DNA of 64,000 nt from Pleurocapsa sp. PCC 7327 (GTDB taxonomy: Bacteria; Cyanobacteriota; Cyanobacteriia; Cyanobacteriales; Microcystaceae), in assembly GCF_000317025.1 (NCBI RefSeq), contig NC_019689.1, forward strand, positions 1,899,501-1,963,500. The letters run 5' to 3'. The position numbers were made by a program, and so were the translations under genes. Shown here one piece after another: positions 1-64,000 of the stretch. How positions within the stretch are numbered: position 1 is the stretch's first letter; every line of letters starts with the position of its first letter. The notes under the pieces are model-generated. The model made no database searches. It was not told the origin of the DNA and was given only the letters and a program-made list of their open reading frames with translations.

Positions 1-845
1 ATTGCCAAAAGTGTTATGCAGAGGATGAGAGCAAGCGGCAAGGCTGGAAACCACCACCACGCCAACACTGTAGACCCCAACAAGGCGTGGGCTAAGATGA
101 CGCTAACTCGACTAGACCACTGCAAGTTCAGATCGTTCTTTACCTGGCGATTTCGTAAAATTAGAGCAGTCCAGGGAAGCGCTCGGTAAAAAAAGTCTGC
201 TTTCAATAGGGAAATGACTTCCCATCGCTTGAGATGCTTGACTTGTATGTTTTTGGCAAGTTTAATCCGGTAGCCAGCTTGCTTGAGGCGATAGCCCAAT
301 TCAATATCTTCTATGCAAGGAAGGCGATAACTTTCATCAAATCCTCCGATTTTTAGGAAAATATCGCGACGGATTGCCCCACAAGCTCCCCAAAAGGTAG
401 ATGCTTCTTCACTGCTCGTCTGATGGGTGTAATGATGAAATAAGTTTTTATACTGAGACAGAAAATTAGTTGCCCCAGGCGAATCGTCGTAAGAGCCGAT
501 TGAGGCTGCCAAGTCGGGTTCGTCACAAAAGACACGACTGACTTGTGGAATCGTGCTAGCACAGATAGTGACATCGGCATCCAGAAAAAAAAGAATCTCG
601 CCTGTAGCTGCCCTAGCTCCCAGATTTCTCGCCTTTGCCGGACCGCCAGCGCTAGGAATTCTCAAGACGCGCATGCCAAACGCTTCTGCTATATCTCCTG
701 ACTCTTCATCGCCATCAGCGACAACGATAATTTCTGTTTCTGGCGGTGCAAACTCTTTTAGGCTCGACAGACACTGCCGGAAAGGTTTGCCCCCGTTGTG
801 TACGGGAATAACTACTGAGATCGATGGTTGTATCCGATTTCTCAC
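1..845 (-). CDS. Glycosyltransferase family 2 (partial, 3' end beyond window)
   Basis: Transfers a sugar from a nucleotide sugar to an acceptor, probably for surface polysaccharide or lipid glycosylation at the inner face of the cytoplasmic membrane. Reading the minus strand from a GTG at 845 gives an uninterrupted frame to the window edge. It opens with the GT2 core SVVIPVHNGG and continues with IIVVADG, GPAKARNLGA and the metal-binding FFLDADVT motif. An FWGACGAIRR segment and the acidic EDIELGYRLKQAG motif, typical of the catalytic-base region, follow. The last visible residues are hydrophobic (WWWFPALPLALILCITLLA), so a C-terminal membrane anchor is likely. In-frame TAG codons just upstream leave GTG as the first usable start. 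Family assignment is firm; the substrate is unknown. Confidence 0.9.
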   Translation of the reverse strand, partial: MRNRIQPSISVVIPVHNGGKPFRQCLSSLKEFAPPETEIIVVADGDEESGDIAEAFGMRVLRIPSAGGPAKARNLGARAATGEILFFLDADVTICASTIPQVSRVFCDEPDLAASIGSYDDSPGATNFLSQYKNLFHHYTHQTSSEEASTFWGACGAIRRDIFLKIGGFDESYRLPCIEDIELGYRLKQAGYRIKLAKNIQVKHLKRWEVISLLKADFFYRALPWTALILRNRQVKNDLNLQWSSRVSVILAHALLGSTVLAWWWFPALPLALILCITLLA

Positions 846-860
846 AGTTTTTCTCTACTA

Positions 861-1248
861 AGACTATTAGTCGCTAGGTTAAGTGCTTTTAGTTTAATTT
901 CAGGAAAGTTTCTGAAATTGACATGAAAAATACATGAAAGTTTTTTCACGACGATCGACACTGGATCCTAACACATGTTAACAAAGCAAGGATCGCGCTT
1001 AAGGAAGATCTATGTTTTGTTATAAGGTAAACTAGCATAACTTATAAGATTTCGGTTAATCCTCAAATCCTTCTCGTTACTAGCTGAGTTTTTAACATTC
1101 TCTTTGCCCAAGCTGGCAAATTAAATAAGCATCAATGGAGAGATTTGCATAAAGCGTTTGTGAAAATCGCTCTTGGGCAAGCTTTTGATTATTCATTATA
1201 TATTTGGCGATAGAGTCGGCGATCGCAAACGAAAAATAGATTGAAAAT
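861..1248. other. Intergenic region, no gene seen
   Basis: AT-rich spacer between the glycosyltransferase start and the DUF2029 remnant. Both genes point outward, so promoters for each could lie here. An 84-residue open frame on the minus strand at 1092-1346 covers part of it, but it has no family resemblance and overlaps the recognisable N-terminus of the DUF2029 remnant, so I do not call it. Confidence 0.5.
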
Positions 1249-2166
1249 ATGAGATTTTTAAGACTTAATTCAGATAAAATTTGGTTTTTTGTCTTTTTTG
1301 TTGCTTTTAATTGCTTTTGCTTATCTGAATTAAGGGATTTTATCATTTAATGCTCGATCCAAATAATCCTGTCGATTTAGTGCTGCGATGGAAAGAACAA
1401 CAGTATATCTATCGCGGGATATATCCTTACGACGTTACACTAGATTCTCTCAAGCTCGATCCAAAGATTGGGGAAATAAAATCGGGAGGATATCCTCTTT
1501 GGGCATTTTTTACTTTATATGTTAAATACTCTTCTCAGACAATCAAAACACTTTGCCGACGAGGGATATTCAAGTATAGCTTTTTTAACCAACTTAGGAA
1601 TTGCCCCTACAAGTGCAACAATATTGCTAGCTTTGATCGGCGTAGTAGCTGTTACAGTCATTTTTTATACCTATCACAATTCCTCGCTGCTAACGCTTTT
1701 TGCGATTGCTTCTGTAATTGGAAGAGTTTCGACTTATCATAGGTTTTACGATAATGTTATGCTAATCTTCTTTTTATTAGCTTTGCTGAAGATGACCTTT
1801 AAAAATCTTCACCGATTAAACATTTTAGTTTTGATGTTGGTAGGAATAAGTTTGTGGCTTCCAGGCAAAACTGTCGGGGTAGATAATCTTGGCATTCTAG
1901 TACAATTTTTTTTCAGTTACTTGTTTGGAGTTTGGGCTTTGTTTATCTTCTCGTTCAAATCAAGTTTTATTCGGGAGACGGAAGTCAAAAATCTTCTTAG
2001 GAAAATCACTATTAGTTATTATTTATTTGCCAAAAAAAATAAAAATATTAGACAGGAGATATTGAAAGTAAATATTTTTTTGATTCTGATTTTGCCAAGC
2101 GATCGCCACAATCTAAAAAACTTAACCCCTCAAAATCAAAAGCTTAGAGTTATCCTCGATTTTTGA
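1249..2166 (+). pseudogene. Decayed DUF2029 / GT87-like polyprenol-phosphate mannosyltransferase
   Basis: Remnant of a multi-pass membrane glycosyltransferase that uses a polyprenyl-phosphate sugar donor. Three collinear pieces are readable. An N-terminal membrane segment starts at ATG 1249 (IWFFVFFVAFNCF) and ends at TAA 1348. The family's first loop lies in a shifted frame from 1350 (NPVDLVLRW, QQYIYRG, NPYDV-like, KSGGYPLWAFFT). The C-terminal membrane part follows in the original frame from about 1519 (RVSTYHRFYDNVML, the family's WTYHRxYDNVM motif). Between FFT and LNTLLRQS a block of residues present in intact family members is missing, so there is at least one frameshift plus an internal deletion. 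The C-terminal tail is Lys/Asn rich and probably unselected. Confidence 0.8.
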
Positions 2167-2234
2167 AGCAGTCTTGGCAAAAGCCAAAAAGAGACCCTGC
2201 ATGTTAAAATAGTTAAGAAACTCGCGATTTTTAC

Positions 2235-2265
2235 CGTCTTCTCGGTTAAAAAGAAGGCGTTTTTT
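2235..2265 (+). terminator. Intrinsic terminator upstream of gyrA
   Basis: Stem CGTCTTCT / AGAAGGCG (one G-U pair) with a nine-base loop, followed directly by six T residues. It lies 66 bases before the gyrA start, so it could end transcription from the DUF2029 remnant or attenuate the gyrA leader. A smaller TTGGC-AAAA-GCCAA hairpin lies at about 2173-2186. Confidence 0.6.
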
Positions 2266-2331
2266 GCTCGTTATAATTGCTTTTTAGCTGTCTGTCTCTT
2301 ACATTAACAGATTAACGGAGTTTTTTCCCCT

Positions 2332-4899
2332 ATGACCTTCTCTCAAGATCGGATTATTCCTACGGATCTGAGCAACGAAATGTCCCGATCTTACTTAGAG
2401 TACGCGATGAGCGTCATTGTAGGACGGGCACTTCCCGATGCCAGAGATGGTCTCAAACCAGTTCATCGCCGTATTCTCTACGCAATGTACGAACTGGGAT
2501 TGACCCACGATCGCCCGTTTCGTAAATGCGCCCGCGTGGTCGGGGAAGTCTTGGGCAAATACCATCCTCACGGCGATACGGCAGTATACGATGCCCTAGT
2601 GCGAATGGCGCAAGACTTTTCCATGCGCCATCCCCTCATCGAAGGACACGGCAACTTCGGTTCGGTGGATAATGACCCGCCAGCTGCGATGCGTTATACC
2701 GAATGTCGCTTGCAATCGCTATCAACTAACGCCCTGCTTCGAGATATCGAAGCAGAAACCGTCGATTTCGTCGATAACTTTGACGGTTCGCAACAGGAAC
2801 CCGTCGTCTTACCTGCCAGGATTCCCCAGTTACTCCTCAATGGATCGTCGGGAATTGCAGTGGGGATGGCAACAAATATTCCTCCTCACAACTTAGGAGA
2901 ACTGGTCGATGGAGTCGTGGCACTGCTGCACAACCCACAGATGACCGATACCGACTTGATGCGCTATATCCCCGGTCCCGACTTTCCCACCGGAGGACAG
3001 ATTTTAGGTCGCGCTGGAATTAAAGAGGCATACACTACGGGACGCGGTTCGATTATCATGCGGGGAGTCGCCCAAATTGAAACCATCGAACAGCATGGTC
3101 GTCCCGACAGGGAAGCGATTATCATCACCCAACTGCCCTATCAAACCAATAAAGCAGCGCTCATCGAGAAAATCGCCGAACTGGTTAACGACAAGAAGAT
3201 TGAAGGAATTTCCGACATTCGGGATGAAAGCGATCGCGATGGCATGCGCATCGTCATCGAACTCAAGCGAGATGCCTATCCCCGCGTCGTTCTCAATAAC
3301 CTCTACAAGCAGACTCCCATACAAGCTAACTTCGGTGCCAATATGCTGGCGCTAGTCAACGGAGAACCTCACCTCCTAAGTCTGAAGCAATTTCTTCAAG
3401 TCTTCATCGATTTCCGCATCGAAACCATTACCCGACGCACTCAGTACGAACTGCGCAAAGCCGAAGAAAGAGACCATATCTTGCAAGGCTTATTGATTGC
3501 TCTCAGCAATCTAGATGCGGTCATTCAGCTAATTCGAGGGGCGGCAGATACAGCAACGGCAAAAACACAACTGGTAGGACGATTTGGCTTGTCTGAAGCG
3601 CAAGCCGATGCCATTCTACAAATGCAACTGCGACGTTTGACGGCATTAGAAGCCGAAAAGATTCAAGCCGAACACGAAGAACTGCAAGCTAAAATTGCCG
3701 ACTTGCAGGACATTCTGGCGCGGCGAGAACGGATCGAAGCCATTATCGAACAAGAAGTCCAGCAAATCAAAACAGCCCACGCAACTCCCCGACGGACAGA
3801 AATCATACAGGCAGAAGGAGAACTGGTCGATACCGACCTAATTGCCAACGAACAGGCAGTCATTTTATTAACCGAACAGGGTTACATCAAGCGAATGCCT
3901 GTCAATACTTTTGGGGCGCAAAATCGGGCAACCAGAGGCAAAGCAGCAGCGAAGATCAAAGAGGATGATGTCGTAGAGCATTTCTTGACTTGCTGCGATC
4001 ACGATAACATCCTGTTCTTTAGCGATCGCGGCGTAGTTTATACGCTCAATGCTTACCACATCCCTGCCGGATCGCGGTCCGCTAGAGGCGTGCCCATCGT
4101 GCAAATGCTAGCCATTTCCCAAGGGGAAAAGATTACCTCAATCGTAGCGGTGCAAGAATTTACCGAAAATGACTACCTGATCATGCTGACGCGCAAAGGC
4201 TACATCAAAAAAACCGCACTCTCAGCCTTTAGTAATATTCGTGCCAACGGACTCATTGCCATTTCCTTAGAAGAAGGCGACCAACTGCGCTGGGTAAGAC
4301 TTGCCCGCGAAGAGGATAGCATCATTCTTGGTTCCAAAGGAGGCATGGCAATTCACTTCAAAGCCGACAGCCAGCAATTGCGTCCCTTGGGTCGCGCCAC
4401 GCGAGGCGTAAAAGCGATGAAACTAAAAGAGGGCGACGAACTCATCAGTATGGATATCCTACCCAGTCAAGTCGTTGCTCGTATTGGTACGGCTGAGGAA
4501 GAATCGGAAGATGAAACCCTCGAAAATGAGGAATTAGTCTCGTCGGAAGAGGCAAATCAAGGTCCCTGGCTGCTGGCGATTACCACTTGCGGGTATGGCA
4601 AGCGAGTTCCAGTCTCGCAATTCCGACTGCAAAACCGGGCAGGTATGGGCGTGAGAGCAATCAAGTTCCGTTCCGCACAAGATCGCTTGGTTGCCATTCA
4701 CGTGGTCAATCGGGAGGATGAGATGATGATCGTCTCTAACCGAGGCATTATTATTCGTCAGGCAGTAGATGCTATCTCGCTGCAATCGCGGATGGCGACG
4801 GGAGTTAGGGTGCAACGTCTTGACGATGACGACGCGATCGCTGCGGTAGCTCTAGTTCCACCCTCAGCTGAAGGCGAAGAAGATCCCGAAGCAGAGTAG
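2332..4899 (+). CDS. gyrA: DNA gyrase subunit A
   Basis: Breakage-reunion subunit of the type IIA topoisomerase that introduces negative supercoils with GyrB. It is 855 residues, normal for the family. The N-terminal domain carries the quinolone-resistance region ([10 protein letters not shown], residues 78-87) and the catalytic Tyr122 in AAMRYTE, with numbering that coincides with E. coli GyrA. Residue 83 is Thr rather than the E. coli Ser, as in several wild-type bacteria; Asp87 is kept. The C-terminal beta-pinwheel carries blade signatures such as [23 protein letters not shown] and GYGKRVP. The GyrA box is degenerate (QNRATRGK in place of QRRGGKG). An acidic insertion ([13 protein letters not shown]) and an acidic C-terminal tail are present. 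ParC is a less likely alternative, given the pinwheel and the usual cyanobacterial gene content. Confidence 0.95.
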
Positions 4900-4921
4900 A
4901 AAGTATCTGCAATCCATTAAA

Positions 4922-4958
4922 GTAGGTGGGGACATGACATTCTATGTCCCTACCCCCC
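4922..4958. terminator. Bidirectional hairpin between gyrA and a convergent lipoprotein gene
   Basis: Inverted repeat with arms GGGGACAT and ATGTCCC around an eight-base loop, followed by a C-run. It sits between convergent genes, as expected for a shared terminator, although it lacks a T-run. Confidence 0.45.
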
Positions 4959-4968
4959 CCTTAAACAG

Positions 4969-5187
4969 CTAGCCTTCGCCACCTTCATCGCCTTCGCCAC
5001 CTTCGCCACCTTCGCCGCCTTCACCGCCTTCACCGCCTTCACTAGCAGGACTAGCAGGCGCTTGTTGTGTAGGTTGAGTCGTTTCTTCACCAGCTTCGCC
5101 GCCTTCGGTGTTTTGAGCGCCACCACAAGCACCGAGAGTAGTCGCTAAGGTAACGGCGAGAAACAAACTGATTGCCTTAGAATTCAT
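4969..5187 (-). CDS. Small lipoprotein with Gly-Gly-Glu repeat tail
   Basis: Predicted membrane-anchored lipoprotein of 72 residues. The start is fixed by a GAGGAGGAAG ribosome-binding site just before ATG 5187; an open frame extends five codons further up but has no such site. A signal peptide (MNSKAISLFLAVTLATT) ends in the lipobox LGAC, so the mature protein begins at Cys. The mature part is almost entirely low complexity: a Thr/Gln/Pro/Ala linker followed by about seven tandem EGG units, one with Asp for Glu. The repeat is visible in DNA as repeated nine-base GCCACCTTC-type blocks and should vary in length between strains. The function is unknown; a flexible polyanionic, possibly cation-binding, surface tail is the natural reading. 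Confidence 0.75.
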   Translation of the reverse strand: MNSKAISLFLAVTLATTLGACGGAQNTEGGEAGEETTQPTQQAPASPASEGGEGGEGGEGGEGGEGDEGGEG

Positions 5188-5353
5188 AGTCTTCCTCCTC
5201 AATTAGTCTTCTGAAGTTCGATCGGCTAAGTTTGGTAGTATAGCAGGCTGTATTTTTTTTAATTTAAATAGTAAGATTACTTCTAATTGATAAAGGTTGT
5301 CAAGCATACCATTGTCAAGCTTTAGGTGATATTTCTCTCTCTTTTTCTGTATA

Positions 5354-6013
5354 ATGATTCTGGCTATCGATAACATTCTTACCCCAGAAGAACTCCAATT
5401 TGTTGTTGAGAGTTTATCTCAAGCTAACTTTGTGGATGGAAAAATGACCGCAGGTTGGCATGCTAAGCTCGTCAAAAACAATATACAACTGGAAAAAACT
5501 TCCGAAAGGGCTGTAGAGCTGACAGATCTGGTTAAGGCAGTCCTAGAGCGCAATCTTTTACTAAAAACTGCCGTCCTGCCGAAAATTATTCACTCAATTC
5601 TGTTTAGCCGCTACGAAAAAGGAATGTCCTACGGCAGCCATACCGATAATGCCTTTATGGGCAAGTGGCGTTCGGATGTCTCATTTACGCTCTTTCTCAG
5701 TTCTCCGAATACTTATTCCGGTGGCGAGTTAGTCGTTGCAACGATGGACGGCGATCGCAGTTATAAACTAGAAGCAGGTTCGGCAATTGTCTATCCATCT
5801 TCGATGCTTCATCGAGTAGAACCCGTAACCGAAGGGGTGAGGTTGGTTGCCGTCGGCTGGATTCAAAGTTTGGTGCGCGATCCCTCAGAACGGGAAATCC
5901 TCTTCGAGTTGGATACGGTGCGTCGATCTATATTCGCGAAAGAGGGGAAAACCCTCGAATTTGACTTACTCTCGAAAACCCATTCTAACTTGTTGCGTAA
6001 GTGGGCCGATTGA
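5354..6013 (+). CDS. PKHD-type Fe(II)/2-oxoglutarate hydroxylase (PiuC/YbiX-like)
   Basis: Non-heme iron dioxygenase coupling 2-oxoglutarate decarboxylation to hydroxylation of an unidentified substrate. At 219 residues it matches the PiuC/YbiX family length. The metal triad is visible: His96 and Asp98 in SHTDNAFMG and His153 in MLHRVEP, with Arg163 as the likely 2-oxoglutarate ligand. The double-stranded beta-helix strands (FTLFLSSPNTYSGGEL, AGSAIVYPSS) and the C-terminal helical extension are complete. In many bacteria the gene sits near iron-uptake loci, but here it stands alone, convergent with the BrkB gene 24 bases away. No iron-box is evident by eye. Confidence 0.88.
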   Translation: MILAIDNILTPEELQFVVESLSQANFVDGKMTAGWHAKLVKNNIQLEKTSERAVELTDLVKAVLERNLLLKTAVLPKIIHSILFSRYEKGMSYGSHTDNAFMGKWRSDVSFTLFLSSPNTYSGGELVVATMDGDRSYKLEAGSAIVYPSSMLHRVEPVTEGVRLVAVGWIQSLVRDPSEREILFELDTVRRSIFAKEGKTLEFDLLSKTHSNLLRKWAD

Positions 6014-6037
6014 TGACCAAAACAGCGATCTGAATTG

Positions 6038-6913
6038 TCATTGTGACAACTGAGCGTGTCGGTTTGGTCGAATTTGCGAACCATACCTTCTGGCATAGAC
6101 CTGGGTAAATTCTGCCCCAAATAGGAGAATTTGGGAAGAATAGTATACCCAAACCAAGAAAACCACCAAAGAACCGGCAGCACCATAGGTCGAACCAAAA
6201 CTGCTATTACCTAAATAGAGTCCTAGTAAGTGCTTGCCGATAGTAAAGAGCAAAGCAGTAATTATTGCTCCTACCGAAACATCTCGCCAAGTAATTTTTA
6301 CATCTGGGAGATATTTGTAGATCAAAGCAAACAGAAACGAAACAAAGCCAAAAGAGATGAGAAAATTCAAAATTTGCCAAAGAAAGTCAAAACCCAGTAA
6401 AAAACTGGGCCCAAAATGGCTCAGGGCAGCCAGTGCTGCACTGACAATCAAAGATAATAGCAGTAAAAAGCCGATCGCAAGCACCATTGCAAAAGATAGG
6501 AAGCGTTTTCTGACGATCGGCAAAATTCCCTGTTCTGGCTTGGGTTTGACATTCCAAATCTGATTGAGAGAATCTTGAAGTGCAGCAAAAACGCCCGAAG
6601 CTCCCAATAAAAGAATGGCTACACCAATTAAAGAGGCAAAACTTTTAAGATCGGGCTGATTGGCATTGTCGATCGCAGTCTGAATGACTTGTGCTCCCTT
6701 GCTACCAATGAGTTCTTGAAGTTGAGTGAAAATCTCGCCTCTGGCAGCTTCTCGACCGAAAATAGAACCCGCAATCGCGATCGCGATAATTAATAGCGGC
6801 GCGAGCGAGAAAACCGTGTAATATGCTAGAGCTGCGGCTAATTGAGATGCTTTGTCCTTTTGCCATTCCTGAAAAGTCTCTTGCAATAGTTTAAAAAGGG
6901 AGCGGAGTTTCAT
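6038..6913 (-). CDS. YihY/BrkB-family inner membrane protein
   Basis: Multi-pass membrane protein of 291 residues in the UPF0761/BrkB family, sometimes misnamed ribonuclease BN. The family hallmark near the N-terminus is present (DKASQLAAALAYYTVFSLAPLL), as are ASLIGVAILLLGASGVF and the C-terminal YGAAGSLVVFLVWVYYSSQILLFGAEFT signature. About six membrane spans are evident. The biochemical role is unsettled; transport or a role in envelope physiology has been proposed. The C-terminus (RRYGSQIRPNRHAQLSQ) is basic and cytoplasmic-looking. It is monocistronic and convergent with the hydroxylase. Confidence 0.85.
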   Translation of the reverse strand: MKLRSLFKLLQETFQEWQKDKASQLAAALAYYTVFSLAPLLIIAIAIAGSIFGREAARGEIFTQLQELIGSKGAQVIQTAIDNANQPDLKSFASLIGVAILLLGASGVFAALQDSLNQIWNVKPKPEQGILPIVRKRFLSFAMVLAIGFLLLLSLIVSAALAALSHFGPSFLLGFDFLWQILNFLISFGFVSFLFALIYKYLPDVKITWRDVSVGAIITALLFTIGKHLLGLYLGNSSFGSTYGAAGSLVVFLVWVYYSSQILLFGAEFTQVYARRYGSQIRPNRHAQLSQ

Positions 6914-6947
6914 GCCAAATCTACAGTTAGTTTAATAATCTTTCTTC

Positions 6948-7084
6948 CTAACAGGTTGTCCCCAAAGTAGAGAATGTGCAAGGTACTCCACCAAGTGAGC
7001 GGCAGAACCTGAAAAGTACTTCGTCATGTTGAGGGTAGCGAGAGCGAAGCAAAAGATCTGAGTATACCAACTCCAATCATAGAT
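6948..7084 (+). repeat. Dispersed intergenic repeat, copy A
   Basis: Begins CTAACAGGTTGTC and ends with a block of about 60 bases running from CATGTTGAG through AGATCTGAGTATA to CCAATCATAGAT. The same two blocks occur in opposite orientation at 9220-9308, about 45 bases closer together. No coding frame. The pair flanks the lipid kinase, rhomboid and small hypothetical genes. Confidence 0.75.
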
Positions 7085-7087
7085 TTT

Positions 7088-8056
7088 TCAAGTATCTGAC
7101 TTCATCTCTACCTCTACTCCGGGCAATCCCTCTAGTTTTTCAGATGGTTCTTCTGCTAGGGTTTCGGGAATGCAAATGGTTAAACCGCTAGGGACACACT
7201 CAACTTCAATCGGAGTCGTACCGATAATTTCTCCATCTAAGACGACTTTCTGGGGTGGCTGAGTTGTTATTTTTACCCGTTTAGTTCTGAGATAGCCAAT
7301 CTTATCGAGACTAGCTGCATCGCCACTTCTGCCCGTTTGCAAAAGATGGTAAGATGTCGCGATCGCATCAGTCCATTTTTCGACTGCGACGATGGTAACA
7401 TCCAACAGCCCGTCATCGTAGATAATTCCTGCCGGTCCTTGAGCTAAAATCGAGGTTGGCGGTGCCGCATTAGCGACAGTTACAGCATTAACGGCGGGAG
7501 AGCGAATAATTTTGTCGTCAGTTTCGATTTCCACCTCAAAAGCCTCAAGCTGACTTAACTGTTGCACTCCAGCCATTACATAAGCCAGCATTCCCCAACG
7601 ATTTTTTAACTGCCGCGAGGTATTTTCGACCGTTTCTGCTTCAAATCCAACTCCGGCAAGTAATACCATTGCCTTACCGTTGCATATAGCTGCATCTACT
7701 TTTTTCGTTTTCCCCGTTAAAATTGCCCGACAAGCTGCTTCAATCGTACTCGGAAGATTCAAAGCCGCAGCGAAGGCATTGGCAGTACCGCGAGAAATCG
7801 CACCCAGGGGAATATCGGTTCCCACTGTGGCAGCGGCGGCAGCTGACAGGGTGCCGTCACCCCCTGCTGCTATTATCATTTCAACACCTCGTTCTACAGC
7901 TTTTTGAGCTAGTTCGTCAGCATCGACTTCTTGCGAGGTTATCTGAATATCTAGATCGAATTCAGGTGACAAAAGCACTTTAATTGTTTCTAAATCCTGA
8001 TTCGGATCGCTTTGACCAGCCACGGGATTAAATATAAGGCAAGCTTTACGAGTCAT
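7088..8056 (-). CDS. Diacylglycerol/sphingosine kinase-like lipid kinase (YegS/DagK family)
   Basis: Cytosolic lipid kinase of 322 residues, predicted to phosphorylate diacylglycerol or a related lipid with ATP. The nucleotide-binding GGDGT motif lies at residues 65-69, followed by PLGAISRGTANAFAAAL, the family's substrate/nucleotide loop. The second domain shows the beta-sandwich features DDGLLDVTIVA and VVLDGEIIG, the latter the conserved D-G-E signature. The N-terminal NPVAGQSD strand-loop is typical. The C-terminal tail (LAEEPSEKLEGLPGVEVEMK) is acidic and variable. Lipid specificity cannot be read from the sequence. Confidence 0.9.
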   Translation of the reverse strand: MTRKACLIFNPVAGQSDPNQDLETIKVLLSPEFDLDIQITSQEVDADELAQKAVERGVEMIIAAGGDGTLSAAAAATVGTDIPLGAISRGTANAFAAALNLPSTIEAACRAILTGKTKKVDAAICNGKAMVLLAGVGFEAETVENTSRQLKNRWGMLAYVMAGVQQLSQLEAFEVEIETDDKIIRSPAVNAVTVANAAPPTSILAQGPAGIIYDDGLLDVTIVAVEKWTDAIATSYHLLQTGRSGDAASLDKIGYLRTKRVKITTQPPQKVVLDGEIIGTTPIEVECVPSGLTICIPETLAEEPSEKLEGLPGVEVEMKSDT

Positions 8057-8122
8057 ATTATCTATACTTCTTCAACAATTTAAAGTTCTAAATTTTCTTT
8101 TGAAATAGCGATCGCCATGATA

Positions 8123-8836
8123 CTACTGAGTATAAGATTCGGCGCGATCGGACAATAATCCCAATAGAGGACCCAGGATAGCCCCGAAGACAAACCCTCC
8201 AGCGTGCGCCCAATAGGCAACGCCGCCGCTTTCCATGCCGATGTGCGCTCTAACATCAAAGCTAGCCAAGCTATTGAAGGCTTGTTGTAAAAACCAAAAA
8301 CCGAGGAAAAAGACAGCGGGAATTCTAACAGTCGTCCAAAATAAGCCCAGCGGAATTAAGGTGACAACCCTAGCAGTAGGAAACTTGAGAATATAGGCCC
8401 CCATAACGCCCGCGATCGCGCCGCTGGCACCTAGCGAAGGAATTGGCGATTGGGCTGAGAAGAACCACTGAGTTAAAGAAGCTAATATCCCACAAGTTAA
8501 ATAAAAAACTAGATATTTTAAGCTACCTAGTGCTTCTTCGACGTTGTTGCCAAAAATCCATAAGAACAACATATTAAAACCGATATGGACAAATCCGGCA
8601 TGGATAAATTGCGAGGTCACTAAAGTTAGCGGTTCTGGTACGGGTTGATTGACGGGAATGCCACTAAAACTAGCTGTTAGTTCTTTCGGAACTACGGCAA
8701 ACAATTCAAAAAATTGAGCGAGCTGGAAATCGGTCAAACTAAGCTCGTAGATAAATACGAGAATATTGATAGCGATTAGCCCATAAGTGATATAGGGAGT
8801 AATGCGACTGGGGTTCTCATCCCTTAACGGCACCAT
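8123..8836 (-). CDS. Rhomboid-family intramembrane serine protease
   Basis: Six-span membrane protease of 237 residues. The catalytic Ser138 lies in GASGAIAG and the His211 partner in WAHAGGFVFG. The HxxxN oxyanion/stability motif (His84, Asn88 in HIGFNMLFLWIFG) is present, so the enzyme should be active. An AGGAAG ribosome-binding site lies six bases before ATG 8836. The loop-1 region (residues 35-75) is long. Its substrate is unknown. Transcription appears independent of the lipid kinase, which reads the same way 66 bases downstream. Confidence 0.92.
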   Translation of the reverse strand: MVPLRDENPSRITPYITYGLIAINILVFIYELSLTDFQLAQFFELFAVVPKELTASFSGIPVNQPVPEPLTLVTSQFIHAGFVHIGFNMLFLWIFGNNVEEALGSLKYLVFYLTCGILASLTQWFFSAQSPIPSLGASGAIAGVMGAYILKFPTARVVTLIPLGLFWTTVRIPAVFFLGFWFLQQAFNSLASFDVRAHIGMESGGVAYWAHAGGFVFGAILGPLLGLLSDRAESYTQ

Positions 8837-8870
8837 AATTTTCTTCCTATCTAAGTATTATTCTATGCAT

Positions 8871-9107
8871 TTAAGCATAATAATTTAATAGACTTGCTTG
8901 GCGAGTCGAGAGCAAATGCCAGCCCTGGAGTCTTAGTTTTTGAAAAGTTGCATATCCCTTAGAGCCTGCGGGGATGGGATGGTCTGGAACGGCATATTCT
9001 GGAAAAGATGTATAAGGTTTCCATGGTTGATAGGGAGTGGTGCGTAAATGCAATGCCATTTCTTCTTTGTTTTCTTGCATGGGCAACCAAGCCATTTCTT
9101 TAATCAT
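8871..9107 (-). CDS. Conserved-looking small hypothetical protein
   Basis: A 78-residue soluble protein I do not recognise. The start is well supported: AGGAGA lies seven bases before ATG 9107. The sequence is rich in aromatic residues and proline (TPYQPWKPYTSFPEYAVPDH) and has no signal peptide or membrane span. The middle part (IPAGSKGYATFQKLRLQGWHLLSTRQASLLNYY) could form one helix. The well-formed start and protein-like composition argue that it is real. It lies 34 bases upstream of the rhomboid gene in the same direction, so the two may be cotranscribed. Confidence 0.6.
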   Translation of the reverse strand: MIKEMAWLPMQENKEEMALHLRTTPYQPWKPYTSFPEYAVPDHPIPAGSKGYATFQKLRLQGWHLLSTRQASLLNYYA

Positions 9108-9219
9108 GGGATTTTCTCCTAAAAAACAACTGAAAAATACAAGATTTGGTCTACTTCTACTTAGAGGACATCTGAAAAGTCCATTTGGTCATTCTGAGTG
9201 CAGTAGAATGTAACCAAGA

Positions 9220-9308
9220 ATCTATGATTGGAGTTGATATACTCAGATGTTTCGCTTCGCGATCGCTACGCTCAACATGAATTCTATACTTCTCAGACAA
9301 CCTGTTAG
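9220..9308 (-). repeat. Dispersed intergenic repeat, copy B
   Basis: Reverse-complement counterpart of 6948-7084. On the minus strand it reads CTAACAGGTTGTC, a short spacer, then CATGTTGAG through CTCCAATCATAGAT. The core of about 60 bases differs from copy A at roughly ten positions. It carries an internal HIP1 site that copy A has lost. Confidence 0.75.
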
Positions 9309-9554
9309 TGACTTTTTTCTCTGGTCTTAGATTACTTCGATTGAAGTTAGATCTTTATCTATCTTTAGTTGAGTTTTTAATCGCATAAAAAACGTTAGTA
9401 AATTTTTTAAAGCGCACACTCTAACTATGGGCAGAAAGATAGATGTTCGTAGATTTAAATTCTGTATCCAATAGTACTTAGAGAATTATCGATATAAAAT
9501 ACAAGTGAAATTAAAGTATAGCAGTCCTAGATTAATAATGAGAGTTTTAGGCAG

Positions 9555-9603
9555 TGCGAGCATCTTGCTCGCTATTTGCTTACAAGCGAACAAGATGCTC
9601 GCA
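9555..9603. repeat. Long hairpin palindrome
   Basis: Near-perfect inverted repeat with arms TGCGAGCATCTTG and CAAGATGCTCGCA plus an inner TCGC/GCGA pair around a short loop. The same TGCGAGCATC core recurs at about 28724, so this is a dispersed REP-like element rather than a gene-specific terminator. Confidence 0.65.
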
Positions 9604-9826
9604 AATCATCTATGATTGCTATCTAATTGTTCGTCAAATTCTTAACAATATTTTCTTTATTAAGAGGCCGCTTCGCGATAGCGATCGCTTAACCAAGCCG
9701 AGCAATAAATATTATTTCTAAATATCAATTTAAATTTAGAAAATTCGATTTATATCTTAGGATATAGATAATTTTCTTTTCGACAAGATAGAGTTAAATT
9801 AAGGAGAACTTTTTTAGGAATGTAAT

Positions 9827-10099
9827 ATGAACATTATTGCTTGGATTGTTTTAGGACTAATAGCAGGTGCTATTGCTAAAGCGATTTATCCCCGTCATCA
9901 AGGCGGGGGAATTTTTGGTACTATGGTACTGGGAATAATTGGCGCTCTAATTGGTGGTACTTTAGCAGTATTTTTTGAGACGGGAACTTTTACGTTAACC
10001 GCGGCTTCTCTGAGTATTCCAGGAATAGCATGAGCTGTTTTAGGCGCGATTATTGCTATCTTTATCTGGCAGCAAATCACTTATTCTAGAACGCTTTAA
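9827..10099 (+). pseudogene. GlsB/YeaQ/YmgE-family membrane protein interrupted by TGA
   Basis: Small stress-associated membrane protein of the transglycosylase-associated (GlsB) family. The frame from ATG 9827 gives NIIAWIVLGLIAGAIAKAIYP, a GGG glycine cluster, and a second hydrophobic stretch, GTMVLGIIGALIGGTLA. It hits TGA at 10031-10033 immediately before the conserved last membrane helix. That helix, AVLGAIIAIFIWQQ, continues perfectly in the same frame to TAA at 10097. Without the TGA the product would be 90 residues, the usual family length. This is therefore a single nonsense substitution; the 68-residue truncated product would lack one of three helices. Recent inactivation or a sequencing error fits best. 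Confidence 0.85.
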
Positions 10100-10409
10100 T
10101 AAAAAAACAAAAAAATTAAACAATTGTCAAAAAAGTCTCTAGCTAACATCATTTGGTTGTTGGGTCTAGCTCAAACTAACGATATATAGAGTTAGCGCGA
10201 TCGCAAAAGCGTAGCGGGATTAGATAACATCAATCGCTTGAATAAACGCGAAAACATCAGGAGAACAGGTGTAAATCCTGACTAGCTGGTGCGATCCTCA
10301 TTATGCTTAGTGAACCGCTAGTTTATCGGTATTTCTCTGAATATAGGCTTGAACACACAACCGATAATAATGTAGTGGGATTGACAATCACGACAATCAC
10401 AACTTCTTC
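10100..10409. other. 310-base non-coding region, no gene seen
   Basis: Between the convergent GlsB-like remnant and the SDH-type protease gene. It contains a HIP1-like site and a possible short hairpin (TCAGGA ... TCCTGA at about 10257-10281). Nothing with convincing coding or RNA-family character was identified. Confidence 0.4.
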
Positions 10410-11294
10410 TCAAATTTCACTAAAGTTTGATGGTTTTCTATTGCCTTCGGGTAGAGTAGGATAGCGTCTATAGGGCATCGGAATGTACTGCACCGACGGT
10501 CGTCTTTCTGGAGGTTGGGGATATAATTCCATCAAGTCGTATATCGATTTGGGCAGGCTAACGGTAACTGGCAGACCGAGTGAAGAAGCTTCTTCGACAG
10601 TTATCGGACAGTCATGGGTAATATGTCCGCTGGTGAGAGCATCTACAATTTTTTCAATGTTTTCAGGAGCAATTTTCTGACTAGGGATCTCGTCCTTAAG
10701 TAGGGTTCGGACAAAACGCTGTACCTGATTGATGGCTTTTTGGGCTAAATCTGCCATCATTAGAGTCTCATCGTCAATTTTGTCAATCGGCTTTTTATCA
10801 ATCACAGAAAGAATACTCGCGGCTGCCATATTCCCTAATTGAGGATCGACGGGTCCGAGAACCGCATTCGCATCCATAACAATTTCATCAGCGGCTAAAG
10901 CTAACATCGTACCTCCACTCATGGCATAGTGAGGAACAAAGACGGTAACTTTAGCGGGATGGCGAATCAAAGCGCGAGCAATCTGTTCTGTTGCTAACAC
11001 CAATCCGCCAGGAGTGTGCAAAATTAGGTCGATGGGAACATCTGGCGGCGTAAGGCGAATTGCTCGCAGTACTTGTTCGGAATCTTCAATTGAAATATAG
11101 CGCGACAGGGGAATGCCTAACAAACTAATCGATTCTTGTCGGTGGATTAGCAGAATTACTCGACTTTTACGCCTTTGCTCAAATTCTTGTAAGGCTCGAA
11201 TCCGCCGAAATTCTAGCTGACGGCGTTGCCATAGTGGTTGTAAAGACGAGATTACCAAAAAAATCCAAAATAAATCAAAAAAGTTAAAATTCAT
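10410..11294 (-). CDS. Membrane-anchored SDH-type (ClpP-fold) serine protease
   Basis: Member of the serine dehydrogenase proteinase family (ClpP/crotonase fold) of 294 residues. A hydrophobic N-terminal segment (FNFFDLFWIFLVISSL) anchors it in the membrane and is followed by a charged helix. The protease core shows DLILHTPGGLVLATEQIARAL and the nucleophile Ser126 in HYAMSGGTMLALAADEIVMD, then ANAVLGPVDPQLG. The family is linked to membrane-protein quality control, often beside stomatin-like partners, but no stomatin gene is adjacent here. The Pro/Arg-rich C-terminus (QPPERRPSVQYIPMPYRRYP) is likely disordered. The gene appears monocistronic. Confidence 0.85.
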   Translation of the reverse strand: MNFNFFDLFWIFLVISSLQPLWQRRQLEFRRIRALQEFEQRRKSRVILLIHRQESISLLGIPLSRYISIEDSEQVLRAIRLTPPDVPIDLILHTPGGLVLATEQIARALIRHPAKVTVFVPHYAMSGGTMLALAADEIVMDANAVLGPVDPQLGNMAAASILSVIDKKPIDKIDDETLMMADLAQKAINQVQRFVRTLLKDEIPSQKIAPENIEKIVDALTSGHITHDCPITVEEASSLGLPVTVSLPKSIYDLMELYPQPPERRPSVQYIPMPYRRYPTLPEGNRKPSNFSEI

Positions 11295-11425
11295 GATGTG
11301 TCAATCAAAAGCCAAGAAAAATTGGGGTTAAGTTAAGGCTAATCTCGCTTTACCTAGATCGAAAATTATTTTTGAATTATTTAACACTATAGTATGGGAA
11401 TTACCCACACTAGAAAAGTTTTGAA

Positions 11426-11908
11426 CTATATAGCCGCACCTGCTTTTGGCTCGCTTCCTGCTGCCGAGACAGATTCGCGCAAGAAAGTAATTTGCTGCTG
11501 AAATTCCATTGCTTCTAATTGCGACAATAATTACTGCGCGTTGCTATTGAGTTTGTAGTTTTCTGGCATTGGTACGATTGTTGTGTCTTCCATGCCTTGA
11601 GCGAGACAATACCAAAACAGTAATTTTGTGTTCTCGCTCAAAGAGCTATATTCGCGCGAAATTAGGGTATCTTTTCCCGCAAACAGATTGCGTTGCACTT
11701 CTAATTGTTCTTGATGAGAGAGTTGTTTAACCTGGTTATATAGTCCCTCAACAATGTCTTGGCCAGCAGCTCCCGGAGCAGCAGGCGTTATAGAATCGCC
11801 CATTTTGGTATAAACAAACCATAAAAGGACGAGTTTATCATCAACACTTAGCTCGCTAAAAGTTTTGAGAGCTTCTTGTAAATTGGGATCTAGGTTAGCA
11901 GATACCAC
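11426..11908 (-). pseudogene. Helical carotenoid protein (OCP N-terminal-domain homologue) with in-frame TAA
   Basis: Homologue of the N-terminal carotenoid-binding domain of orange carotenoid protein, which quenches singlet oxygen and binds a carotenoid between helical bundles. A GGAGG site seven bases upstream fixes a GTG start at 11908. Diagnostic segments are LSVDDKLVLLWFVYTKMGDSITPAAPGA, the QVKQLSHQEQLEVQRNL helix and LSENTKLLFWYCLAQGMEDTTIVPMPENYKLNSNAQ, all matching the OCP NTD order. The frame stops at TAA 11531-11533 and then continues in register with LLSQLEAMEFQQQITFLRES, the expected next helix, to TAG at 11426. The intact length would be about 160 residues, usual for HCPs. The truncated product would lack the helix that completes the carotenoid pocket. 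No OCP C-terminal domain or FRP gene is nearby. Confidence 0.87.
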
Positions 11909-12388
11909 AATGTTTCCTCCAATCGCTTTCAATTTTTGCTAATAAAACTGTAAAATAATCAGCGATTTTTTTATGACAATCAAAAGACATAAATGGTTGA
12001 AAAAATTTTTAAATAAATACATCTAATGATTGATTTTATTTTTATCTCCAGATTTTCCTATTTTTTAAAGTCTATTGCCCAAACTCTTAATTCTGGCTTT
12101 AGATAGTAATGAAGATAATTTGCTCTTTATCAATAACCGATCGGCGATCGCTAATTATAGGACGTGCAGTGCTCTCCCTAATTGCGAATTGAAAGTGATG
12201 AGCTTGGCAAAGCGATCGCTATCAGACATACTACTTTAGTTAGAAATTGGATCTTTATTTTTTAGATTTGCATTTTAAAGCTATATCTTTAGAGATAAGT
12301 TTTACTGTATCTAAGAAGCTAAATTATATAGGAAGCAATTGCCAACCGAATAAAACTTTAAAAAAATAAACAGGAGGATAAATAAACA
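11909..12388. promoter_or_regulatory. Divergent regulatory region between HCP and Mn-catalase genes
   Basis: 480 bases, AT-rich, between two divergently transcribed oxidative-stress genes, so shared control is possible. I could not identify a convincing -35/-10 pair or operator by eye. An AGGAGG ribosome-binding site for the catalase lies at 12371-12376. One HIP1 site is present. Confidence 0.4.
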
Positions 12389-13081
12389 ATGTTTTTTCAT
12401 AAAAAAGAATTAATTGTAACACCAGTAAAAATTGATGAACCCAATCCTCGTTTTGCTCAATTTTTATTAGAACAATTTGGAGGAGCAACCGGAGAACTAA
12501 CTGCTGCTTTACAGTATTGGGTACAGTCTTTTCATGTCGAACATCCCGGTATCAAAGACATGCTTCAAGATATTGCGGTGGAAGAGTTTAGTCATTTGGA
12601 AATGGTTGGCAAACTCATCGAAGCACACACAAAGAATGCTGACCAAACCGAAGCTTTCAAAAGTACTTTGTTTGCCGTGCGCGGTCAGGGACCCCATTTT
12701 TTAGACTCTCAAGGTGCTGCTTGGACTGCCAGTTATATTAATGAAGGTGGCGATGTCGTGCGCGATTTGCGGGCTAACCTTGCTGCTGAAGCAGGAGCGC
12801 GTCAAACTTATGAAGCTCTGATTAAACTAGCACCAGACCAAAACACAAAAGAAGTACTGGTACATTTGCTGACTCGCGAGATTTCTCATACCAACATGTT
12901 CATGAAAGCACTCGATTCAATGGGCAAGTTAACCGACCCTTTCTTTGGCAATGTTCAGCCCGATCGAACTGTAGATATCTATTACAACTTATCTACTAAT
13001 GGTCAGGACGAGCGCGGAGCTTGGAATTCTGATGAAAACTTCAGATATATCGCCGATCCAATGCAGAAAAAAGGCATATAG
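12389..13081 (+). CDS. Manganese (non-heme) catalase
   Basis: Dinuclear-manganese catalase converting hydrogen peroxide to water and oxygen, 230 residues of ferritin-like four-helix bundle. The ligands are visible in order: Glu36 (GELTAALQY), Glu66 and His69 (AVEEFSHLEM), Glu134 (LAAEAGARQTYE) and His167 (TREISHTNMF). This is the short CotJC-like form. It lacks the longer C-terminal wrap of Lactobacillus Mn-catalase but carries a 50-residue tail with DPFFGNVQPD. The start ATG follows AGGAGG. Divergence from the HCP gene suggests an oxidative-stress pairing. Confidence 0.92.
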   Translation: MFFHKKELIVTPVKIDEPNPRFAQFLLEQFGGATGELTAALQYWVQSFHVEHPGIKDMLQDIAVEEFSHLEMVGKLIEAHTKNADQTEAFKSTLFAVRGQGPHFLDSQGAAWTASYINEGGDVVRDLRANLAAEAGARQTYEALIKLAPDQNTKEVLVHLLTREISHTNMFMKALDSMGKLTDPFFGNVQPDRTVDIYYNLSTNGQDERGAWNSDENFRYIADPMQKKGI

Positions 13082-13140
13082 TGCCAGAAAAGCGAGCTAT
13101 CCGATTCAGTTTTTGTAATCCCAATACGATACACCAACGA

Positions 13141-13229
13141 GCATAGAAATTGATTTCTATGCTTATAGTGGGGCAAGGCAATGCTTTGTCCCCTACTTGA
13201 GCTATTAGCCAGGAACTTAAGTTCCTGGC
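13141..13229. terminator. Three consecutive palindromes between convergent genes
   Basis: First, a 10-bp perfect stem GCATAGAAAT/ATTTCTATGC (13141-13162). Second, an imperfect GTGGGGCAA.../...TTGTCCCCTAC hairpin (about 13168-13195). Third, a perfect 22-bp palindrome with half-site GCCAGGAACTT (13208-13229). They lie between the convergent Mn-catalase and YrzE-like genes and probably act as a bidirectional terminator. The second resembles the gyrA-end hairpin at 4922-4958, so it may be a dispersed element. Confidence 0.6.
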
Positions 13230-13357
13230 AGACTCGATAAAAGATAAAAAATCAGGAAAAATTGAGAGCTGAGTTATTAAGTAGAGAAATATAAAATATT
13301 TTGCTCTCTAATCCCACCTTTTGTCTTGTTTTCTGGTTTGAGCGCCTGACCGTTCTT

Positions 13358-14017
13358 TCACACTCTACGTTCGGCGACTGCCTCTGGAGTCATCGTTCTA
13401 TGGCGATGAATGCCGACAGAAGACCCAATTAGTGCAGCAGCTAAGCCAAAAAGGGAACCAAGGGCAAACCAGCCGCTAGTCTTCGCGATACTATCGGCAA
13501 TCTGTCGCGCTTGTTCTGCGGTTACATTGGGAGCTTGAGCTGGAAGGGGAGCACCAGCACCGCCTTGTTGTGCCTGAGTGACGATTGCTCCAGCATTGGA
13601 AACCACAACACCAAAAGCACCCGACACTCCACTCGCTATCAAGAAAGCACCAATAATCAAACTTGCTGCCCAAAGAATCGCACCATTGAGAAGCGCAGTC
13701 CCTTTATTAAGAGGTCCGCTAGCACGGCTGGTTATATATCCCCCCACAAACAGAGAAATCAACAAACTAATAATCGACCAAATGCCAACGGCGGTTCCCA
13801 CATCGCCAGCTTGAGTTCGAGGTGCTCCTGAAGTCGCAATAGTAGTTGCGCCTACTGCCGTTCCCAGAGCGCTCAAAATTAGTTGAATAGCCAAAGCAAT
13901 AGCCAGTCCAGCCATAATTGGACCCCAACGAACGCGATCGCGATATTCGACCACTGAAACTCCACCTCGTTCTTCTCTAACTCTGCCGCCGGGATATTCG
14001 TTGCTGAATTCCACCAT
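13358..14017 (-). CDS. Four-span membrane protein of the YrzE/PhnA-like type
   Basis: Membrane protein of 219 residues. A soluble N-terminus (EYPGGRVREERGGVSVVEYRDRVRWGPI) leads into four hydrophobic, Gly/Ala-rich spans: AGLAIALAIQLILSALG, GIWSIISLLISLFVGGYI, GAILWAASLIIGAFLIASG and FALGSLFGLAAALIGSSVG. A Gln/Pro/Ala loop of about 40 residues separates spans three and four. The general architecture matches TIGR04086/YrzE-like and PhnA-like proteins of unknown function that often neighbour stress genes. No catalytic motif is seen. It is convergent with the Mn-catalase. Confidence 0.7.
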   Translation of the reverse strand: MVEFSNEYPGGRVREERGGVSVVEYRDRVRWGPIMAGLAIALAIQLILSALGTAVGATTIATSGAPRTQAGDVGTAVGIWSIISLLISLFVGGYITSRASGPLNKGTALLNGAILWAASLIIGAFLIASGVSGAFGVVVSNAGAIVTQAQQGGAGAPLPAQAPNVTAEQARQIADSIAKTSGWFALGSLFGLAAALIGSSVGIHRHRTMTPEAVAERRV

Positions 14018-14280
14018 AAGTTATTTACTCCTAATGTTGATAATGCTTAGATCGATTCACACTCCGAGTTTAGGTAAATCCTATAGCCACTACACCTATC
14101 TTGAGAAAGGTGTATGATTATCGAGTCGATCGCGCCATGGCATGACTAGCTCAAATTATTTTGTTTCGTCTATCTTGAGTTAGATTTTTACAATTGGTAT
14201 TACACAATGGTTAAGAAGTCCGTTATCCGATCGCCCTCGTTCTACACTAGGAATAGAGAGCTTTCTTTCAAGAGGCTATT

Positions 14281-14838
14281 ATGGCTTATGTATTCGAGCT
14301 AGGAACGGGTCAGCGAGTCTACCTCGAAGATCGAGGAATGCAGACAGTTGTCACCGTCAGCAGCGGCGGTCCGGGACAGCAACAACAATCCAGCAGTAGC
14401 ATCCAAACTGGAAAATGGACTTCTCCTCCCGAACTATTGCAAACTCCCAATGGTGCTGTCATAAAAATTACTACCGCACGGGGAGAACATCACATCCAAA
14501 TTCAAGGCAATAGCATCGGCGTAACGAGTCGCTCCTCTGGTGGCGGCGATCGATGGATGCAAGGGCAGCAGGTTTCTAGTACGTCAGTATCTTCTAGTTT
14601 TTCGATGCCATCGATGCAACCAATGAAGCCGATGGAACCCATGAACCCTATGGAACCGATGAAAATGGGGGACATGGAGATGAGCGCGAACCCCATGCAA
14701 ATGCGGATGGGCAATATGGAAATGCGTATGGGTTCGGCAACTCAAACTCAAGTCAATCGACGCTTTTGCAGCCAATGCGGCGCACCTGTCGAACCGAGCG
14801 ATCGCTTTTGTTCGAGTTGCGGTCATCACCTCGGTTAG
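14281..14838 (+). CDS. Zinc-ribbon protein with Met/Pro-rich linker
   Basis: A 185-residue protein with three parts. The N-terminal beta-rich region (residues 1-85) includes GNSIGVTSRSSGGGDRW. A low-complexity linker of about 45 residues is dominated by Met-Pro, Met-Glu and Met-Arg steps (PMKPMEPMNPMEPMKM, QMRMGNMEMRMG). A C-terminal zinc ribbon has the form CxxCGAPVEPSDRFCxxCG. No signal peptide is visible, so it should be cytosolic. The ribbon should bind structural zinc. The Met-rich linker could bind soft metals or simply be flexible; neither is proven. No close family is recognised. It is convergent with pcyA. Confidence 0.75.
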   Translation: MAYVFELGTGQRVYLEDRGMQTVVTVSSGGPGQQQQSSSSIQTGKWTSPPELLQTPNGAVIKITTARGEHHIQIQGNSIGVTSRSSGGGDRWMQGQQVSSTSVSSSFSMPSMQPMKPMEPMNPMEPMKMGDMEMSANPMQMRMGNMEMRMGSATQTQVNRRFCSQCGAPVEPSDRFCSSCGHHLG

Positions 14839-14853
14839 CTACCTCTAGCTTAA

Positions 14854-14884
14854 TGTTGGCATTTATTCTCCCATCAATGCCAAC
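14854..14884. terminator. Bidirectional terminator hairpin before pcyA end
   Basis: Perfect 9-bp stem TGTTGGCAT / ATGCCAACA around a 13-base loop, between the convergent zinc-ribbon and pcyA genes. Confidence 0.6.
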
Positions 14885-14896
14885 ACTAAGTTAACA

Positions 14897-15664
14897 TCAG
14901 CATTGGGCTTCCTCTTCCTCGGCAGGCAGATCGAACAATACTAACGTCATGTACTTCTCTGCCCACTCAGAACCAAATGCTTTCTCCAAAACTCGTCGAG
15001 TTTTATCGTTTTTCTGTTGCTTGGTGCAATAGTAGCGCTGTCCGGCAGAATATAACGCTTGTTGTTGGGGAGGAACGGGTTGCGATTGGATTGCTTGATT
15101 GCAATGAATCTCTAAGAAACTCTCAACGCGAGAGAGAAATTGGGTTTCTTCCTCTTGGTTACTCGGACGAATAAACAGACAAAACTCCGAGAAAATATCT
15201 CCCCAAGCTGGGAGAGGACGAGGCTGAGCAAATTGAGGGCTGGGTAAAGCTTTTAAAGCAGTTTGATAGGCTGGCGGGAGGATCCGTTCCGGGTTAGTTG
15301 GGGATAAGTCCGCGATCGCAGCACTGACTTCACCCCGACCCGCCACGATATCGCAGCCAAACATGGGCAGAGCATATTCTGGTTTGGGAAACATGACGCA
15401 GTGCAAAATATCCAGATTGCTGCCCACTTTTGCCAGTTCGAGGTGCATTTTGCGAAACTGAGGGGTCTGAAAGCAGCGATTTTCAATGACCAGTTTTTCC
15501 CCTTCCAGCTTTCCTTCGACGTAGCCTAAGTCCTCTGGCAATTCGTAAGGAGATAAGTCGAGATACTTTTGCCAAGAGGACAGAATCAGGTCAGCTAGCT
15601 GACGAATAAGGGGGTGTTGTCGTTCGCCAATAGAGGATTTCAAAGTTTCTAACATTCCAAGCAT
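14897..15664 (-). CDS. pcyA: Phycocyanobilin:ferredoxin oxidoreductase
   Basis: Ferredoxin-dependent bilin reductase making phycocyanobilin from biliverdin IXalpha by a four-electron reduction, for phycobilisomes and phytochromes. At 255 residues it matches the family. Active-site residues fall at the Synechocystis PcyA numbers: His74 and Glu76 ([10 protein letters not shown]), His88 (DILHCV) and Asp105 ([22 protein letters not shown]). The C-terminal substrate-lid segments ([35 protein letters not shown]) are intact. Its presence shows that the host is a phycobiliprotein-using cyanobacterium. It is monocistronic and convergent with the zinc-ribbon gene. Confidence 0.97.
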
Positions 15665-15797
15665 TCAAGCCTTGCCAGAGTGCGATAGGATCGAAAAAAT
15701 CTGCTAAAAGGTATCTCTATAAAAAGATATACCGAGACCGAGCGCTATCCGTATCGATTAAGACATAAATTAACTATAACTATAGGAGAGACTGATT

Positions 15798-15974
15798 ATG
15801 TTTGGATTGGGATGGCCCGAAGTGGCTATTATTGCGATCGTTGCGCTAATTATCCTGGGTCCGAAAAAAATTCCAGAACTCGGTAGTGCCATAGGTAAAA
15901 CCTTACGCGGTTTCAAGGAGGAGATCGGTAAACCCCAGGAAATTTCTTCTAGCGAAGACAAAGAAGAGGATTGA
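15798..15974 (+). CDS. tatA: Sec-independent translocase protein TatA/E
   Basis: Pore-forming subunit of the twin-arginine translocase, 58 residues. ATG 15798 follows an AGGAGA site. The sequence is a textbook TatA: short N-terminus FGLGWPE, one membrane helix (VAIIAIVALIIL), the hinge GPKKIPELG, an amphipathic helix (SAIGKTLRGFKEEIGK) and a short acidic tail ending SSSEDKEEED-like. The Glu in the membrane boundary and the FKEE motif favour TatA/E over TatB. tatC is not in the window. It stands alone between pcyA (divergent) and the thioredoxin-TPR gene. Confidence 0.93.
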   Translation: MFGLGWPEVAIIAIVALIILGPKKIPELGSAIGKTLRGFKEEIGKPQEISSSEDKEED

Positions 15975-16104
15975 TAGGGGAGATGAGGGGACGGGGAGGG
16001 CGGGGAGACAAGGGAGAAATAATCCTCAATCCAAAATCCTTTCATCTAAAATGGTATGGCCGCTAACTAATAACCAATAATTAATAATAAATTGACTAAC
16101 AGCA

Positions 16105-16923
16105 ATGGGATATTCGGTTGAGGTTAATAGTAGTAATTTTAATAGCGAAGTTATCGAGCAATCTTATACTAAACTCGTTTTAATCGATTTTTTTGCGACT
16201 TGGTGCGGTCCTTGTCAGTTATTGAAACCAGTTTTAAAGAAGCTGGTTAAGGAGTATGATTTTATCCTGGCACAAGTCGATATTGACAAAAATCAAGATT
16301 TAGCCAATCAATATGGCATCGAAGGCGTACCGGACGTAAGAATTGCACTCAAGGGAGAAATGTACCCCGGATTCGTTGGCGCCCTTTCAGAAGCCCAATT
16401 GCGAGACTTGCTGGAGAGGCTCAATCTCAAGTCAGAATTAGACTTGGGATTAGAAAAAGCTAAAGGCGCGATCGCTTCTCAGGACTTTCGAGGTGCGAAA
16501 CAGATATTCGACAATTTGTTGGTCCAATATCCCGAAAATCCCCATGTAGCTATCGAAGCAGCGCGTTTTTTGTTACGAATCGGACAACTGCAAGACGCAG
16601 AAAGGATAGCACGAACGATTGGAGAGGATAATCGAGCATTCTACCCCAAAGCCCAGGCAATTCAAACCTTGATTCAACTCAAACAAGCGGCTGACAATTC
16701 AGGGGACAGCGAATTAGATCGATTATTTGCTCGCGCAGCTCGTTTGGCGTTGTCTGAAGATTACGAAGGGGCATTTTCCCTCTTTTTACAAATCGTCCAA
16801 GAGAACCGTCAATATAGAAACGATGGGGCGAGAAAAGCGATGGTGTCTCTTTTCAATTTATTAGGACTCGACCATCCCTTGACCAAGCAGTATCAACAAG
16901 AATTAATGATGGCGCTCTATTAG
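16105..16923 (+). CDS. Thioredoxin-TPR co-chaperone-like protein (CnoX/YbbN type)
   Basis: A 272-residue fusion of an N-terminal thioredoxin domain (about residues 1-110) with a C-terminal tetratricopeptide-like region. The redox motif is CGPC at 34-37 in FFATWCGPCQLLKP, with the cis-Pro loop at EGVPDVR and ALKGEMYPGFVGAL following. The TPR part shows KGAIASQDFRGAKQIFDNLLVQYPENP and ALSEDYEGAFSLFLQIVQENRQYRNDGARKAMVSLFNLLG, the latter being the tetratricopeptide_3 segment of YbbN. The family acts as a redox-active holdase cooperating with GroEL and DnaK. The CGPC site is canonical, unlike the inactive SQHC site of E. coli YbbN, so oxidoreductase activity is plausible. Confidence 0.9.
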   Translation: MGYSVEVNSSNFNSEVIEQSYTKLVLIDFFATWCGPCQLLKPVLKKLVKEYDFILAQVDIDKNQDLANQYGIEGVPDVRIALKGEMYPGFVGALSEAQLRDLLERLNLKSELDLGLEKAKGAIASQDFRGAKQIFDNLLVQYPENPHVAIEAARFLLRIGQLQDAERIARTIGEDNRAFYPKAQAIQTLIQLKQAADNSGDSELDRLFARAARLALSEDYEGAFSLFLQIVQENRQYRNDGARKAMVSLFNLLGLDHPLTKQYQQELMMALY

Positions 16924-17395
16924 GTTGGCGCTAAATAAATCTTAAACGAGCAATTTTCTTTTCTATTAGTAAGGAAAAAATTAATTTTGCGCAAACAAAC
17001 AGTAGAGCTTTCAATTGAATCAAGCTCTAATAACGAGTTAGCGATCGCTCAAACAAACCAATTTATTTTTTAAATTTATAGGGTAAAAAATATTTACTAT
17101 TTTTTTGTCCTTAACGTATTATACATGATATCTACTTTAGCGATCTCCATCAAAAGTTTGATTCTCTCAGATCTTTATTATATGTAAAAAATACATAATA
17201 GCTTTATTTCTATTTTCCGCCTATATAAAGAGTTAGGTTGCCTGAGCTGATTGGCAATCGAATAGATTATGTAGTGATTGACTTAATTGGGCAGCAATCC
17301 GAGCAAGCAAACTGTCCGATTTAATCATGGAAAACTTTGACATACAGCATCAGTTAATCGCGAATTACAGAGTCAGTCAAAAACAAGAGGGCTAG
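16924..17395. other. 472-base AT-rich intergenic region
   Basis: AT-rich spacer with one HIP1 site and T-runs (about 17095-17115). No coding frame, RNA family or clear hairpin was recognised. It precedes the GT25 gene and presumably holds its promoter. Confidence 0.4.
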
Positions 17396-18157
17396 ATGAG
17401 GTTTTTAGAGTTCTTCGATCGCATTTACGTCATAAATTTGCCTTACAGAGTCGATCGACGTAAAGCTATAGAAAAGGAACTCAACCAGGCAGGAATATCT
17501 TTTCTGTCCGAAAAGGTCGAACTATTTGCGGCAATTAGACCGGATAGCGCTGGTTTTTTTCAGTCAATTGGGTACAGGGGAGCATTTCTAAGCCATTTAA
17601 ACGTTCTCAGGCAAGCAAGAGAACGCGGGTTAAACAATGTTCTGATTATGGAAGACGATCTAGAGCTATCAGAAGATTTTAAAAAGTATGAAGATCTCTT
17701 AATCGCAGAGCTAATGGGAAGAGATTGGGATATCGTTCATTTTGGCCATAGCATTGAACCAATCGCTAGCGCTAGAGAAGTTTCCCTCCCTATACTGCAA
17801 CCTTTTTCTGGAGAATTAATTGGCGCTCAATTCTACGGAGTTAATGGTAAGGTCTTGGATCGATTAATCGATTTCTTTGAAGCATTGCTACAGCGACCTG
17901 CGGGACATCCCGAAGGAGGTCCGATGTCTCCGGATGGGGCTTATAATTTTTTTCGGTGGCAGAATCCTGACGTTGTTAGGCTAATTGCCGTTCCAAGTTT
18001 TGGCGGTCAGCGAAGTTCGCGTAGCGATATTACTCCAAGCTGGTTCGATCGCTTGCCTATTTTACGTTTTCTGGCAAGAGTTGCTAGAGAGATAGGTTTG
18101 GTAAGGATGCTAAAGAATTTTTCTTCTCTCAAGCAGGCGAAGCGTCGCAAACCTTAA
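17396..18157 (+). CDS. Glycosyltransferase family 25
   Basis: LPS- or surface-glycan-type glycosyltransferase of 253 residues. It begins with the family signature FDRIYVINLPYRVDRRKAIEKEL and contains GAFLSHLNVLRQARERGLNNVLIMEDDLELSEDF, where the acidic MEDDLEL is the metal/nucleotide-sugar DxD-type motif. YGVNGKVLDRLIDFFEALLQRPAGHPEGGPMSPDGAYNFFR is the acceptor-side region. No membrane span is seen, so it should act in the cytoplasm, possibly membrane-associated through its basic C-terminus (LKQAKRRKP). Donor and acceptor are unknown. No glycan cluster surrounds it. Confidence 0.88.
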   Translation: MRFLEFFDRIYVINLPYRVDRRKAIEKELNQAGISFLSEKVELFAAIRPDSAGFFQSIGYRGAFLSHLNVLRQARERGLNNVLIMEDDLELSEDFKKYEDLLIAELMGRDWDIVHFGHSIEPIASAREVSLPILQPFSGELIGAQFYGVNGKVLDRLIDFFEALLQRPAGHPEGGPMSPDGAYNFFRWQNPDVVRLIAVPSFGGQRSSRSDITPSWFDRLPILRFLARVAREIGLVRMLKNFSSLKQAKRRKP

Positions 18158-18343
18158 GGAAGACAATCTCATACCATTCTTAAAGCGATCGCACAATTTG
18201 CCGATAATACCATCTCTAAAAAAGAACGCTACAGATGCTCGAAGGAAAAAGCCTTACACCTAGAGCTGCTTAATTGCGAACCGACGCGGACTCCCACGAA
18301 GTGGAGGAGCATCGGCGAATTGGTATAATTCCTGCGAGCATCG

Positions 18344-19477
18344 CTAAAATTTTCCCAATGCTATGACTGCATTTTGACCCCCAAACCCAAAACTAAAACA
18401 CATCGCCTGCCGAATCTCTCCCCGACGCGGCGCAGTGACTAAATTCAACTGAAACTCCGATTCTTTCAACCCCACGCAAGTAGGGAATTCCTGGCGCTTC
18501 AGAGCCATTAAACAAAAAGCCGCTCCAATTGCCCCAGAGGCTCCTAGTGTATGGCCAGTAGCCCCTTTGGTCGAACTGACGGCAACGCCATGGGGAAATA
18601 AAGACTGAACCAGACTAGCTTCTCTTGCATCATTAAGTTTAGTACTGGTTCCGTGAGCGTGAATATAATCTATCTCGGTAGCCGATAAATTACTGCGCTC
18701 TAGACAATCCTTGACGGCTATAGTTGCGCTGCGATTGTCTATTGAAGGCGCACTGATATGAGTTGCATCGCAAGTCAAACCAAACCCCAAAATCTGACCG
18801 TAAATAGCTGCGCCGCGACTCAACGCTAATTCGGCTGACTCCAGCACCAATATTGCCGCACCTTCTCCTAAAACCAAGCCTTCCCGGTGCTTATCAAAAG
18901 GATAGCAACCCGTCGCTGCCAGAGCGCCCATTTGCTGAAATCCTGCTAGCGTCAGTGGCGTTACGGGGGCTTCTATTGCTCCTGCAATAACGCGCTGACA
19001 TTTCCCTTGTTGAATCAGTTCAAAAGCTTGCGCGATCGCCCAAATTCCCGTGGCGCAAGCTGCCATTGGCGCTAGTACGATCGCCGTCGTTCCTATCTGA
19101 CGCGCCGCCGCGATCGCACCTTGGTTTGGTAGCGTTTCTAACCAATTTTCTAGCTGTAGCGAATCTCTATCCCCGTGCAATTGACTCGCGTATTGCTCCC
19201 AGACTGCCTGACAACCGCGACTAGAACCAATAACGACTCCGCAGTCTGGCAAAGGAGTAGTTAATCTCCCATCTTCTAGGGCGGCTGATAGGACAAGTCG
19301 AGTCAGCTTCGTTAATTGGGTTGGCGATTTCCCGATTAGTCCTAACGGATAGGCAGGAAGTTCTGGAAAAGGACGCTGGAGTCTAATTCCCGATCGCCGT
19401 GCCAGTAAATTCTGCCAACTCTCGCTTAGAGATCCCAAACAGCAAAGCAACCCAATTCCAGTAACGACAACATTCAC
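18344..19477 (-). CDS. Beta-ketoacyl-ACP synthase II-like enzyme
   Basis: Thiolase-fold condensing enzyme of 377 residues, shorter than housekeeping FabF (about 415). The Cys-His-His triad is complete: Cys141 in MAACATG, His275 in IHAHGTSTKLND and His309 in KGATGHTLGASGA, with the C-terminal FGFGGQNAV loop. It should therefore catalyse decarboxylative Claisen condensation. The shorter length and divergent sequence suggest a second, accessory KAS rather than the primary FabF, which usually sits beside acpP. Here there is no acpP or fabD neighbour. It lies 53 bases downstream of the cyclophilin gene in the same direction. Confidence 0.88.
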   Translation of the reverse strand: MNVVVTGIGLLCCLGSLSESWQNLLARRSGIRLQRPFPELPAYPLGLIGKSPTQLTKLTRLVLSAALEDGRLTTPLPDCGVVIGSSRGCQAVWEQYASQLHGDRDSLQLENWLETLPNQGAIAAARQIGTTAIVLAPMAACATGIWAIAQAFELIQQGKCQRVIAGAIEAPVTPLTLAGFQQMGALAATGCYPFDKHREGLVLGEGAAILVLESAELALSRGAAIYGQILGFGLTCDATHISAPSIDNRSATIAVKDCLERSNLSATEIDYIHAHGTSTKLNDAREASLVQSLFPHGVAVSSTKGATGHTLGASGAIGAAFCLMALKRQEFPTCVGLKESEFQLNLVTAPRRGEIRQAMCFSFGFGGQNAVIALGKF

Positions 19478-19530
19478 GCTTTTAAGGAAAAAGACAAAAG
19501 GAAAAAGGCAAAAAATTTCTTTTTTACTTT

Positions 19531-20214
19531 TTACTTTTTCAGGTTTTCCAATCCAGAGACTACTTTAGCCGATTCGATGCGATCGCCTTGTTTGATATTG
19601 TCAACTACTTCCATGCCACTAGTGACGTAACCGAATACCGCATAATCGCCGTCGAGAAATCCTAGATCCGATAGCGCAAAGTAAAACTGAGACGAGGCAG
19701 AATCTGGCATTTGGGATCGTGCCATCGCGATCGCACCGCGTTTGTGATTCAATACGACTTTAGGCGATGCAGCTCCGGATTGTCTGCCCACTGCCTTGCT
19801 GTAAAGCGGTTTTTCTTCTCCTTGAAGCTTGATTTCCAAAGGAATCGTTCGCTCTTGCTTGGTATTGGGATCGATAAACCCGCCAGTGCCATTGCCTTTG
19901 GGATCCCCACCTTGCGCAACAAAGGGTTCGGGTTCGTTGACGACTCGATGAAAGGTCAAGCCATTGTAAACGCCGCGATCGACCAAATCGACAAAATTAC
20001 CTGCCGTGATGGGGGCATTGTTGCCATCGACTTCGATAGTGATGGGCGAACCGTTCACCTTCATTTCAACGGTAGCTTTTCCTTCGAGTCTGGGTACGTA
20101 ATTATCCATATTGAGAGAATTTGCTTCTGGTGTCGAGCATCCAGTCAGCACTAAACCGCATACAAAAACAATCGTCAGCAGCGATTTCAACCAGTACTGA
20201 ATAGACTTTTCCAT
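19531..20214 (-). CDS. Cyclophilin-type peptidyl-prolyl isomerase, lipoprotein
   Basis: Extracytoplasmic PPIase of 227 residues assisting folding of secreted or lumenal proteins. The N-terminus ([19 protein letters not shown]) carries a lipobox LTGC, so it is membrane-tethered outside the cytoplasm. The cyclophilin core shows [27 protein letters not shown], the [12 protein letters not shown] motif, GAIAMARS and [23 protein letters not shown]. The family's insertion between QGGDP and GAIAMARS (about 45 residues) is typical of the cyanobacterial/plastid lumenal type. Confidence 0.93.
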
Positions 20215-20252
20215 GTTAAATCTTCTAAAAATAACTTGAATTATTACAATCC

Positions 20253-20819
20253 TTACAATCCTTCTAAAGGAACGCCCAGGAAACGAGCGAGTTCTGCTCC
20301 CTGATTTTCTAACTCTGACAAGGCAATAGGCTGTCCGACGCGAGTTAGAGGGATATCTCTGCGTTGCTTGACGCGCAGGTACAGTGCCCGTTTGGGATTG
20401 ATTCCTTCCTTAATATCTGCTTTGACTGACTGAACGTCTGCTATGGGGCATTCTATTTCAATGCGTCGGTTTTTTCCAGGAAATCCCCAACGGAAAATTT
20501 TGAATTTGCCCGTTTCTTTATTGAATTCGTTATAACCTCCGCCAACATTCCATAGAATCGTCAACCACATATACAAACTGACTAGAGAACCCGTTACCCC
20601 ATAAAACAGCAATGCCACTCCTTGGGGGACAAACTGCAATCCCCTCGTATCGCTCACGACGAGAAGGTTAACTTTTAAATAGCTAGAAAGTCCTGCTAAA
20701 AGAAAACCTACACCGCCGACGGCGGCAACAGTCGCCCACCAGTAGTTACTCAATCGGCGAGAACCTAACACCTCTTGACGCAGGATGGTGCTATCCTTTG
20801 CTTTTGCCTGTGCTGCCAT
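20253..20819 (-). CDS. ycf4: Photosystem I assembly protein Ycf4
   Basis: Thylakoid membrane protein of 188 residues that helps assemble photosystem I. Two membrane spans are visible: [23 protein letters not shown], and [29 protein letters not shown] followed by [30 protein letters not shown], a strongly conserved Ycf4 segment. The stromal C-terminal domain contains [26 protein letters not shown] and ends [13 protein letters not shown], as in plastid Ycf4. All expected regions are present. It is divergent from the YWTD propeller gene. Confidence 0.97.
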
Positions 20820-20924
20820 ATTCCAACAAGTGAGCTTTAGCGAAATCTAAATAAATACCCTTCTGAATTTTACTTGTTTTTGGCGATCGGGGAGTGTGGG
20901 GAGAAAACTAGCCACTAACAACTG

Positions 20925-20989
20925 TACGGGCGGGTTTTTGACAGTAACTGTTGGGAAATCTCTAGGGTTTTTAGATAAACCCGCCCCTA
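20925..20989. repeat. REP-like inverted repeat GGGCGGGTTT/AAACCCGCCC
   Basis: Arms GGGCGGGTTT and AAACCCGCCC separated by about 43 bases, in the spacer between ycf4 and the divergent propeller gene. The G/C-rich arms stand out from the flanks. The position between divergent starts argues against a terminator, so a dispersed repeat is more likely. Confidence 0.5.
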
Positions 20990-21101
20990 CTCACTACTAA
21001 CCAATTCAATTTAAATTATTTGCGATATTTTGGCGAGTTTTTGCACCAGAGCCATAAAATCTATCCAATTAAATCAATAAAAGTTTTTGTGAAGTGGTGA
21101 T

Positions 21102-22037
21102 ATGAACAAAAATCTTTGCTGCTTATCGATCGCGATCGCTTTGGGAGGTATTGTTGCCGGAGGTGCCTTAAGCGGCGATCGCAACTTGACGAATTCAAAG
21201 GCAACTTCTCTAATTGCAGCATTTCCAGTCGCAAATTTAAAGAGTCCTCTGAGCATCGCTATCGATCCCATCAATCGCAAAATGTACTGGATTGATGGAG
21301 AAGGCAAGCAGGTTCAACGGGCAAACCTGGACGGAAGTAATGCCGAAACCGCGATCGTGACAGGATTAGAAAATCCGAGAGATATTGCTCTCGATCTTAG
21401 ACGGGGCAAAATCTACTGGACTGACAAAGGTCGCAATAAAATTCAACGAGCAAGCTTACGAGATGGAAGTCGGCTTGAAATTTTAGTCTCTGGAGAGATG
21501 GAAGGACTAGAAAATCCTGAAGGTATTGCGATCGATTATGTTAACGCTAAGATGTACTGGGTTAACTCCGAGCCTCCAAGAATTTTACGAGCCGATTTAG
21601 ATGGAAACCGAGTTGAATTCTTAACAACAACCAATGTAAAAAATCCAAGAGATATTGCTCTCGATATTAAAAGAGGCAAAATGTATTGGATTGACGCAGG
21701 AACGAAAATGATTCAGCGAGCGAATTTGGATGGAACGAATACAGAAATTGTCTTGTCTGGACTTAATAATCCCAGAGAACTCGCTCTCGACCTTACTAAT
21801 AATAAAATTTACTGGACTGACGAAGAAACTGATGCGATTGCGCGAGCGACTTTTAAGGGAACGCCGATGGAAATTTTGGTAAGTCGCAATTCTAACGGAC
21901 TCAAAAGTCCCCATGGAATTGCCCTCGATATTTCTAGAGGGAAAATGTATTGGAGCGATCGCGAAACTCGTAAGATTCAACGCGCTAATTTAGATGGGTC
22001 AAATGTCGAAGATCTCGCGATCGGTGTTGGCGAATAA
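21102..22037 (+). CDS. Secreted six-bladed YWTD (LDL-receptor class B-like) beta-propeller
   Basis: A 311-residue protein with a signal peptide (LCCLSIAIALGGIVAGGAL) and then six tandem repeats that should close one six-bladed propeller. Each repeat has the form (K)MYWxD...Iq RAnLdGs with an 'xDIALD' strand. The YWTD-type tetrads read MYWID, IYWTD, MYWVN, MYWID, IYWTD and MYWSD. Linkers LENPRDIALDLRRGK, VKNPRDIALDIKRGK and LNNPRELALDLTNNK are near-identical, implying internal duplication. YWTD propellers are best known from animal LDL receptors and bind proteins or ligands, but occur sporadically in bacteria. No enzymatic motif is present. It ends just before a GT4 gene, so the two may be cotranscribed. 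Confidence 0.85.
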   Translation: MNKNLCCLSIAIALGGIVAGGALSGDRNLTNSKATSLIAAFPVANLKSPLSIAIDPINRKMYWIDGEGKQVQRANLDGSNAETAIVTGLENPRDIALDLRRGKIYWTDKGRNKIQRASLRDGSRLEILVSGEMEGLENPEGIAIDYVNAKMYWVNSEPPRILRADLDGNRVEFLTTTNVKNPRDIALDIKRGKMYWIDAGTKMIQRANLDGTNTEIVLSGLNNPRELALDLTNNKIYWTDEETDAIARATFKGTPMEILVSRNSNGLKSPHGIALDISRGKMYWSDRETRKIQRANLDGSNVEDLAIGVGE

Positions 22038-22054
22038 AATTGATTAACTACAAA

Positions 22055-23296
22055 ATGAAAATTGCCATTATTAGTTCTGGATTTCTTCCTATTGTCGATG
22101 GCGTAACAGTTACTTTAATTAACAGAATTCATCGACTCAGTAAAGATGGTCATCAAGTTCTGTTGCTCTGCCCCGACTATTCTTCTCTCGAAAAAATCTA
22201 TCCGAATTGGAGAAAATATACGGGTAATATTTTGCCGAGAGTAAAGGTAATCAACCTTCCCAGCAATTCTTTAATGGGACTAAATTTCGATCGCAATGTT
22301 ACTAAACAATCTTATCAAATCGTTTTGGAAAAGTTACATGAATTTCAGCCAGATATTATTCACGTTGACGAACCAGAGAGGTTATTTGTTGGGTTTTTAA
22401 AAACGCCTGGAGTAGATTTTGCTAAAGAAAATCATCTTCCCTGCATCAGTTTTTTTCATACAAATTTTTTAGAGTATGGAAAAGATTATTTTAGTACGCC
22501 TGCTTGGTTAGATATTATCCTGAAATGGATATTTCAATTGCCTTTAGCTTGGATTTATAACCAATACGATGCAACTCTAGTTTCTAGCAGCATCACCGCT
22601 CAAAAACTCTCGCGAATGGGCATTAAGAATGTTGTACGGGGAAGTTTTCTTGGTATCGATCTGGCACAATTTAATCGAGATCTTCGTTGCGAAAAGTTTT
22701 TTGAGGAGCGTTATGGGATATCAGATATTGCACAAAAAGTAAAGCTCGTTTTTTTAGGACGTTTAACCCCAGATAAAGGATGGAAATTCACAATAAATGC
22801 TTTGTTCGAGATGGCAAAGAAAGTCGATTTTAAAACTATTGCGGTTATTATTGCTGGCGATGGTTCGATGCGAGATGAAATTGCCAAAAAATTAGGCAAG
22901 CTAACGCCAAATCTTTACTTTTTAGGAAGAATTCCTCATGAGGAGATACCTGCTCTTTTAGTTAATTGCGATGTTCATATAACAACTTCTGAGAAAGAAA
23001 CTAGAGGATTAACTATTTTAGAAGCATTTGCTGCTGGAATTCCCGCGATCGCGCCGTGTGCGGGAGGAATACCAGATAGTATTCAAGATGGTTGGAATGG
23101 GTTTTTGTACGAACCGCAGAATTGCGACGATTTCGCCAAGAAGCTCGAGAAACTAATCGACGATCCCAGTTTACGACAAGTTATGGGAGCAAGGGGAAGA
23201 GAGTATATTGCCGAGTATAGTTGGGATAATGCTGTTAGGAATTTACTTCAAATCTGGGAAGAAAAAATAGCCGCAAGGCGAGCAAATAATTACTAA
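22055..23296 (+). CDS. Glycosyltransferase family 4 (GT-B)
   Basis: Retaining GT-B glycosyltransferase of 413 residues. I prefer ATG 22055 (MKIAIISSGFLPIVDGVTVT), the normal family N-terminus, over a TTG five codons upstream. The acceptor domain has GVTVTLINRIHRLSKDGHQVLLLCPDY and DIIHVDEPERLF. The donor domain has VFLGRLTPDKGW, IAGDGSMRDEI, FLGRIPHEEIPALLVNCDVHITTSEKETRGLTILEAFAAGIPAIAPCAGGIPDSI, which carries the E-x7-E motif in a TRGLTILEAFA version, and a Trp-rich C-terminal helix. It resembles SqdX/DGDG-synthase and mannosyltransferase-like enzymes. Whether the product is a glycolipid or a glycan is unresolved. Confidence 0.88.
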   Translation: MKIAIISSGFLPIVDGVTVTLINRIHRLSKDGHQVLLLCPDYSSLEKIYPNWRKYTGNILPRVKVINLPSNSLMGLNFDRNVTKQSYQIVLEKLHEFQPDIIHVDEPERLFVGFLKTPGVDFAKENHLPCISFFHTNFLEYGKDYFSTPAWLDIILKWIFQLPLAWIYNQYDATLVSSSITAQKLSRMGIKNVVRGSFLGIDLAQFNRDLRCEKFFEERYGISDIAQKVKLVFLGRLTPDKGWKFTINALFEMAKKVDFKTIAVIIAGDGSMRDEIAKKLGKLTPNLYFLGRIPHEEIPALLVNCDVHITTSEKETRGLTILEAFAAGIPAIAPCAGGIPDSIQDGWNGFLYEPQNCDDFAKKLEKLIDDPSLRQVMGARGREYIAEYSWDNAVRNLLQIWEEKIAARRANNY

Positions 23297-23350
23297 TTCG
23301 TAATTCAGTAATTCATAATCCGTAATTGCTTTCTTTTCTTTCTCTAAACG

Positions 23351-23716
23351 ATGTATCATTTTGTTTTAACTGTTCATTCTCTAGAAAAAACCTGTGAGCT
23401 TTATTCACAAATTCTAGGAATAGAAGTAGTGACCTTTGGACAAGGAAGGAAAGCACTAAAGTTTGGGAACAGCAAAATAAATTTGCACGAGCTTGGCAGA
23501 GAGTTTGAACCTAAAGCAGATCGTCTTACTTCTGGCTCAGCAGATTTTGGTCTTATCAGTACCATTCCTTTATAAAAATTTATAATTCATCTTGAAAAGT
23601 GTGGAATTTCGATAGAAGAAGGAATAGTCTAACGGACAGGAGCAACAGGTAAGATACGCTTTATTTATCTTCGCGACCCCGATTGCAATCTTATAGAAGT
23701 TTCCAAATATATTTAA
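23351..23716 (+). pseudogene. VOC/glyoxalase-family protein with two in-frame stops
   Basis: Remnant of a small vicinal-oxygen-chelate protein (about 120 residues). From ATG 23351 it reads FVLTVHSLEKTCELYSQILGIEVVTFGQGRKALKFGNSKINLHELG, a normal VOC first half. TAA codons at 23573 and 23630 interrupt it, but the frame continues with FIIHLEKCGISIEEGIV, then RTGATGKIRFIYLRDPDCNLIEVSKYI to TAA at 23714. The second half is the expected VOC strand with the metal-ligand Glu (LIEVS), so no indel is involved. The second TAA replaces a position that is usually Glu (EG-V-ER-TGATG), consistent with GAA to TAA. The gene is probably non-functional. Confidence 0.85.
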
Positions 23717-23815
23717 CTAAATTTTTCTATAGCAAATTTAATTTTAGTTTTTCTCTTGGCGATCGCGCTCTCTTTGAAAATAGAATAAAAGTAAGATTGA
23801 ATCGGAAAGCCAACT

Positions 23816-26347
23816 ATGACTATTCCCAGCTTAGTAACATGGTTGCAAGAACGGACAGCTTTAAGTATTTTGGCTCCCAATGTCATCGAAGCAATTGCAC
23901 CGATTTTAGAAGAACGAGTCGTATCGGCTAACCAATGTTTAGTTGAGGAAGAAACTTCTGCCGACGGACTTTATATCTTGCGATCGGGTCGTTTAGAAAG
24001 CGAAAATAAGAGCGATCGCTTGCGAAATTTGGGTTTATTACCTGGAACGGTTATTAACTTACAAGCGCTAATCTTAAAGCAACCCGTTCGAGATACGATC
24101 GTTACGCTGACTGAATGTGAATTTTGGTTCCTTAGCGCCCAAAAATTTCAAGAATTAATCGAGCAATATCCCGAAATTACACAAACTTTTTCGCAACAAC
24201 TCGCGCGAGAACTCGAACAATTATCTTCTCAACTAAGTTTTGAACAAGAACGCCAAACAATTTTGCGACCCTATCTCGTTACTAAAGCAAAACGAGGAAT
24301 TATTGGCAAAAGTTCCTATGCCGTGCGACTGCGATCGCAAATCAAACAAGCTTCAGAAAATCGGCAATCGGTTCTTATTTTTGGCGAACCTGGATTGGAA
24401 AAAGATAATATCGCCGCGCTCATTCATTTTAGTTCTTCCTATCGCCGCAAACCAATTATTAAAATTAACTGTTCTACCCTACAAGCTAACGGGGCAGATT
24501 TATTTGGTCGTGCGGGCGGAAAAATGGGCTTACTCGAAGCAGTAGGAGAAGGAACTCTCATTTTAAATAATATTCAGGAACTACCCTCAGAATTACTACA
24601 ACCCATTGCAGAATTATTGCAAACAAATACTTATATTCCCGTTACTCGTCCGGGAGAATCTTTAGCCGAGAAAAAAACTTCTCAAGCGCGAATAATTATT
24701 ATCTCTGAAAAAAATATTGCCGCGATCGCATCTTTGGTTGGGCACTCAATCAAAGTTCCGCCGTTGCGAGTTCGCAAAGGCGATTTAGAAGATTTAACTA
24801 ATTACTATATCAGCCTTATCTGTCGTGCGAAAGGAATGAAAAAAAGCCGCATCGTACCAGAAGCATTACGACGGCTACAAGCCTACGATTTTCCGAACAA
24901 TTTAAGGGAATTAGCGAATTTACTCGAACGGGCGATCGTCCAATTACAAGGATGCGCAGATATTACCGAAGAAGTTATTTGGCCCTCCCAAGGTAAGAAA
25001 AAACAATTTCGTTTAAATCTTTTAAATGCTTATCCAGTCTTGCGTCAATTTCTCCGAAGTTCTTGGTGGCCCGATCGCATTAATTATGGCTTTACTTTAA
25101 CGGCTTTTGCTCTCCTTAACGTCATTTTATTTGTTGGACCGCAAACGCGATCGCAAAACTTTGCCCTCAATTTATTTTGGGCGTGGTGGTGGCCCTTAGT
25201 ATTAATGGTTTTTCCTTTTTTTGGACGGGTTTGGTGTGCGATTTGCCCGTTCATGATTTATGGCGAAGTCACCCAAAAACTCTCTTTATGGTTGTTTCCC
25301 CGCCAATTAAAAAAATGGCCCCGACAAGCAGCAGAAAAATGGGGCGGCTGGTTTTTATTTGGCTTATTTGCTCTGATTTTATTGTGGGAAGAACTTTGGG
25401 ATTTAGAAAATACTGCCTATCTATCTTCTTGTTTGCTGTTATTAATTACGGCGGGAGCGATGATTTTCTCTGCTATTTTTGAACGGCGTTTTTGGTGTCG
25501 CTATTTATGTCCTATCGGCGGCATGAATGGCATGTTTGCCAAACTTTCGATGACAGAATTACGGGCACAACAGGGAATTTGTTCGGCTGAATGTACGACC
25601 TATCAATGTTACAAAGGAGGTTCTCAAAAAGGAGAGGGAATGGAAACAAATGGCTGTCCTTTGTATTCCCATCCAGCGCAATTAGAAGACAATCGAGATT
25701 GCGTTCTTTGCATGACTTGTTTGAAAGCTTGTCCCCATCGTTCGGTAGAGTTTAATTTGCGTCCTCCAGGTATTGAATTATGGACGACTCACGTTCCTCG
25801 AAGTTATGAAGTTGCCTTGCTGTTGTTGTTATTAGATTTAGTCTTTTTGCATCGCTTGCCAGAGATCCAACAAAGGCTCAGATTTCACTTAGATTTAACG
25901 CAGTTTTGGACGCATTTTTGGGTATCGGTGGTTGCGTTAAGTTTGCCCGCATTAATTCCCTTAGTTGGCTACGGAGTAATGCGATTAATTTATCAAGCGA
26001 CTCAAAAGATTAAGCCTCGCCGTTTCGTCGAGTTGGCTTATGGATATTTACCCTTAGTTCTCGCTGGAAATTTAGCCCATTATTTGCGACTTTGGTTGGG
26101 AGAAGCAGGCAGAATCTTACCCGTCAGTTTTGCAACGTTTGGTTTATCAGGCGAAGGACTGCCAATCTTAGTCGTACACCCAGCAGTAACGGCTTTTTTG
26201 CAAGGAACTACATTAGTCGCTGGCGTTATTTTATCGGTTATCTTGACCCAAAAAATTGCTCGTCAGCCTTTTAAATTATTGTTAGCACAGCATTTATGCA
26301 CCGCGTTACTAGCAATTGGTATGTGGAAAATTATTGTGGGATATTGA
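23816..26347 (+). CDS. cNMP-binding/degenerate sigma54-AAA/polyferredoxin membrane fusion
   Basis: An 843-residue fusion with three parts. Residues 20-145 form a cyclic-nucleotide-binding-like fold (DGLYILRSGRLE, FWFLSAQKFQELIEQYP). Residues 160-390 look like a sigma54-activator AAA+ domain: GEPGLEKD at 190-197, GTLILNNIQELP at 246, PPLRVRKGDLEDL and YDFPNNLRELANLLERA. Residues 420-843 form a NapH/NosR/CcoG-like membrane module with CAICP (474-477), CRYLCP (561-565), CSAEC, and a ferredoxin motif CVLCMTCLKACP (629-639). The P-loop lacks its second Gly, Walker B reads LNN for LDE, and GAFTGA is absent. It is thus unlikely to hydrolyse ATP or engage sigma54, which cyanobacteria are known to lack. 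A membrane redox role controlled by the sensor domain is inferred. Confidence 0.85.
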   Translation: MTIPSLVTWLQERTALSILAPNVIEAIAPILEERVVSANQCLVEEETSADGLYILRSGRLESENKSDRLRNLGLLPGTVINLQALILKQPVRDTIVTLTECEFWFLSAQKFQELIEQYPEITQTFSQQLARELEQLSSQLSFEQERQTILRPYLVTKAKRGIIGKSSYAVRLRSQIKQASENRQSVLIFGEPGLEKDNIAALIHFSSSYRRKPIIKINCSTLQANGADLFGRAGGKMGLLEAVGEGTLILNNIQELPSELLQPIAELLQTNTYIPVTRPGESLAEKKTSQARIIIISEKNIAAIASLVGHSIKVPPLRVRKGDLEDLTNYYISLICRAKGMKKSRIVPEALRRLQAYDFPNNLRELANLLERAIVQLQGCADITEEVIWPSQGKKKQFRLNLLNAYPVLRQFLRSSWWPDRINYGFTLTAFALLNVILFVGPQTRSQNFALNLFWAWWWPLVLMVFPFFGRVWCAICPFMIYGEVTQKLSLWLFPRQLKKWPRQAAEKWGGWFLFGLFALILLWEELWDLENTAYLSSCLLLLITAGAMIFSAIFERRFWCRYLCPIGGMNGMFAKLSMTELRAQQGICSAECTTYQCYKGGSQKGEGMETNGCPLYSHPAQLEDNRDCVLCMTCLKACPHRSVEFNLRPPGIELWTTHVPRSYEVALLLLLLDLVFLHRLPEIQQRLRFHLDLTQFWTHFWVSVVALSLPALIPLVGYGVMRLIYQATQKIKPRRFVELAYGYLPLVLAGNLAHYLRLWLGEAGRILPVSFATFGLSGEGLPILVVHPAVTAFLQGTTLVAGVILSVILTQKIARQPFKLLLAQHLCTALLAIGMWKIIVGY

Positions 26348-26675
26348 AATAAATTTGAATTCGTCGGGGTAGCATCCTATTTCGATGGAAAGTTGTTGAA
26401 ATAACTCAAGTGCTAACAAATCCTCAACACACAACATAATCGGTTTGGTTAAATTTTTGCTACTAAATGATTAGATTATTCCTAATCTCTGAGCAACTCG
26501 AACTGACGGTGTATTACAATTAAGACGATCGCACTGCAAAATCTGAAACTATCATGGCGATCGCTCGTCCGTCCGGTACAAGCAGTTGTTAGGTATGTAA
26601 AGGTTTGCGATCGCTGGGTTTCATTCCTCAATCTAGTCTACGAGGTGACTCGATTGCACTAAAAGGAGAGTGGCG
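26348..26675. other. 328-base intergenic region, no gene seen
   Basis: Between the fusion gene and the P-loop kinase. It contains HIP1-like GCGATCG sites and several scattered short repeats but no coding frame. The GGAG ribosome-binding site of the kinase lies at 26665-26668. Confidence 0.45.
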
Positions 26676-27221
26676 ATGAAAAAAGTAGCGGTGTTTGGCA
26701 ATGCTGGAGGCGGTAAATCAACTCTAAGCAAGAGATTATCCCAAATCACTGGTTTGCCACTTTACGTCTTAGACAAGATTAAATATCGATCGGGGGGCAT
26801 TGAGGTTCCACAGGAAGACTATAAGCACACCCATGAGAAAATTTTGGAGACCGATCGATGGATTATTGACGGGTTTGGTTGCATGGAAACCCTATGGCTA
26901 CGACTGAACGAGGCGGATAGTCTGGTTTTTGTCGATCTACCGCTATATGTACATTTGTGGTGGGTGACTAAACGACTGCTCGTAGGTCGCTTTAAACCGC
27001 CCGAAGGCTGGCCCCAAAAGAGTCCAATCTTGAAGAGTTCGCTGAGTAGCTACCGCGTGCTTTGGCTATGTCACAAATATTTGACCCCAAAATATCGCGA
27101 GTATATCAAGCAGGTTCAAAGCACCAAAAGTGTTTATCACATCAGATCTACTCAACAGATTTCACAATTTTTTGAATTAATTGAAAATGAGACCAACGTT
27201 GAAGATAGTTCACCAACCTAA
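26676..27221 (+). CDS. P-loop nucleotide kinase-like ATPase (FlaR / topology-modulation type)
   Basis: Small AAA/P-loop protein of 181 residues related to adenylate kinase-like 'DNA topology modulation' FlaR proteins. ATG 26676 is chosen because GGAG lies seven bases upstream; a GTG two codons earlier would overlap that site. The Walker A is GNAGGGKSTLS, and YVLDKIKYRSGGIEVPQEDY is the family's next block. DRWIIDGFG and EADSLVFVDLPLYVHLWWVTKRLLVGR resemble the NMP-binding and lid regions. The substrate is unknown. The gene sits in a segment bracketed by two copies of the fusion gene's 3' end, suggesting that it arrived as a cassette. Confidence 0.85.
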   Translation: MKKVAVFGNAGGGKSTLSKRLSQITGLPLYVLDKIKYRSGGIEVPQEDYKHTHEKILETDRWIIDGFGCMETLWLRLNEADSLVFVDLPLYVHLWWVTKRLLVGRFKPPEGWPQKSPILKSSLSSYRVLWLCHKYLTPKYREYIKQVQSTKSVYHIRSTQQISQFFELIENETNVEDSSPT

Positions 27222-27228
27222 CGTTGAT

Positions 27229-27384
27229 TTACTTCCCTTTTGGTGGGTCATTAAACAGTGCAACTGCATTAGGAAGATAGCTAAGACTTTCTCCTCCTTT
27301 GACTGATGTCCTAGCTCCTTCATTAAAGAAGAAAAGGTTTAACGAAAAAGTAACAACGATAGCTAGCCAGAATTTTTCTTTCAT
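27229..27384 (-). CDS. Small secreted or membrane peptide
   Basis: 51 residues. GGAGGT lies five bases before ATG 27384, a strong site that decides this start; the frame stays open further upstream without a better site. The N-terminus is a classic signal or anchor segment (MKEKFWLAIVVTFSLNLFFF), followed by a polar tail (NEGARTSVKGGESLSYLP, ending NDPPKGK). No family is recognised. It lies convergent with the kinase gene, seven bases from its stop, within the cassette-like segment. Confidence 0.5.
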   Translation of the reverse strand: MKEKFWLAIVVTFSLNLFFFNEGARTSVKGGESLSYLPNAVALFNDPPKGK

Positions 27385-27549
27385 CTCACACCTCCAACTA
27401 TCTACAGCTTTCTGAAGTTCCATTAGAACCTCTTTCAGTTTTAGAGTAACTAGATGAGTTGGGGATGTCAGTCCCATTAATTTCTTCCACTTTATTCCAC
27501 TTTTATTTTTCAGGAAGGAATCGCGTTATGGTTTTTCGCCCAGGAAAAT

Positions 27550-27628
27550 TTTTAAATTACTGTTAGCGCAGCATTTATGCACTACGTTACTGGCAATTGG
27601 CATGTGGAAAATTATTGTGGGATATTGA
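27550..27628 (+). repeat. Second copy of the 3' end of the fusion gene
   Basis: About 79 bases matching 26269-26347, including the stop codon, with six differences, five of which are synonymous. It encodes FKLLLAQHLCTTLLAIGMWKIIVGY-like residues (one Ala to Thr change) and then TGA. Upstream similarity stops abruptly. It lies 42 bases before the histone deacetylase-like gene. Confidence 0.92.
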
Positions 27629-27670
27629 GAAATAGAGAAGCTTATTTGTTTCGGGTTGCCAGTACGTTTG

Positions 27671-28706
27671 ATGTTCGCCGTTTACAGCCAAGACCACCAA
27701 TACCACAACCCTAGATTCGAGTTAGTTGACGGGCAATTCAGCCCGCCGTTCGAGCATCCCCGCCGTGCAGAAACAGTACTGGCTCAAATCCGCGAGATAA
27801 GTTTGGGTCACGTCCTACCGCCCAAAGATTTTGGCTTATCTCCGATCCTGCGAGTCCACGACGAAAGTTTCGTTCGTTTTCTGCAAACTGCCTGGGACGA
27901 ATGGTCACTTGTGCGTGGAGAAGGAGATGCCTTTCCTTTTACCTGGATAGGACGAGCAATGCGTCACGATAAAGTGCCAGAAACCAGCGACGGCAAGCTA
28001 GGCTATTACGCCTTCGATGCGGGAACGCCGATTACCTCTGGCACTTGGCGGGCTGCTACTACCTCTGTCAATGTCGCCCTCACCGGGCAGGAACTCGTCG
28101 CGAAAGGAGAACGCGCCGTCTTTGCCCTCTGTCGCCCGCCCGGTCATCACGCCGCCCGCGACTGCTATGGGGGTTATTGCTTTTTGAATAATGCCGCGAT
28201 CGCAGCCCAAGCCTTTCGAGACGCGGGGGCAGAACGAGTTGCTATTCTAGACGTAGACTACCACCACGGCAACGGGACGCAGGCAATCTTTTACGATCGC
28301 CGCGATCTCCTGTTTGTCTCGCTGCATGCCCATCCCCGTCAGGAATACCCTTACTTTTCCGGTTACGACGACGAACGAGGCGCAGGGGCAGGAGAAGGCT
28401 ACAATCAGAACTATCCCCTCCCTTGGGGCACCGATTGGACAAGCTATCGAGAGCCGCTAGAGGATGCCATTCGAGCAATCCGCAATTACAGCCCCAGATG
28501 CTTTCGTCGTCTCTCTCGGTGTCAATACCTTCGAGAAAGACCCCATCTTCAAGTTTCAGTTTCACAAAGAAGATTACCTGCGTTTGGGCGAAGCGATCGC
28601 TCGCGTTAATAAGCCTACTTTATTCGTAATGGAGGGAGGCTATGCGGTAGACGAGCTAGGTTTGAATGTTGTCAACGTGTTAGCGGGATTTGAGAATGCC
28701 TGTTAA
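27671..28706 (+). pseudogene. Histone deacetylase / acetylpolyamine amidohydrolase-like gene with frameshift
   Basis: Zinc-dependent deacetylase of the class II HDAC/AphA type. From ATG 27671 (MFAVYSQDHQYHNPRFELVDGQF) it shows the family blocks ERAVFALCRPPGHHAARDCYGGYCFLNNAAIAAQAF, the metal site VAILDVDYHHGNGTQAIFY and SLHAHPRQEYPYFSGYDDERGAGAGEGYNQNYPLPWGT. At about 28490 the frame turns into nonsense. The neighbouring frame continues with APDAFVVSLGVNTFEKDPIFKFQFHKEDYLRLGEAIARVNKPTLFVMEGGYAVDELGLNVVNVLAGF to TGA 28704. One surplus C in the CCCC run at about 28491-28494 explains the shift. Without it the protein would be about 345 residues and complete, so this is either a very recent mutation or a sequencing error. 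Confidence 0.85.
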
Positions 28707-28787
28707 AGAACCATTCGCTGGGAGTGCGAGCATCTCGATCGCGTTTGGGTTAGAATTATGCGATCGCGACGCTCATTCAACGGATTC

Positions 28788-29954
28788 CTAAGCTCCATAC
28801 CAAAGCGTTTCGATTTTTCGGGCAATTTCTAACAATTGCTCTTTTACGCTTTGAGACGAGCTAGTTGCTGTCTCTGACTCTAGTAAAACCGTCACGTGTC
28901 CTAACTTGCGTCCGGGACGAGATTCGGTTTTATCGTACCAATGAAGATAGGCATGGGGAATGGCAGCTATGCGATCGCGTTTTTCTTGATAATTGCTGTG
29001 AGAATGCTCGTAGCCTAGCAAATTTACCATCACGGCTCCCGAGCATTTTAGAGCAGACGAGCCTAATGACAACTCCGTCACTGCCCGCAACTGCATTTCA
29101 AACTGAGACGTTTCGCAGGCATCGAGGGTGTAGTGTCCAGAATTGTGCGTTCGCGGTGCGATTTCATTGACTAATACTTTGCCATCTTGGGTGAGAAATA
29201 GCTCGATCCCAAAAACGCCGACAACTTGCAATTTTTCTAGCAAATGACGGGCAATTCTTTCTATTTCTAACTCGATTTCCGGTGCGAGAGCGGCTGGGAC
29301 AATAACCCAATGGCAAACGCGATCTTTCTGATAAGTTTCTACAACTGGGTAGATTACGACCTCTCCAGCGACGCTACGAGCAGCTATAACCGCTAGTTCC
29401 CGCTCGAAGGGGATAAATTCTTCCAACAACCATGAAGCGTCTGGAAAACGCTTGTAGATGGCTTCTAGCTCATCGCGATCGCTGATAATAAAAGTTCCCT
29501 GTCCGTCATAACCGTGGCGGCGGGATTTGAGAACGATGGGAAAGTTTAATTTAAGATCGCAGGAGAAAGCATTATCATCTCTCTTTAGTGCGATAAAGCG
29601 AGGGACTGGCAATCTAATCTCTTTGAGATAGCAGCGTTGGTGATATTTATCCAACAGAGGCGATAAAGCCTCCAAGCTGGGGCGAAAGCAAACGCCTCTC
29701 TCTGCTAAAGGCTTTAAAGCTTCTAAATTAATAAACTCATTCTCAAAGGTAATAACATCGCAGCGATTAGCTAGCCGAACAGTCGCCGCCGCATCGTCTA
29801 CGGCGGCTAGGATCGTTTCGGCTGCAATTTTAACGGCTGGGTCATCGGGATGGGGAGTCTGGACAACCAAATCTATCCCTAACTTTTGGGCAGCTTTTGC
29901 CATCATCCAAGCCAACTGACCGCCGCCAATGACACCAACTCGTTTTCTTTTCAT
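28788..29954 (-). CDS. purK: N5-carboxyaminoimidazole ribonucleotide synthase
   Basis: ATP-grasp enzyme of 388 residues that carboxylates AIR to N5-CAIR in purine synthesis. The start ATG 29954 overlaps the upstream gene's TGA (TGATG), indicating translational coupling. It shows VGVIGGGQLAWMM, the ATP-grasp segments PIVLKSRRHGYDGQGTF, SWLLEEFIPFERELAVIAARS and GVFGIELFLTQDGKVLVNEIAPRTHNSGHYTLDACETSQFEMQLRA (the PurK signature), and a C-terminal YGA. All functional regions are intact. purE is not in the window. The upstream pentapeptide gene shares the transcript. Confidence 0.95.
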   Translation of the reverse strand: MKRKRVGVIGGGQLAWMMAKAAQKLGIDLVVQTPHPDDPAVKIAAETILAAVDDAAATVRLANRCDVITFENEFINLEALKPLAERGVCFRPSLEALSPLLDKYHQRCYLKEIRLPVPRFIALKRDDNAFSCDLKLNFPIVLKSRRHGYDGQGTFIISDRDELEAIYKRFPDASWLLEEFIPFERELAVIAARSVAGEVVIYPVVETYQKDRVCHWVIVPAALAPEIELEIERIARHLLEKLQVVGVFGIELFLTQDGKVLVNEIAPRTHNSGHYTLDACETSQFEMQLRAVTELSLGSSALKCSGAVMVNLLGYEHSHSNYQEKRDRIAAIPHAYLHWYDKTESRPGRKLGHVTVLLESETATSSSQSVKEQLLEIARKIETLWYGA

Positions 29955-30460
29955 CAATTGCACCCCAATGAAGCTCGCGTTTCAACGCCCGTTTTAGAAT
30001 TCACCCCAGATGCTATGGTACACAGTTTAGCGACTTGATCGCCATCTAAAACGGCAAGCGTAAAGTCAGCTCCTGTAATATTTGCTCCATCAAAAGTAGT
30101 GCGTAACATGATTGCTTCTGTCAAAACCGCATCGCTGAGATCGGCGCCATTAAAGCTGCTCAGATAGGCGAGACCGTTAGTGAGATCGGCGCCGTGCAGA
30201 TTGGTTTCTTTGAGAGCGGAACCGTTAAAAACCGCCCCGCGCAAGTCAGTATTGCTAAAGTTAGCAGAGGTTAGATCGACGTTGGTGAACTGAGCGGTTT
30301 GTAAATTTTGACCGGAAAAATCTTGACCGCTCAGATTTTTATCTTCAAAACTTGCGGCTGCTCCAGTGACGGCTGAAGAACTTGCCGCTTTTGCTGGTAA
30401 AGGAAAAATCAAAATAGTTAATGCTAATAAGAAAATAGCTAATCTTAGGATATATTTCAT
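29954..30460 (-). CDS. Secreted pentapeptide-repeat protein
   Basis: A 168-residue protein with a signal peptide ([21 protein letters not shown]) that directs it to the periplasm or thylakoid lumen. It is followed by about fourteen tandem A(D/N)LXX-type pentapeptides, e.g. [37 protein letters not shown] and [12 protein letters not shown]. They should form a right-handed quadrilateral beta-helix. The C-terminal cap ([30 protein letters not shown]) carries two cysteines and resembles lumenal pentapeptide proteins of cyanobacteria and plastids, whose function is unknown. I prefer ATG 30460 over a TTG three codons upstream. It is coupled to purK. Confidence 0.88.
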
Positions 30461-30574
30461 CGCTTGCAAACAATGTAGATCGCTTAAATCGCCTTCTAGA
30501 TAGATTGTACGGGAAAGTAGCCTCCGATTTGCTCCCTTAGGTCAAGATCGAACCAGCTTAACGCCGAACTCAGA

Positions 30575-32125
30575 TTAAGTATCGCTGCCTTCAAGAAAAT
30601 TCTGTTGGAGGAAGGGAGCGAGTTCTCGGTTCAATCGACCGGCTTTGACCAATTCGGCATAGGTATCCGCTTCAGTTGCCATCAATTCTTGGCGCAGTTG
30701 CTCGGTAGTAAAGTTTTGTAAATTGGGATATTCATTTTGCAATCGCTCTATTTCTTCTTGCAGGCGGTTTAATTCTCCCTTAACGAGTTGCTCTTGATAG
30801 CGATAAAATTCTGGTTCGACTCCCGGACGTTTTTCGACTCGTTGGAGGTGTTGAAGAACGCGATCGAGGGCAGTCAAACGCGCGATCGCTTCTGCATATT
30901 GCTGGCGTAGCGGTTGGTCGCCCAGTAGGTTTAGCTTCTCTAGCAACGGCTTGACGGTTAATCCCTGCACGAGCAACGTAAATAAGACGACTCCAAAGAC
31001 TGTAGCGACGATCTCCTCTCGTTCGGATAGGATAGTAGGGATGCTCAATGCCAAAGCGATAGACACCGAACCTCGCAGTCCGCCCCACCAAAGTATCGTT
31101 TGCTCCTGTAAGGGAATGTCCGATTTAACCAGTTTATTGCTCAAACCGCTCAAACCGAAAATTGCTAAGGCTCGCGTCACAATCATCGCGACTACCGTCA
31201 AGGCGATGGTTCCTAAATTTTCTCCCAAAACGGCAAACTCGACGCGATCGCCAATTAGCAAAAAAACGATCGAGTTGACAAAAAAGGCTAGAAACTCCCA
31301 AAACTCTGTCACGATGATGCGGGTGCGGGGATTCATGCCGATGCGCGAACCAAAGTTCCCCAAAATTAACCCCGTAGTAACGACTCCAATGACTCCAGAA
31401 CCGCCTAAATCTTCTGTAATCAAATAAGTGCCATATGCCGAAACTAAAGTTAACGATTGCTCCACCAATGGCAAGTCGAACCGTTGCGTGAGGTAGGAAA
31501 TGCCAAAACCAATTAAACTGCCAACTGCGAGACCGATGCCGACTACTGAAAAGAATTGTATTAAAATCGATTGAATTTCTAACGATTTAGTTCCTAGCGG
31601 CAGTCCGACCAAAAAACTAAAAGCCACTACCGCCATGCCATCGTTAAACAGGCTTTCCCCTTCCATTAAGGTGGTTAAACGTCTTTCTACGCCCAGCTCT
31701 CGAAATAGCGCCGTTACAGAAACTGGGTCAGTGGCAGACAAACTTGCTCCCACCAGTAACGCAGTTGTTAGCGGCAATCCGGCAAGTTGATTTAATCCCA
31801 ACGCAATTCCTAAAATTGAAATGACGACTCCCGCGATCGCGTACAAACAAATGGGAAATAAATCGCGCTTTAAATCTAGCCATCTTAAATTCCATGCCGC
31901 TTCAAACAGCAGAGGCGGCAAGAAAATTGACAGGATCAATTCGGGCGACAAATCGACGAGGCGAACGTTAACAAATGCCAAACCCAGACCAACGATTACC
32001 AATAGTAAGGTATAGGGAATTTGGCGAAACCAGCTAACAATTTGAGGCAGCGTTGCCACGCTCAAAGACACGGCGAGAACTAAAAGAAATTGTTTGAGAT
32101 TGTCTTCAATCGCTGCTTCACTCAT
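30575..32125 (-). CDS. Na+/H+ antiporter (CPA1 family)
   Basis: Cation/proton antiporter of 516 residues with about 12 membrane spans. It is recognised by FLPPLLFEAAWNL, the ion-binding core GASLSATDPVSVTALFRELGV, EGESLFNDGMAVVAF, ILWWGGLRGSVSIALALSIP and the extended cytoplasmic C-terminal tail of about 120 charged residues (AEAIARLTALDRVLQHLQRVEKRPGVEPEF onward). The ND and the downstream Arg-Gly motif are the CPA1 hallmarks. It most resembles cyanobacterial NhaS/NhaP-type antiporters for salt and pH homeostasis. The single reading frame is intact, in contrast with the fragment at 43140. Confidence 0.92.
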   Translation of the reverse strand: MSEAAIEDNLKQFLLVLAVSLSVATLPQIVSWFRQIPYTLLLVIVGLGLAFVNVRLVDLSPELILSIFLPPLLFEAAWNLRWLDLKRDLFPICLYAIAGVVISILGIALGLNQLAGLPLTTALLVGASLSATDPVSVTALFRELGVERRLTTLMEGESLFNDGMAVVAFSFLVGLPLGTKSLEIQSILIQFFSVVGIGLAVGSLIGFGISYLTQRFDLPLVEQSLTLVSAYGTYLITEDLGGSGVIGVVTTGLILGNFGSRIGMNPRTRIIVTEFWEFLAFFVNSIVFLLIGDRVEFAVLGENLGTIALTVVAMIVTRALAIFGLSGLSNKLVKSDIPLQEQTILWWGGLRGSVSIALALSIPTILSEREEIVATVFGVVLFTLLVQGLTVKPLLEKLNLLGDQPLRQQYAEAIARLTALDRVLQHLQRVEKRPGVEPEFYRYQEQLVKGELNRLQEEIERLQNEYPNLQNFTTEQLRQELMATEADTYAELVKAGRLNRELAPFLQQNFLEGSDT

Positions 32126-32189
32126 GACTGAATTGAGATTGTAATCATTCCCAATTAATTTATTATGGACTTACGCACTCCAGCAAATG

Positions 32190-32220
32190 TAGGGGCAGTG
32201 CCCCGATCTTTCCCTACAGA
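32190..32220. repeat. REP-like palindrome
   Basis: TGTAGGGGCAGTGCCCC...CCCTACA, a nested inverted repeat with outer arms TGTAGGG/CCCTACA and inner arms GGGGCA/TGCCCC. It is a pattern commonly dispersed in cyanobacterial intergenic DNA. It lies between the antiporter and the membrane-protein gene. Confidence 0.5.
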
Positions 32221-32267
32221 AGCCCGGATTTCTAACCCGCAACTGCGCCACTCCTATTATTGCCTGT

Positions 32268-33692
32268 TTACCGTCTCACTAAGTAATTTAAATTTTCAAC
32301 TTCTTCAACCACTTTTTCTATCTCGCTTTCAGCAATTCTTTTTACATAATTAATTTTTATTTCTTCTAGCCAACTAATCAACCAAGACTGAATTTCTGGC
32401 AGATTTTGCTTTTTTTGGAGTTCTTCTTCAAAGGCATCGATAACCTTTTCAATCAAATTAGCCATCAGTGTAGCGCTGACCGGATCTTCAAGTGCTTTGA
32501 TTAAGTTATTGTAGAGTCTTTGAGAGAAATCTTTAGTCAAATTTTCGGTAATTTGGACGGATAAATGACTCAACCCAGGAATTTTTTGGATTTTTTGATA
32601 AATTGGAGATTCATTGAGAGTTCTTTCAAGATTGTGATGGACTAAAGCTTCTAGATCTGGCTGAACTTTTGGCAAAACATCATAAATGCTGACGTTGAAT
32701 AAGCGAGCTGCGATCGCTCGCACTTCATTGATATTATTAACCTGAATATAGGGACGGCGAGTTTCGGGATGAAATAACCAGCGTGCCAAATCTCCTCGAC
32801 GAATCGCGTCTTGCATCTGGTCGATTGCCTGAACGCCTACCATTTCTGTGAGTTCTCCAGCAAAATTAATAGCAAAATCGCGATCGATTTGCTTGCGTAA
32901 AGGTTCCAAATTCACTAAGTTGGTTTGGTAAAGACGAATAGTGACTGGAATAACTCGCAACCATCTCCAGAAGGGAAGTAATAAAAACAGATCGTACCAA
33001 CGCCGCAGGATAGCTTCTAGCCAATTCAAATTCGGATTGCTACGACTAATATGATAAGTGCGTATTAGTACGTCGAGAGCAAAAATAATAATAAATGGTA
33101 AATCGAGCAACCAAAAGCGATCGATAAAATTCCCAAATTTATTAATATCTCGATAGTAATTACTTTGAATGAGAGGTCGAATTAGAGAATTGAAAAAATT
33201 AATTTGCGATCGCCAATCAGTTTGAGAAAGATAAGCTTGACTCCAAAACGTAGCAAAACCATCTCTGGCAGATTGCTCGTTAGTATGCAAGCGCATTTCG
33301 TTTTTGATTTTGGCTAGAGTCCCGCTTTTATTTGCTACATCAAAAGGATTTTCTTCAATAAGACGGTTACTTAAAAGACGTAACTCGCTTAACAAATTTT
33401 CTGTCTGGGGAGAAGTTAATCCAGTCTGCAAAACTTGCGCTTGCAATGCGTCTACTTTATCGAGGTAGTTTTGCGTTTCCGGGTGAGGTTCGATCCCTTT
33501 AACTGGGTCGTATATTTGAGTTAAAGCTGGCAGTATTTGCAGATAAAAATCGCGCCAGGGTATATAAGTGAGATCGAAAAATACCAAAGTTAAGTTCAGG
33601 AATCCAACGATAGCAATTAATTTCTGAAAATAGCGATCGCGCTCAAAGAAAAATTGTTTTTTATTCGAGTTTAATCCCATAAAAAAAATCAT
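32268..33692 (-). CDS. Conserved membrane protein coupled to neutral invertase
   Basis: A 474-residue protein I do not recognise by family. One or two membrane spans lie near the N-terminus (LIAIVGFLNLTLVFFDLTYIP). A second hydrophobic block lies mid-protein (FWLLDLPFIIIFALDVLIRTYHI and WYDLFLLLPFWRWLRVIPVTIRLY). Its FxxDxxxR and basic repeats are faintly reminiscent of voltage-sensor-type or ion-channel segments. The C-terminal 200 residues are soluble and largely helical. The ATG follows the invertase stop directly (TAAATG), so the two are translationally coupled. A second ATG lies four codons downstream behind a run of eight T. The pairing with invertase suggests a role in sugar or osmolyte physiology, an inference only. 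Confidence 0.75.
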   Translation of the reverse strand: MIFFMGLNSNKKQFFFERDRYFQKLIAIVGFLNLTLVFFDLTYIPWRDFYLQILPALTQIYDPVKGIEPHPETQNYLDKVDALQAQVLQTGLTSPQTENLLSELRLLSNRLIEENPFDVANKSGTLAKIKNEMRLHTNEQSARDGFATFWSQAYLSQTDWRSQINFFNSLIRPLIQSNYYRDINKFGNFIDRFWLLDLPFIIIFALDVLIRTYHISRSNPNLNWLEAILRRWYDLFLLLPFWRWLRVIPVTIRLYQTNLVNLEPLRKQIDRDFAINFAGELTEMVGVQAIDQMQDAIRRGDLARWLFHPETRRPYIQVNNINEVRAIAARLFNVSIYDVLPKVQPDLEALVHHNLERTLNESPIYQKIQKIPGLSHLSVQITENLTKDFSQRLYNNLIKALEDPVSATLMANLIEKVIDAFEEELQKKQNLPEIQSWLISWLEEIKINYVKRIAESEIEKVVEEVENLNYLVRR

Positions 33693-35060
33693 TTATTCTC
33701 GTTCAAAACTCAACAATTCTAAATGACTGGGATCTGAGATTAGCTCTTTTGCTACTAAAAAAGCCGCGATCGTCCAAGTCTGATATTTTCTGGCTTGTTT
33801 GCCAATCAATCGACCTGTTTTTCCATCGTAATATTCCGACCATTCATCCTCACTTAAGTAATTTTTAGCAATATCGATCGCTTCCTCAGCAATCTCAATG
33901 CGATCGGTTTTTATTGCAGCTCCTACGAGTAACCAAAGTAGAAAGGGCCAATTGCCACCATTATGATACGACCAGGGACGATTTTTAGGATCGGCTCCCG
34001 TAACGATTTTCCACTCCAGACCTTCGAGTGCGGGAAAACACATTTTCATCGGCATTTCGCCAACCAAATCGTCCCAGCGTTGCTCGATTAAATTTATAAT
34101 TTGCTGCGATTCTCGTTCGCTGGCTAAAGCAGTAATAATTGCCATTAGATTTCCTAGAGCAAAGAAACGAAAATCCATTCGTCCCGGACCGAGATTGCCT
34201 GCCAAATAACCTCCATTTCTAGGTAGCCATTCAGTTAACCAACCAGGAATTGACTCGGCAAAAATATTAAATCGATTGGCAACTTCTGTACCAAATTCAT
34301 CGCCCCGAAAGCGATAGATTTCATTTAAACGTTCGAGATCGATCCAGTAGTATTCGCGCAGATGATAAGTCAAGGGAACTAGGCGTTGTTTGACGCTAGA
34401 AATACACGAGCAGTTATCGTTGTTGGGCAAAAGAAGTTCTCTAGCGGCACGTAAGGCAGCATAGAACAGCACCTGAATTTCGAGCGGATGTTCGTAGACA
34501 CCCATACGACGATCGATCGTAAAAGCGCCATCGGGAACTAACATGGTCGGGTACATGGCGAACCGATGTGCCAAACACATTTCTAAAATTAATTGGATGC
34601 CCTGTTGGAATTCAATTTGTTGGGCAAGGGAAATATCGCCCGTAGCTTTCACATAAGCTCGCAACAGGATAATCCACCACAGACAAGAATCGACAGGCGG
34701 AACTCGCGCGATCGCGTGTTCGCCAAAATCGGCAGTGATATACTCTTTGCCATCTATTAATTCGACTTTGAAACTAGCTGGCATCAATCCTGATCCCGGC
34801 TTGAAAGAGTCCATTTGCGGTTCGTGACTCTGTAGGGAAAGCGTCTCTATCAAAAAGTTGCGAACTATCTCAGACCTGCCTTTAATGAGAAAAGCCAGCG
34901 CCGATGGGACAAAATCGCGAATAAAGCATCGATTGTAGTTGAGCGCCTCTAACTCCGGATCGTTGGCGGCGACTGTCCCGACTGGACGACCTCGATAATA
35001 AATAATCGATTTTTCCAACCTTTCCCAGGTTTCTGCCACTAAATCGTTGCTTGCGTTCAT
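33693..35060 (-). CDS. Alkaline/neutral invertase (GH100)
   Basis: Cytosolic sucrose hydrolase of 455 residues yielding glucose and fructose. Family landmarks are [93 protein letters not shown] and [23 protein letters not shown]. The catalytic Asp lies in the CFIRDFVPS block by analogy with the Anabaena enzyme, and the Glu acid/base lies in the [14 protein letters not shown] block. The protein is complete. Sucrose breakdown is central in cyanobacterial osmolyte turnover. The membrane gene directly downstream is coupled to it. Confidence 0.94.
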
Positions 35061-35175
35061 CGCTTGCCCAATCTCCTCATATCGTTTTCAAAAATGCCTG
35101 CTACGAATTCCTTGTTTAATCCCCACACTCCCCACTCATCTCTCTCTCTTCATCTGTAGCCAGAAAAAAGGAATT

Positions 35176-35316
35176 TTATATTAGCTCGTTTCGCGTCATC
35201 TGCAAACTTTGTTCTTCTGGTCCCGGACGGTATTGCAACCAAGCAAACAGCGCCGCCGTACCAAGAAAAATTAGGGTAATAATTGCCACCAGTTGAAGCA
35301 TGATACTGTAACGCAT
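35176..35316 (-). CDS. Single-span small membrane protein
   Basis: A 46-residue open frame from ATG 35316. It has one clear membrane helix (LQLVAIITLIFLGTAALFAWL) followed by a polar tail, YRPGPEEQSLQMTRNELI. Composition and topology fit small thylakoid or NDH/photosystem accessory subunits, but I recognise none. No strong ribosome-binding site precedes the ATG. It lies between the invertase and AI-2E exporter genes on the same strand. Confidence 0.5.
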   Translation of the reverse strand: MRYSIMLQLVAIITLIFLGTAALFAWLQYRPGPEEQSLQMTRNELI

Positions 35317-35420
35317 AACAAGATTTTGGATGAAAGGATAGATTTGTCAGCGATCGCTACAAGTTTTAGATTTTGGATTGGGAGTTAGACGAGGTTTTAG
35401 TGTTTTATAAATCTCAACGA

Positions 35421-36467
35421 TCATTTTCCCTGCATTTCTTTAATATCAAATAAACTAATCAACACTCCAGCAAGCGGAATTGATAGGAAAACCCCCACCA
35501 ATCCGGCGACTCTAGCTCCTACTAATAGAGCAAAGAACATAAAGACTGGATTCATATTAATCGAGCCTTGCATAATGCGAGGCATCAGTAAATTCTCCTC
35601 GACTTGTTGTAGCAAAATGCAACCGACTAATACTTGAAGAGAGAGCCAAATTCCTTGAGGCAATGCAATTATAGAAACTAAACTAATTCCAATCGTGGCT
35701 CCAATACCGGGAATGAGATCGAATACGCCCGCGATCGCGGCTAATAGCAATGCATAGGGCAAGTCTATGATTATAAATACAATATATACGGAGACTCCAA
35801 AGAAAATTGATAATAGCAAACGTCCCCAAAAAAAGCCCAAAAAGTTATATTGGATTGCCTCATTTAATTCTTGACGAATGCGATCGGGAAAAGCTTTGAG
35901 TACAAAATTCCAAACCCGCTTGCCATCTAACAACATGAAAAAGGCCACAACGGCAATGATAATCAGATCGATTAGATTAGATACTAAACCATGAAGAGTG
36001 GCTAAACCCGCTCCAATTCCTGCTGTTGCCTGCTCTCGCACTTGTGCTTCAAGTGCCTCAAAATCTACTTGAAAATTCCAATTATTCAGCGTCTCTTGTA
36101 TTTTTTCTAATAAGGAAATAATAAACTCCAGAAATTGAGGAGCTTGGCTCAGTAATTGTTCTGCCTGAGAAAGAATCGCAAAACCAATAGTAGCGATTAA
36201 TCCTACTAAAATCAGCAAACTCAGTAAAAAAACTAGAAGAACTGATATGCTGCGCGGTAAAAAACGAGAAACCCACTGCACGGGATAATTGAGTAAAAAA
36301 GCGACAATGGCAGCAAAAATAAAAATGATAATGACTGTTTCAAAATAAGCTAAAACTTGGATAATAGCCCAACCAAAAGCGAAGAGTAATAAATAGCGAA
36401 TTAACTTGGAATGATTCAATTGCTTCCAATAGTTTTCCCAAAATTTTTTTAAATTTGGTTCGTTCAC
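35421..36467 (-). CDS. AI-2E family transporter
   Basis: Polytopic membrane protein of 348 residues from the AI-2 exporter (PerM/YdiK) superfamily. It has about eight spans arranged as in the family: N-terminal pair (LLLFAFGWAIIQVLAYFETVIIIFIFAAIVAFLLNYPVQWVSRFLPRSISVLLVFLLSLL), a long amphipathic middle (QAEQLLSQAPQFLEFIISLLEKIQETLNNW), and a C-terminal block with PYALLLAAIAGVFDLIPGIGATIG and the family signature NMNPVFMFFALLVGARVAGLVGVFLSIPLAGVL. The substrate is not known; members export AI-2 or other small molecules, or exchange Na+/H+. Confidence 0.88.
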   Translation of the reverse strand: MNEPNLKKFWENYWKQLNHSKLIRYLLLFAFGWAIIQVLAYFETVIIIFIFAAIVAFLLNYPVQWVSRFLPRSISVLLVFLLSLLILVGLIATIGFAILSQAEQLLSQAPQFLEFIISLLEKIQETLNNWNFQVDFEALEAQVREQATAGIGAGLATLHGLVSNLIDLIIIAVVAFFMLLDGKRVWNFVLKAFPDRIRQELNEAIQYNFLGFFWGRLLLSIFFGVSVYIVFIIIDLPYALLLAAIAGVFDLIPGIGATIGISLVSIIALPQGIWLSLQVLVGCILLQQVEENLLMPRIMQGSINMNPVFMFFALLVGARVAGLVGVFLSIPLAGVLISLFDIKEMQGK

Positions 36468-36670
36468 AAAATACTAACAGCAAACTTAAACAGCTATTTT
36501 TAAGTCTTAATCTTATCAGATTACTGGCTCAACTTTATCTGTCAATAGAAAGAAAAAACGTTTTTCTTCAATTTCGGATCAGTTGCTGTAGAAGAATAGT
36601 TTTGTTTTTATGAGATCGTGCACAATACTATCCCTCCATCAGCAACGAGTTTTATAAAATTTCTTCTATC

Positions 36671-37300
36671 TTAGAGAAGATTGGCAGGAGGATTTTCGGG
36701 AACCACCCACAAGTAAATGGTTCTACCACCTATTTGTACGGTGCGTTCTGGTTTCCACTCGCCCATATCGAAGGCGTGAGAAACAATGCGGGTACCCGGT
36801 TTGAGTTCTTGAAGCAATCTGGGTCGAAGTTTCACGTTAAGTTCGGGAAGCAGGTAAAGCGTTACGACGGTCGCCTCGCTGAAGTCTGCCTGGAAAAGGT
36901 CTTGTTGTCGGAACTGGACTTTGTCAGTTACACCGGCTTCTTTAGCGTTTTCGTTTGCTTCTTGGATGCGTTGTGGGTTAATCTCAATACCAACGCTGCG
37001 CGTGCCATATTTTTGTGCTGCCGCGATCGGAATTCGTCCGTCGCCGCTACCAAGGTCGTAAAGAACATCGTCACCCGTTACCTTGGCGAGTTCGAGCATT
37101 CCTTCTACGACTTCGGGAGGCGTTGGTACATAAACCACATCGGGTTCGCGTTCTGGGGTTTGAGCGTCAGGCGCTGTTTGCTGGGTTTGAGCGCTCGACG
37201 GAGCTTCAGCAAACTTCCGTGGTTGAGTGCATCCGACAAAAAAGAAGCTACCGAGACTTGCGCCAACGAGCAACAATTTGATACTACGTGGTAAGTGCAT
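36671..37300 (-). CDS. Class I SAM-dependent methyltransferase with lipoprotein-like N-terminus
   Basis: A 209-residue protein. The N-terminus has a basic stretch and hydrophobic core (LPRSIKLLLVGASLGSFFFVGC) ending in a Cys that could serve as a lipidation site, followed by a Gln/Pro linker. The methyltransferase core has motif I DVLYDLGSGDGRIPIAAAQKYG, GIEINPQRIQEANENAKEAGV, QQDLFQADFSEATVVTLYLLPELN and RIVSHAFDMGEW. The combination of an export signal with an AdoMet-dependent Rossmann fold is unusual, because AdoMet is cytosolic. The N-terminus may instead be a membrane anchor with cytosolic orientation. The substrate is unknown. Confidence 0.85.
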   Translation of the reverse strand: MHLPRSIKLLLVGASLGSFFFVGCTQPRKFAEAPSSAQTQQTAPDAQTPEREPDVVYVPTPPEVVEGMLELAKVTGDDVLYDLGSGDGRIPIAAAQKYGTRSVGIEINPQRIQEANENAKEAGVTDKVQFRQQDLFQADFSEATVVTLYLLPELNVKLRPRLLQELKPGTRIVSHAFDMGEWKPERTVQIGGRTIYLWVVPENPPANLL

Positions 37301-37332
37301 ATTACATTTCTCCGAATTAAATTAATTGTGGG

Positions 37333-38700
37333 TTAAGAGCGAGACTGAGAGCGCCCAGACCACAGCAACAGCGGAACGCCAGCGATCGCGACTGCCACGC
37401 CAATCAGCGCTCCGACATTAGTGAGAGCAAGGCTCGAATAAAGCAAATAACCGCAGATAAGGCAAAAAAGAATTGGCGTTAGCGGATAGAAGGGAACTCG
37501 AAACGGTCGTAATATCTGCGGTTCGCGGACGCGCAACACCAGCAACGACGCGGTTGTGAGCAGGAAAAAGAACCAAAAGGTGGGGGCTGTGTATTCCACC
37601 ATCGTCTCAAAGCCGTTGCGCGTGAAAGTTCCTAGTAAGACTAGCGCTAGGGAAATCGCTCCCTGCACTAGCAAGGCATTCGTTGGCGTACTGCTGCGCG
37701 GTTGCCAGCGTCCTAGAAAGATAAATAGCGAAAAATCTCTTCCCAAAGCGTAATTCGTGCGAGCGCCCGTGATAATGGTGGCATTGAGCGAGCCTAATGC
37801 AGAAATCGCAACCAGGAGGCTGATAAATACAACACCTGGTCTGTTGAGGACGCGACTCATTAAATCGGCGGCAACTGCTTCTGAATGTGCCATCCTTGCC
37901 AGACTTAACCCTCGGATATAAGCCAAATTGATTAGGAGATATATCGTTGTAATGATGCCGATACTCCAAAAGAGCGATCGCGCTAAGTTACGCCTGACAT
38001 CGCGTACCTCCGCCGAAATATAGGCGGCTTCGTTCCAGCCGCCGTAAGATAGCAGCACGAAAATCATAGCCAGCCCAAAATCCCTCTGGGATGGGGGTTC
38101 GGCAGGTGCAGCAGCACCAGAAGGAGCGGCAAAAGCCAAACCGGCGACAATAACTAACAATAAGCCAAGGACTTTGACAGCCGTTAGCCAATTCTGCGTC
38201 CACTTCCCCTGCTGGGTGCCAATTAGATTGAGTCCGGTCAAAATGGCTACGGCAAGCGCCCCGTAAAGCGAAGCGGAATGGTTTCCCAGGCGCAACAGTT
38301 GCGAAGCATAATCCCCAAACACGAAGGCTAAAAGCGCGATCGAACCAGTTTGAAGAACCGTCATCCGCGTCCAAGCAAACAGGAAAGCAATCTTGTTGCC
38401 AAAGGCACGCATCAGGTAATGGTAATTCCCGCCTGCATGGGGATAGGTCGTTGCCAATTCTGCATAGCACAGAGCGCCTATTAGCGAGATTCCACCGCCC
38501 AACAACCAAGTTAGCAATGCTATTTGGGCAGTTTCTGTATTCGCTGCAACCAGTGCTGGCGTCTCGAAAATGCCCGCGCCAATGACGATCCCGACAATGA
38601 TAGCAATGGCATCCGCGAAAGAAATTGCCCTTTTGGGTGTTGTTATCTCAGAAATAGCCGACGTGTAGTCTGTTGTGTTTTCGTTTCTAAGTTTGCTCAC
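37333..38700 (-). CDS. APC-family amino acid permease
   Basis: Twelve-span amino acid/polyamine/organocation transporter of 455 residues. The N-terminal span carries the GIVIGAGIFETPALVA unwound-helix motif. GGGISLIGALCYAELATTYPHAGGNYHYLMRAFGNKIAFLFAW is the conserved TM2-TM3 region, and SYGGWNEAAYISAEVRDVRRNLARSLFWSI is the family's TM6 and loop. All spans are in one frame. Its substrate is undetermined; similar proteins move neutral amino acids. It shares orientation with the OB-fold and methyltransferase genes. Confidence 0.9.
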   Translation of the reverse strand: MSKLRNENTTDYTSAISEITTPKRAISFADAIAIIVGIVIGAGIFETPALVAANTETAQIALLTWLLGGGISLIGALCYAELATTYPHAGGNYHYLMRAFGNKIAFLFAWTRMTVLQTGSIALLAFVFGDYASQLLRLGNHSASLYGALAVAILTGLNLIGTQQGKWTQNWLTAVKVLGLLLVIVAGLAFAAPSGAAAPAEPPSQRDFGLAMIFVLLSYGGWNEAAYISAEVRDVRRNLARSLFWSIGIITTIYLLINLAYIRGLSLARMAHSEAVAADLMSRVLNRPGVVFISLLVAISALGSLNATIITGARTNYALGRDFSLFIFLGRWQPRSSTPTNALLVQGAISLALVLLGTFTRNGFETMVEYTAPTFWFFFLLTTASLLVLRVREPQILRPFRVPFYPLTPILFCLICGYLLYSSLALTNVGALIGVAVAIAGVPLLLWSGRSQSRS

Positions 38701-38792
38701 TTTGTCCCCATTCGAGTCGAGTTACGGAGCGCAAAAGCTATAAACAGTAAAAAACTTAAGAAGATTGCGATCGCGCCATCTTTAAATAAAGT

Positions 38793-39206
38793 TTACCGTC
38801 TTGGTTTTGCAGGTTCGGGACGATCGCGGTTAGGTCTCCCTGCCCAAGGCGGCGGACCGTCGGCAGGACGAATTTCAATTGTAGAACCGTCAGCGCGGGT
38901 AATCGAAAAAGCGTTAAACTCACCACTTTTCTTACTCATTTCACCAGTCACAGTTACCTGTTCGCCCGGTTGGATGTCGATCTCGGGCCACCAGCGCGGT
39001 CCGGCATCGACAATGATTTCTCCGCTACCGTCGTCGAGAACAAAATCATTGCCAACAACCGACCTAACTTCACCAGATACGGTTATGCTACGGGAACGCT
39101 GTTGTAGCTCTTCAATTCGGGTAGTTTGCGCCCCTACAAAAGCTGGAATTGTCAGTGCAGAAATTGAGGCTAGCGCGATTGAAGCTACAAAAATTTTCCG
39201 ATTCAT
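38793..39206 (-). CDS. Secreted OB-fold protein
   Basis: 137 residues with a Sec signal peptide (KIFVASIALASISALTIPAFVGAQT), so periplasmic or external. The mature part contains VSGEVRSVVGNDFVLDDGSGEIIVDAGPRWWPEIDIQPGEQVTVTGEMSKKSGEFNAFSITRADGSTIEI, a five-strand OB-fold like the YgiW/BOF and related nucleic-acid- or oligosaccharide-binding periplasmic domains. The tail is Pro/Arg-rich (PPPWAGRPNRDRPEPAKPRR) and basic. A ligand is unknown. AGAGGT precedes the ATG. Transcribed with the APC permease orientation. Confidence 0.8.
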   Translation of the reverse strand: MNRKIFVASIALASISALTIPAFVGAQTTRIEELQQRSRSITVSGEVRSVVGNDFVLDDGSGEIIVDAGPRWWPEIDIQPGEQVTVTGEMSKKSGEFNAFSITRADGSTIEIRPADGPPPWAGRPNRDRPEPAKPRR

Positions 39207-39634
39207 AGATAATTAACCTCTTAAGTTTATTCTTTCCAGTTTTAGAGATAAAAATGACTACAAAATGACAACGAGACAGTTGAAAGAGAAGAAAGCTAAG
39301 AATGGTGCAAGATGTAAGAGAAAGCCGAGATCTTGCGTTTCTTGGCATACAATTACACAAGGAAGATATAAGACATACAGAGGAAATTCGCCAGAGTTCG
39401 CAATTCGCCATTAAAAAAGGGTACAAGTCCCCACCGATCGCAATTGCGAATTGGCGCGAATTGCCGCAAAGCGGCTCGATCTCCTCACAAATTCTTCAAA
39501 TTATCTTCTTATAATTTTTGTAGAACCTAAGAAAGTCAACAATGCGATCGGATTTCCCCTTCACTAAGTTAGAGGAAGCGCCGCCATCAAAAAACGTAGT
39601 ATCTCTAACCGACGACCTAAGCGAGGTCATTCTT
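39207..39634. other. 428-base intergenic region before uspA
   Basis: Contains several short inverted motifs around CGCAATTGCGAATTGGCG (about 39440-39460) and CGCAATTCGCCATT (about 39400), suggesting REP-like DNA. No convincing gene; a 70-residue plus-strand frame at 39302 has no family character. A GAGGT site for uspA is at 39622-39626. Confidence 0.45.
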
Positions 39635-40156
39635 ATGTTTAACAAAATTTTAGTTGCCTTAGATTGTTCTGAAACTAGCAAGCGCGCGTTTGATAAAGCA
39701 TTAGCGCTAGCCAAGGCGACCAATGCTTCCTTGCTGCTACTGCATGTTTTATCTCCAACCGATAAAGAGTATCCAGCTCCTGTTGATGAGGGCATGTATT
39801 CAAGCACGCGCAGGTTAGCGTGGAAATACTATACGCATAAGTGGGAAGAGTTTCAGCAAAAAAGATTTGATTTTTTGCGATCGCTTGCCGAGCAGGCAAA
39901 TAATCTTGGTATATCAGCCGAAGTAGCCCAAACTTTGGGCAATCCAGGTCGAATCATTTGTGAAGTAGCGCGAAATTGGCAAGCCGATTTGATTGTCGTT
40001 GGTCGTCGAGGTCGCAGAGGACTCTGCGAACTCTTACTAGGCAGTACTAGCAATTATGTCATTCATCATGCTCACTGTTCGATTTTGACGGTTCAAGGAC
40101 AGGTCGAGCCAGCTGTCGATCCTTGTCAGGAAAATACCTTAGCTACCGTAATGTAA
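39635..40156 (+). CDS. Universal stress protein (UspA family)
   Basis: A 173-residue universal stress protein. ATG 39635 follows GAGGT by eight bases and begins [22 protein letters not shown], the normal UspA start; an open frame extends 31 codons upstream without family character. The ATP-binding G-2x-G-9x-G(S/T) motif is present as [23 protein letters not shown], so the protein may bind [22 protein letters not shown] and [18 protein letters not shown] form an insertion typical of one cyanobacterial subgroup. It is followed 16 bases later by the UPF0182 gene, so cotranscription is likely. Confidence 0.88.
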
Positions 40157-40172
40157 ATCGAGCGAGAATTTC

Positions 40173-43109
40173 ATGCTCTGGAAACGTAGCTTTCGATTAG
40201 TCGCGCTACTCCTGGGATTATGGTTAGGCTTGGATTTAGCATGCAGCCTGGGGGCAGAAATTTTTTGGTTTAGGGAAGTCGATTATCTGCCAGTTTACTT
40301 ACTCAGGCTGATAACCAAAAGCGTGTTATGGATAGCCGTATTTGGCGTAACGGCTAGCTACCTGCTGGTCAATCTTTCCCTCGCGCAACGGCTTAAGTAT
40401 CCCAACCCATCAATGGGCGATTTCCGAAAGGGTCGCACAGAACAACAGAGGCGGCAATGGGAGAAGTATTCTTACCAAAAAACGCTCCACCCCCCAAAAC
40501 CTCTAAGATTGCACTGGCTGCTTTCCCTGTTGCTAAGTTTGGGGGTGCTAGTTGGGTTAATGTTGCTTCACTACGGTCAAATTGTTTTCAGTTATTGGTA
40601 TCCCGATCCTCAACAAGCCCATGTCACCGCACTCATTCCCGCCCGACTTCGACCCGAAACCATCTGGCAGCTTGGAAGCCAATTAAGTTCTCAGGGTTGG
40701 TATCTCGTGGCGATCGCGGGGTTGGCGATCGCCATACTTATCTATCCTCGTTTCTTGCTCTATGCGATCGCGGTGGTGCTGAGTCTACTGCTGGGATCGA
40801 TCTTATCCGAACATTGGGATAAAGTCTTACAATATTTTCGCCCGACACCTTTTGGGGCTAGCGAGGCTGTATTTGGTACAGATATCAGCTTTTATGTATT
40901 TACTTTGCCTGTATGGGAATTGCTCGAACTTTGGCTAACGGGATTAACGTTATATGGGTTCGTTGCCGTCCTTTTAGTTTATCTATTATCGGGAGATAGT
41001 CTCAGTCAAGGGCGTTTTCCTGGGTTTTCAAAGGAGCAACAACGCCATCTATGCGGAGTAGGCGGCTGTTTGATGCTAGTAATTGCCTTCGGCTTTTGGC
41101 TTAGTCGCTACGAATTACTCTATTCAGCGCGAGGCGTATCCTATGGCGCTAGCTATACCGACGTGACGGCACAGCTGCCAGCCAATACGCTCCTGAGTAT
41201 CCTAGCGCTAGCGATCGCGCTTAACCAGTTTTGGTACGCGCTCTTTTCCGTGCGTGGGGCTTCTAGCCGCAGGTTGATCTTCCACGAACTGGGGATTTAC
41301 CTAGTACTGGCGATCGTCATTGGCGCAGCCCTACCTACTGCCGTGCAATATTTGGTCGTCCAACCCAACGAATTAGAACGAGAGCAACCTTATATCGAGC
41401 GCACCATTGCCCTGACTCGACAAGCATTCGCTCTCAACAATATCGACGCCCAAAGTTTCGATCCCCAAGGACAACTCACCCAAGCGGATCTAAAAGCAAA
41501 CGACCTAACGATTCGCAATATTCGCCTTTGGGATCAGCGACCGCTTCTAGAAACCAACCGACAGCTGCAACAAATCCGCCTCTACTACCGCTTCCCAGAT
41601 GCCGATATCGATCGCTATAGCTTTGCTAAAGAGAAACCAGAAAACAAAAAGACCGAACAGCGACAGGTTCTGATCGCCGCACGGGAACTAGACTACAGCG
41701 CCGTGCCCCAGCAGGCTCAAACCTGGGTAAACCGTCACCTCATCTATACCCACGGTTATGGCTTTACCCTCTCTCCGGTGAATACAGTCGCTCCTGGCGG
41801 GTTGCCCGAATATTTTGTTAAGGATATCGGCGTGGGCGAGCAGGGTTCGCTGACGGTTTCTAGCGAGGCAGTGCGCGACGCGATTCCGATTGGCAAACCT
41901 CGAATTTACTACGGTCAGATTACTAACAACTATGTGATGACTGGAACCAGCGTCAGAGAGCTGGACTATCCCAGCGGCAGCGAAAATGTGTACAATACCT
42001 ACGACGGTCGCGGTGGAATTAACATTGGCTCTCTATGGCGGAGATTGCTGTTTGCCAAATATTTGAATGACTGGCGAATGGTGGTTACGCCCGAATTTCG
42101 ACCTGAAACGAAAGTTTTGTTCCGGCGCAACATTAATCAGCGCATTCGCGCGATCGCGCCTTTTCTTAGGTACGATCGCGACCCTTATCTAGTCGCAGCC
42201 GATCCGCAGCAGCCCGAAACCGAACCTCCAAGCTATCTCTATTGGATCGTCGATGCCTATACGACCAGCGATCGCTACCCCTATTCCGATCCTGTCAGTG
42301 AAGGCATCAACTATATTCGCAATTCCGTCAAAGTAGTCATCGATACCTACCACGGCTCCGTTGACTTCTACATTGCCGATGCCAGCGATCCGATTATTAC
42401 CACCTGGTCGAAGATTTTCCCCAATCTATTCAAACCGCTCGATGCCATGCCAGCTAGCCTCCGCCGCCACATTCGCTATCCTGTCGATTTCTTCAAGATT
42501 CAATCTGAGGAATTGATGACCTACCATATGACCGATCCCCAGGTTTTCTACAACCGGGAGGATCAGTGGCAGATTCCCACTGAAGTCTACGGCGATAAAC
42601 CTCAGTTGGTCGAGCCATATTACTTAATTACCAGTTTGCCAACCGTTCCTTTTGAAGAATTTATTTTGCTTCTCCCCTATACCCCCCGGCAACGAACGAA
42701 TTTAATTGCTTGGCTGGCAGCGCGTTCCGATGGCGAAAACTACGGTAGATTATTGCTGTATATCTTTCCCAAGCAGCGTCTGGTTTATGGACCCGAACAA
42801 ATCGAGGCTCGGATTAACCAAGATCCGGTCATTTCTCAACAAATTTCACTCTGGAATCGCCAAGGTTCTAGAACCATTCAGGGCAATCTTTTGATAATTC
42901 CGATCGAGCAATCTCTGCTTTATGTAGAACCGCTCTATCTGGAAGCCACTCAGAATAGCTTGCCAACGCTAGTCAGGGTAATCGTCGCCTACGAAAACCG
43001 CATCGTCATGGCACAAACCCTCGAACAGTCATTACAAGCGATTTTTGAGGAAGAAGAAACACCTCCTCCTATCGTCCGTCCCGTCGAGGAGCCAGCCGCA
43101 GTCCCGTAA
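40173..43109 (+). CDS. UPF0182 family large membrane protein
   Basis: A 978-residue protein of the widespread UPF0182 family. The N-terminal third holds about seven membrane spans ([58 protein letters not shown] and others). The long extracytoplasmic C-terminal region contains landmark segments [72 protein letters not shown] and [19 protein letters not shown]. The function is unknown. The reading frame is complete and intact. Confidence 0.93.
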
Positions 43110-43139
43110 TTTCTTCAATATAATATGGCTGCTATTTAA

Positions 43140-43394
43140 ATGGATGTCTCTTCTTTAGTCCAAATTCTTGTCATTCTCTTGCTCGTTGCCACTGGCGTAG
43201 GTCTTTTACCGCGATGGTTGCGAGTTCCTTACGTTACAGGGTTAGTTTTGGCAGGTTTGCCGATTACTGAGGTATTGTCTCGTCGGATTGGTTTAGAGCC
43301 TTCATTAGTTCTGAATCTTTTCCTGCCAATTTTAATCTTTGAAGCTGCTATTAATACGCTAGCTTTGGTGTTAATACGCTTATTTTTCTGCTAA
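43140..43394 (+). pseudogene. Truncated CPA1 Na+/H+ antiporter (N-terminal fragment)
   Basis: N-terminal 74 or so residues of a cation/proton antiporter: LVQILVILLLVATGVGLLPRWLRVPYVTGLVLAGLPIT, EPSLVLNLFLPILIFEAAINT. The last identity is in the FEAAINT block. Then ten unrelated residues (LALVLIRLFFC) lead to TAA 43392. The junction lies between two direct TTAATACGCT repeats (about 43350 and 43370), suggesting microhomology-mediated deletion. The remaining 400 or so residues are not found downstream. Confidence 0.75.
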
Positions 43395-43492
43395 TTGGCA
43401 TAAACCAGATATTCTTCAAAGCTTTGAAACTGACGTTTCACCTGAATCATGATGTTAACCTGTGATGCTTGTAGTAGCTTGCCTTTATTCAT
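43391..43492 (-). pseudogene. Possible N-terminal fragment of a Uma2-like protein
   Basis: A 33-codon frame reading MIQVKRQFQSFEEYLVYAN from an internal ATG, then TAG. The F-x-S-F-E-E-Y-L motif resembles the N-terminus of Uma2/DUF820 family endonuclease-fold proteins, which normally continue with a D-G-T-D-x-RYEL segment. That segment is absent. A weak assignment for a short relic. Confidence 0.3.
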
Positions 43493-43520
43493 AGGTATTA
43501 AGAAGCGATCGCTCATTTAG

Positions 43521-43831
43521 TGAGACTTTTAATCATTTTGCCAGGGCTAATCCAAGAAATTCCCTGATGGAAAGCACTACTAATCAAAACAGCCTCAACT
43601 ACAGGCTCAGAAACTTCTGTTCGAGCTACCCACTCGACGATAAAGCTGGCTCCTAAACCTCCACTCGTGTCGCTACCATCTATAACGAAATCTGTAGAAG
43701 CCAGCGCTGAAAAGTTGAATGGGGCGATCTAAATACTGCCTTACCAATTTCCCAGCCAAATCATTGTAGCGGACAGAAGTAACGACGATTGGGTTAGGAA
43801 TTAATTCCTCGGCGGTTGTTGCTCGTTTGAT
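43521..43831 (-). pseudogene. Frameshifted fragment of an unidentified gene
   Basis: Two collinear peptide pieces in different frames. The first reads TAEELIPNPIVVTSVRYNDLAGKLVRQYLDRPIQLFSAG. The second reads DFVIDGSDTSGGLGASFIVEWVARTEVSEPVVEAVLISSAFHQGISWIS and ends at TGA near 43521. A frameshift near 43700 joins them. I do not recognise the family. The compositional quality (GGLGASF, VVEAV) says it was once coding. It lies between the antiporter relic and gltX, so this interval is a graveyard of several relics. Confidence 0.5.
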
Positions 43832-45277
43832 TTAAATCTGGCTTAGCGCTTGTTGCAAGCGGCTTTTATCCCAGCCCTTCTGATTTAGCAACAGCCAAGA
43901 TTGAATCAGATCGGGACCTTGCAATTCTCCCATCAATGCTGCCCGCAGCGATTTCATCACCAATCCTTTTTTCACGTTTTGGGCTTTTGTAACGCGATCG
44001 ACGATTTCTTTAGCATTCGCTTCGCTGAGATCGGGTTGAATTGCTTCTAGTACGGCTTTGATAACCTCGGCTACCCCGGCTAGCTTTAACTGAGAGATAG
44101 CTTCATCGCTATACTTAACCGACTCTCCAAACAGCAAGCGACTTTCCTTGGGGGCATCGGCTAGGCGAGTCAAACTTCCTGCTATTAATGCTGTTAGTTG
44201 TTCTAACCAAGCGCGATCGCTTTCGGGATCGAATTGATATCCTGCTTCTTGCCAGTAGGGAATCAGCAAGTCAACCAATTTATCGGCTGGCATTTTATGA
44301 AGGTATTGACTGTTGAGCCAATCTAACTTGTTCCAGTCAAATTTTGCCCCAGCTTTATTGACTCGCTCTAGGCTGAATTGTTCTGCTGCTTCGGAGAGAG
44401 TAAAGATTTCCTGAGTTGCATCCGGCGGCGTCCAACCAAGCAAGGTCATATAATTTGCCATTGCTTCGGGCAAGAAACCCATTTTCTTGAAATCATCGAT
44501 AGAAGTCACCCCATCGCGCTTGGATAGCTTACGCCCTTCTTGATTCAAAATAAGTGGCGTATGGGCAAATTCCGGTACGGTTGCCCCTAATGCTTCGTAG
44601 AGCAAAATCTGTTTTGGGGTATTGGCAATGTGATCCTCGCCTCGGATGACGTGGGTAATCTGCATATCGATGTCATCCACGACTACCGCTAGATTGTAAA
44701 GAGGCTGACCGAATGCTTCCCCTTCCTTCTCGGCAGCGCGGGCAATCACCATATCGCCGCCGAGATCCCTACCTTTCCAGACAACTTTACCCCGGATTAA
44801 ATCGTTCCAAGCAATCTCGCGATCGTCTTCTATTTTGAAGCGAATCACGGGTTTGCGTCCCTGGGCTTCAAATTCTGCTCGTTGTTCTTCGGTTAAGTTG
44901 CGATCGCGATTATCATAACGAGGGGCTTGTTTTCTTGCGATTTGCTCTTCTCGCATCTTATCGAGTTCTTCGGGTGTGGTATAACTGCGATAGGCTAACC
45001 CTTTATCGAGAAGCGTTTGAATTGCTTGGCGATAGAGATCGAGGCGTTGGGTTTGGAAAAACGGCCCTTCATCCCAGTTCAGCCCTAGCCAAATCAGTCC
45101 CGATTTGATGTTTTCAGTATATTCTGGGCGCGATCGCTCTAAATCCGTATCTTCTATCCTCAGAATAAACTTCCCGCCGTGATGGCGGGCAAATAGCCAG
45201 TTGAAGACTGCCGTTCTGGCTGTCCCAATGTGTAAATTGCCTGTCGGACTGGGCGCGATGCGAACTCTAACCGTCAC
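43832..45277 (-). CDS. gltX: Glutamyl-tRNA synthetase
   Basis: Class I aminoacyl-tRNA synthetase of 481 residues charging tRNA-Glu, needed for protein synthesis and, in cyanobacteria, tetrapyrrole synthesis. The HIGH-type motif is [19 protein letters not shown] and KMSKS is [10 protein letters not shown]. Insertions and anticodon-binding segments ([67 protein letters not shown]) are typical. It is a non-discriminating type by general cyanobacterial precedent, which the sequence does not decide. The gene is intact. Confidence 0.97.
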
Positions 45278-45396
45278 GAAATACCCCTCTTAAATAAACT
45301 TTTATTTAGCCTGCAATTTTCTATTCTAATTAATGTTGTTGGTTAGGAATTAGTGGTTGGTCGAAACCCAACTATCCACTAACTAATAACCACTTC

Positions 45397-45678
45397 TTAT
45401 CTTTTTACTCCAAATCCTCTCAATCCTTCTGGTTCGCCCATCTCGACAGTAACATTTTGAACGACAGCAGCCGACGGTCCCCGACGGCACCAGCGAATCA
45501 TTTCTTCGACTGCCGCTTTTTCTCCTTCAAAAACAGCTTCCACTCTGCCGTCGGGAAGATTGCGCACCCAGCCATTAAGTCCTAATTTTTCTGCCCGATC
45601 TACGGTTGAGTAGCGATACCCAACCCCTTGAACGAGTCCAGAAACCAAAACATGGGCGCGGATTATCTTCTCCGACAT
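45397..45678 (-). CDS. acyP: Acylphosphatase
   Basis: 93-residue ferredoxin-fold enzyme hydrolysing carboxyl-phosphate bonds. The catalytic loop GLVQGVGYR holds the phosphate-binding Arg, and GWVRNLPDGRVEAVFEGEKAAVEEM holds the catalytic Asn. The family's GPSAAVV segment follows. Its stop lies upstream of gltX by about 120 bases, and its start is four bases from the HdrB-like gene end, so the latter two are probably cotranscribed. Confidence 0.94.
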   Translation of the reverse strand: MSEKIIRAHVLVSGLVQGVGYRYSTVDRAEKLGLNGWVRNLPDGRVEAVFEGEKAAVEEMIRWCRRGPSAAVVQNVTVEMGEPEGLRGFGVKR

Positions 45679-45681
45679 CGA

Positions 45682-46575
45682 TTAGAATCCTAGTTTTTCC
45701 AAAATGGGTTTGGTCGAGACGACGTGGCGATTGAGTCCTAGTTTCTCAGGTTCTATGCCCACTGCCAAAGCCACTAGCTGCGGCAAGTGCAACACTGGCA
45801 AACCCAATTTTTTTCCAATGACCTTTTCAACCTCTGGCTGTCGGGAATCGAGATTGAGATGGCATAGAGGACAAGGGGTTACCATGCAATCCGCACCCGC
45901 TTCAATCGCTTCTTGGATGTGCGCTCCCGCCATTTTGAAGGCTTGGGTGGCAGCGTAACTAGAAAGGGGCCAACCGCAACACTGAGTCCGTCCTCGGTAG
46001 TAAATCGGATTTGCTCCTAGAGTACGAAAGACATTTTCCATCGACTCTGGTTGAAACGGATTATCGAAGGGGATGGATTTCTGCGCCCGTAACAAATAAC
46101 AGCCATAAAACGCCGCGCAATTAAGCCCGCTCAACTTTTTGGTAACCCTTTCCTGTAGCTGTTCGAGTCCATAATCGCCCACCAACGCCCAAAGTAAGTG
46201 TTTGACTTCGCTGGTTCCTCGGTAGGGAGAACAATGTTCTTTTGCCAAAAACTCGTTGACTTGTTCGAGGTAGGCGGGGTTATTCTCCTTCGCTTCCTTA
46301 AGGCGTTCGTCTACGTGACCGATAACTCCTTGGCAGGTGCTGCAATGGGTGAGCAAGGGAAGATTGAGGGATTCAGCTAGGGCAATATTGCGAGCGTTGA
46401 CGGTATCTTCTAGAAGCTGAGAGTCTTCTTTGTAGGTTCCAGAACCGCAACAAGCCGCTTTTTTGAGTTCGACCAATTCAATTCCAAGTGCTTGTGTCAA
46501 AACTGCTGTGGACATATACAGCTCGCGGCAAGCCCCCTGGGCAACACAGCCAGGAAAATAAGCATATCGAAACAT
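45682..46575 (-). CDS. HdrB-like protein with two CCG domains
   Basis: A 297-residue protein of the CoB-CoM heterodisulfide reductase subunit B type. Two cysteine-rich CCG domains (CX31-39CCX35-36CXXC type) are visible: CVAQGACRELYMSTAVLTQALGIELVELKKAACCGSGTY with downstream HCSTCQGV, and CAAFYGCYLLRAQ with TQCCGWPLSS and TPCPLCHLNL. Such domains ligate a noncubane 4Fe-4S pair or a single cluster. In cyanobacteria a homologue has been proposed as a subunit of an archaeal-type succinate dehydrogenase. No SdhA/SdhB gene is in the window, so this is only a family-based suggestion. Confidence 0.88.
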   Translation of the reverse strand: MFRYAYFPGCVAQGACRELYMSTAVLTQALGIELVELKKAACCGSGTYKEDSQLLEDTVNARNIALAESLNLPLLTHCSTCQGVIGHVDERLKEAKENNPAYLEQVNEFLAKEHCSPYRGTSEVKHLLWALVGDYGLEQLQERVTKKLSGLNCAAFYGCYLLRAQKSIPFDNPFQPESMENVFRTLGANPIYYRGRTQCCGWPLSSYAATQAFKMAGAHIQEAIEAGADCMVTPCPLCHLNLDSRQPEVEKVIGKKLGLPVLHLPQLVALAVGIEPEKLGLNRHVVSTKPILEKLGF

Positions 46576-46959
46576 ATTTTAAGGATCCTAACAATAATTT
46601 TTGCGATCGCATCAAACGACTACTTCTATTTTGAGCCTTTAGTTCTGGTAAATGCTGAGTAACTCAGAAAAAATTTATTAATTGAAGAGAACTTTAGTGC
46701 GATCGTTAACGCGGCTTGAGTAGCAATGGCGCGATCTTAATATCAAATCTGGATAACGACCACAAGAATCAGTAGTAACGACTAGCTTGGTCGCGAGCGA
46801 GACGTATGCGCTTACGCGCACGCTACGATGAGCGCACTACAACTATGTATTATTTTATTACTAATTAAACGGAGCCGATACAGTAAAAAGCTGTAAGGTG
46901 GGCGCTTTAGTCTTAATGAAAAGTCCCCACCCTACCGCTAACACTTTCAAAAAATTGAC
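46576..46959. other. 384-base intergenic region with hairpin
   Basis: Contains HIP1 sites, some repeated CG-rich motifs and an inverted repeat at 46895-46936 that likely terminates the deaminase gene transcribed leftward. No gene seen. Confidence 0.45.
46895..46936 (-). terminator. Hairpin downstream of adenosine deaminase-like gene
   Basis: Arms GGTGGGCGCTT and AAGTCCCCACC separated by about 13 bases, 24 bases past the stop of the leftward deaminase-like gene. There is no clear T-run, so a dispersed repeat is the alternative. Confidence 0.4.
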
Positions 46960-48012
46960 TTAGAGCGGCAACAAGCTATCCTCTTCATCTTCTGAGTAAG
47001 TCTCTTGCAGCAACCCCATTAATAGGGTAGCAGGACGCTGACCATAAGGCCAAGCAAAGGCATGACGAAAGGCTGCATCCTGACAAGCTTGTAATTGTTT
47101 GAAATCGATTACGTCTTGCGTGAGCAGATTTTCGTACTCAAATGGCAAACGCACGTTATGCAACCCAGCGTTGTCGGTACAGATGGCAAGATCTACCCCC
47201 GCTTCAAAACAGCGATCGAAGACGACTTTCAGTTCGTATAAACTGTCTAAAGTCCCCGTTTTCAGATAGGTCGTCGGGCAGATTTCCAGACATTGATTAT
47301 ACCGAGCGATTTCTTTTAATAACTCTGGATACAGTAAGGGAATTTGAATGCCGTGTCCGATTCGCATTAAATAGGGAAGCAGTTCGGGATAGCAGCCATC
47401 GGTTGTTTCATAAAGATGACCCGTGGTGTTGAGACCGAGCGATCGCGCGTACTCGTACAATCCGACAAATTCGTCTAATCTTTGGGCATAGTGAGCATCT
47501 CCGCCTGCCACGTCAATCGCGCAGACGTAATCTCTCATGTCGGCTGCTAGATCGACGATTGCTTTATTGACCTCATAGGGTAGCCGCGAGTGCATGCAGA
47601 GAATCTGACTGGTAACAATGGGATACTCTTTTACCTGACTTGCCTTCCCGACAATCTCAACAATGGTTCGCATTTGTTCGATGCGCTCAAATTGGCTGAA
47701 TTTCTCGGAAGTACGCAGATAAGGGGTATAACGCAATTCTAGATACGCCAAATTCTCAAAGATATAGGCTCCCCGAATCAGGCGATAGATAAAGTAAGGC
47801 AGAGTTTGTTCGGTTTGAACGCTTTCTACTAGAGTATGCAATTCTAAATACTCATCTAGAGTATTGCGTTCGCGGGTGTAAAATTCTTCAAACTCTCGAT
47901 ATCGGGGAAATCGCTGCGCTAGCTCGGGACTATGGCGTTGAAAGTATCGCCAGAGAATGCGCGGAACGACAGATCCCCCCAAATGACGGTGTAGATCGGC
48001 ATATAGAGCCAC
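46960..48012 (-). CDS. Adenosine deaminase-like amidohydrolase
   Basis: Amidohydrolase-superfamily TIM barrel of 350 residues. Metal ligand His residues are in the N-terminal ADLHRHLGGS motif, the HLYETTDGCYPE segment gives the next His, and ICTDNAGLHNVRLPFEYE contains the conserved Asp/Asn end. The inserted substrate-gate region (AYIFENLAYLELRYTPYLRTSEKFSQFERIEQM) is normal. EICPTTYLKTGTL mirrors the family's ECP-SN region, with Thr replacing the usual Ser/Asn positions. It could therefore deaminate adenosine or a modified base or nucleoside; the exact substrate is uncertain. Confidence 0.85.
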   Translation of the reverse strand: MALYADLHRHLGGSVVPRILWRYFQRHSPELAQRFPRYREFEEFYTRERNTLDEYLELHTLVESVQTEQTLPYFIYRLIRGAYIFENLAYLELRYTPYLRTSEKFSQFERIEQMRTIVEIVGKASQVKEYPIVTSQILCMHSRLPYEVNKAIVDLAADMRDYVCAIDVAGGDAHYAQRLDEFVGLYEYARSLGLNTTGHLYETTDGCYPELLPYLMRIGHGIQIPLLYPELLKEIARYNQCLEICPTTYLKTGTLDSLYELKVVFDRCFEAGVDLAICTDNAGLHNVRLPFEYENLLTQDVIDFKQLQACQDAAFRHAFAWPYGQRPATLLMGLLQETYSEDEEDSLLPL

Positions 48013-48224
48013 AGAAACCTCCCTCTGTTATTGATTCAATCTCAGCTAATGGTTTCAATAGATGGGAACTGCAAAAATTGACTTTGAAACCAGTACTTTG
48101 GCGATCGCAGAAATTTCCGCATTACAATACGGAACTAGGATCTTGAGTTCTCAAAATACAAATTTATTAAATCTTAACAAGAATTTGGCAATCGCAAGTG
48201 CTGGCTTCTATCTTTATTTTCCTG

Positions 48225-51200
48225 TTATTCTTCCACGGCACTGCCTTTCTTGAGCAAGACTTCCCCAGCAATCAAGCGCTTGGCTGCATCTAGCAAAACT
48301 TCTTCAATATAAGGCTTGACAAAGTATCCTTTAGCACCCTTCTCGGCAGCTAAGTTTTGCATTTTTTGGGCGCCACGAGACGTGATCATCGCCATGGGGA
48401 TAGCAGAGAGCTTTTCATCTTCCTGAAGGCGCGATAGCAGTTCCAAGCCATTCATCCTCGGCATTTCGATATCGCACAAAATCAAGTCGCAAGGCAAACC
48501 CCCGCGAAGTTTTTCCCACGCTTCTTGACCGTCGCGGGCTGGTTCGACTCGGTATCCAGCTTTATTAAAGGTCATTGAGAGCATCTCGCGCACCATTACC
48601 GAATCGTCCACAATCAGAACCAAATTTTCAGATTTGGCAGAACGAGGCTCTATGGTCGAAAGTCCAGGGAAAGAAACTTCTGCCTCAGAGAAATTGTCCG
48701 CTGCTGGATTGCTCGCCCTGGGGGTCTTGGTACTGCCAGGGAGCAAGACTTCTCCTTTGAGCATTCTGGCTGCTGCATCGAGCAAGTCTTTTTCAGTGTA
48801 AGGCTTGGTAAAATAGCCGCTAGCCCCCAATTTAGCTGCCACCGTTCGATGTCGCTGAGCGCCGCGAGAGGTGAGCAGGGCAAGAGGAATCTCTGAGAGT
48901 CTCGCATCTTGCTGGAGGTGAGACAGTAGCTCTAACCCGTTCATTCTCGGCATTTCGATATCACAGAAGACAATATCGCAGGGCAAACCGGATTGCAGTT
49001 TTTCTAAAGCTTCCTGGCCGTCGCGGGCTTGCTCTACTCGATAGCCGGCTTTACTGAAGCTGAGCGATAATAACTGGCGAACAGTAATCGAGTCGTCCAC
49101 GATGAGTACGGTAGGTTCGCTTCTGACTCCTTCTTCTTGAATCGGGACGTAGGTCTTCTTCCACAGACTGCCGCTGCTGTCTGTCCGCATCCGTCCTTGA
49201 GCGATTTCGATCAGTTCGAGAACGTCGCCGATGGGCATAACGCTTCCATCCCCCAATACGGTAGCTCCGGCGATGCCAGCCGGTTTGGGAATGGGACCTT
49301 CGATTTGTTTAATAACGATTTCTTGCTCTCCAATCGCCCGATCGATTTGCAGGGCTAGCAAGTTACCTGCGCTGCGAAGCACGACAATCGAAAGTAGCTC
49401 TTCTGGTGGCTTGTTGGCGTAGGAAGCTCGGCGACTGGCTTGACGATTGTAATTGAGCAGCTCGCTCAGGCGATAGATCGGCAATTCCATCTCGCGCCAG
49501 CGAATGCATTTGCGTCCTTCTTCATCAGTAAACAGCTCGCTGGGCGAGTAATCTTTCGTGTCTTCTACCCCATCGATGGGGAAGGCAATTCGCGATCGCT
49601 CGCTCTCACAACACAGTGCTTTACAAATACTCAGCGTCAAGGGCAAGCGAATGGTAAAGGTAGTTCCCTTGCCGATGGCAGAGTCAATGCTGACCGTTCC
49701 GCGAATTTCGCTGAGGTTGGTGTAAACCACGTCTAGACCGACACCTCTGCCCGCAAAGTCATCGGCTTTGTCTTTGGTACTAAAGCCGGGGTGAAAGAGG
49801 AAATCGTAGACTTCCTGCTTAGATAAAGTTCTCGCCTGTGCCTGGGTAATCAGACCTTTTTCAATCGCTTTGAATTTGACTCTTTCTGGATTGATGCCCG
49901 CGCCGTCGTCGGAGACGGTGATTACGGTTTGGTTTCCTTGAATAAAGGCGCGAACGGTGACGCGACCTTCGGGGGGTTTGCCATTTTTGATCCGTTCTTC
50001 AGGGGTTTCGATCCCGTGGGCGATCGCGTTATTGACCAGGTGCGTCATCGGGTTATACAGTTGCTCGAGGATCATCTTGTCGATCAAGACATCCTTGCCC
50101 TCGACGTATAACTTCGCCTGTTTATTAAGCCGCATGGAAACTTCCCGAATGGCACGAGGCAAGCGATCTGCCGTTTGAGCAAAGGGCACCATTCTGGATT
50201 TGGTCATTCCTTCTTGCAGTTGGGTCGTGACTTGCCGCAGCGTTCGCGTTACTTGGTCGGTATCGTCTACGAGAAACTGAATGTCCGAAGTGGATTCTCT
50301 GATGCGGACGATTAGCTCGATCATCTCCTGCGAGAGGAGGTGGAAGCCCGTGAAACGATCTATCTCTAGAGCGTCTAACTCGCGATCGATTGGGTAGCTC
50401 GCGTTGCCGCTAGACGCGTCCGCGTTAGAGGTTGGAAAGGCATTAGAGCCAGAGCCGGCAAAGGAGTTATTTTGATTGCGGCTGGCCAGCAGAGCGCCCT
50501 CTAGGAGAGTTCGCTCGTAAAGATCGTGCATTCTCGCGCCCATCTCGCTCAGCGCCTGCACCTGATTGAGCAAATTATCCAAAGATTGCCGCAAGCGTTC
50601 CTGGTCGTCTTCTAAGGCGTTTCGTTTGACGACCAATTCCCCGATGAGGTTGCTGAGATTGTCCAGTTGCTTGACGGGCACCCGCATGGTCTGATCGAAG
50701 AGTTTTGCCTTGGGTACGCGGGTGCGGGCTTGTAGGCGCGGGGCTATGCTAGCAGGTTGAGCCGCAGGGGATGGGCTTATCGTTCCCTCTGCTTTTTCTA
50801 ACAGTTTTTCTAAATCTTGGAATTCATCGTCCGACCTATTGTTTTTGTTGCTCGGTGAAGGATCGTTCATGGTGGCTGGAAAATCGCCGAGCACCGCTTC
50901 TAAATCCTCAAAAATATTTGGCTCTAGGGTTCTGCTAGCAGAGGCAGTTGTCGGTTCTTCGAGCAGGGCTGCTAAGTCATCAAGATCGGATTCGCCTAAC
51001 GCTAGCGATTCTTCCTCCGTAACTGGCGTTGGTGCGGGTATGGCAGGCGAATCCCCAGCGGTCGGAGAGTAAGTTTCTTCGAGATCGTCTCCAGCTAATA
51101 ACTGTTTGAGTTCGTCCCAATCGCTCGATTGCGGAGTTGTATTGGTATCATCGGCGACATTGCCATCGAAAGATTCCTCAGAAAGGAAAGTAGCTAGCTC

Positions 51201-51665
51201 GTCGTCTAAGGAAGGCGACTCAGCGGCGATGGGTTGGACAGAATTTCCATCGAAAGATTCTTCGGAAAGGAAGGTGGCTAGCTCGTCGTTTAGAAAATCC
51301 GATGCAGAAGTTGTTACATTTTCTTGACTCTGGGTTTCTGGAGCGGAGAAGTCAAGCCATCGATCGCGCTCTGGCGAAGACGAGCGATCTTCTTTCCAGG
51401 ACAAGTCTTCGCTAAAGATCTTGCTGATTTCATCGTCCGATGGCAGCTCTGAGAAAGTGATTCGGTCTGGGAGGTTGTCCGATAGCATGCCAGAATCGGT
51501 TGAGTCTGTCGAGAAATCTTCATTAAACAAACTCCCGAAGTCATCCAAGCTGCCGTTGGCAGATGCTGAAGTCGGGCTATCTTCTAAGTTGTCGAGAAGT
51601 TCGGCAATTTCTCGATCGCCTAGGAAGTTGTCGGCTCGATCGTTTTGTTTTGGGTCGCGGCTCAT
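48225..51665 (-). CDS. CheA-like hybrid histidine kinase lacking Hpt, with two receiver domains
   Basis: 1146 residues. I take ATG 51665 (MSRDPKQNDRAD) after AGGACAAAG rather than an upstream TTG. The first ~330 residues are acidic, Ser-rich and contain no His, so the P1 Hpt domain of CheA is missing. They hold six or so DELxxLL-type motifs, two within near-identical DDELATFLSEESFDGN copies. Then come a dimerisation region (VPVKQLDNLSNLIGELVVKR), the HATPase (LVNNAIAHGIETPEER, VSDDGAGIN, FAGRGVGLDVVYTNL), a CheW-like domain, and two homologous receivers, each with a VDDS site and CDIEMPRMNGLELL. This architecture is that of PilL-C-type proteins of cyanobacterial pilus/taxis systems, whose Hpt is on a separate protein. 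It probably controls pili or phototaxis. Confidence 0.9.
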   Translation of the reverse strand: MSRDPKQNDRADNFLGDREIAELLDNLEDSPTSASANGSLDDFGSLFNEDFSTDSTDSGMLSDNLPDRITFSELPSDDEISKIFSEDLSWKEDRSSSPERDRWLDFSAPETQSQENVTTSASDFLNDELATFLSEESFDGNSVQPIAAESPSLDDELATFLSEESFDGNVADDTNTTPQSSDWDELKQLLAGDDLEETYSPTAGDSPAIPAPTPVTEEESLALGESDLDDLAALLEEPTTASASRTLEPNIFEDLEAVLGDFPATMNDPSPSNKNNRSDDEFQDLEKLLEKAEGTISPSPAAQPASIAPRLQARTRVPKAKLFDQTMRVPVKQLDNLSNLIGELVVKRNALEDDQERLRQSLDNLLNQVQALSEMGARMHDLYERTLLEGALLASRNQNNSFAGSGSNAFPTSNADASSGNASYPIDRELDALEIDRFTGFHLLSQEMIELIVRIRESTSDIQFLVDDTDQVTRTLRQVTTQLQEGMTKSRMVPFAQTADRLPRAIREVSMRLNKQAKLYVEGKDVLIDKMILEQLYNPMTHLVNNAIAHGIETPEERIKNGKPPEGRVTVRAFIQGNQTVITVSDDGAGINPERVKFKAIEKGLITQAQARTLSKQEVYDFLFHPGFSTKDKADDFAGRGVGLDVVYTNLSEIRGTVSIDSAIGKGTTFTIRLPLTLSICKALCCESERSRIAFPIDGVEDTKDYSPSELFTDEEGRKCIRWREMELPIYRLSELLNYNRQASRRASYANKPPEELLSIVVLRSAGNLLALQIDRAIGEQEIVIKQIEGPIPKPAGIAGATVLGDGSVMPIGDVLELIEIAQGRMRTDSSGSLWKKTYVPIQEEGVRSEPTVLIVDDSITVRQLLSLSFSKAGYRVEQARDGQEALEKLQSGLPCDIVFCDIEMPRMNGLELLSHLQQDARLSEIPLALLTSRGAQRHRTVAAKLGASGYFTKPYTEKDLLDAAARMLKGEVLLPGSTKTPRASNPAADNFSEAEVSFPGLSTIEPRSAKSENLVLIVDDSVMVREMLSMTFNKAGYRVEPARDGQEAWEKLRGGLPCDLILCDIEMPRMNGLELLSRLQEDEKLSAIPMAMITSRGAQKMQNLAAEKGAKGYFVKPYIEEVLLDAAKRLIAGEVLLKKGSAVEE
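51161..51293 (-). repeat. Internal coding repeat encoding DDELATFLSEESFDGN
   Basis: Two near-identical DNA blocks of about 50 bases at 51161-51211 and 51244-51293 inside the CheA-like gene, producing the duplicated acidic segment. Differences are few. Confidence 0.8.
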
Positions 51666-51699
51666 AGGTCTTTGTCCTGGCAAGTTGGCTGAAGGTCAA

Positions 51700-51960
51700 C
51701 TAATAATAGAAAGTAAATAAGATGCATGCAAGGATTTCGTTTACTTGTTTTTGTATAGTTTGGATTCTTCGTTCGGCAAAAGCTCGATGGAAAGCGTCGC
51801 AGTTGGCGATCGCTTGTTTAACGTTTTTTAATACTAATAATTTAACGCGATCGGACGGTTTGGCTTTTTTCTCCATCTGCCGAGCAATGGCCAGAGGATA
51901 GCCATTGCCGCCCGATAGCTGGCTGAAAGTGTTACGGTTAGGGAAGTCTTCGCGTTTCAC
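51700..51960 (-). CDS. Hypothetical protein, weakly supported
   Basis: 86 residues from GTG 51960. GGAG lies directly against the GTG, too close to act as a normal ribosome-binding site for it. The segment EKKAKPSDRVKLLVLKNVKQAIANCDAFHRAFAERRIQTIQKQVNEI is a credible charged helix, and the N-terminus, NRNTFSQLSGGNGYPLAIARQM, is protein-like. It precedes the CheA-like gene on the same strand. No family is recognised; it might be a real small gene or a chance frame. Confidence 0.35.
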   Translation of the reverse strand: MKREDFPNRNTFSQLSGGNGYPLAIARQMEKKAKPSDRVKLLVLKNVKQAIANCDAFHRAFAERRIQTIQKQVNEILACILFTFYY

Positions 51961-53085
51961 TCCTTAATTTACTCTCGCCTTTGACGGTTATCTACAGTCA
52001 ATGTACCCAATATTTGTCTCAGAAATACAATCTTGAATATATTTCTAGTACATTTTGGCAACTAATTTCTTGACATCCTCCCGCCGCTAAATCAGAGATT
52101 GTAGCGAGGGATTCCTAAACCTCACGATTTAGGTTTCTGTTTCCTTCCCTTACGGGTTTTGCTCAATTGCCCTTTAGAGCTATGTCTATCAGGTCTTACA
52201 CTCGATCCACAGACTGTCACGACGAGTCCCGCCGCCAAAATATTACGACTGGCGTTGATGTCTCGATCGTGGGTAGTCCCACATTCCGGACAAGACCACT
52301 CTCTGATGCTCAACGGCAGCTTATCAATTACAAAACCGCAGTTCCCACACCGTTTACTCGATGGGAAAAAGCGGTCAATCTTTACCAGTTCTCGACCATA
52401 CCACTGGCATTTATATTCGAGTTGTCGAACCAGTTCACCCCACCCCGCATCACTAATGCTGCGTGCAAGAGAACGGTTTTTAACCATATTGGGCATAGCC
52501 AAATCCTCAACCGCAATCACTTGGTTTTCGCGTACCAGTTGAGCTGTCAGCTTATGCAGAAAATCCTTTCTAGAATCAGCAATTTTAGCTTGAATTCTAG
52601 CCACAGCAATTCTTGCTTTCTCTCTATTCTTAGAACCTTTTTGTCTTCTAGAAAGAGTCTTTTGTGCTGCTCTAAGTTTTCGGTATTTGTTGTTGAAATG
52701 CTTGGGGTTGGTAATTTTTTCCCCGTCGCTGGTAGTAATCAAGCTAGTCAAACCAGCATCCAAACCAATATTTTTAATAGTTGGGTGCAGTGGCTTCACT
52801 GTTGGGTCATTAACCAAACATTAACCAAAAAAGAAACAAACCAACGTCCAGAAGGATCGAGCTTGACCGTCACAGTAGACGGGTCACAACTAACGGGAAA
52901 ATATCTACTCCAAACAATATTCAAAGGTTCTTTGCATTTAGCCAACCACAGTTTGCCGTCCTTGTATTTAAAAGCAGACTTGGTAAACTCTATCGAACCG
53001 CCGTGACGTTTTTTCTTAAACCGAGGATACTTAGCTCTTTTACCCCAGAAGTTAGCAAAAGCTTTTTGCAAATGCCGCAAGCATT

Positions 53086-54005
53086 AGACCTCCAGCAAAA
53101 GTCAGAGTAAGTTAGGTAAAATAAAACCAAATTACAATTCGAGTTATGACTTACTCTCAAGTAAAAAATTTAAAACCGACAGAGTTTAAACGGCTTTGTG
53201 GAGTATATCCAGAGACGTTTAAAGAGATGGTAAAAGTTCTAGAAGCCGAAAAAGTCTTACAAAAAAAACAGGACGACCAAATAAATTAAGCGCAGAAGAC
53301 CAAATCTTAATGACTCTTGAATATTGGCGAGAGTATCGCACCTATTTTCATATCGGAACTAGCTGGGGAATAAACGAGACAACGGCTTTACGAATCACCA
53401 GAAAAGTAGAAGATATTTTAATGAAATCGGGACTTTTCAATCTGCCTGGGAAAAAAGCTGTTCAACCCCAAAATACAGAAATTGAAATTGTCGTAGTAGA
53501 TGTAGCAGAACATGAAATAGAAAGACCGAAAAAAACAAAAAGCTTACTACAGTGGTCGGCAAAAGTGTCACACGATAAAATCGCAAGTTTTAGCTGACGC
53601 AAAAACGAGACAAATTCTTTGTATTGCTCATGAGAAGGGAAAAAGTCATGATTTTAAGATTTGGAAAAATAGTAAAATAGGAATCGAACAACAGATAGAA
53701 TGTTTGGCTGATAAAGGATATCAAGGAATTCAGAAACTTCATCCCAACAGTAGAATTCCCAACAAAAAAAGCGCAATCAACAGTTAAGTCTAGAGCAAAA
53801 GAAGTTTAATCGTAAGTTAGCAAGTGAAAGGATTGTAATTGAAAATATTCATCGCAGTCTAAAAATATTCAGAATTCTTTCAAGTCGATATCGCAACCGA
53901 AGAAGACGGTTTGGGTTGAGATTTAATTTGATTGCTGGCATTTATAATTATGAACTTCTTTCCCACTCCAATTATGCGATCGCGTAACACTTTTGCAGGA
54001 GGTCT
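53086..54005. mobile_element. IS5-family (ISL2 group-like) insertion sequence
   Basis: A 920-bp element with imperfect terminal inverted repeats: left AGACCTCCAGCAAAAGT, right end reading AGACCTCCTGCAAAAGT on the other strand. ATT flanks both sides as a 3-bp target duplication, matching the ANT targets of the ISL2 group. It sits inside tnpB and removing it rejoins the TnpB frame (QQC-LRHLQKAF). It carries a single broken transposase gene. Confidence 0.85.
53146..53987 (+). pseudogene. IS5-family DDE transposase, multiply frameshifted
   Basis: Transposase remnant reading MTYSQVKNLKPTEFKRLCGVYPETFKEMVKVLEAEKVLQ, then TGRPNKLSAEDQILMTLEYWREYRTYFHIGTSWGINETTALRITRKVE, then CHTIKSQVLADAKTRQILCIAHEKGKSHDFKIW, then LSLEQKKFNRKLASERIVIENIHRSLKIFRILSSRYRNRRRRFGLRFNLIAGIYNYEL. 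The first frame change is at an A8 run (about 53261) needing -1, possibly a programmed slippage site. The others, at about 53533 (extra A) and about 53775, appear to be decay. Asp in the VVVD segment, Asp in ADKGYQG and Glu in RIVIEN mark the DDE triad. Confidence 0.85.
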
Positions 54006-54186
54006 ATTGTTGCAAGGGGACACAGCTGACATTATTATGGAGGACTCGGCATTGCTAAGGGGCTGTGTGCGGAACCACTTCCGCACTTTAAAAGCCCCGT
54101 CTTGCCGCTAACCCTCGACGGGTCTAGCGGGAGTCTCCTGCCGAGAAACTAGATGAAAAAAGAGTCAGGGGCATGAAGTTTTTCGC

Positions 54187-55137
54187 TCATTCTTCGACGC
54201 GATAGCCAAATTCTGCCAGTTGTAAGCGGGATTGCCGCCATTTTGGTTCTACTTTAACAAATAGTTTTAGGTAAACATCGCCTGCAATTAACTTTTGGAT
54301 TTGCTCGCGGGCAGCGACTCCTATTGCCTTGAGCATAGCGCCACCCTTGCCGATTAAAATTCCTTTTTGAGATTCTCGTTCGACATTGATAGCTGCGAGA
54401 ACGCGGGTAATTTTTGGCGTTTCTTCGACTTGTTCGATGACGACGGCAACTGAGTGAGGGACTTCTTGGCGAGTTAGCAGCAAAATTTGCTCGCGAATCA
54501 ATTCTCCCATGATGAAGCGTTCGGGGCGATCGGTAATTAAATCGGGCGGATAATAGTAAGGTCCGGGTTCTAAACAATCGACTAAGAGATTTTGCAGCGT
54601 TTCTAGTCCTGCCCCCGTCAGTGCAGAAAATTTAGCGACTTTCCAGTTGTGGGATTCGGCGAGGCACGTGTAACTCTCATCGATCGCTCGATAATCTGAA
54701 GGTTGTAAGTCGGCTTTGTTGAGTCCTAAAATGACTGGCGTTTTCGTTTTTTCTAGTAGTTCGACGATGTAGCGATCGCCACCTCCCGCCTCGACGGAAC
54801 TATCTACGACAAATAGTACGACATCGACAGAATTAATAGCATTGATAGCATTTTTGACGAGGACTTTTCCGAGTTCGTGATGGGGTTTATGGATTCCGGG
54901 GGTATCGACAAAAATAATTTGCGCTTTCTCGGTGGTGAGAATTCCCTGAAGGCGATTGCGAGTCGTTTGCGCGACGGGCGAAACAATGGCAACTTTGTGC
55001 CCGACTAGATGATTCATTAGGGTCGATTTGCCCACGTTGGGACGACCGATGATGCCGACAAATCCAGATTTAAATCCCGGCGGCGGCGTTGGAATGGCTA
55101 AAGGGGTTGATTGTTGGTCAAATTCTTCAGAATTCAT
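54187..55137 (-). CDS. era: GTPase Era
   Basis: Essential GTPase of 316 residues assisting 16S rRNA maturation and 30S assembly. G motifs: GRPNVGKST (G1), TTRNRLQGI (G2), DTPGIHKP (G3), NKAD (G4), SALTG (G5). The KH domain shows KGILIGKGGAMLKAIGVAAREQIQKLIAGDVYLKLFVKVEPKWR. It has a 20-residue N-terminal extension (EEFDQQSTPLAIPTPPPGF) relative to E. coli. The start ATG overlaps the upstream gene's TGA (ATGA), so translation is coupled to the aspartoacylase-like gene. It is intact. Confidence 0.96.
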   Translation of the reverse strand: MNSEEFDQQSTPLAIPTPPPGFKSGFVGIIGRPNVGKSTLMNHLVGHKVAIVSPVAQTTRNRLQGILTTEKAQIIFVDTPGIHKPHHELGKVLVKNAINAINSVDVVLFVVDSSVEAGGGDRYIVELLEKTKTPVILGLNKADLQPSDYRAIDESYTCLAESHNWKVAKFSALTGAGLETLQNLLVDCLEPGPYYYPPDLITDRPERFIMGELIREQILLLTRQEVPHSVAVVIEQVEETPKITRVLAAINVERESQKGILIGKGGAMLKAIGVAAREQIQKLIAGDVYLKLFVKVEPKWRQSRLQLAEFGYRVEE

Positions 55138-56279
55138 AATTCAAAGTTCAGAATTCCTAAAACGTATTCGCCTTGATTGACCGATTGATTGGTGGAAATA
55201 TCGAAGACTAATCCATCGGTTTCTGCGCAAATATCGATCGCGGTTGGCAGGTCTCCACTTTTATTAAAACTTAAGAGTTGATAGAGGCGATCGCCTGCTT
55301 TAACAGAAGTTTTCAAGGGAACCCTTTTTTGAATCATGCCTCCTGCGATCGCGTAATAATTTTTAATTTGATGTCTTCTAACTAATTGAATCTCAGTCGA
55401 GGCTGGATAGTTAACGGAGTGCCCTGCTAGAGTCAAAATCCCTTTGTAGGCAAGGTAGTTTTTAATTCCCTTTACCCCCACTTCAACAGATTCTGGATTC
55501 ATTTGCATTCCCGAACCGAGTTCTAACGTCCATGCTTCTAAATCAAATTTAATGGCTTTTCCCAATTTTGTCAGTTGTTTTTCTAAAGCCAACCAAGGTT
55601 TCATAAACGCTTCATCAAAAGCATTTCCGTCGTATTCAGTCATTAAGATGCCGTATTCTAAGAAAAAATATTTGGCACTTTCTTCTCGTCCCTGAAAACA
55701 GTATAAGTAATCGATTCCTTGGTTGCTCGAACTATGAATGTCGATAACAAAATCGGCATCCAAGCATAAAGATTGTAATTGATATCGATATCGATCTCTG
55801 TAGGGAACGCTACTGGGTTTTTGGATTCGTTCTAATTGTTTGGCAAAAGCAGCTTTTTGTTTCTCTAAAAAATTTTTTCTGACTTCTTTGATGTCCAGAT
55901 TTTTTTGCGTTTTGACAAAAGTTGCTAAATCTTCACATTCTTTTTCATAATCCCAGAAAATACGATTCCAGTCTCTGCCATCGTAACTATTAAATCTTCC
56001 GGCTGAAAAAAAGTGACTTCTCTGATTCGTTCCCAAAGGATTGCAGACCGGAACTAACCAAATTTCTCCAGTTATTCGATCTTCATCTAGCTCGGTCAAA
56101 AATTCAATAAGTTGATGAATCACTGCATTGCCAACAATTTCAGATCCATGGAGATTGGATTGTATATAAACTTTTTTCCCCGGCTGTTTGCCAATGAATT
56201 TATAAACTTGAATAGATAAATTATCGCCCGAAGCGAGTTGCAGCAAATCGATTTGAGAAGTAATAGGAATCATGCTCAA
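55134..56279 (-). CDS. Succinylglutamate desuccinylase/aspartoacylase-family zinc hydrolase
   Basis: Zinc carboxypeptidase-fold deacylase of 381 residues. The metal ligands are in QSNLHGSEIVGNAVIHQL (His, Glu) and a distal His in FVIDIHSSSNQGIDYLY. VPVCNPLGTNQRSHFFSAGRFNSYDGRDWNR forms the substrate-carboxylate/Arg region, and LEAWTLELGSGMQMNPESV provides the catalytic Glu. Function is uncertain: family members deacylate N-acyl amino acids. It is translationally coupled to era by ATGA, an association not obviously explained by function. Confidence 0.86.
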   Translation of the reverse strand: MSMIPITSQIDLLQLASGDNLSIQVYKFIGKQPGKKVYIQSNLHGSEIVGNAVIHQLIEFLTELDEDRITGEIWLVPVCNPLGTNQRSHFFSAGRFNSYDGRDWNRIFWDYEKECEDLATFVKTQKNLDIKEVRKNFLEKQKAAFAKQLERIQKPSSVPYRDRYRYQLQSLCLDADFVIDIHSSSNQGIDYLYCFQGREESAKYFFLEYGILMTEYDGNAFDEAFMKPWLALEKQLTKLGKAIKFDLEAWTLELGSGMQMNPESVEVGVKGIKNYLAYKGILTLAGHSVNYPASTEIQLVRRHQIKNYYAIAGGMIQKRVPLKTSVKAGDRLYQLLSFNKSGDLPTAIDICAETDGLVFDISTNQSVNQGEYVLGILNFEL

Positions 56280-56668
56280 AAGAAAGAAGTGAAATTAAAT
56301 ACAATTTTTTGAGGGGCGAGCCAGCACCGATATAATAAAAATTATTGTACGATCGATAGTTACTTAAATAATTATCAATAACTATTATTTAATTTCGTAA
56401 ATAGTTGAGAAGACTTAAGTATGAAGAAAATGGCTTCTCCACTCAGCCTGCTGTCTTTATCGACACTTCTTTCTATTTTTCTTCACTTCAATCAGCGATC
56501 GCGTCTTCGGAACGCCAGCGTCAGTAGCACAGCAAAACATTCGAGTTAATACCGTTCGCTCGTTGCCAGTACTGAGCGATTATTTCTACTAATTGATGCT
56601 GTTATTTCCAGAGAATTTCGGGGAATCCTAAAACTGTAATCGTATTGGTAGCTTCCCCGGAAAGTCCT
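56280..56668. other. 389-base intergenic region with a split small frame
   Basis: From ATG 56421 a signal-peptide-like sequence reads KKMASPLSLLSLSTLLSIFL. A one-base frame change then continues as SISDRVFGTPASVAQQNIRVNTVRSLPVLSDYFY to TAA 56590. This may be a small secreted-peptide relic. Otherwise AT-rich, with one HIP1 site. A GGAAAG site lies before the VWA gene. Confidence 0.35.
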
Positions 56669-57307
56669 ATGAGTCAAATGCCAATGAAGTTTGACAGCGC
56701 TTCTCTAGCAGCGCGAGATTATACGCTGATTATCGATAAAAGCGGCAGTATGTCTACTGTAGAGCGAGCGGGAGGTCAAACGCGATGGGAGGCAGTTCGA
56801 GAATCTGCTTTAGCTTTAGCGAGAAAATGCGAGGAGTTCGATGCTGATGGGATGACGGTTTATGTGTTTTCTAGTCGATTCAAGCGCTACGATAACGTAA
56901 CATCGAGCGACATAGAAAGAATTTTTCAAGAAAATAAGCCAAGCGGCGGTACTAACTTGGTAGCTGTTCTGCAAGACGCAATTAACAACTACTTTCAGCG
57001 TAAGGCAACTGGAAAAACAAAACCGTTAGGAGAGATATTTTTAGTCGTTAGCGATGGCGAACCCGACGATCGCATTGCAGTCAGCGAAGTAATTCTCAAT
57101 GTCACTCGCAAGATGGATCGAGATGAAGAACTCGGTATCTCTTTGATTCAAGTGGGTTGCGATCCTGGAGTAGCTAAATATCTCAAGTCATTGGACGATC
57201 TCCTGCAAGGATTGGGAGCAAAATTTGATATTGTCGATACTGTCAGCTTTGATGAAATGGAAAATCTGACGCTGACAGAAGTTTTAATGAACGCGATCGC
57301 TGATTGA
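56669..57307 (+). CDS. von Willebrand factor A domain protein
   Basis: A 212-residue single VWA domain. The metal-ion-dependent adhesion site is DKSGSMS in YTLIIDKSGSMST, and the Thr/Asp positions follow in KPSGGTNLVAVL and LVVSDGEPDD. I choose ATG 56669 behind GGAAAG over a TTG eight codons upstream. There is no signal peptide, so the protein is cytosolic. It resembles TerY-like proteins that may scaffold stress or metal-related complexes, although no ter or MoxR genes are adjacent. The family is firm, the partner unknown. Confidence 0.88.
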   Translation: MSQMPMKFDSASLAARDYTLIIDKSGSMSTVERAGGQTRWEAVRESALALARKCEEFDADGMTVYVFSSRFKRYDNVTSSDIERIFQENKPSGGTNLVAVLQDAINNYFQRKATGKTKPLGEIFLVVSDGEPDDRIAVSEVILNVTRKMDRDEELGISLIQVGCDPGVAKYLKSLDDLLQGLGAKFDIVDTVSFDEMENLTLTEVLMNAIAD

Positions 57308-57325
57308 AATGAGTGAGTATAGAGT

Positions 57326-58762
57326 TTATTTGCGCGACAGTTTTGCCCAGATCGCGCTTGGTTTGCCAAGGGCATGAGTGCCAATAAGACTGGCAAATAC
57401 GCAATACGCACAAGTAGCAGCGATCGCCGTAGGGAGAAAATCTAGCTCGATTTTTTGTAGAATGGCAAATACAGCTAGCATCAACAAACCGAGAAGAAGC
57501 GGACGGCGCGCGATCTGCCACGGTCGCAGCGAAAAAAGACGATGATTTGTTGCCCAGACATATTGACCGCAGGCAAGGACTTGCATCAAGAGTAAGGAAA
57601 GAGCTGCACCGAGTAACTGATACTGAGAAATTAGCGCTATGCTAGCAAAACCGCCCGCGATCGTCGTCACGATTACCTCGCGCAAGTTAACCCGTTCGCA
57701 TCCATTGGCGACCAACGAATAGCTTAAGGGTCGAACGATCCCAGAGGCAATCAACCCGAAAGAAACGATGTTTAGCGCTATAGTTGCTTCAAGAAAGCCA
57801 GTGTTTCCGTAGAGAAAAACGAGTAAATTTCCGCCAATAAATAAAAGTCCGACAATCAAGGGAAACGCCACGGCTAATAAAATTTCCACCAGACCTTCAA
57901 CCAATTGACGCTGTTTTTGTTGACCCGATGCAATCGTCTGCGACATTCTTGGAAAAGCACTCGTGACAATACTTTGGGAAATAATTTCAAACGGTTGCAT
58001 CAACTGTATAACACCGCCATACAGACCGACGACAACTTCCCCACCCAGAAGCGATAAAATAAACGTCAGCATTCTTTCTCTAAAAACCGCAATTCCTTCG
58101 ATTGCTAAAAATACGCGAACCGCATTGCAAGTATCCCAGATAAAGCTCCAATCAATTCGCCACTGAAGTTTGACCGTTCGTGCGAGCAAGCCCCATTGCA
58201 GGATGAGGATAGCTACTTCCGAGAGTACCATAATTACTGCAACGGCGTTAATGTCGTAGTCTAGCCTCATTGCCCAAATTGCAGCTAGCACCCGCAAAAT
58301 ATAAAATGGCACCGTACTAAATGCAATAAGGTGCATCCTCTCCTGTGCTTGAAATATAGCTTCTGTAATATTGGAGAGCGAAAAGGGAGCGATCGCCGCT
58401 CCGAGAATATAGCAAACCATTGCCGTATCTGACTTGTAGGGAAGAGCAAAAACGACGAGAACCAGCAGTCCATAGGCAACGAGACTAAAAAAAAGCTGCA
58501 ATAAAGTGCCGCTGGTCAAATAAATCGGCGTTTCTTGGGGATAGCGCGATAGTTCTCGCGTAAACAGGGTTTTAAACCCCTGCGAAGCCAGGGACATAAA
58601 GAAAAAATAATAGCTGAAGGCTAGCGTATACTGCCCCAACTGATAGGGACCCAACAAACGCGCGATCGCGGCAAACAGGACAAAAGTCGTGATGCTTTGT
58701 GCCAAGCGATTGGATACTATGGCGAGCGAATTACTAAAGAATTTTCTTTTTCCCATTATCAA
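57326..58762 (-). CDS. Polysaccharide flippase (MATE/Wzx-type)
   Basis: Lipid-linked oligosaccharide flippase of 478 residues with about 12-14 membrane spans. It begins LAIVSNRLAQSITTFVLFAAIARLLGPYQLGQYTLAFSYYFFFMSLASQGFKTLFTREL, the usual start of a Wzx/RfbX protein. TSAFPRMSQTIASGQQKQRQLVEGLVEILLAVAFPLIVGLLF and GLIASGIVRPLSYSLVANGCERVNLREV are further family blocks. It should move an undecaprenyl-linked glycan across the membrane. No polymerase or initiating enzymes are adjacent. Confidence 0.9.
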   Translation of the reverse strand: MIMGKRKFFSNSLAIVSNRLAQSITTFVLFAAIARLLGPYQLGQYTLAFSYYFFFMSLASQGFKTLFTRELSRYPQETPIYLTSGTLLQLFFSLVAYGLLVLVVFALPYKSDTAMVCYILGAAIAPFSLSNITEAIFQAQERMHLIAFSTVPFYILRVLAAIWAMRLDYDINAVAVIMVLSEVAILILQWGLLARTVKLQWRIDWSFIWDTCNAVRVFLAIEGIAVFRERMLTFILSLLGGEVVVGLYGGVIQLMQPFEIISQSIVTSAFPRMSQTIASGQQKQRQLVEGLVEILLAVAFPLIVGLLFIGGNLLVFLYGNTGFLEATIALNIVSFGLIASGIVRPLSYSLVANGCERVNLREVIVTTIAGGFASIALISQYQLLGAALSLLLMQVLACGQYVWATNHRLFSLRPWQIARRPLLLGLLMLAVFAILQKIELDFLPTAIAATCAYCVFASLIGTHALGKPSAIWAKLSRK

Positions 58763-58875
58763 AGAGAGCAGCGAAGCTAAACTTTGTTTGATTAAAAGGG
58801 AAAATGAAAGAAAAATAAAGTATTGGGCTTGTCATTAGAGTTTAATGACACATAGAGAAATGACTGCGCAGCTTC

Positions 58876-61446
58876 TCAAACTTTCCATTGCGGATCGCTT
58901 GCCAAAAGTTTCGTTGCCGCTTCCTTCGAGAGCGGTTTTGAGAAGAAATATCCCTGTCCGTATTCGCAATTTAAGGATTGAAGCGCCCTAACTTGATGGG
59001 CGGTTTCTACTCCTTCGGCGATTACGTCAAACTCTAAATTGTGACCCAGCATAATGATAGTACGAACGATTTGAGCGTACTTATAACTTTCTCGATCCTC
59101 GTTGAGATGATTGACAAATGACTGGTCGATTTTCAGAGTATCGATGGGAAAGGCATGCAGATTGCTCAGCGATGAATATCCCGTGCCAAAATCATCCAAA
59201 CTCAATCTGAGTCCGAGTGCTTTTAGCCGCCTAAGCAGTGCTAATCCTTCTTCAAAATCGTTCATCATCAGACTTTCGGTAATTTCTAACTTCAATCGCT
59301 CGCGATCGATGGGAATGTCCTCTAAAATTGTCTCGATTTGTTCGACTAAATCGACTTGAGAAAACTGTCGGCGAGAAAGATTGACGCTCATGATTAGAGA
59401 GGAATGTTGGGGAAATTGCTCCCGCCAGCAATTCATCTGAAGGCAAGCTTCTTGCAAAATCCACTGACCGATGGAAATAATCAACCCATTTTCTTCGGCG
59501 ACTGGCACGAACAGTTCGGGAGACACAAAACCTCGCTGAGGAGACTGCCAGCGAATTAGCGCTTCAAAACCGCTAATTTTGAGCGTTTTAAGCGAGACGA
59601 TCGGTTGATAGTAGAGCTGAAACTCCCGACGGGCGATCGCTCCCCTCATCTCGGTTTCTAATTGCCAGCGCGTCTCTGCCTGAGCGCGCATTCCGGCAGC
59701 AAAGATCTGATGGCGAGCTTGACCTAATTCTTTTGCCTGATACATGGCAATATCGGCTTCTCGCAACAGTTCTTCGGCATCGAAATCGCTACCCGTCCGG
59801 TTGTAGGCAATGCCGATGCTGACGGTGGTATAAATATCCTGTCCTTGCCATTGAAAGGGATGGGTTAATTCTTTTTGCAGGCGGTCGGCGAGTTGAGTGG
59901 CCTCATGTTCGTCGTCGATCGCGCTCAAATAAATAGCAAATTCGTCTCCGCCGACGCGAGCGAGTTGTTGTCCTTTGCTATCAAGCTGTTTTTGCAGGCG
60001 CTTGGCTGTATTGCGCAATAGCCAATCGCCAGCTTCTCTTCCCAAACCGTCGTTGATTCGCTTGAAGCGATCGAGATCGAGAAAGAGAATCGCGATCGTG
60101 ACATTCTGAAACCTTTTCTGACGGTTGATTTGTTCGAGCTTTTGGAGAAAGGCGCGGCGATTGTGCAAACCCGTCAAGGCATCGCGAGAGTTACTGTAAA
60201 AAAGTTGATGGACGAGTACGCCAGCACTGGTTGCCATAACTGCGATCGCGGGTGGAACGACCGGAATCCAGTCCGATTGAACGAAGGCAAGATAGCCAAC
60301 GAGCCACAATCCGCCTGTAGAGATTGCGACAGCTGCGCCAAGATGAAGGGGGTGGTGCAACCGCAAGCCCAACAGTCCTCCTACTAACGACCAGAGCCAG
60401 ATCCACAGCCATTCTCCCCACTGCGCCCAGAACCAAAACTGGCGTTGATTGTCTAGCACGGTAGCGAGAATTTGACTGACCATTTGCGCGTGGATAACTA
60501 CCCCCGGCATGAAGTTGTTATTTCTTGCTCCGGCGCTATAGGGAGTAGCGAATTGGTTTTTACCATTCGGCGCTACCGTCCCGACGAGAACGACCTTATC
60601 CTCGATCCAAGTGGGATCTACCTTGTTGTTGAGGACATCAGTTAGCGTGACTTGTCGCACGACTTGCTTAGCTGAACGATATTTGAGCAAGGTTTGCCAA
60701 CCCGATACCTCGGCAGCAGGTATCTGATATCCGCCAGAATTCTCTTGGAGGCGAGGTAAGGAGGTTTTGCCAATTTGCAGCGCGTCGGGCGTGGCTCGAA
60801 CGCTTAAATTGCCATCTTTGAGGTAGTTTAGGCTTAGCTGCAAGGCAAATGAGTAGAATTTTTCTTTGTCCGATTCGGCATACATTAAATTGCGGCGCAA
60901 CACGTTATCGTTATCGAGAACGAAGTCGCTAAAACCAACGCGATCGCGACTAACCCCAGGAGGAGGCGAGATGCTTTGACCGTCGCCGTCTTCTAGTTTG
61001 GTGACGACAATAACGTTATTGGCTTTTAGTTCCTCAAGGAGTTCCTCGCGACCGGGCGGGTAGGAGATGTTGGGGTAGATATCAAGACCGATCGCTTTTG
61101 GTCGCTCTTTTTGCAGCGCACTCAGGAGTCGCGCAATTACTCGATCCGACAGCGGTCTTTTGTTCTGGGAGCAAAGGTCGTCTTCGGTAATACCCACGAC
61201 TAAAAGGCGCGGATCGGGAGGCAATGGCGGCGATAGCTGCATCATCGAGTCGAACGCGATCAGTTCCGTTCCTTGCAGGATGCCGGCTTGCCTGATTCCT
61301 ATGACTAAACCCGCGATCGATAAACTTGCCAATAGCGCAGAGGAAGTGGGAATGACAGACGAACTGGCGAGTTTACGAGCGTTTCGCTGAGAGTTGGCAG
61401 CAGCAGATAGCAGAGAACGAATTGTCCGAGAGAGTTTAGCTATCAC
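58876..61446 (-). CDS. CHASE2-GGDEF-EAL signalling protein
   Basis: Membrane c-di-GMP enzyme of 856 residues. An N-terminal membrane span is followed by the periplasmic CHASE2 sensor (FDSMMQLSPPLPPDPRLLVVGITEDDL, KAIGLDIYPNI, VLVGTVAPN), then three spans (about 345-415), a GGDEF domain with RVGGDEFAIY at 497-505 and an EAL domain with EALIRW at 628-633. Further EAL motifs are LKLEITESLMMND, DDFGTGYSSL, LKIDQSFV and EGVET. Both active sites look complete, so it may make and break c-di-GMP. The start is a GTG. Confidence 0.93.
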   Translation of the reverse strand: MIAKLSRTIRSLLSAAANSQRNARKLASSSVIPTSSALLASLSIAGLVIGIRQAGILQGTELIAFDSMMQLSPPLPPDPRLLVVGITEDDLCSQNKRPLSDRVIARLLSALQKERPKAIGLDIYPNISYPPGREELLEELKANNVIVVTKLEDGDGQSISPPPGVSRDRVGFSDFVLDNDNVLRRNLMYAESDKEKFYSFALQLSLNYLKDGNLSVRATPDALQIGKTSLPRLQENSGGYQIPAAEVSGWQTLLKYRSAKQVVRQVTLTDVLNNKVDPTWIEDKVVLVGTVAPNGKNQFATPYSAGARNNNFMPGVVIHAQMVSQILATVLDNQRQFWFWAQWGEWLWIWLWSLVGGLLGLRLHHPLHLGAAVAISTGGLWLVGYLAFVQSDWIPVVPPAIAVMATSAGVLVHQLFYSNSRDALTGLHNRRAFLQKLEQINRQKRFQNVTIAILFLDLDRFKRINDGLGREAGDWLLRNTAKRLQKQLDSKGQQLARVGGDEFAIYLSAIDDEHEATQLADRLQKELTHPFQWQGQDIYTTVSIGIAYNRTGSDFDAEELLREADIAMYQAKELGQARHQIFAAGMRAQAETRWQLETEMRGAIARREFQLYYQPIVSLKTLKISGFEALIRWQSPQRGFVSPELFVPVAEENGLIISIGQWILQEACLQMNCWREQFPQHSSLIMSVNLSRRQFSQVDLVEQIETILEDIPIDRERLKLEITESLMMNDFEEGLALLRRLKALGLRLSLDDFGTGYSSLSNLHAFPIDTLKIDQSFVNHLNEDRESYKYAQIVRTIIMLGHNLEFDVIAEGVETAHQVRALQSLNCEYGQGYFFSKPLSKEAATKLLASDPQWKV

Positions 61447-61895
61447 AAATTTAAATTATAAAATACAAATCTAAAAAACTCTATTTATAGGGATTTTAAG
61501 TTAATAAAAATGCAAATTAAATGAGTAAATGAAAAATGGGCAAGGAAGGAAACGAGACTGAAATGAATTTCTGCGAGCAAGCAATCGATTAAATCGACCT
61601 CTTTTATCAAGCATTAAATACATACATAACTAGATTAATAGATGAGGTAACTCGAATATGCTAAGGCGGATGCAACTCAAAAAAAAATTTTCGCGATCGC
61701 AACTTGGGCATCACTTTGAGGGTGGGAGGAAGTTCTCCTCACTCTTCCCACACTCCCCACATTTCCCTATGCGTCGAGAGCAGGGGGAGAAAAAGCTTGA
61801 TTTTAAAACATGAAACTTTAATATTCGCTATACAGTCAATAACCTCTAAAAGAAGAGTTTTTCGATAATAGCAAAAAACATAATATGCTGTTTTC
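61447..61895. other. 449-base intergenic region, no gene seen
   Basis: AT-rich DNA between divergent genes, with one HIP1 site and a repeated CTCCCCACA-type pyrimidine stretch around 61740-61765. No coding frame, hairpin or promoter was convincingly recognised. Confidence 0.4.
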
Positions 61896-63509
61896 ATGAT
61901 TAGAACAGCCGAAGGTCAAGTTAATTTAAAGGCGCTGGAGGAGCTACTGCAAAAACGTCTGAACTCGGAGTCTTCAGCTAACCCTCCCCTACAGATTTAC
62001 TGCGTCCTGAAAGAGGAAACCCCCATCGTTCTCATTCGCTGCCCGGAGTCCGTTATCCCCTATCCCAAGCAAATTTTTTCGCTGCTAAGACAAGCTCTGC
62101 AAGAGGAACGAATCTGGGAAAATTCCCCCATCTCGATGTATCTGATCTGGCAAGACCAAGAACGATCTGAGATTTTTGATCGTTGGCTTGCCGATTGGCA
62201 ACCGAGAAAGGCAATTGGCGATCGCGACGAGTCTTCTTTGGAGTCGAAGAACTTGCAAAAAAGAGAAACGAAAAGAAAATCTGGGTTGCTAGCGGGAACT
62301 GGCATCGGGATCGTTTTGCTGCTTGGCGGTTGGTATGTCTTGACTCGTCCTTGCGCGATCGGCGACTGTCCGGCAATCGATCGCTCGGCTTTGAGTGAGG
62401 TCAAACTTTCCGCCTCAAACCAAGATATCTTAGAGGCGCGACAGCAATTGGAACGAACCATCAAAACATTACAAGCAATTCCTGGGTGGTCGAGGCATCG
62501 CAGGCAAGCAGAAATATTGCTGGCAGATTACCACAAACAATTGGCAAGTTTAACAAAAATTACAGCAGCGATCGCGACGACAGAGCAAGCCACTTCTCTA
62601 GCGCAAAATTTTTCTTACCCTAACTGGGAAGAAATTCGACAGCTTTGCCAAAAAGCGATCGCCTCCCTGCAACAAGTGCCGCCAGAAAGTCAATGGTACG
62701 CGATCGCGCAAGCCAGAAAGCGAGATTATCAGAAAAAACTCGCTGGAATCGAGCAGAGACAGCAAGCACAATCCCAAGCCAATACTAGCTTGAGAATGGC
62801 TCAAGAAACTGCAAAATTGGCGCGAATACGTCAAAAAGACGCTCAATCCCCAGCAGACTGGCAGCTAGTTCTCGCCACTTGGCAAACCTCAGTAAGGCGG
62901 CTGCGAGAAATTTCTCCCCAAACCAACACCTATCAACAGGCACAAAGACTTCTAGCTATCTATACCCCGCAACTGATAGCAGTCCAAACCCGCTACAAGC
63001 AGGAGCAGTCTGCGGCGAGTTCCTATCAAAAAGCAATAGAACAAGCCAAACTGGCAACAGATGCCGAAGCGAATGCTCGTTGGTCGGCTGCCGCATCCAA
63101 CTGGCGCAGCGCTCTAATTTACATTAAACAAGTTCCGCGCAATACCTTTCAATATCGCCAAGCCGAACCCTTAATGGCTATCTATACCGTAGCGTTCGAT
63201 CGCGCGGCTCGCCTCCAACAAACCGAGAGCATTCTTCAACAAATTTGCCTGCCCGACAACAAGATCTGTAACTGGGCGACCGCCGATAGCGCTATCAAAA
63301 TTAACCTAACTTCTAGCTACATACAGAGAGTCTGGGAGACGGCGATTCAGGCACAAGCTAGCGCCAATTGGCAAGTACAAGTCGAGTTGCTCGATCGCAT
63401 TGCCACCCTAGAGAAAAGTTTACAAAGCTTGAGCAATCATTTCGGCAAACGAGTGGAAGTTTATAATGCAGATGGAAGGTTAATGATAGTTTATCAACCG
63501 AGCAAGTAA
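61896..63509 (+). CDS. Membrane-anchored coiled-coil protein of unknown function
   Basis: A 537-residue protein. The N-terminal soluble domain (1-105; LQIYCVLKEETPIVLIRCPESVIPYPKQI) is followed by a basic stretch and one membrane span at about 130-149 (LLAGTGIGIVLLLGGWYVL), so the long C-terminal region is extracytoplasmic. That region is nearly all helical with Gln/Ala-rich heptads and a repeated pattern: RQQLERTIKTLQAIPGWSRHRRQAE, QKAIASLQQVPPESQWYAIAQARK, WRSALIYIKQVPRNTFQYRQAE. Such repeats are seen in cyanobacterial proteins of undefined role. CVLCN-like cysteines (CAIGDC, CLPDNKIC) could pair. Function unknown. Confidence 0.8.
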   Translation: MIRTAEGQVNLKALEELLQKRLNSESSANPPLQIYCVLKEETPIVLIRCPESVIPYPKQIFSLLRQALQEERIWENSPISMYLIWQDQERSEIFDRWLADWQPRKAIGDRDESSLESKNLQKRETKRKSGLLAGTGIGIVLLLGGWYVLTRPCAIGDCPAIDRSALSEVKLSASNQDILEARQQLERTIKTLQAIPGWSRHRRQAEILLADYHKQLASLTKITAAIATTEQATSLAQNFSYPNWEEIRQLCQKAIASLQQVPPESQWYAIAQARKRDYQKKLAGIEQRQQAQSQANTSLRMAQETAKLARIRQKDAQSPADWQLVLATWQTSVRRLREISPQTNTYQQAQRLLAIYTPQLIAVQTRYKQEQSAASSYQKAIEQAKLATDAEANARWSAAASNWRSALIYIKQVPRNTFQYRQAEPLMAIYTVAFDRAARLQQTESILQQICLPDNKICNWATADSAIKINLTSSYIQRVWETAIQAQASANWQVQVELLDRIATLEKSLQSLSNHFGKRVEVYNADGRLMIVYQPSK

Positions 63510-63624
63510 GCGAATATTTAACCAATTGTCGCTAAAATAAAAGACTTGAAAATAGCCATCGCCGCCTTGTTTCCAAATTAGTAACCGCCAAGCCACAACA
63601 GTTTCGCCGTATTAAGCTATAGTT

Positions 63625-64000
63625 ATGGGTTCGAGCGCGAACGCACCTCTATCGACTCCCAAACGGGAGGATTTGCCACTTTCACAAGAGCCAGATGCCC
63701 AACAGTTGGACAATATTAAAGCTCATTTAGACATTATATTAATGGCTCTAGAGGCTCTGACTAAGATCGGCTCGGAGGAAGTACTCAAAGCAGCCCAAGA
63801 GCTAAAATTGGAATCAATTATCGCCGATCGCGTCGAACTGTGGCGCTTGCGCCAGTCGAATCCATTGCGCAAGAGTTCGGGCGGGCGAAAAAAACTGGAT
63901 GTAGAAGAAGCGCGATCGCTCGTTCTGATTATCTGCTACCTTGCTAGGGGGCACCACGAATTAATTCGTCGCGCGGTAACGTTACTAGAGCAAATCACCG
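63625..64000 (+). CDS. Hypothetical protein, partial at right edge
   Basis: An uninterrupted frame from ATG 63625 to the edge gives 125 residues: a disordered N-terminus, then a helical region (NIKAHLDIILMALEALTKIGSEEVLKAAQELKLESIIADRVELWRLRQSNPLRKSSGGRKKLDVEEARSLVLIICYLARGHHELIRRAVTLLEQI). The basic SSGGRKKLDVEEAR segment resembles a nucleic-acid- or protein-binding helix. It lies about 115 bases after the coiled-coil gene on the same strand. Family unknown. Confidence 0.65.
   Translation, partial: MGSSANAPLSTPKREDLPLSQEPDAQQLDNIKAHLDIILMALEALTKIGSEEVLKAAQELKLESIIADRVELWRLRQSNPLRKSSGGRKKLDVEEARSLVLIICYLARGHHELIRRAVTLLEQIT

Follow-up and report, generated by a model that had tools for sequence, protein, structure and literature searches.

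The stretch of DNA analysed here (the window) covers 64,000 nucleotides of Pleurocapsa sp. PCC 7327, and all coordinates of the gene given below are on its plus strand. A single uninterrupted open reading frame runs from an ATG at 23816 to a stop at 26347 and encodes a protein of 843 residues, which the reading frame, Pfam and our genome survey mark as fesM-like. Pfam places a cNMP_binding domain (PF00027) at residues 34–118 (23915–24169, also seen in the alignment; E 9.8e-14, 51.5 bits against a cut-off of 27.5), followed by a Sigma54_activat core (PF00158) at residues 162–302 (24299–24721; E 1.2e-15), an AAA_lid_14 domain (PF25601) at residues 318–379 (24767–24952; E 1.6e-12) and a Fer4_5 match with its best stretch at residues 541–577 (E 8.3e-9). 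The last three are also over their curated cut-offs, and the domain matches are far beyond chance; Fer4-type matches around residues 624–641 are under theirs. The profile match and predicted structure assign residues 396–843 (25001–26344) to a membrane module, with about nine long helices from residue 417 on in the AlphaFold model (mean pLDDT 74.7, pTM 0.53, with the ferredoxin region 575–654 below 50). By sequence and model this is a membrane protein with ferredoxin-type Fe–S motifs, and the fusion of cNMP-type, AAA and NapH-like polyferredoxin parts described in the initial annotation holds for one frame of 843 codons. The last part of the gene, stop codon included, recurs as a 79-nt copy (92%) at 27550–27628, 1281 bp downstream of the original and just before an ORF at 27656 that by eye looks deacetylase-like; it reads as a partial duplication scar of the fesM-like gene.

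To describe the family, we surveyed 388 genomes of the class. A match to the window protein at E ≤ 1e-100 occurs in 261 of them and in 125 of 160 genera, including the members of a second group, clade 2, described below. The remaining 127/388 genomes have no match at this cut-off, so many members of the class do without the protein. At a looser cut-off of E 0.001 the number rises to 307/388; in seven of the weak-only genomes that we inspected, six match the cNMP part only and one the membrane part. GTDB contigs gave 438 relatives, and the best 80 of the 438 all come from records titled cyanobacteria. These 80 and the window formed the neighbourhood set, in which several contigs are short, some flanks are short and Nostocales are many. 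A conserved operon for the window's group was rejected, as the best neighbour family is found in 19/81 loci. The alignment was drawn from best-hit lists rather than from a random sample, and its 183 proteins gave 177 distinct rows plus the window; L001 (a truncated duplicate of the window row) and L138 (no AAA domain in that ORF) were set aside, and L170 was moved to clade 2 on the tree. The resulting 176 AAA rows consist of 136 from the window's group (window included), 7 from f16, which is one family of small genomes, and 33 from clade 2. In genome G335, the fesM-like gene (L138) is divided between two overlapping frames, one with the AAA part and one with the membrane part; this gene and L137 of genome G221, which also has overlapping frames, are cases of gene split or frameshift. 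Scanning the L138 half at E ≤ 1e-10 returned no match, but as this threshold is stricter than the Fer4_5 score of the window protein itself (8.3e-9), the result carries no weight.

The membrane module carries C474 and C477 (CxxCP, 25235–25246) and C561 and C565 (CxxxCP, 25496–25510), all from the alignment, and a ferredoxin-like region (25580–25732; Pfam and alignment) with C589, C593, C598 and C614 followed by C629, C632, C635 and C639. The eight ferredoxin cysteines listed initially are real and invariant, but that list was incomplete, as C589, C593, C598 and C614 bring the invariant set to twelve. All twelve are present in 136/136 rows of the window's group, 33/33 of clade 2 and 6/7 of f16, the exception being L137 with its broken frame; twelve cysteines would suit about three [4Fe–4S] clusters. 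The NapH/MauN profile TIGR02163 aligns to residues 468–647 (E 1e-12), which include each of the twelve cysteines, and its score of 51 bits is below the curated membership cut-off of 213.05. On this comparison the module is best described as a relative of the NapH/MauN polyferredoxins and not a member, from which it differs by its first ferredoxin motif (Cx3Cx4Cx15CP), by further C-terminal helices and by the fused cNMP and AAA domains. Searches of the PDB for fold relatives of the module gave nothing significant, with a best Foldseek E of 1.9 and a best VIA Z of 5.6; because pLDDT is below 50 for the ferredoxin part in both models, these searches say nothing on the fold of that part. Plasmids of various other organisms, among them Deinococcus, haloarchaea, Sulfurovum and Azospirillum, carry the membrane module alone or related 4Fe–4S proteins. 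On a Deinococcus ficus plasmid (L152, 5042–7323), a stand-alone module overlaps the end of a 308-residue His-rich protein, for which Pfam gave no match.

The AAA region was initially described as shaped like a sigma54 activator, and the fold comparison agrees. VIA-align matched the model to NtrC1 (1ny5_B) with Z 20.0 and an rmsd of 3.4 over 227 aligned residues, and the best PDB sequence match is VpsR (E 2e-20), with FleQ also among the best. Together with PF00158 and PF25601, these results identify a core and lid of the bacterial enhancer-binding type, as in activators of the NtrC/PspF/NifA type, and support a sigma54-activator ancestry of the domain. The protein differs from these activators in having no GAFTGA, no Walker B acids and no detected DNA-binding domain, and in a genome where no RpoN was found. 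The P-loop, GEPGLEKD at residues 190–197 (24383–24406), has E195 at the third glycine position. Within the window's group, G190, G193, K196 and D197 are each kept in 136/136 rows, while the third glycine is kept in 17 and replaced in 119, with Glu in 111. The P-loop lysine, K196, is kept in all 176 aligned AAA domains. Walker B is degenerate, LNNI at residues 250–253 (24563–24574), so that the window has N-N at positions 251 and 252; Asp at 251 is found in 0/136 rows of the window's group and the glutamate at 252 in 0/176 rows. The GAFTGA loop of activators corresponds in the alignment to residues 230–246 (24503–24553), where the motif is absent; searched as GAF[TS]GA, it occurs in 0/176 domains. 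Residues 315–320 (24758–24775) read PPLRVR in the alignment, at the arginine-finger motif of activators, and in the window's group PPLR is exact in 127/136 rows and R318 is kept in 136/136.

As neither GAFTGA nor the catalytic glutamate of Walker B occurs in any aligned domain (0/176 for each), ATP hydrolysis and contact with sigma54 look lost across the family. As the P-loop lysine is invariant, a nucleotide-binding role is likely, and binding of nucleotide by the AAA domain may persist: a phosphate-gripping loop that is kept and catalytic acids that are gone would together be expected to give a binding-only domain. The motif readings of the initial annotation (GEPGLEKD, LNN at 250–252 and a missing GAFTGA loop) were correct, and inspection of homologues, which keep the cysteines and include no GAFTGA-bearing member, extends them to the family. 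Its description of a 'dead' AAA core is fair for hydrolysis, but a simply dead or vestigial domain is not supported, with K196 in 176/176.

Sigma54 is not expected in this class, and in keeping with the absence of rpoN assumed initially, a search with PF04552 and PF04963 gave 0 matches in the 4.99-Mb single-contig genome of the organism. The same search was positive in four of 14 control genomes, namely E. coli, B. subtilis, Caulobacter and Bacteroides. Across the class, PF04552 matched at E ≤ 0.001 in 5/388 genomes and over its cut-off in 2/388. The strongest of these matches (E 2.3e-16), in genome G334 (L153, 1501–1884, minus strand), is an RpoN C-terminal-domain-like stretch with a sequence resembling the RpoN box, in a frame of 207 residues. 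No second sigma54-activator-like protein was found in the organism's own genome with PF00158, whose six other matches are Clp-type (four), MoxR-type and Mg-chelatase-type AAA proteins. Pfam at E ≤ 1 gave no helix-turn-helix (Fis-type) family in the window protein, and no DNA-binding Pfam domain lies between the lid and the first long predicted membrane helix, which starts at residue 417.

The cNMP-type domain is also modified. Its modelled fold matches SpIH/HCN-type cNMP domains in VIA-align (Z ~16), and the window protein has no acidic residue where the phosphate-binding cassette usually has one. Residues 77–79 are GTV in the window and most commonly GAV (52/136) or GSV (26/136) in its group, where the acidic position is mostly A, S or T. 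The domain is absent or short in 3/136 rows of the group, and 6/7 of the sampled f16 proteins are without a full one.

The family is widespread in cyanobacteria, which the initial annotation missed, and the protein is probably known, as FesM. FesM of Synechococcus sp. PCC 7002, a strain listed as Picosynechococcus in the plasmid collection, also carries a cNMP-type domain. Going by the title of the paper by Xu, Liu and Zhao from 2005, it is reportedly a membrane iron–sulfur protein required for cyclic electron flow around PSI. A passing remark in a citing paper states that loss of FesM blocks mixotrophic growth on glycerol. Two other strains of the genus each have one homologue of the window protein over residues 1–842, with 63% identity in a genome (G238) whose plasmid stretch is 100% identical to Picosynechococcus PCC 7003 and 62% in another (G164) matched in the same way to PCC 7117. 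Since there is one homologue in each of these two genomes, the window gene is a probable FesM orthologue, a judgement made from the genus, the paper title and the domain content; both are cyanobacterial membrane iron–sulfur proteins. A text match to 'FesM' in PMC12265555 was discarded as the string FeSMo.

Clade 2 was reached via two plasmid proteins, from Pseudanabaena and Aulosira, and is present in 43/388 genomes at E ≤ 1e-220. In 32 of these 43, the window protein matches twice at E ≤ 1e-100 (a hand count, with two candidates scored per genome), and most clade-2 genomes thus seem to carry both kinds of protein. The members were first chosen by their P-loop motif, which makes the count of this motif circular; the tree was built from the membrane module alone, independently of the AAA domain, and on it the 32 motif-picked rows and L170 form one group (100/100). 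The Walker A motif [AG]xxGxGKT is found in 32/33 clade-2 rows, with Gly at the first position in 11/33 and Ala in most others, and PPLR in 0/33. Their cNMP cassette is also more usual, with GDL in 19 and GEL in 11 rows (30/33 together). On the membrane-module tree, whose root is unsure, the window's group does not form a clade (39 of its rows sampled, including L001 and L170, with four label changes): L125 lies beside clade 2 (96/93), and L123 and L225 lie beside f16.

The surroundings of clade 2 are recurrent. A PLP-enzyme family of the cysteine-synthase (cysK) type occurs in 14/21 clade-2 loci (L150, L151 and L187–L206), sometimes plasmid-borne, and is directly next downstream in 9/21; one member was tested with Pfam, and two are annotated as cysteine synthase. 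Other families recurring in the 21 loci, each named from one Pfam-tested member, are NUDIX (6), photosystem reaction-centre (5), nitronate monooxygenase (5), PetC (4), cytochrome bd (3), aldehyde decarbonylase (3) and FeoB (3). A candidate heme oxygenase was dropped, as Pfam identified it as an aldehyde decarbonylase. These neighbour families are hints of a sulfide or low-oxygen setting. Labels should be read with caution here, since one clade-2 relative is annotated as a 'nitrogen assimilation regulatory protein'.

The architecture, its conservation, the loss of catalytic residues, the lack of an RpoN match and the distribution are direct observations. The reading that we favour, and consider probable, is that a redox membrane protein, FesM, is gated by a non-hydrolysing, nucleotide-binding AAA domain. 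The C-terminal NapH-related polyferredoxin would pass electrons from a soluble cytosolic donor to the membrane quinone pool, and the N-terminal half, with its cNMP-type and AAA+ domains, would be on the cytosolic side. This half could hardly activate transcription any more, because no RpoN, GAFTGA or DNA-binding domain was found. As the P-loop lysine and PPLR are kept and the Walker B acids are gone, the AAA domain would most likely bind nucleotide without hydrolysis, and this binding, or a nucleotide-dependent oligomerisation, may gate the redox module.

The most serious alternative, already proposed initially, is that the AAA domain has no nucleotide ligand and serves purely as a scaffold for structure or assembly. 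The lost Walker B acids, the replaced third P-loop glycine (119/136 in the window's group) and the dispensability of the cNMP domain in some lineages are all in keeping with it, but G190, G193, K196, D197 and R318 at 136/136 seem more than a mere scaffold would need, and [AG]xxGxGKT is present in 32/33 clade-2 rows, so that we regard a scaffold as doubtful. A second alternative concerns the electron acceptor, as the membrane module might reduce a metal or other acceptor instead of quinone, in the manner of CcoG or FtrD. One plasmid-borne relative of the module adjoins iron-transport genes in Azospirillum and another a metal cation transporter and P-type ATPases in Natronorubrum. Two other plasmid relatives are in unlike settings, however, some clade-2 loci lie near photosystem reaction-centre-type, PetC or cytochrome bd genes, and FesM, by the title of its paper, is required for cyclic electron flow; such a role is improbable. 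VpsR and FleQ are activators able to act without sigma54, and a membrane-tethered transcription regulator of this kind, set by the redox state of the clusters, would agree with the VpsR match and with a weak match of a clade-2 relative's module to the NCBIfam 'transcriptional regulator NosR' (E 3.1e-5; 22.5 bits, far below the cut-off of 1000), but VpsR and FleQ are soluble DNA-binding proteins, whereas the membrane part with its ferredoxin-type cysteines follows the lid here, no helix-turn-helix match appeared at E ≤ 1 and no RpoN was found, making this very unlikely.

Beyond the gated redox protein that we favour, the two groups suggest a wider and much more tentative picture, in which a sigma54-activator motor stranded without sigma54 was recast as two complementary, non-hydrolysing nucleotide gates that set photosynthetic electron flow. 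The window's group keeps PPLR and in most rows has replaced the third glycine of the P-loop, and clade 2 keeps Walker A and is without PPLR; the same redox module could then have one gate for general use and the other for particular circumstances (sulfide or low oxygen). We consider this possible but on balance unlikely, and its odds are reduced by the membrane-module tree, on which the window's group is not a clade. In the literature searched we found no description of how the degenerate AAA domain is built across the family, nor of the complementary cysK-linked clade, and the FesM paper may treat part of this. Among the literature matches listed, FesM seems to have drawn little follow-up as a component of cyclic electron flow, and the family-wide pattern opens a direct test of whether a transcription motor, by losing AAA hydrolysis long ago, became an energy-state sensor controlling photosynthesis.
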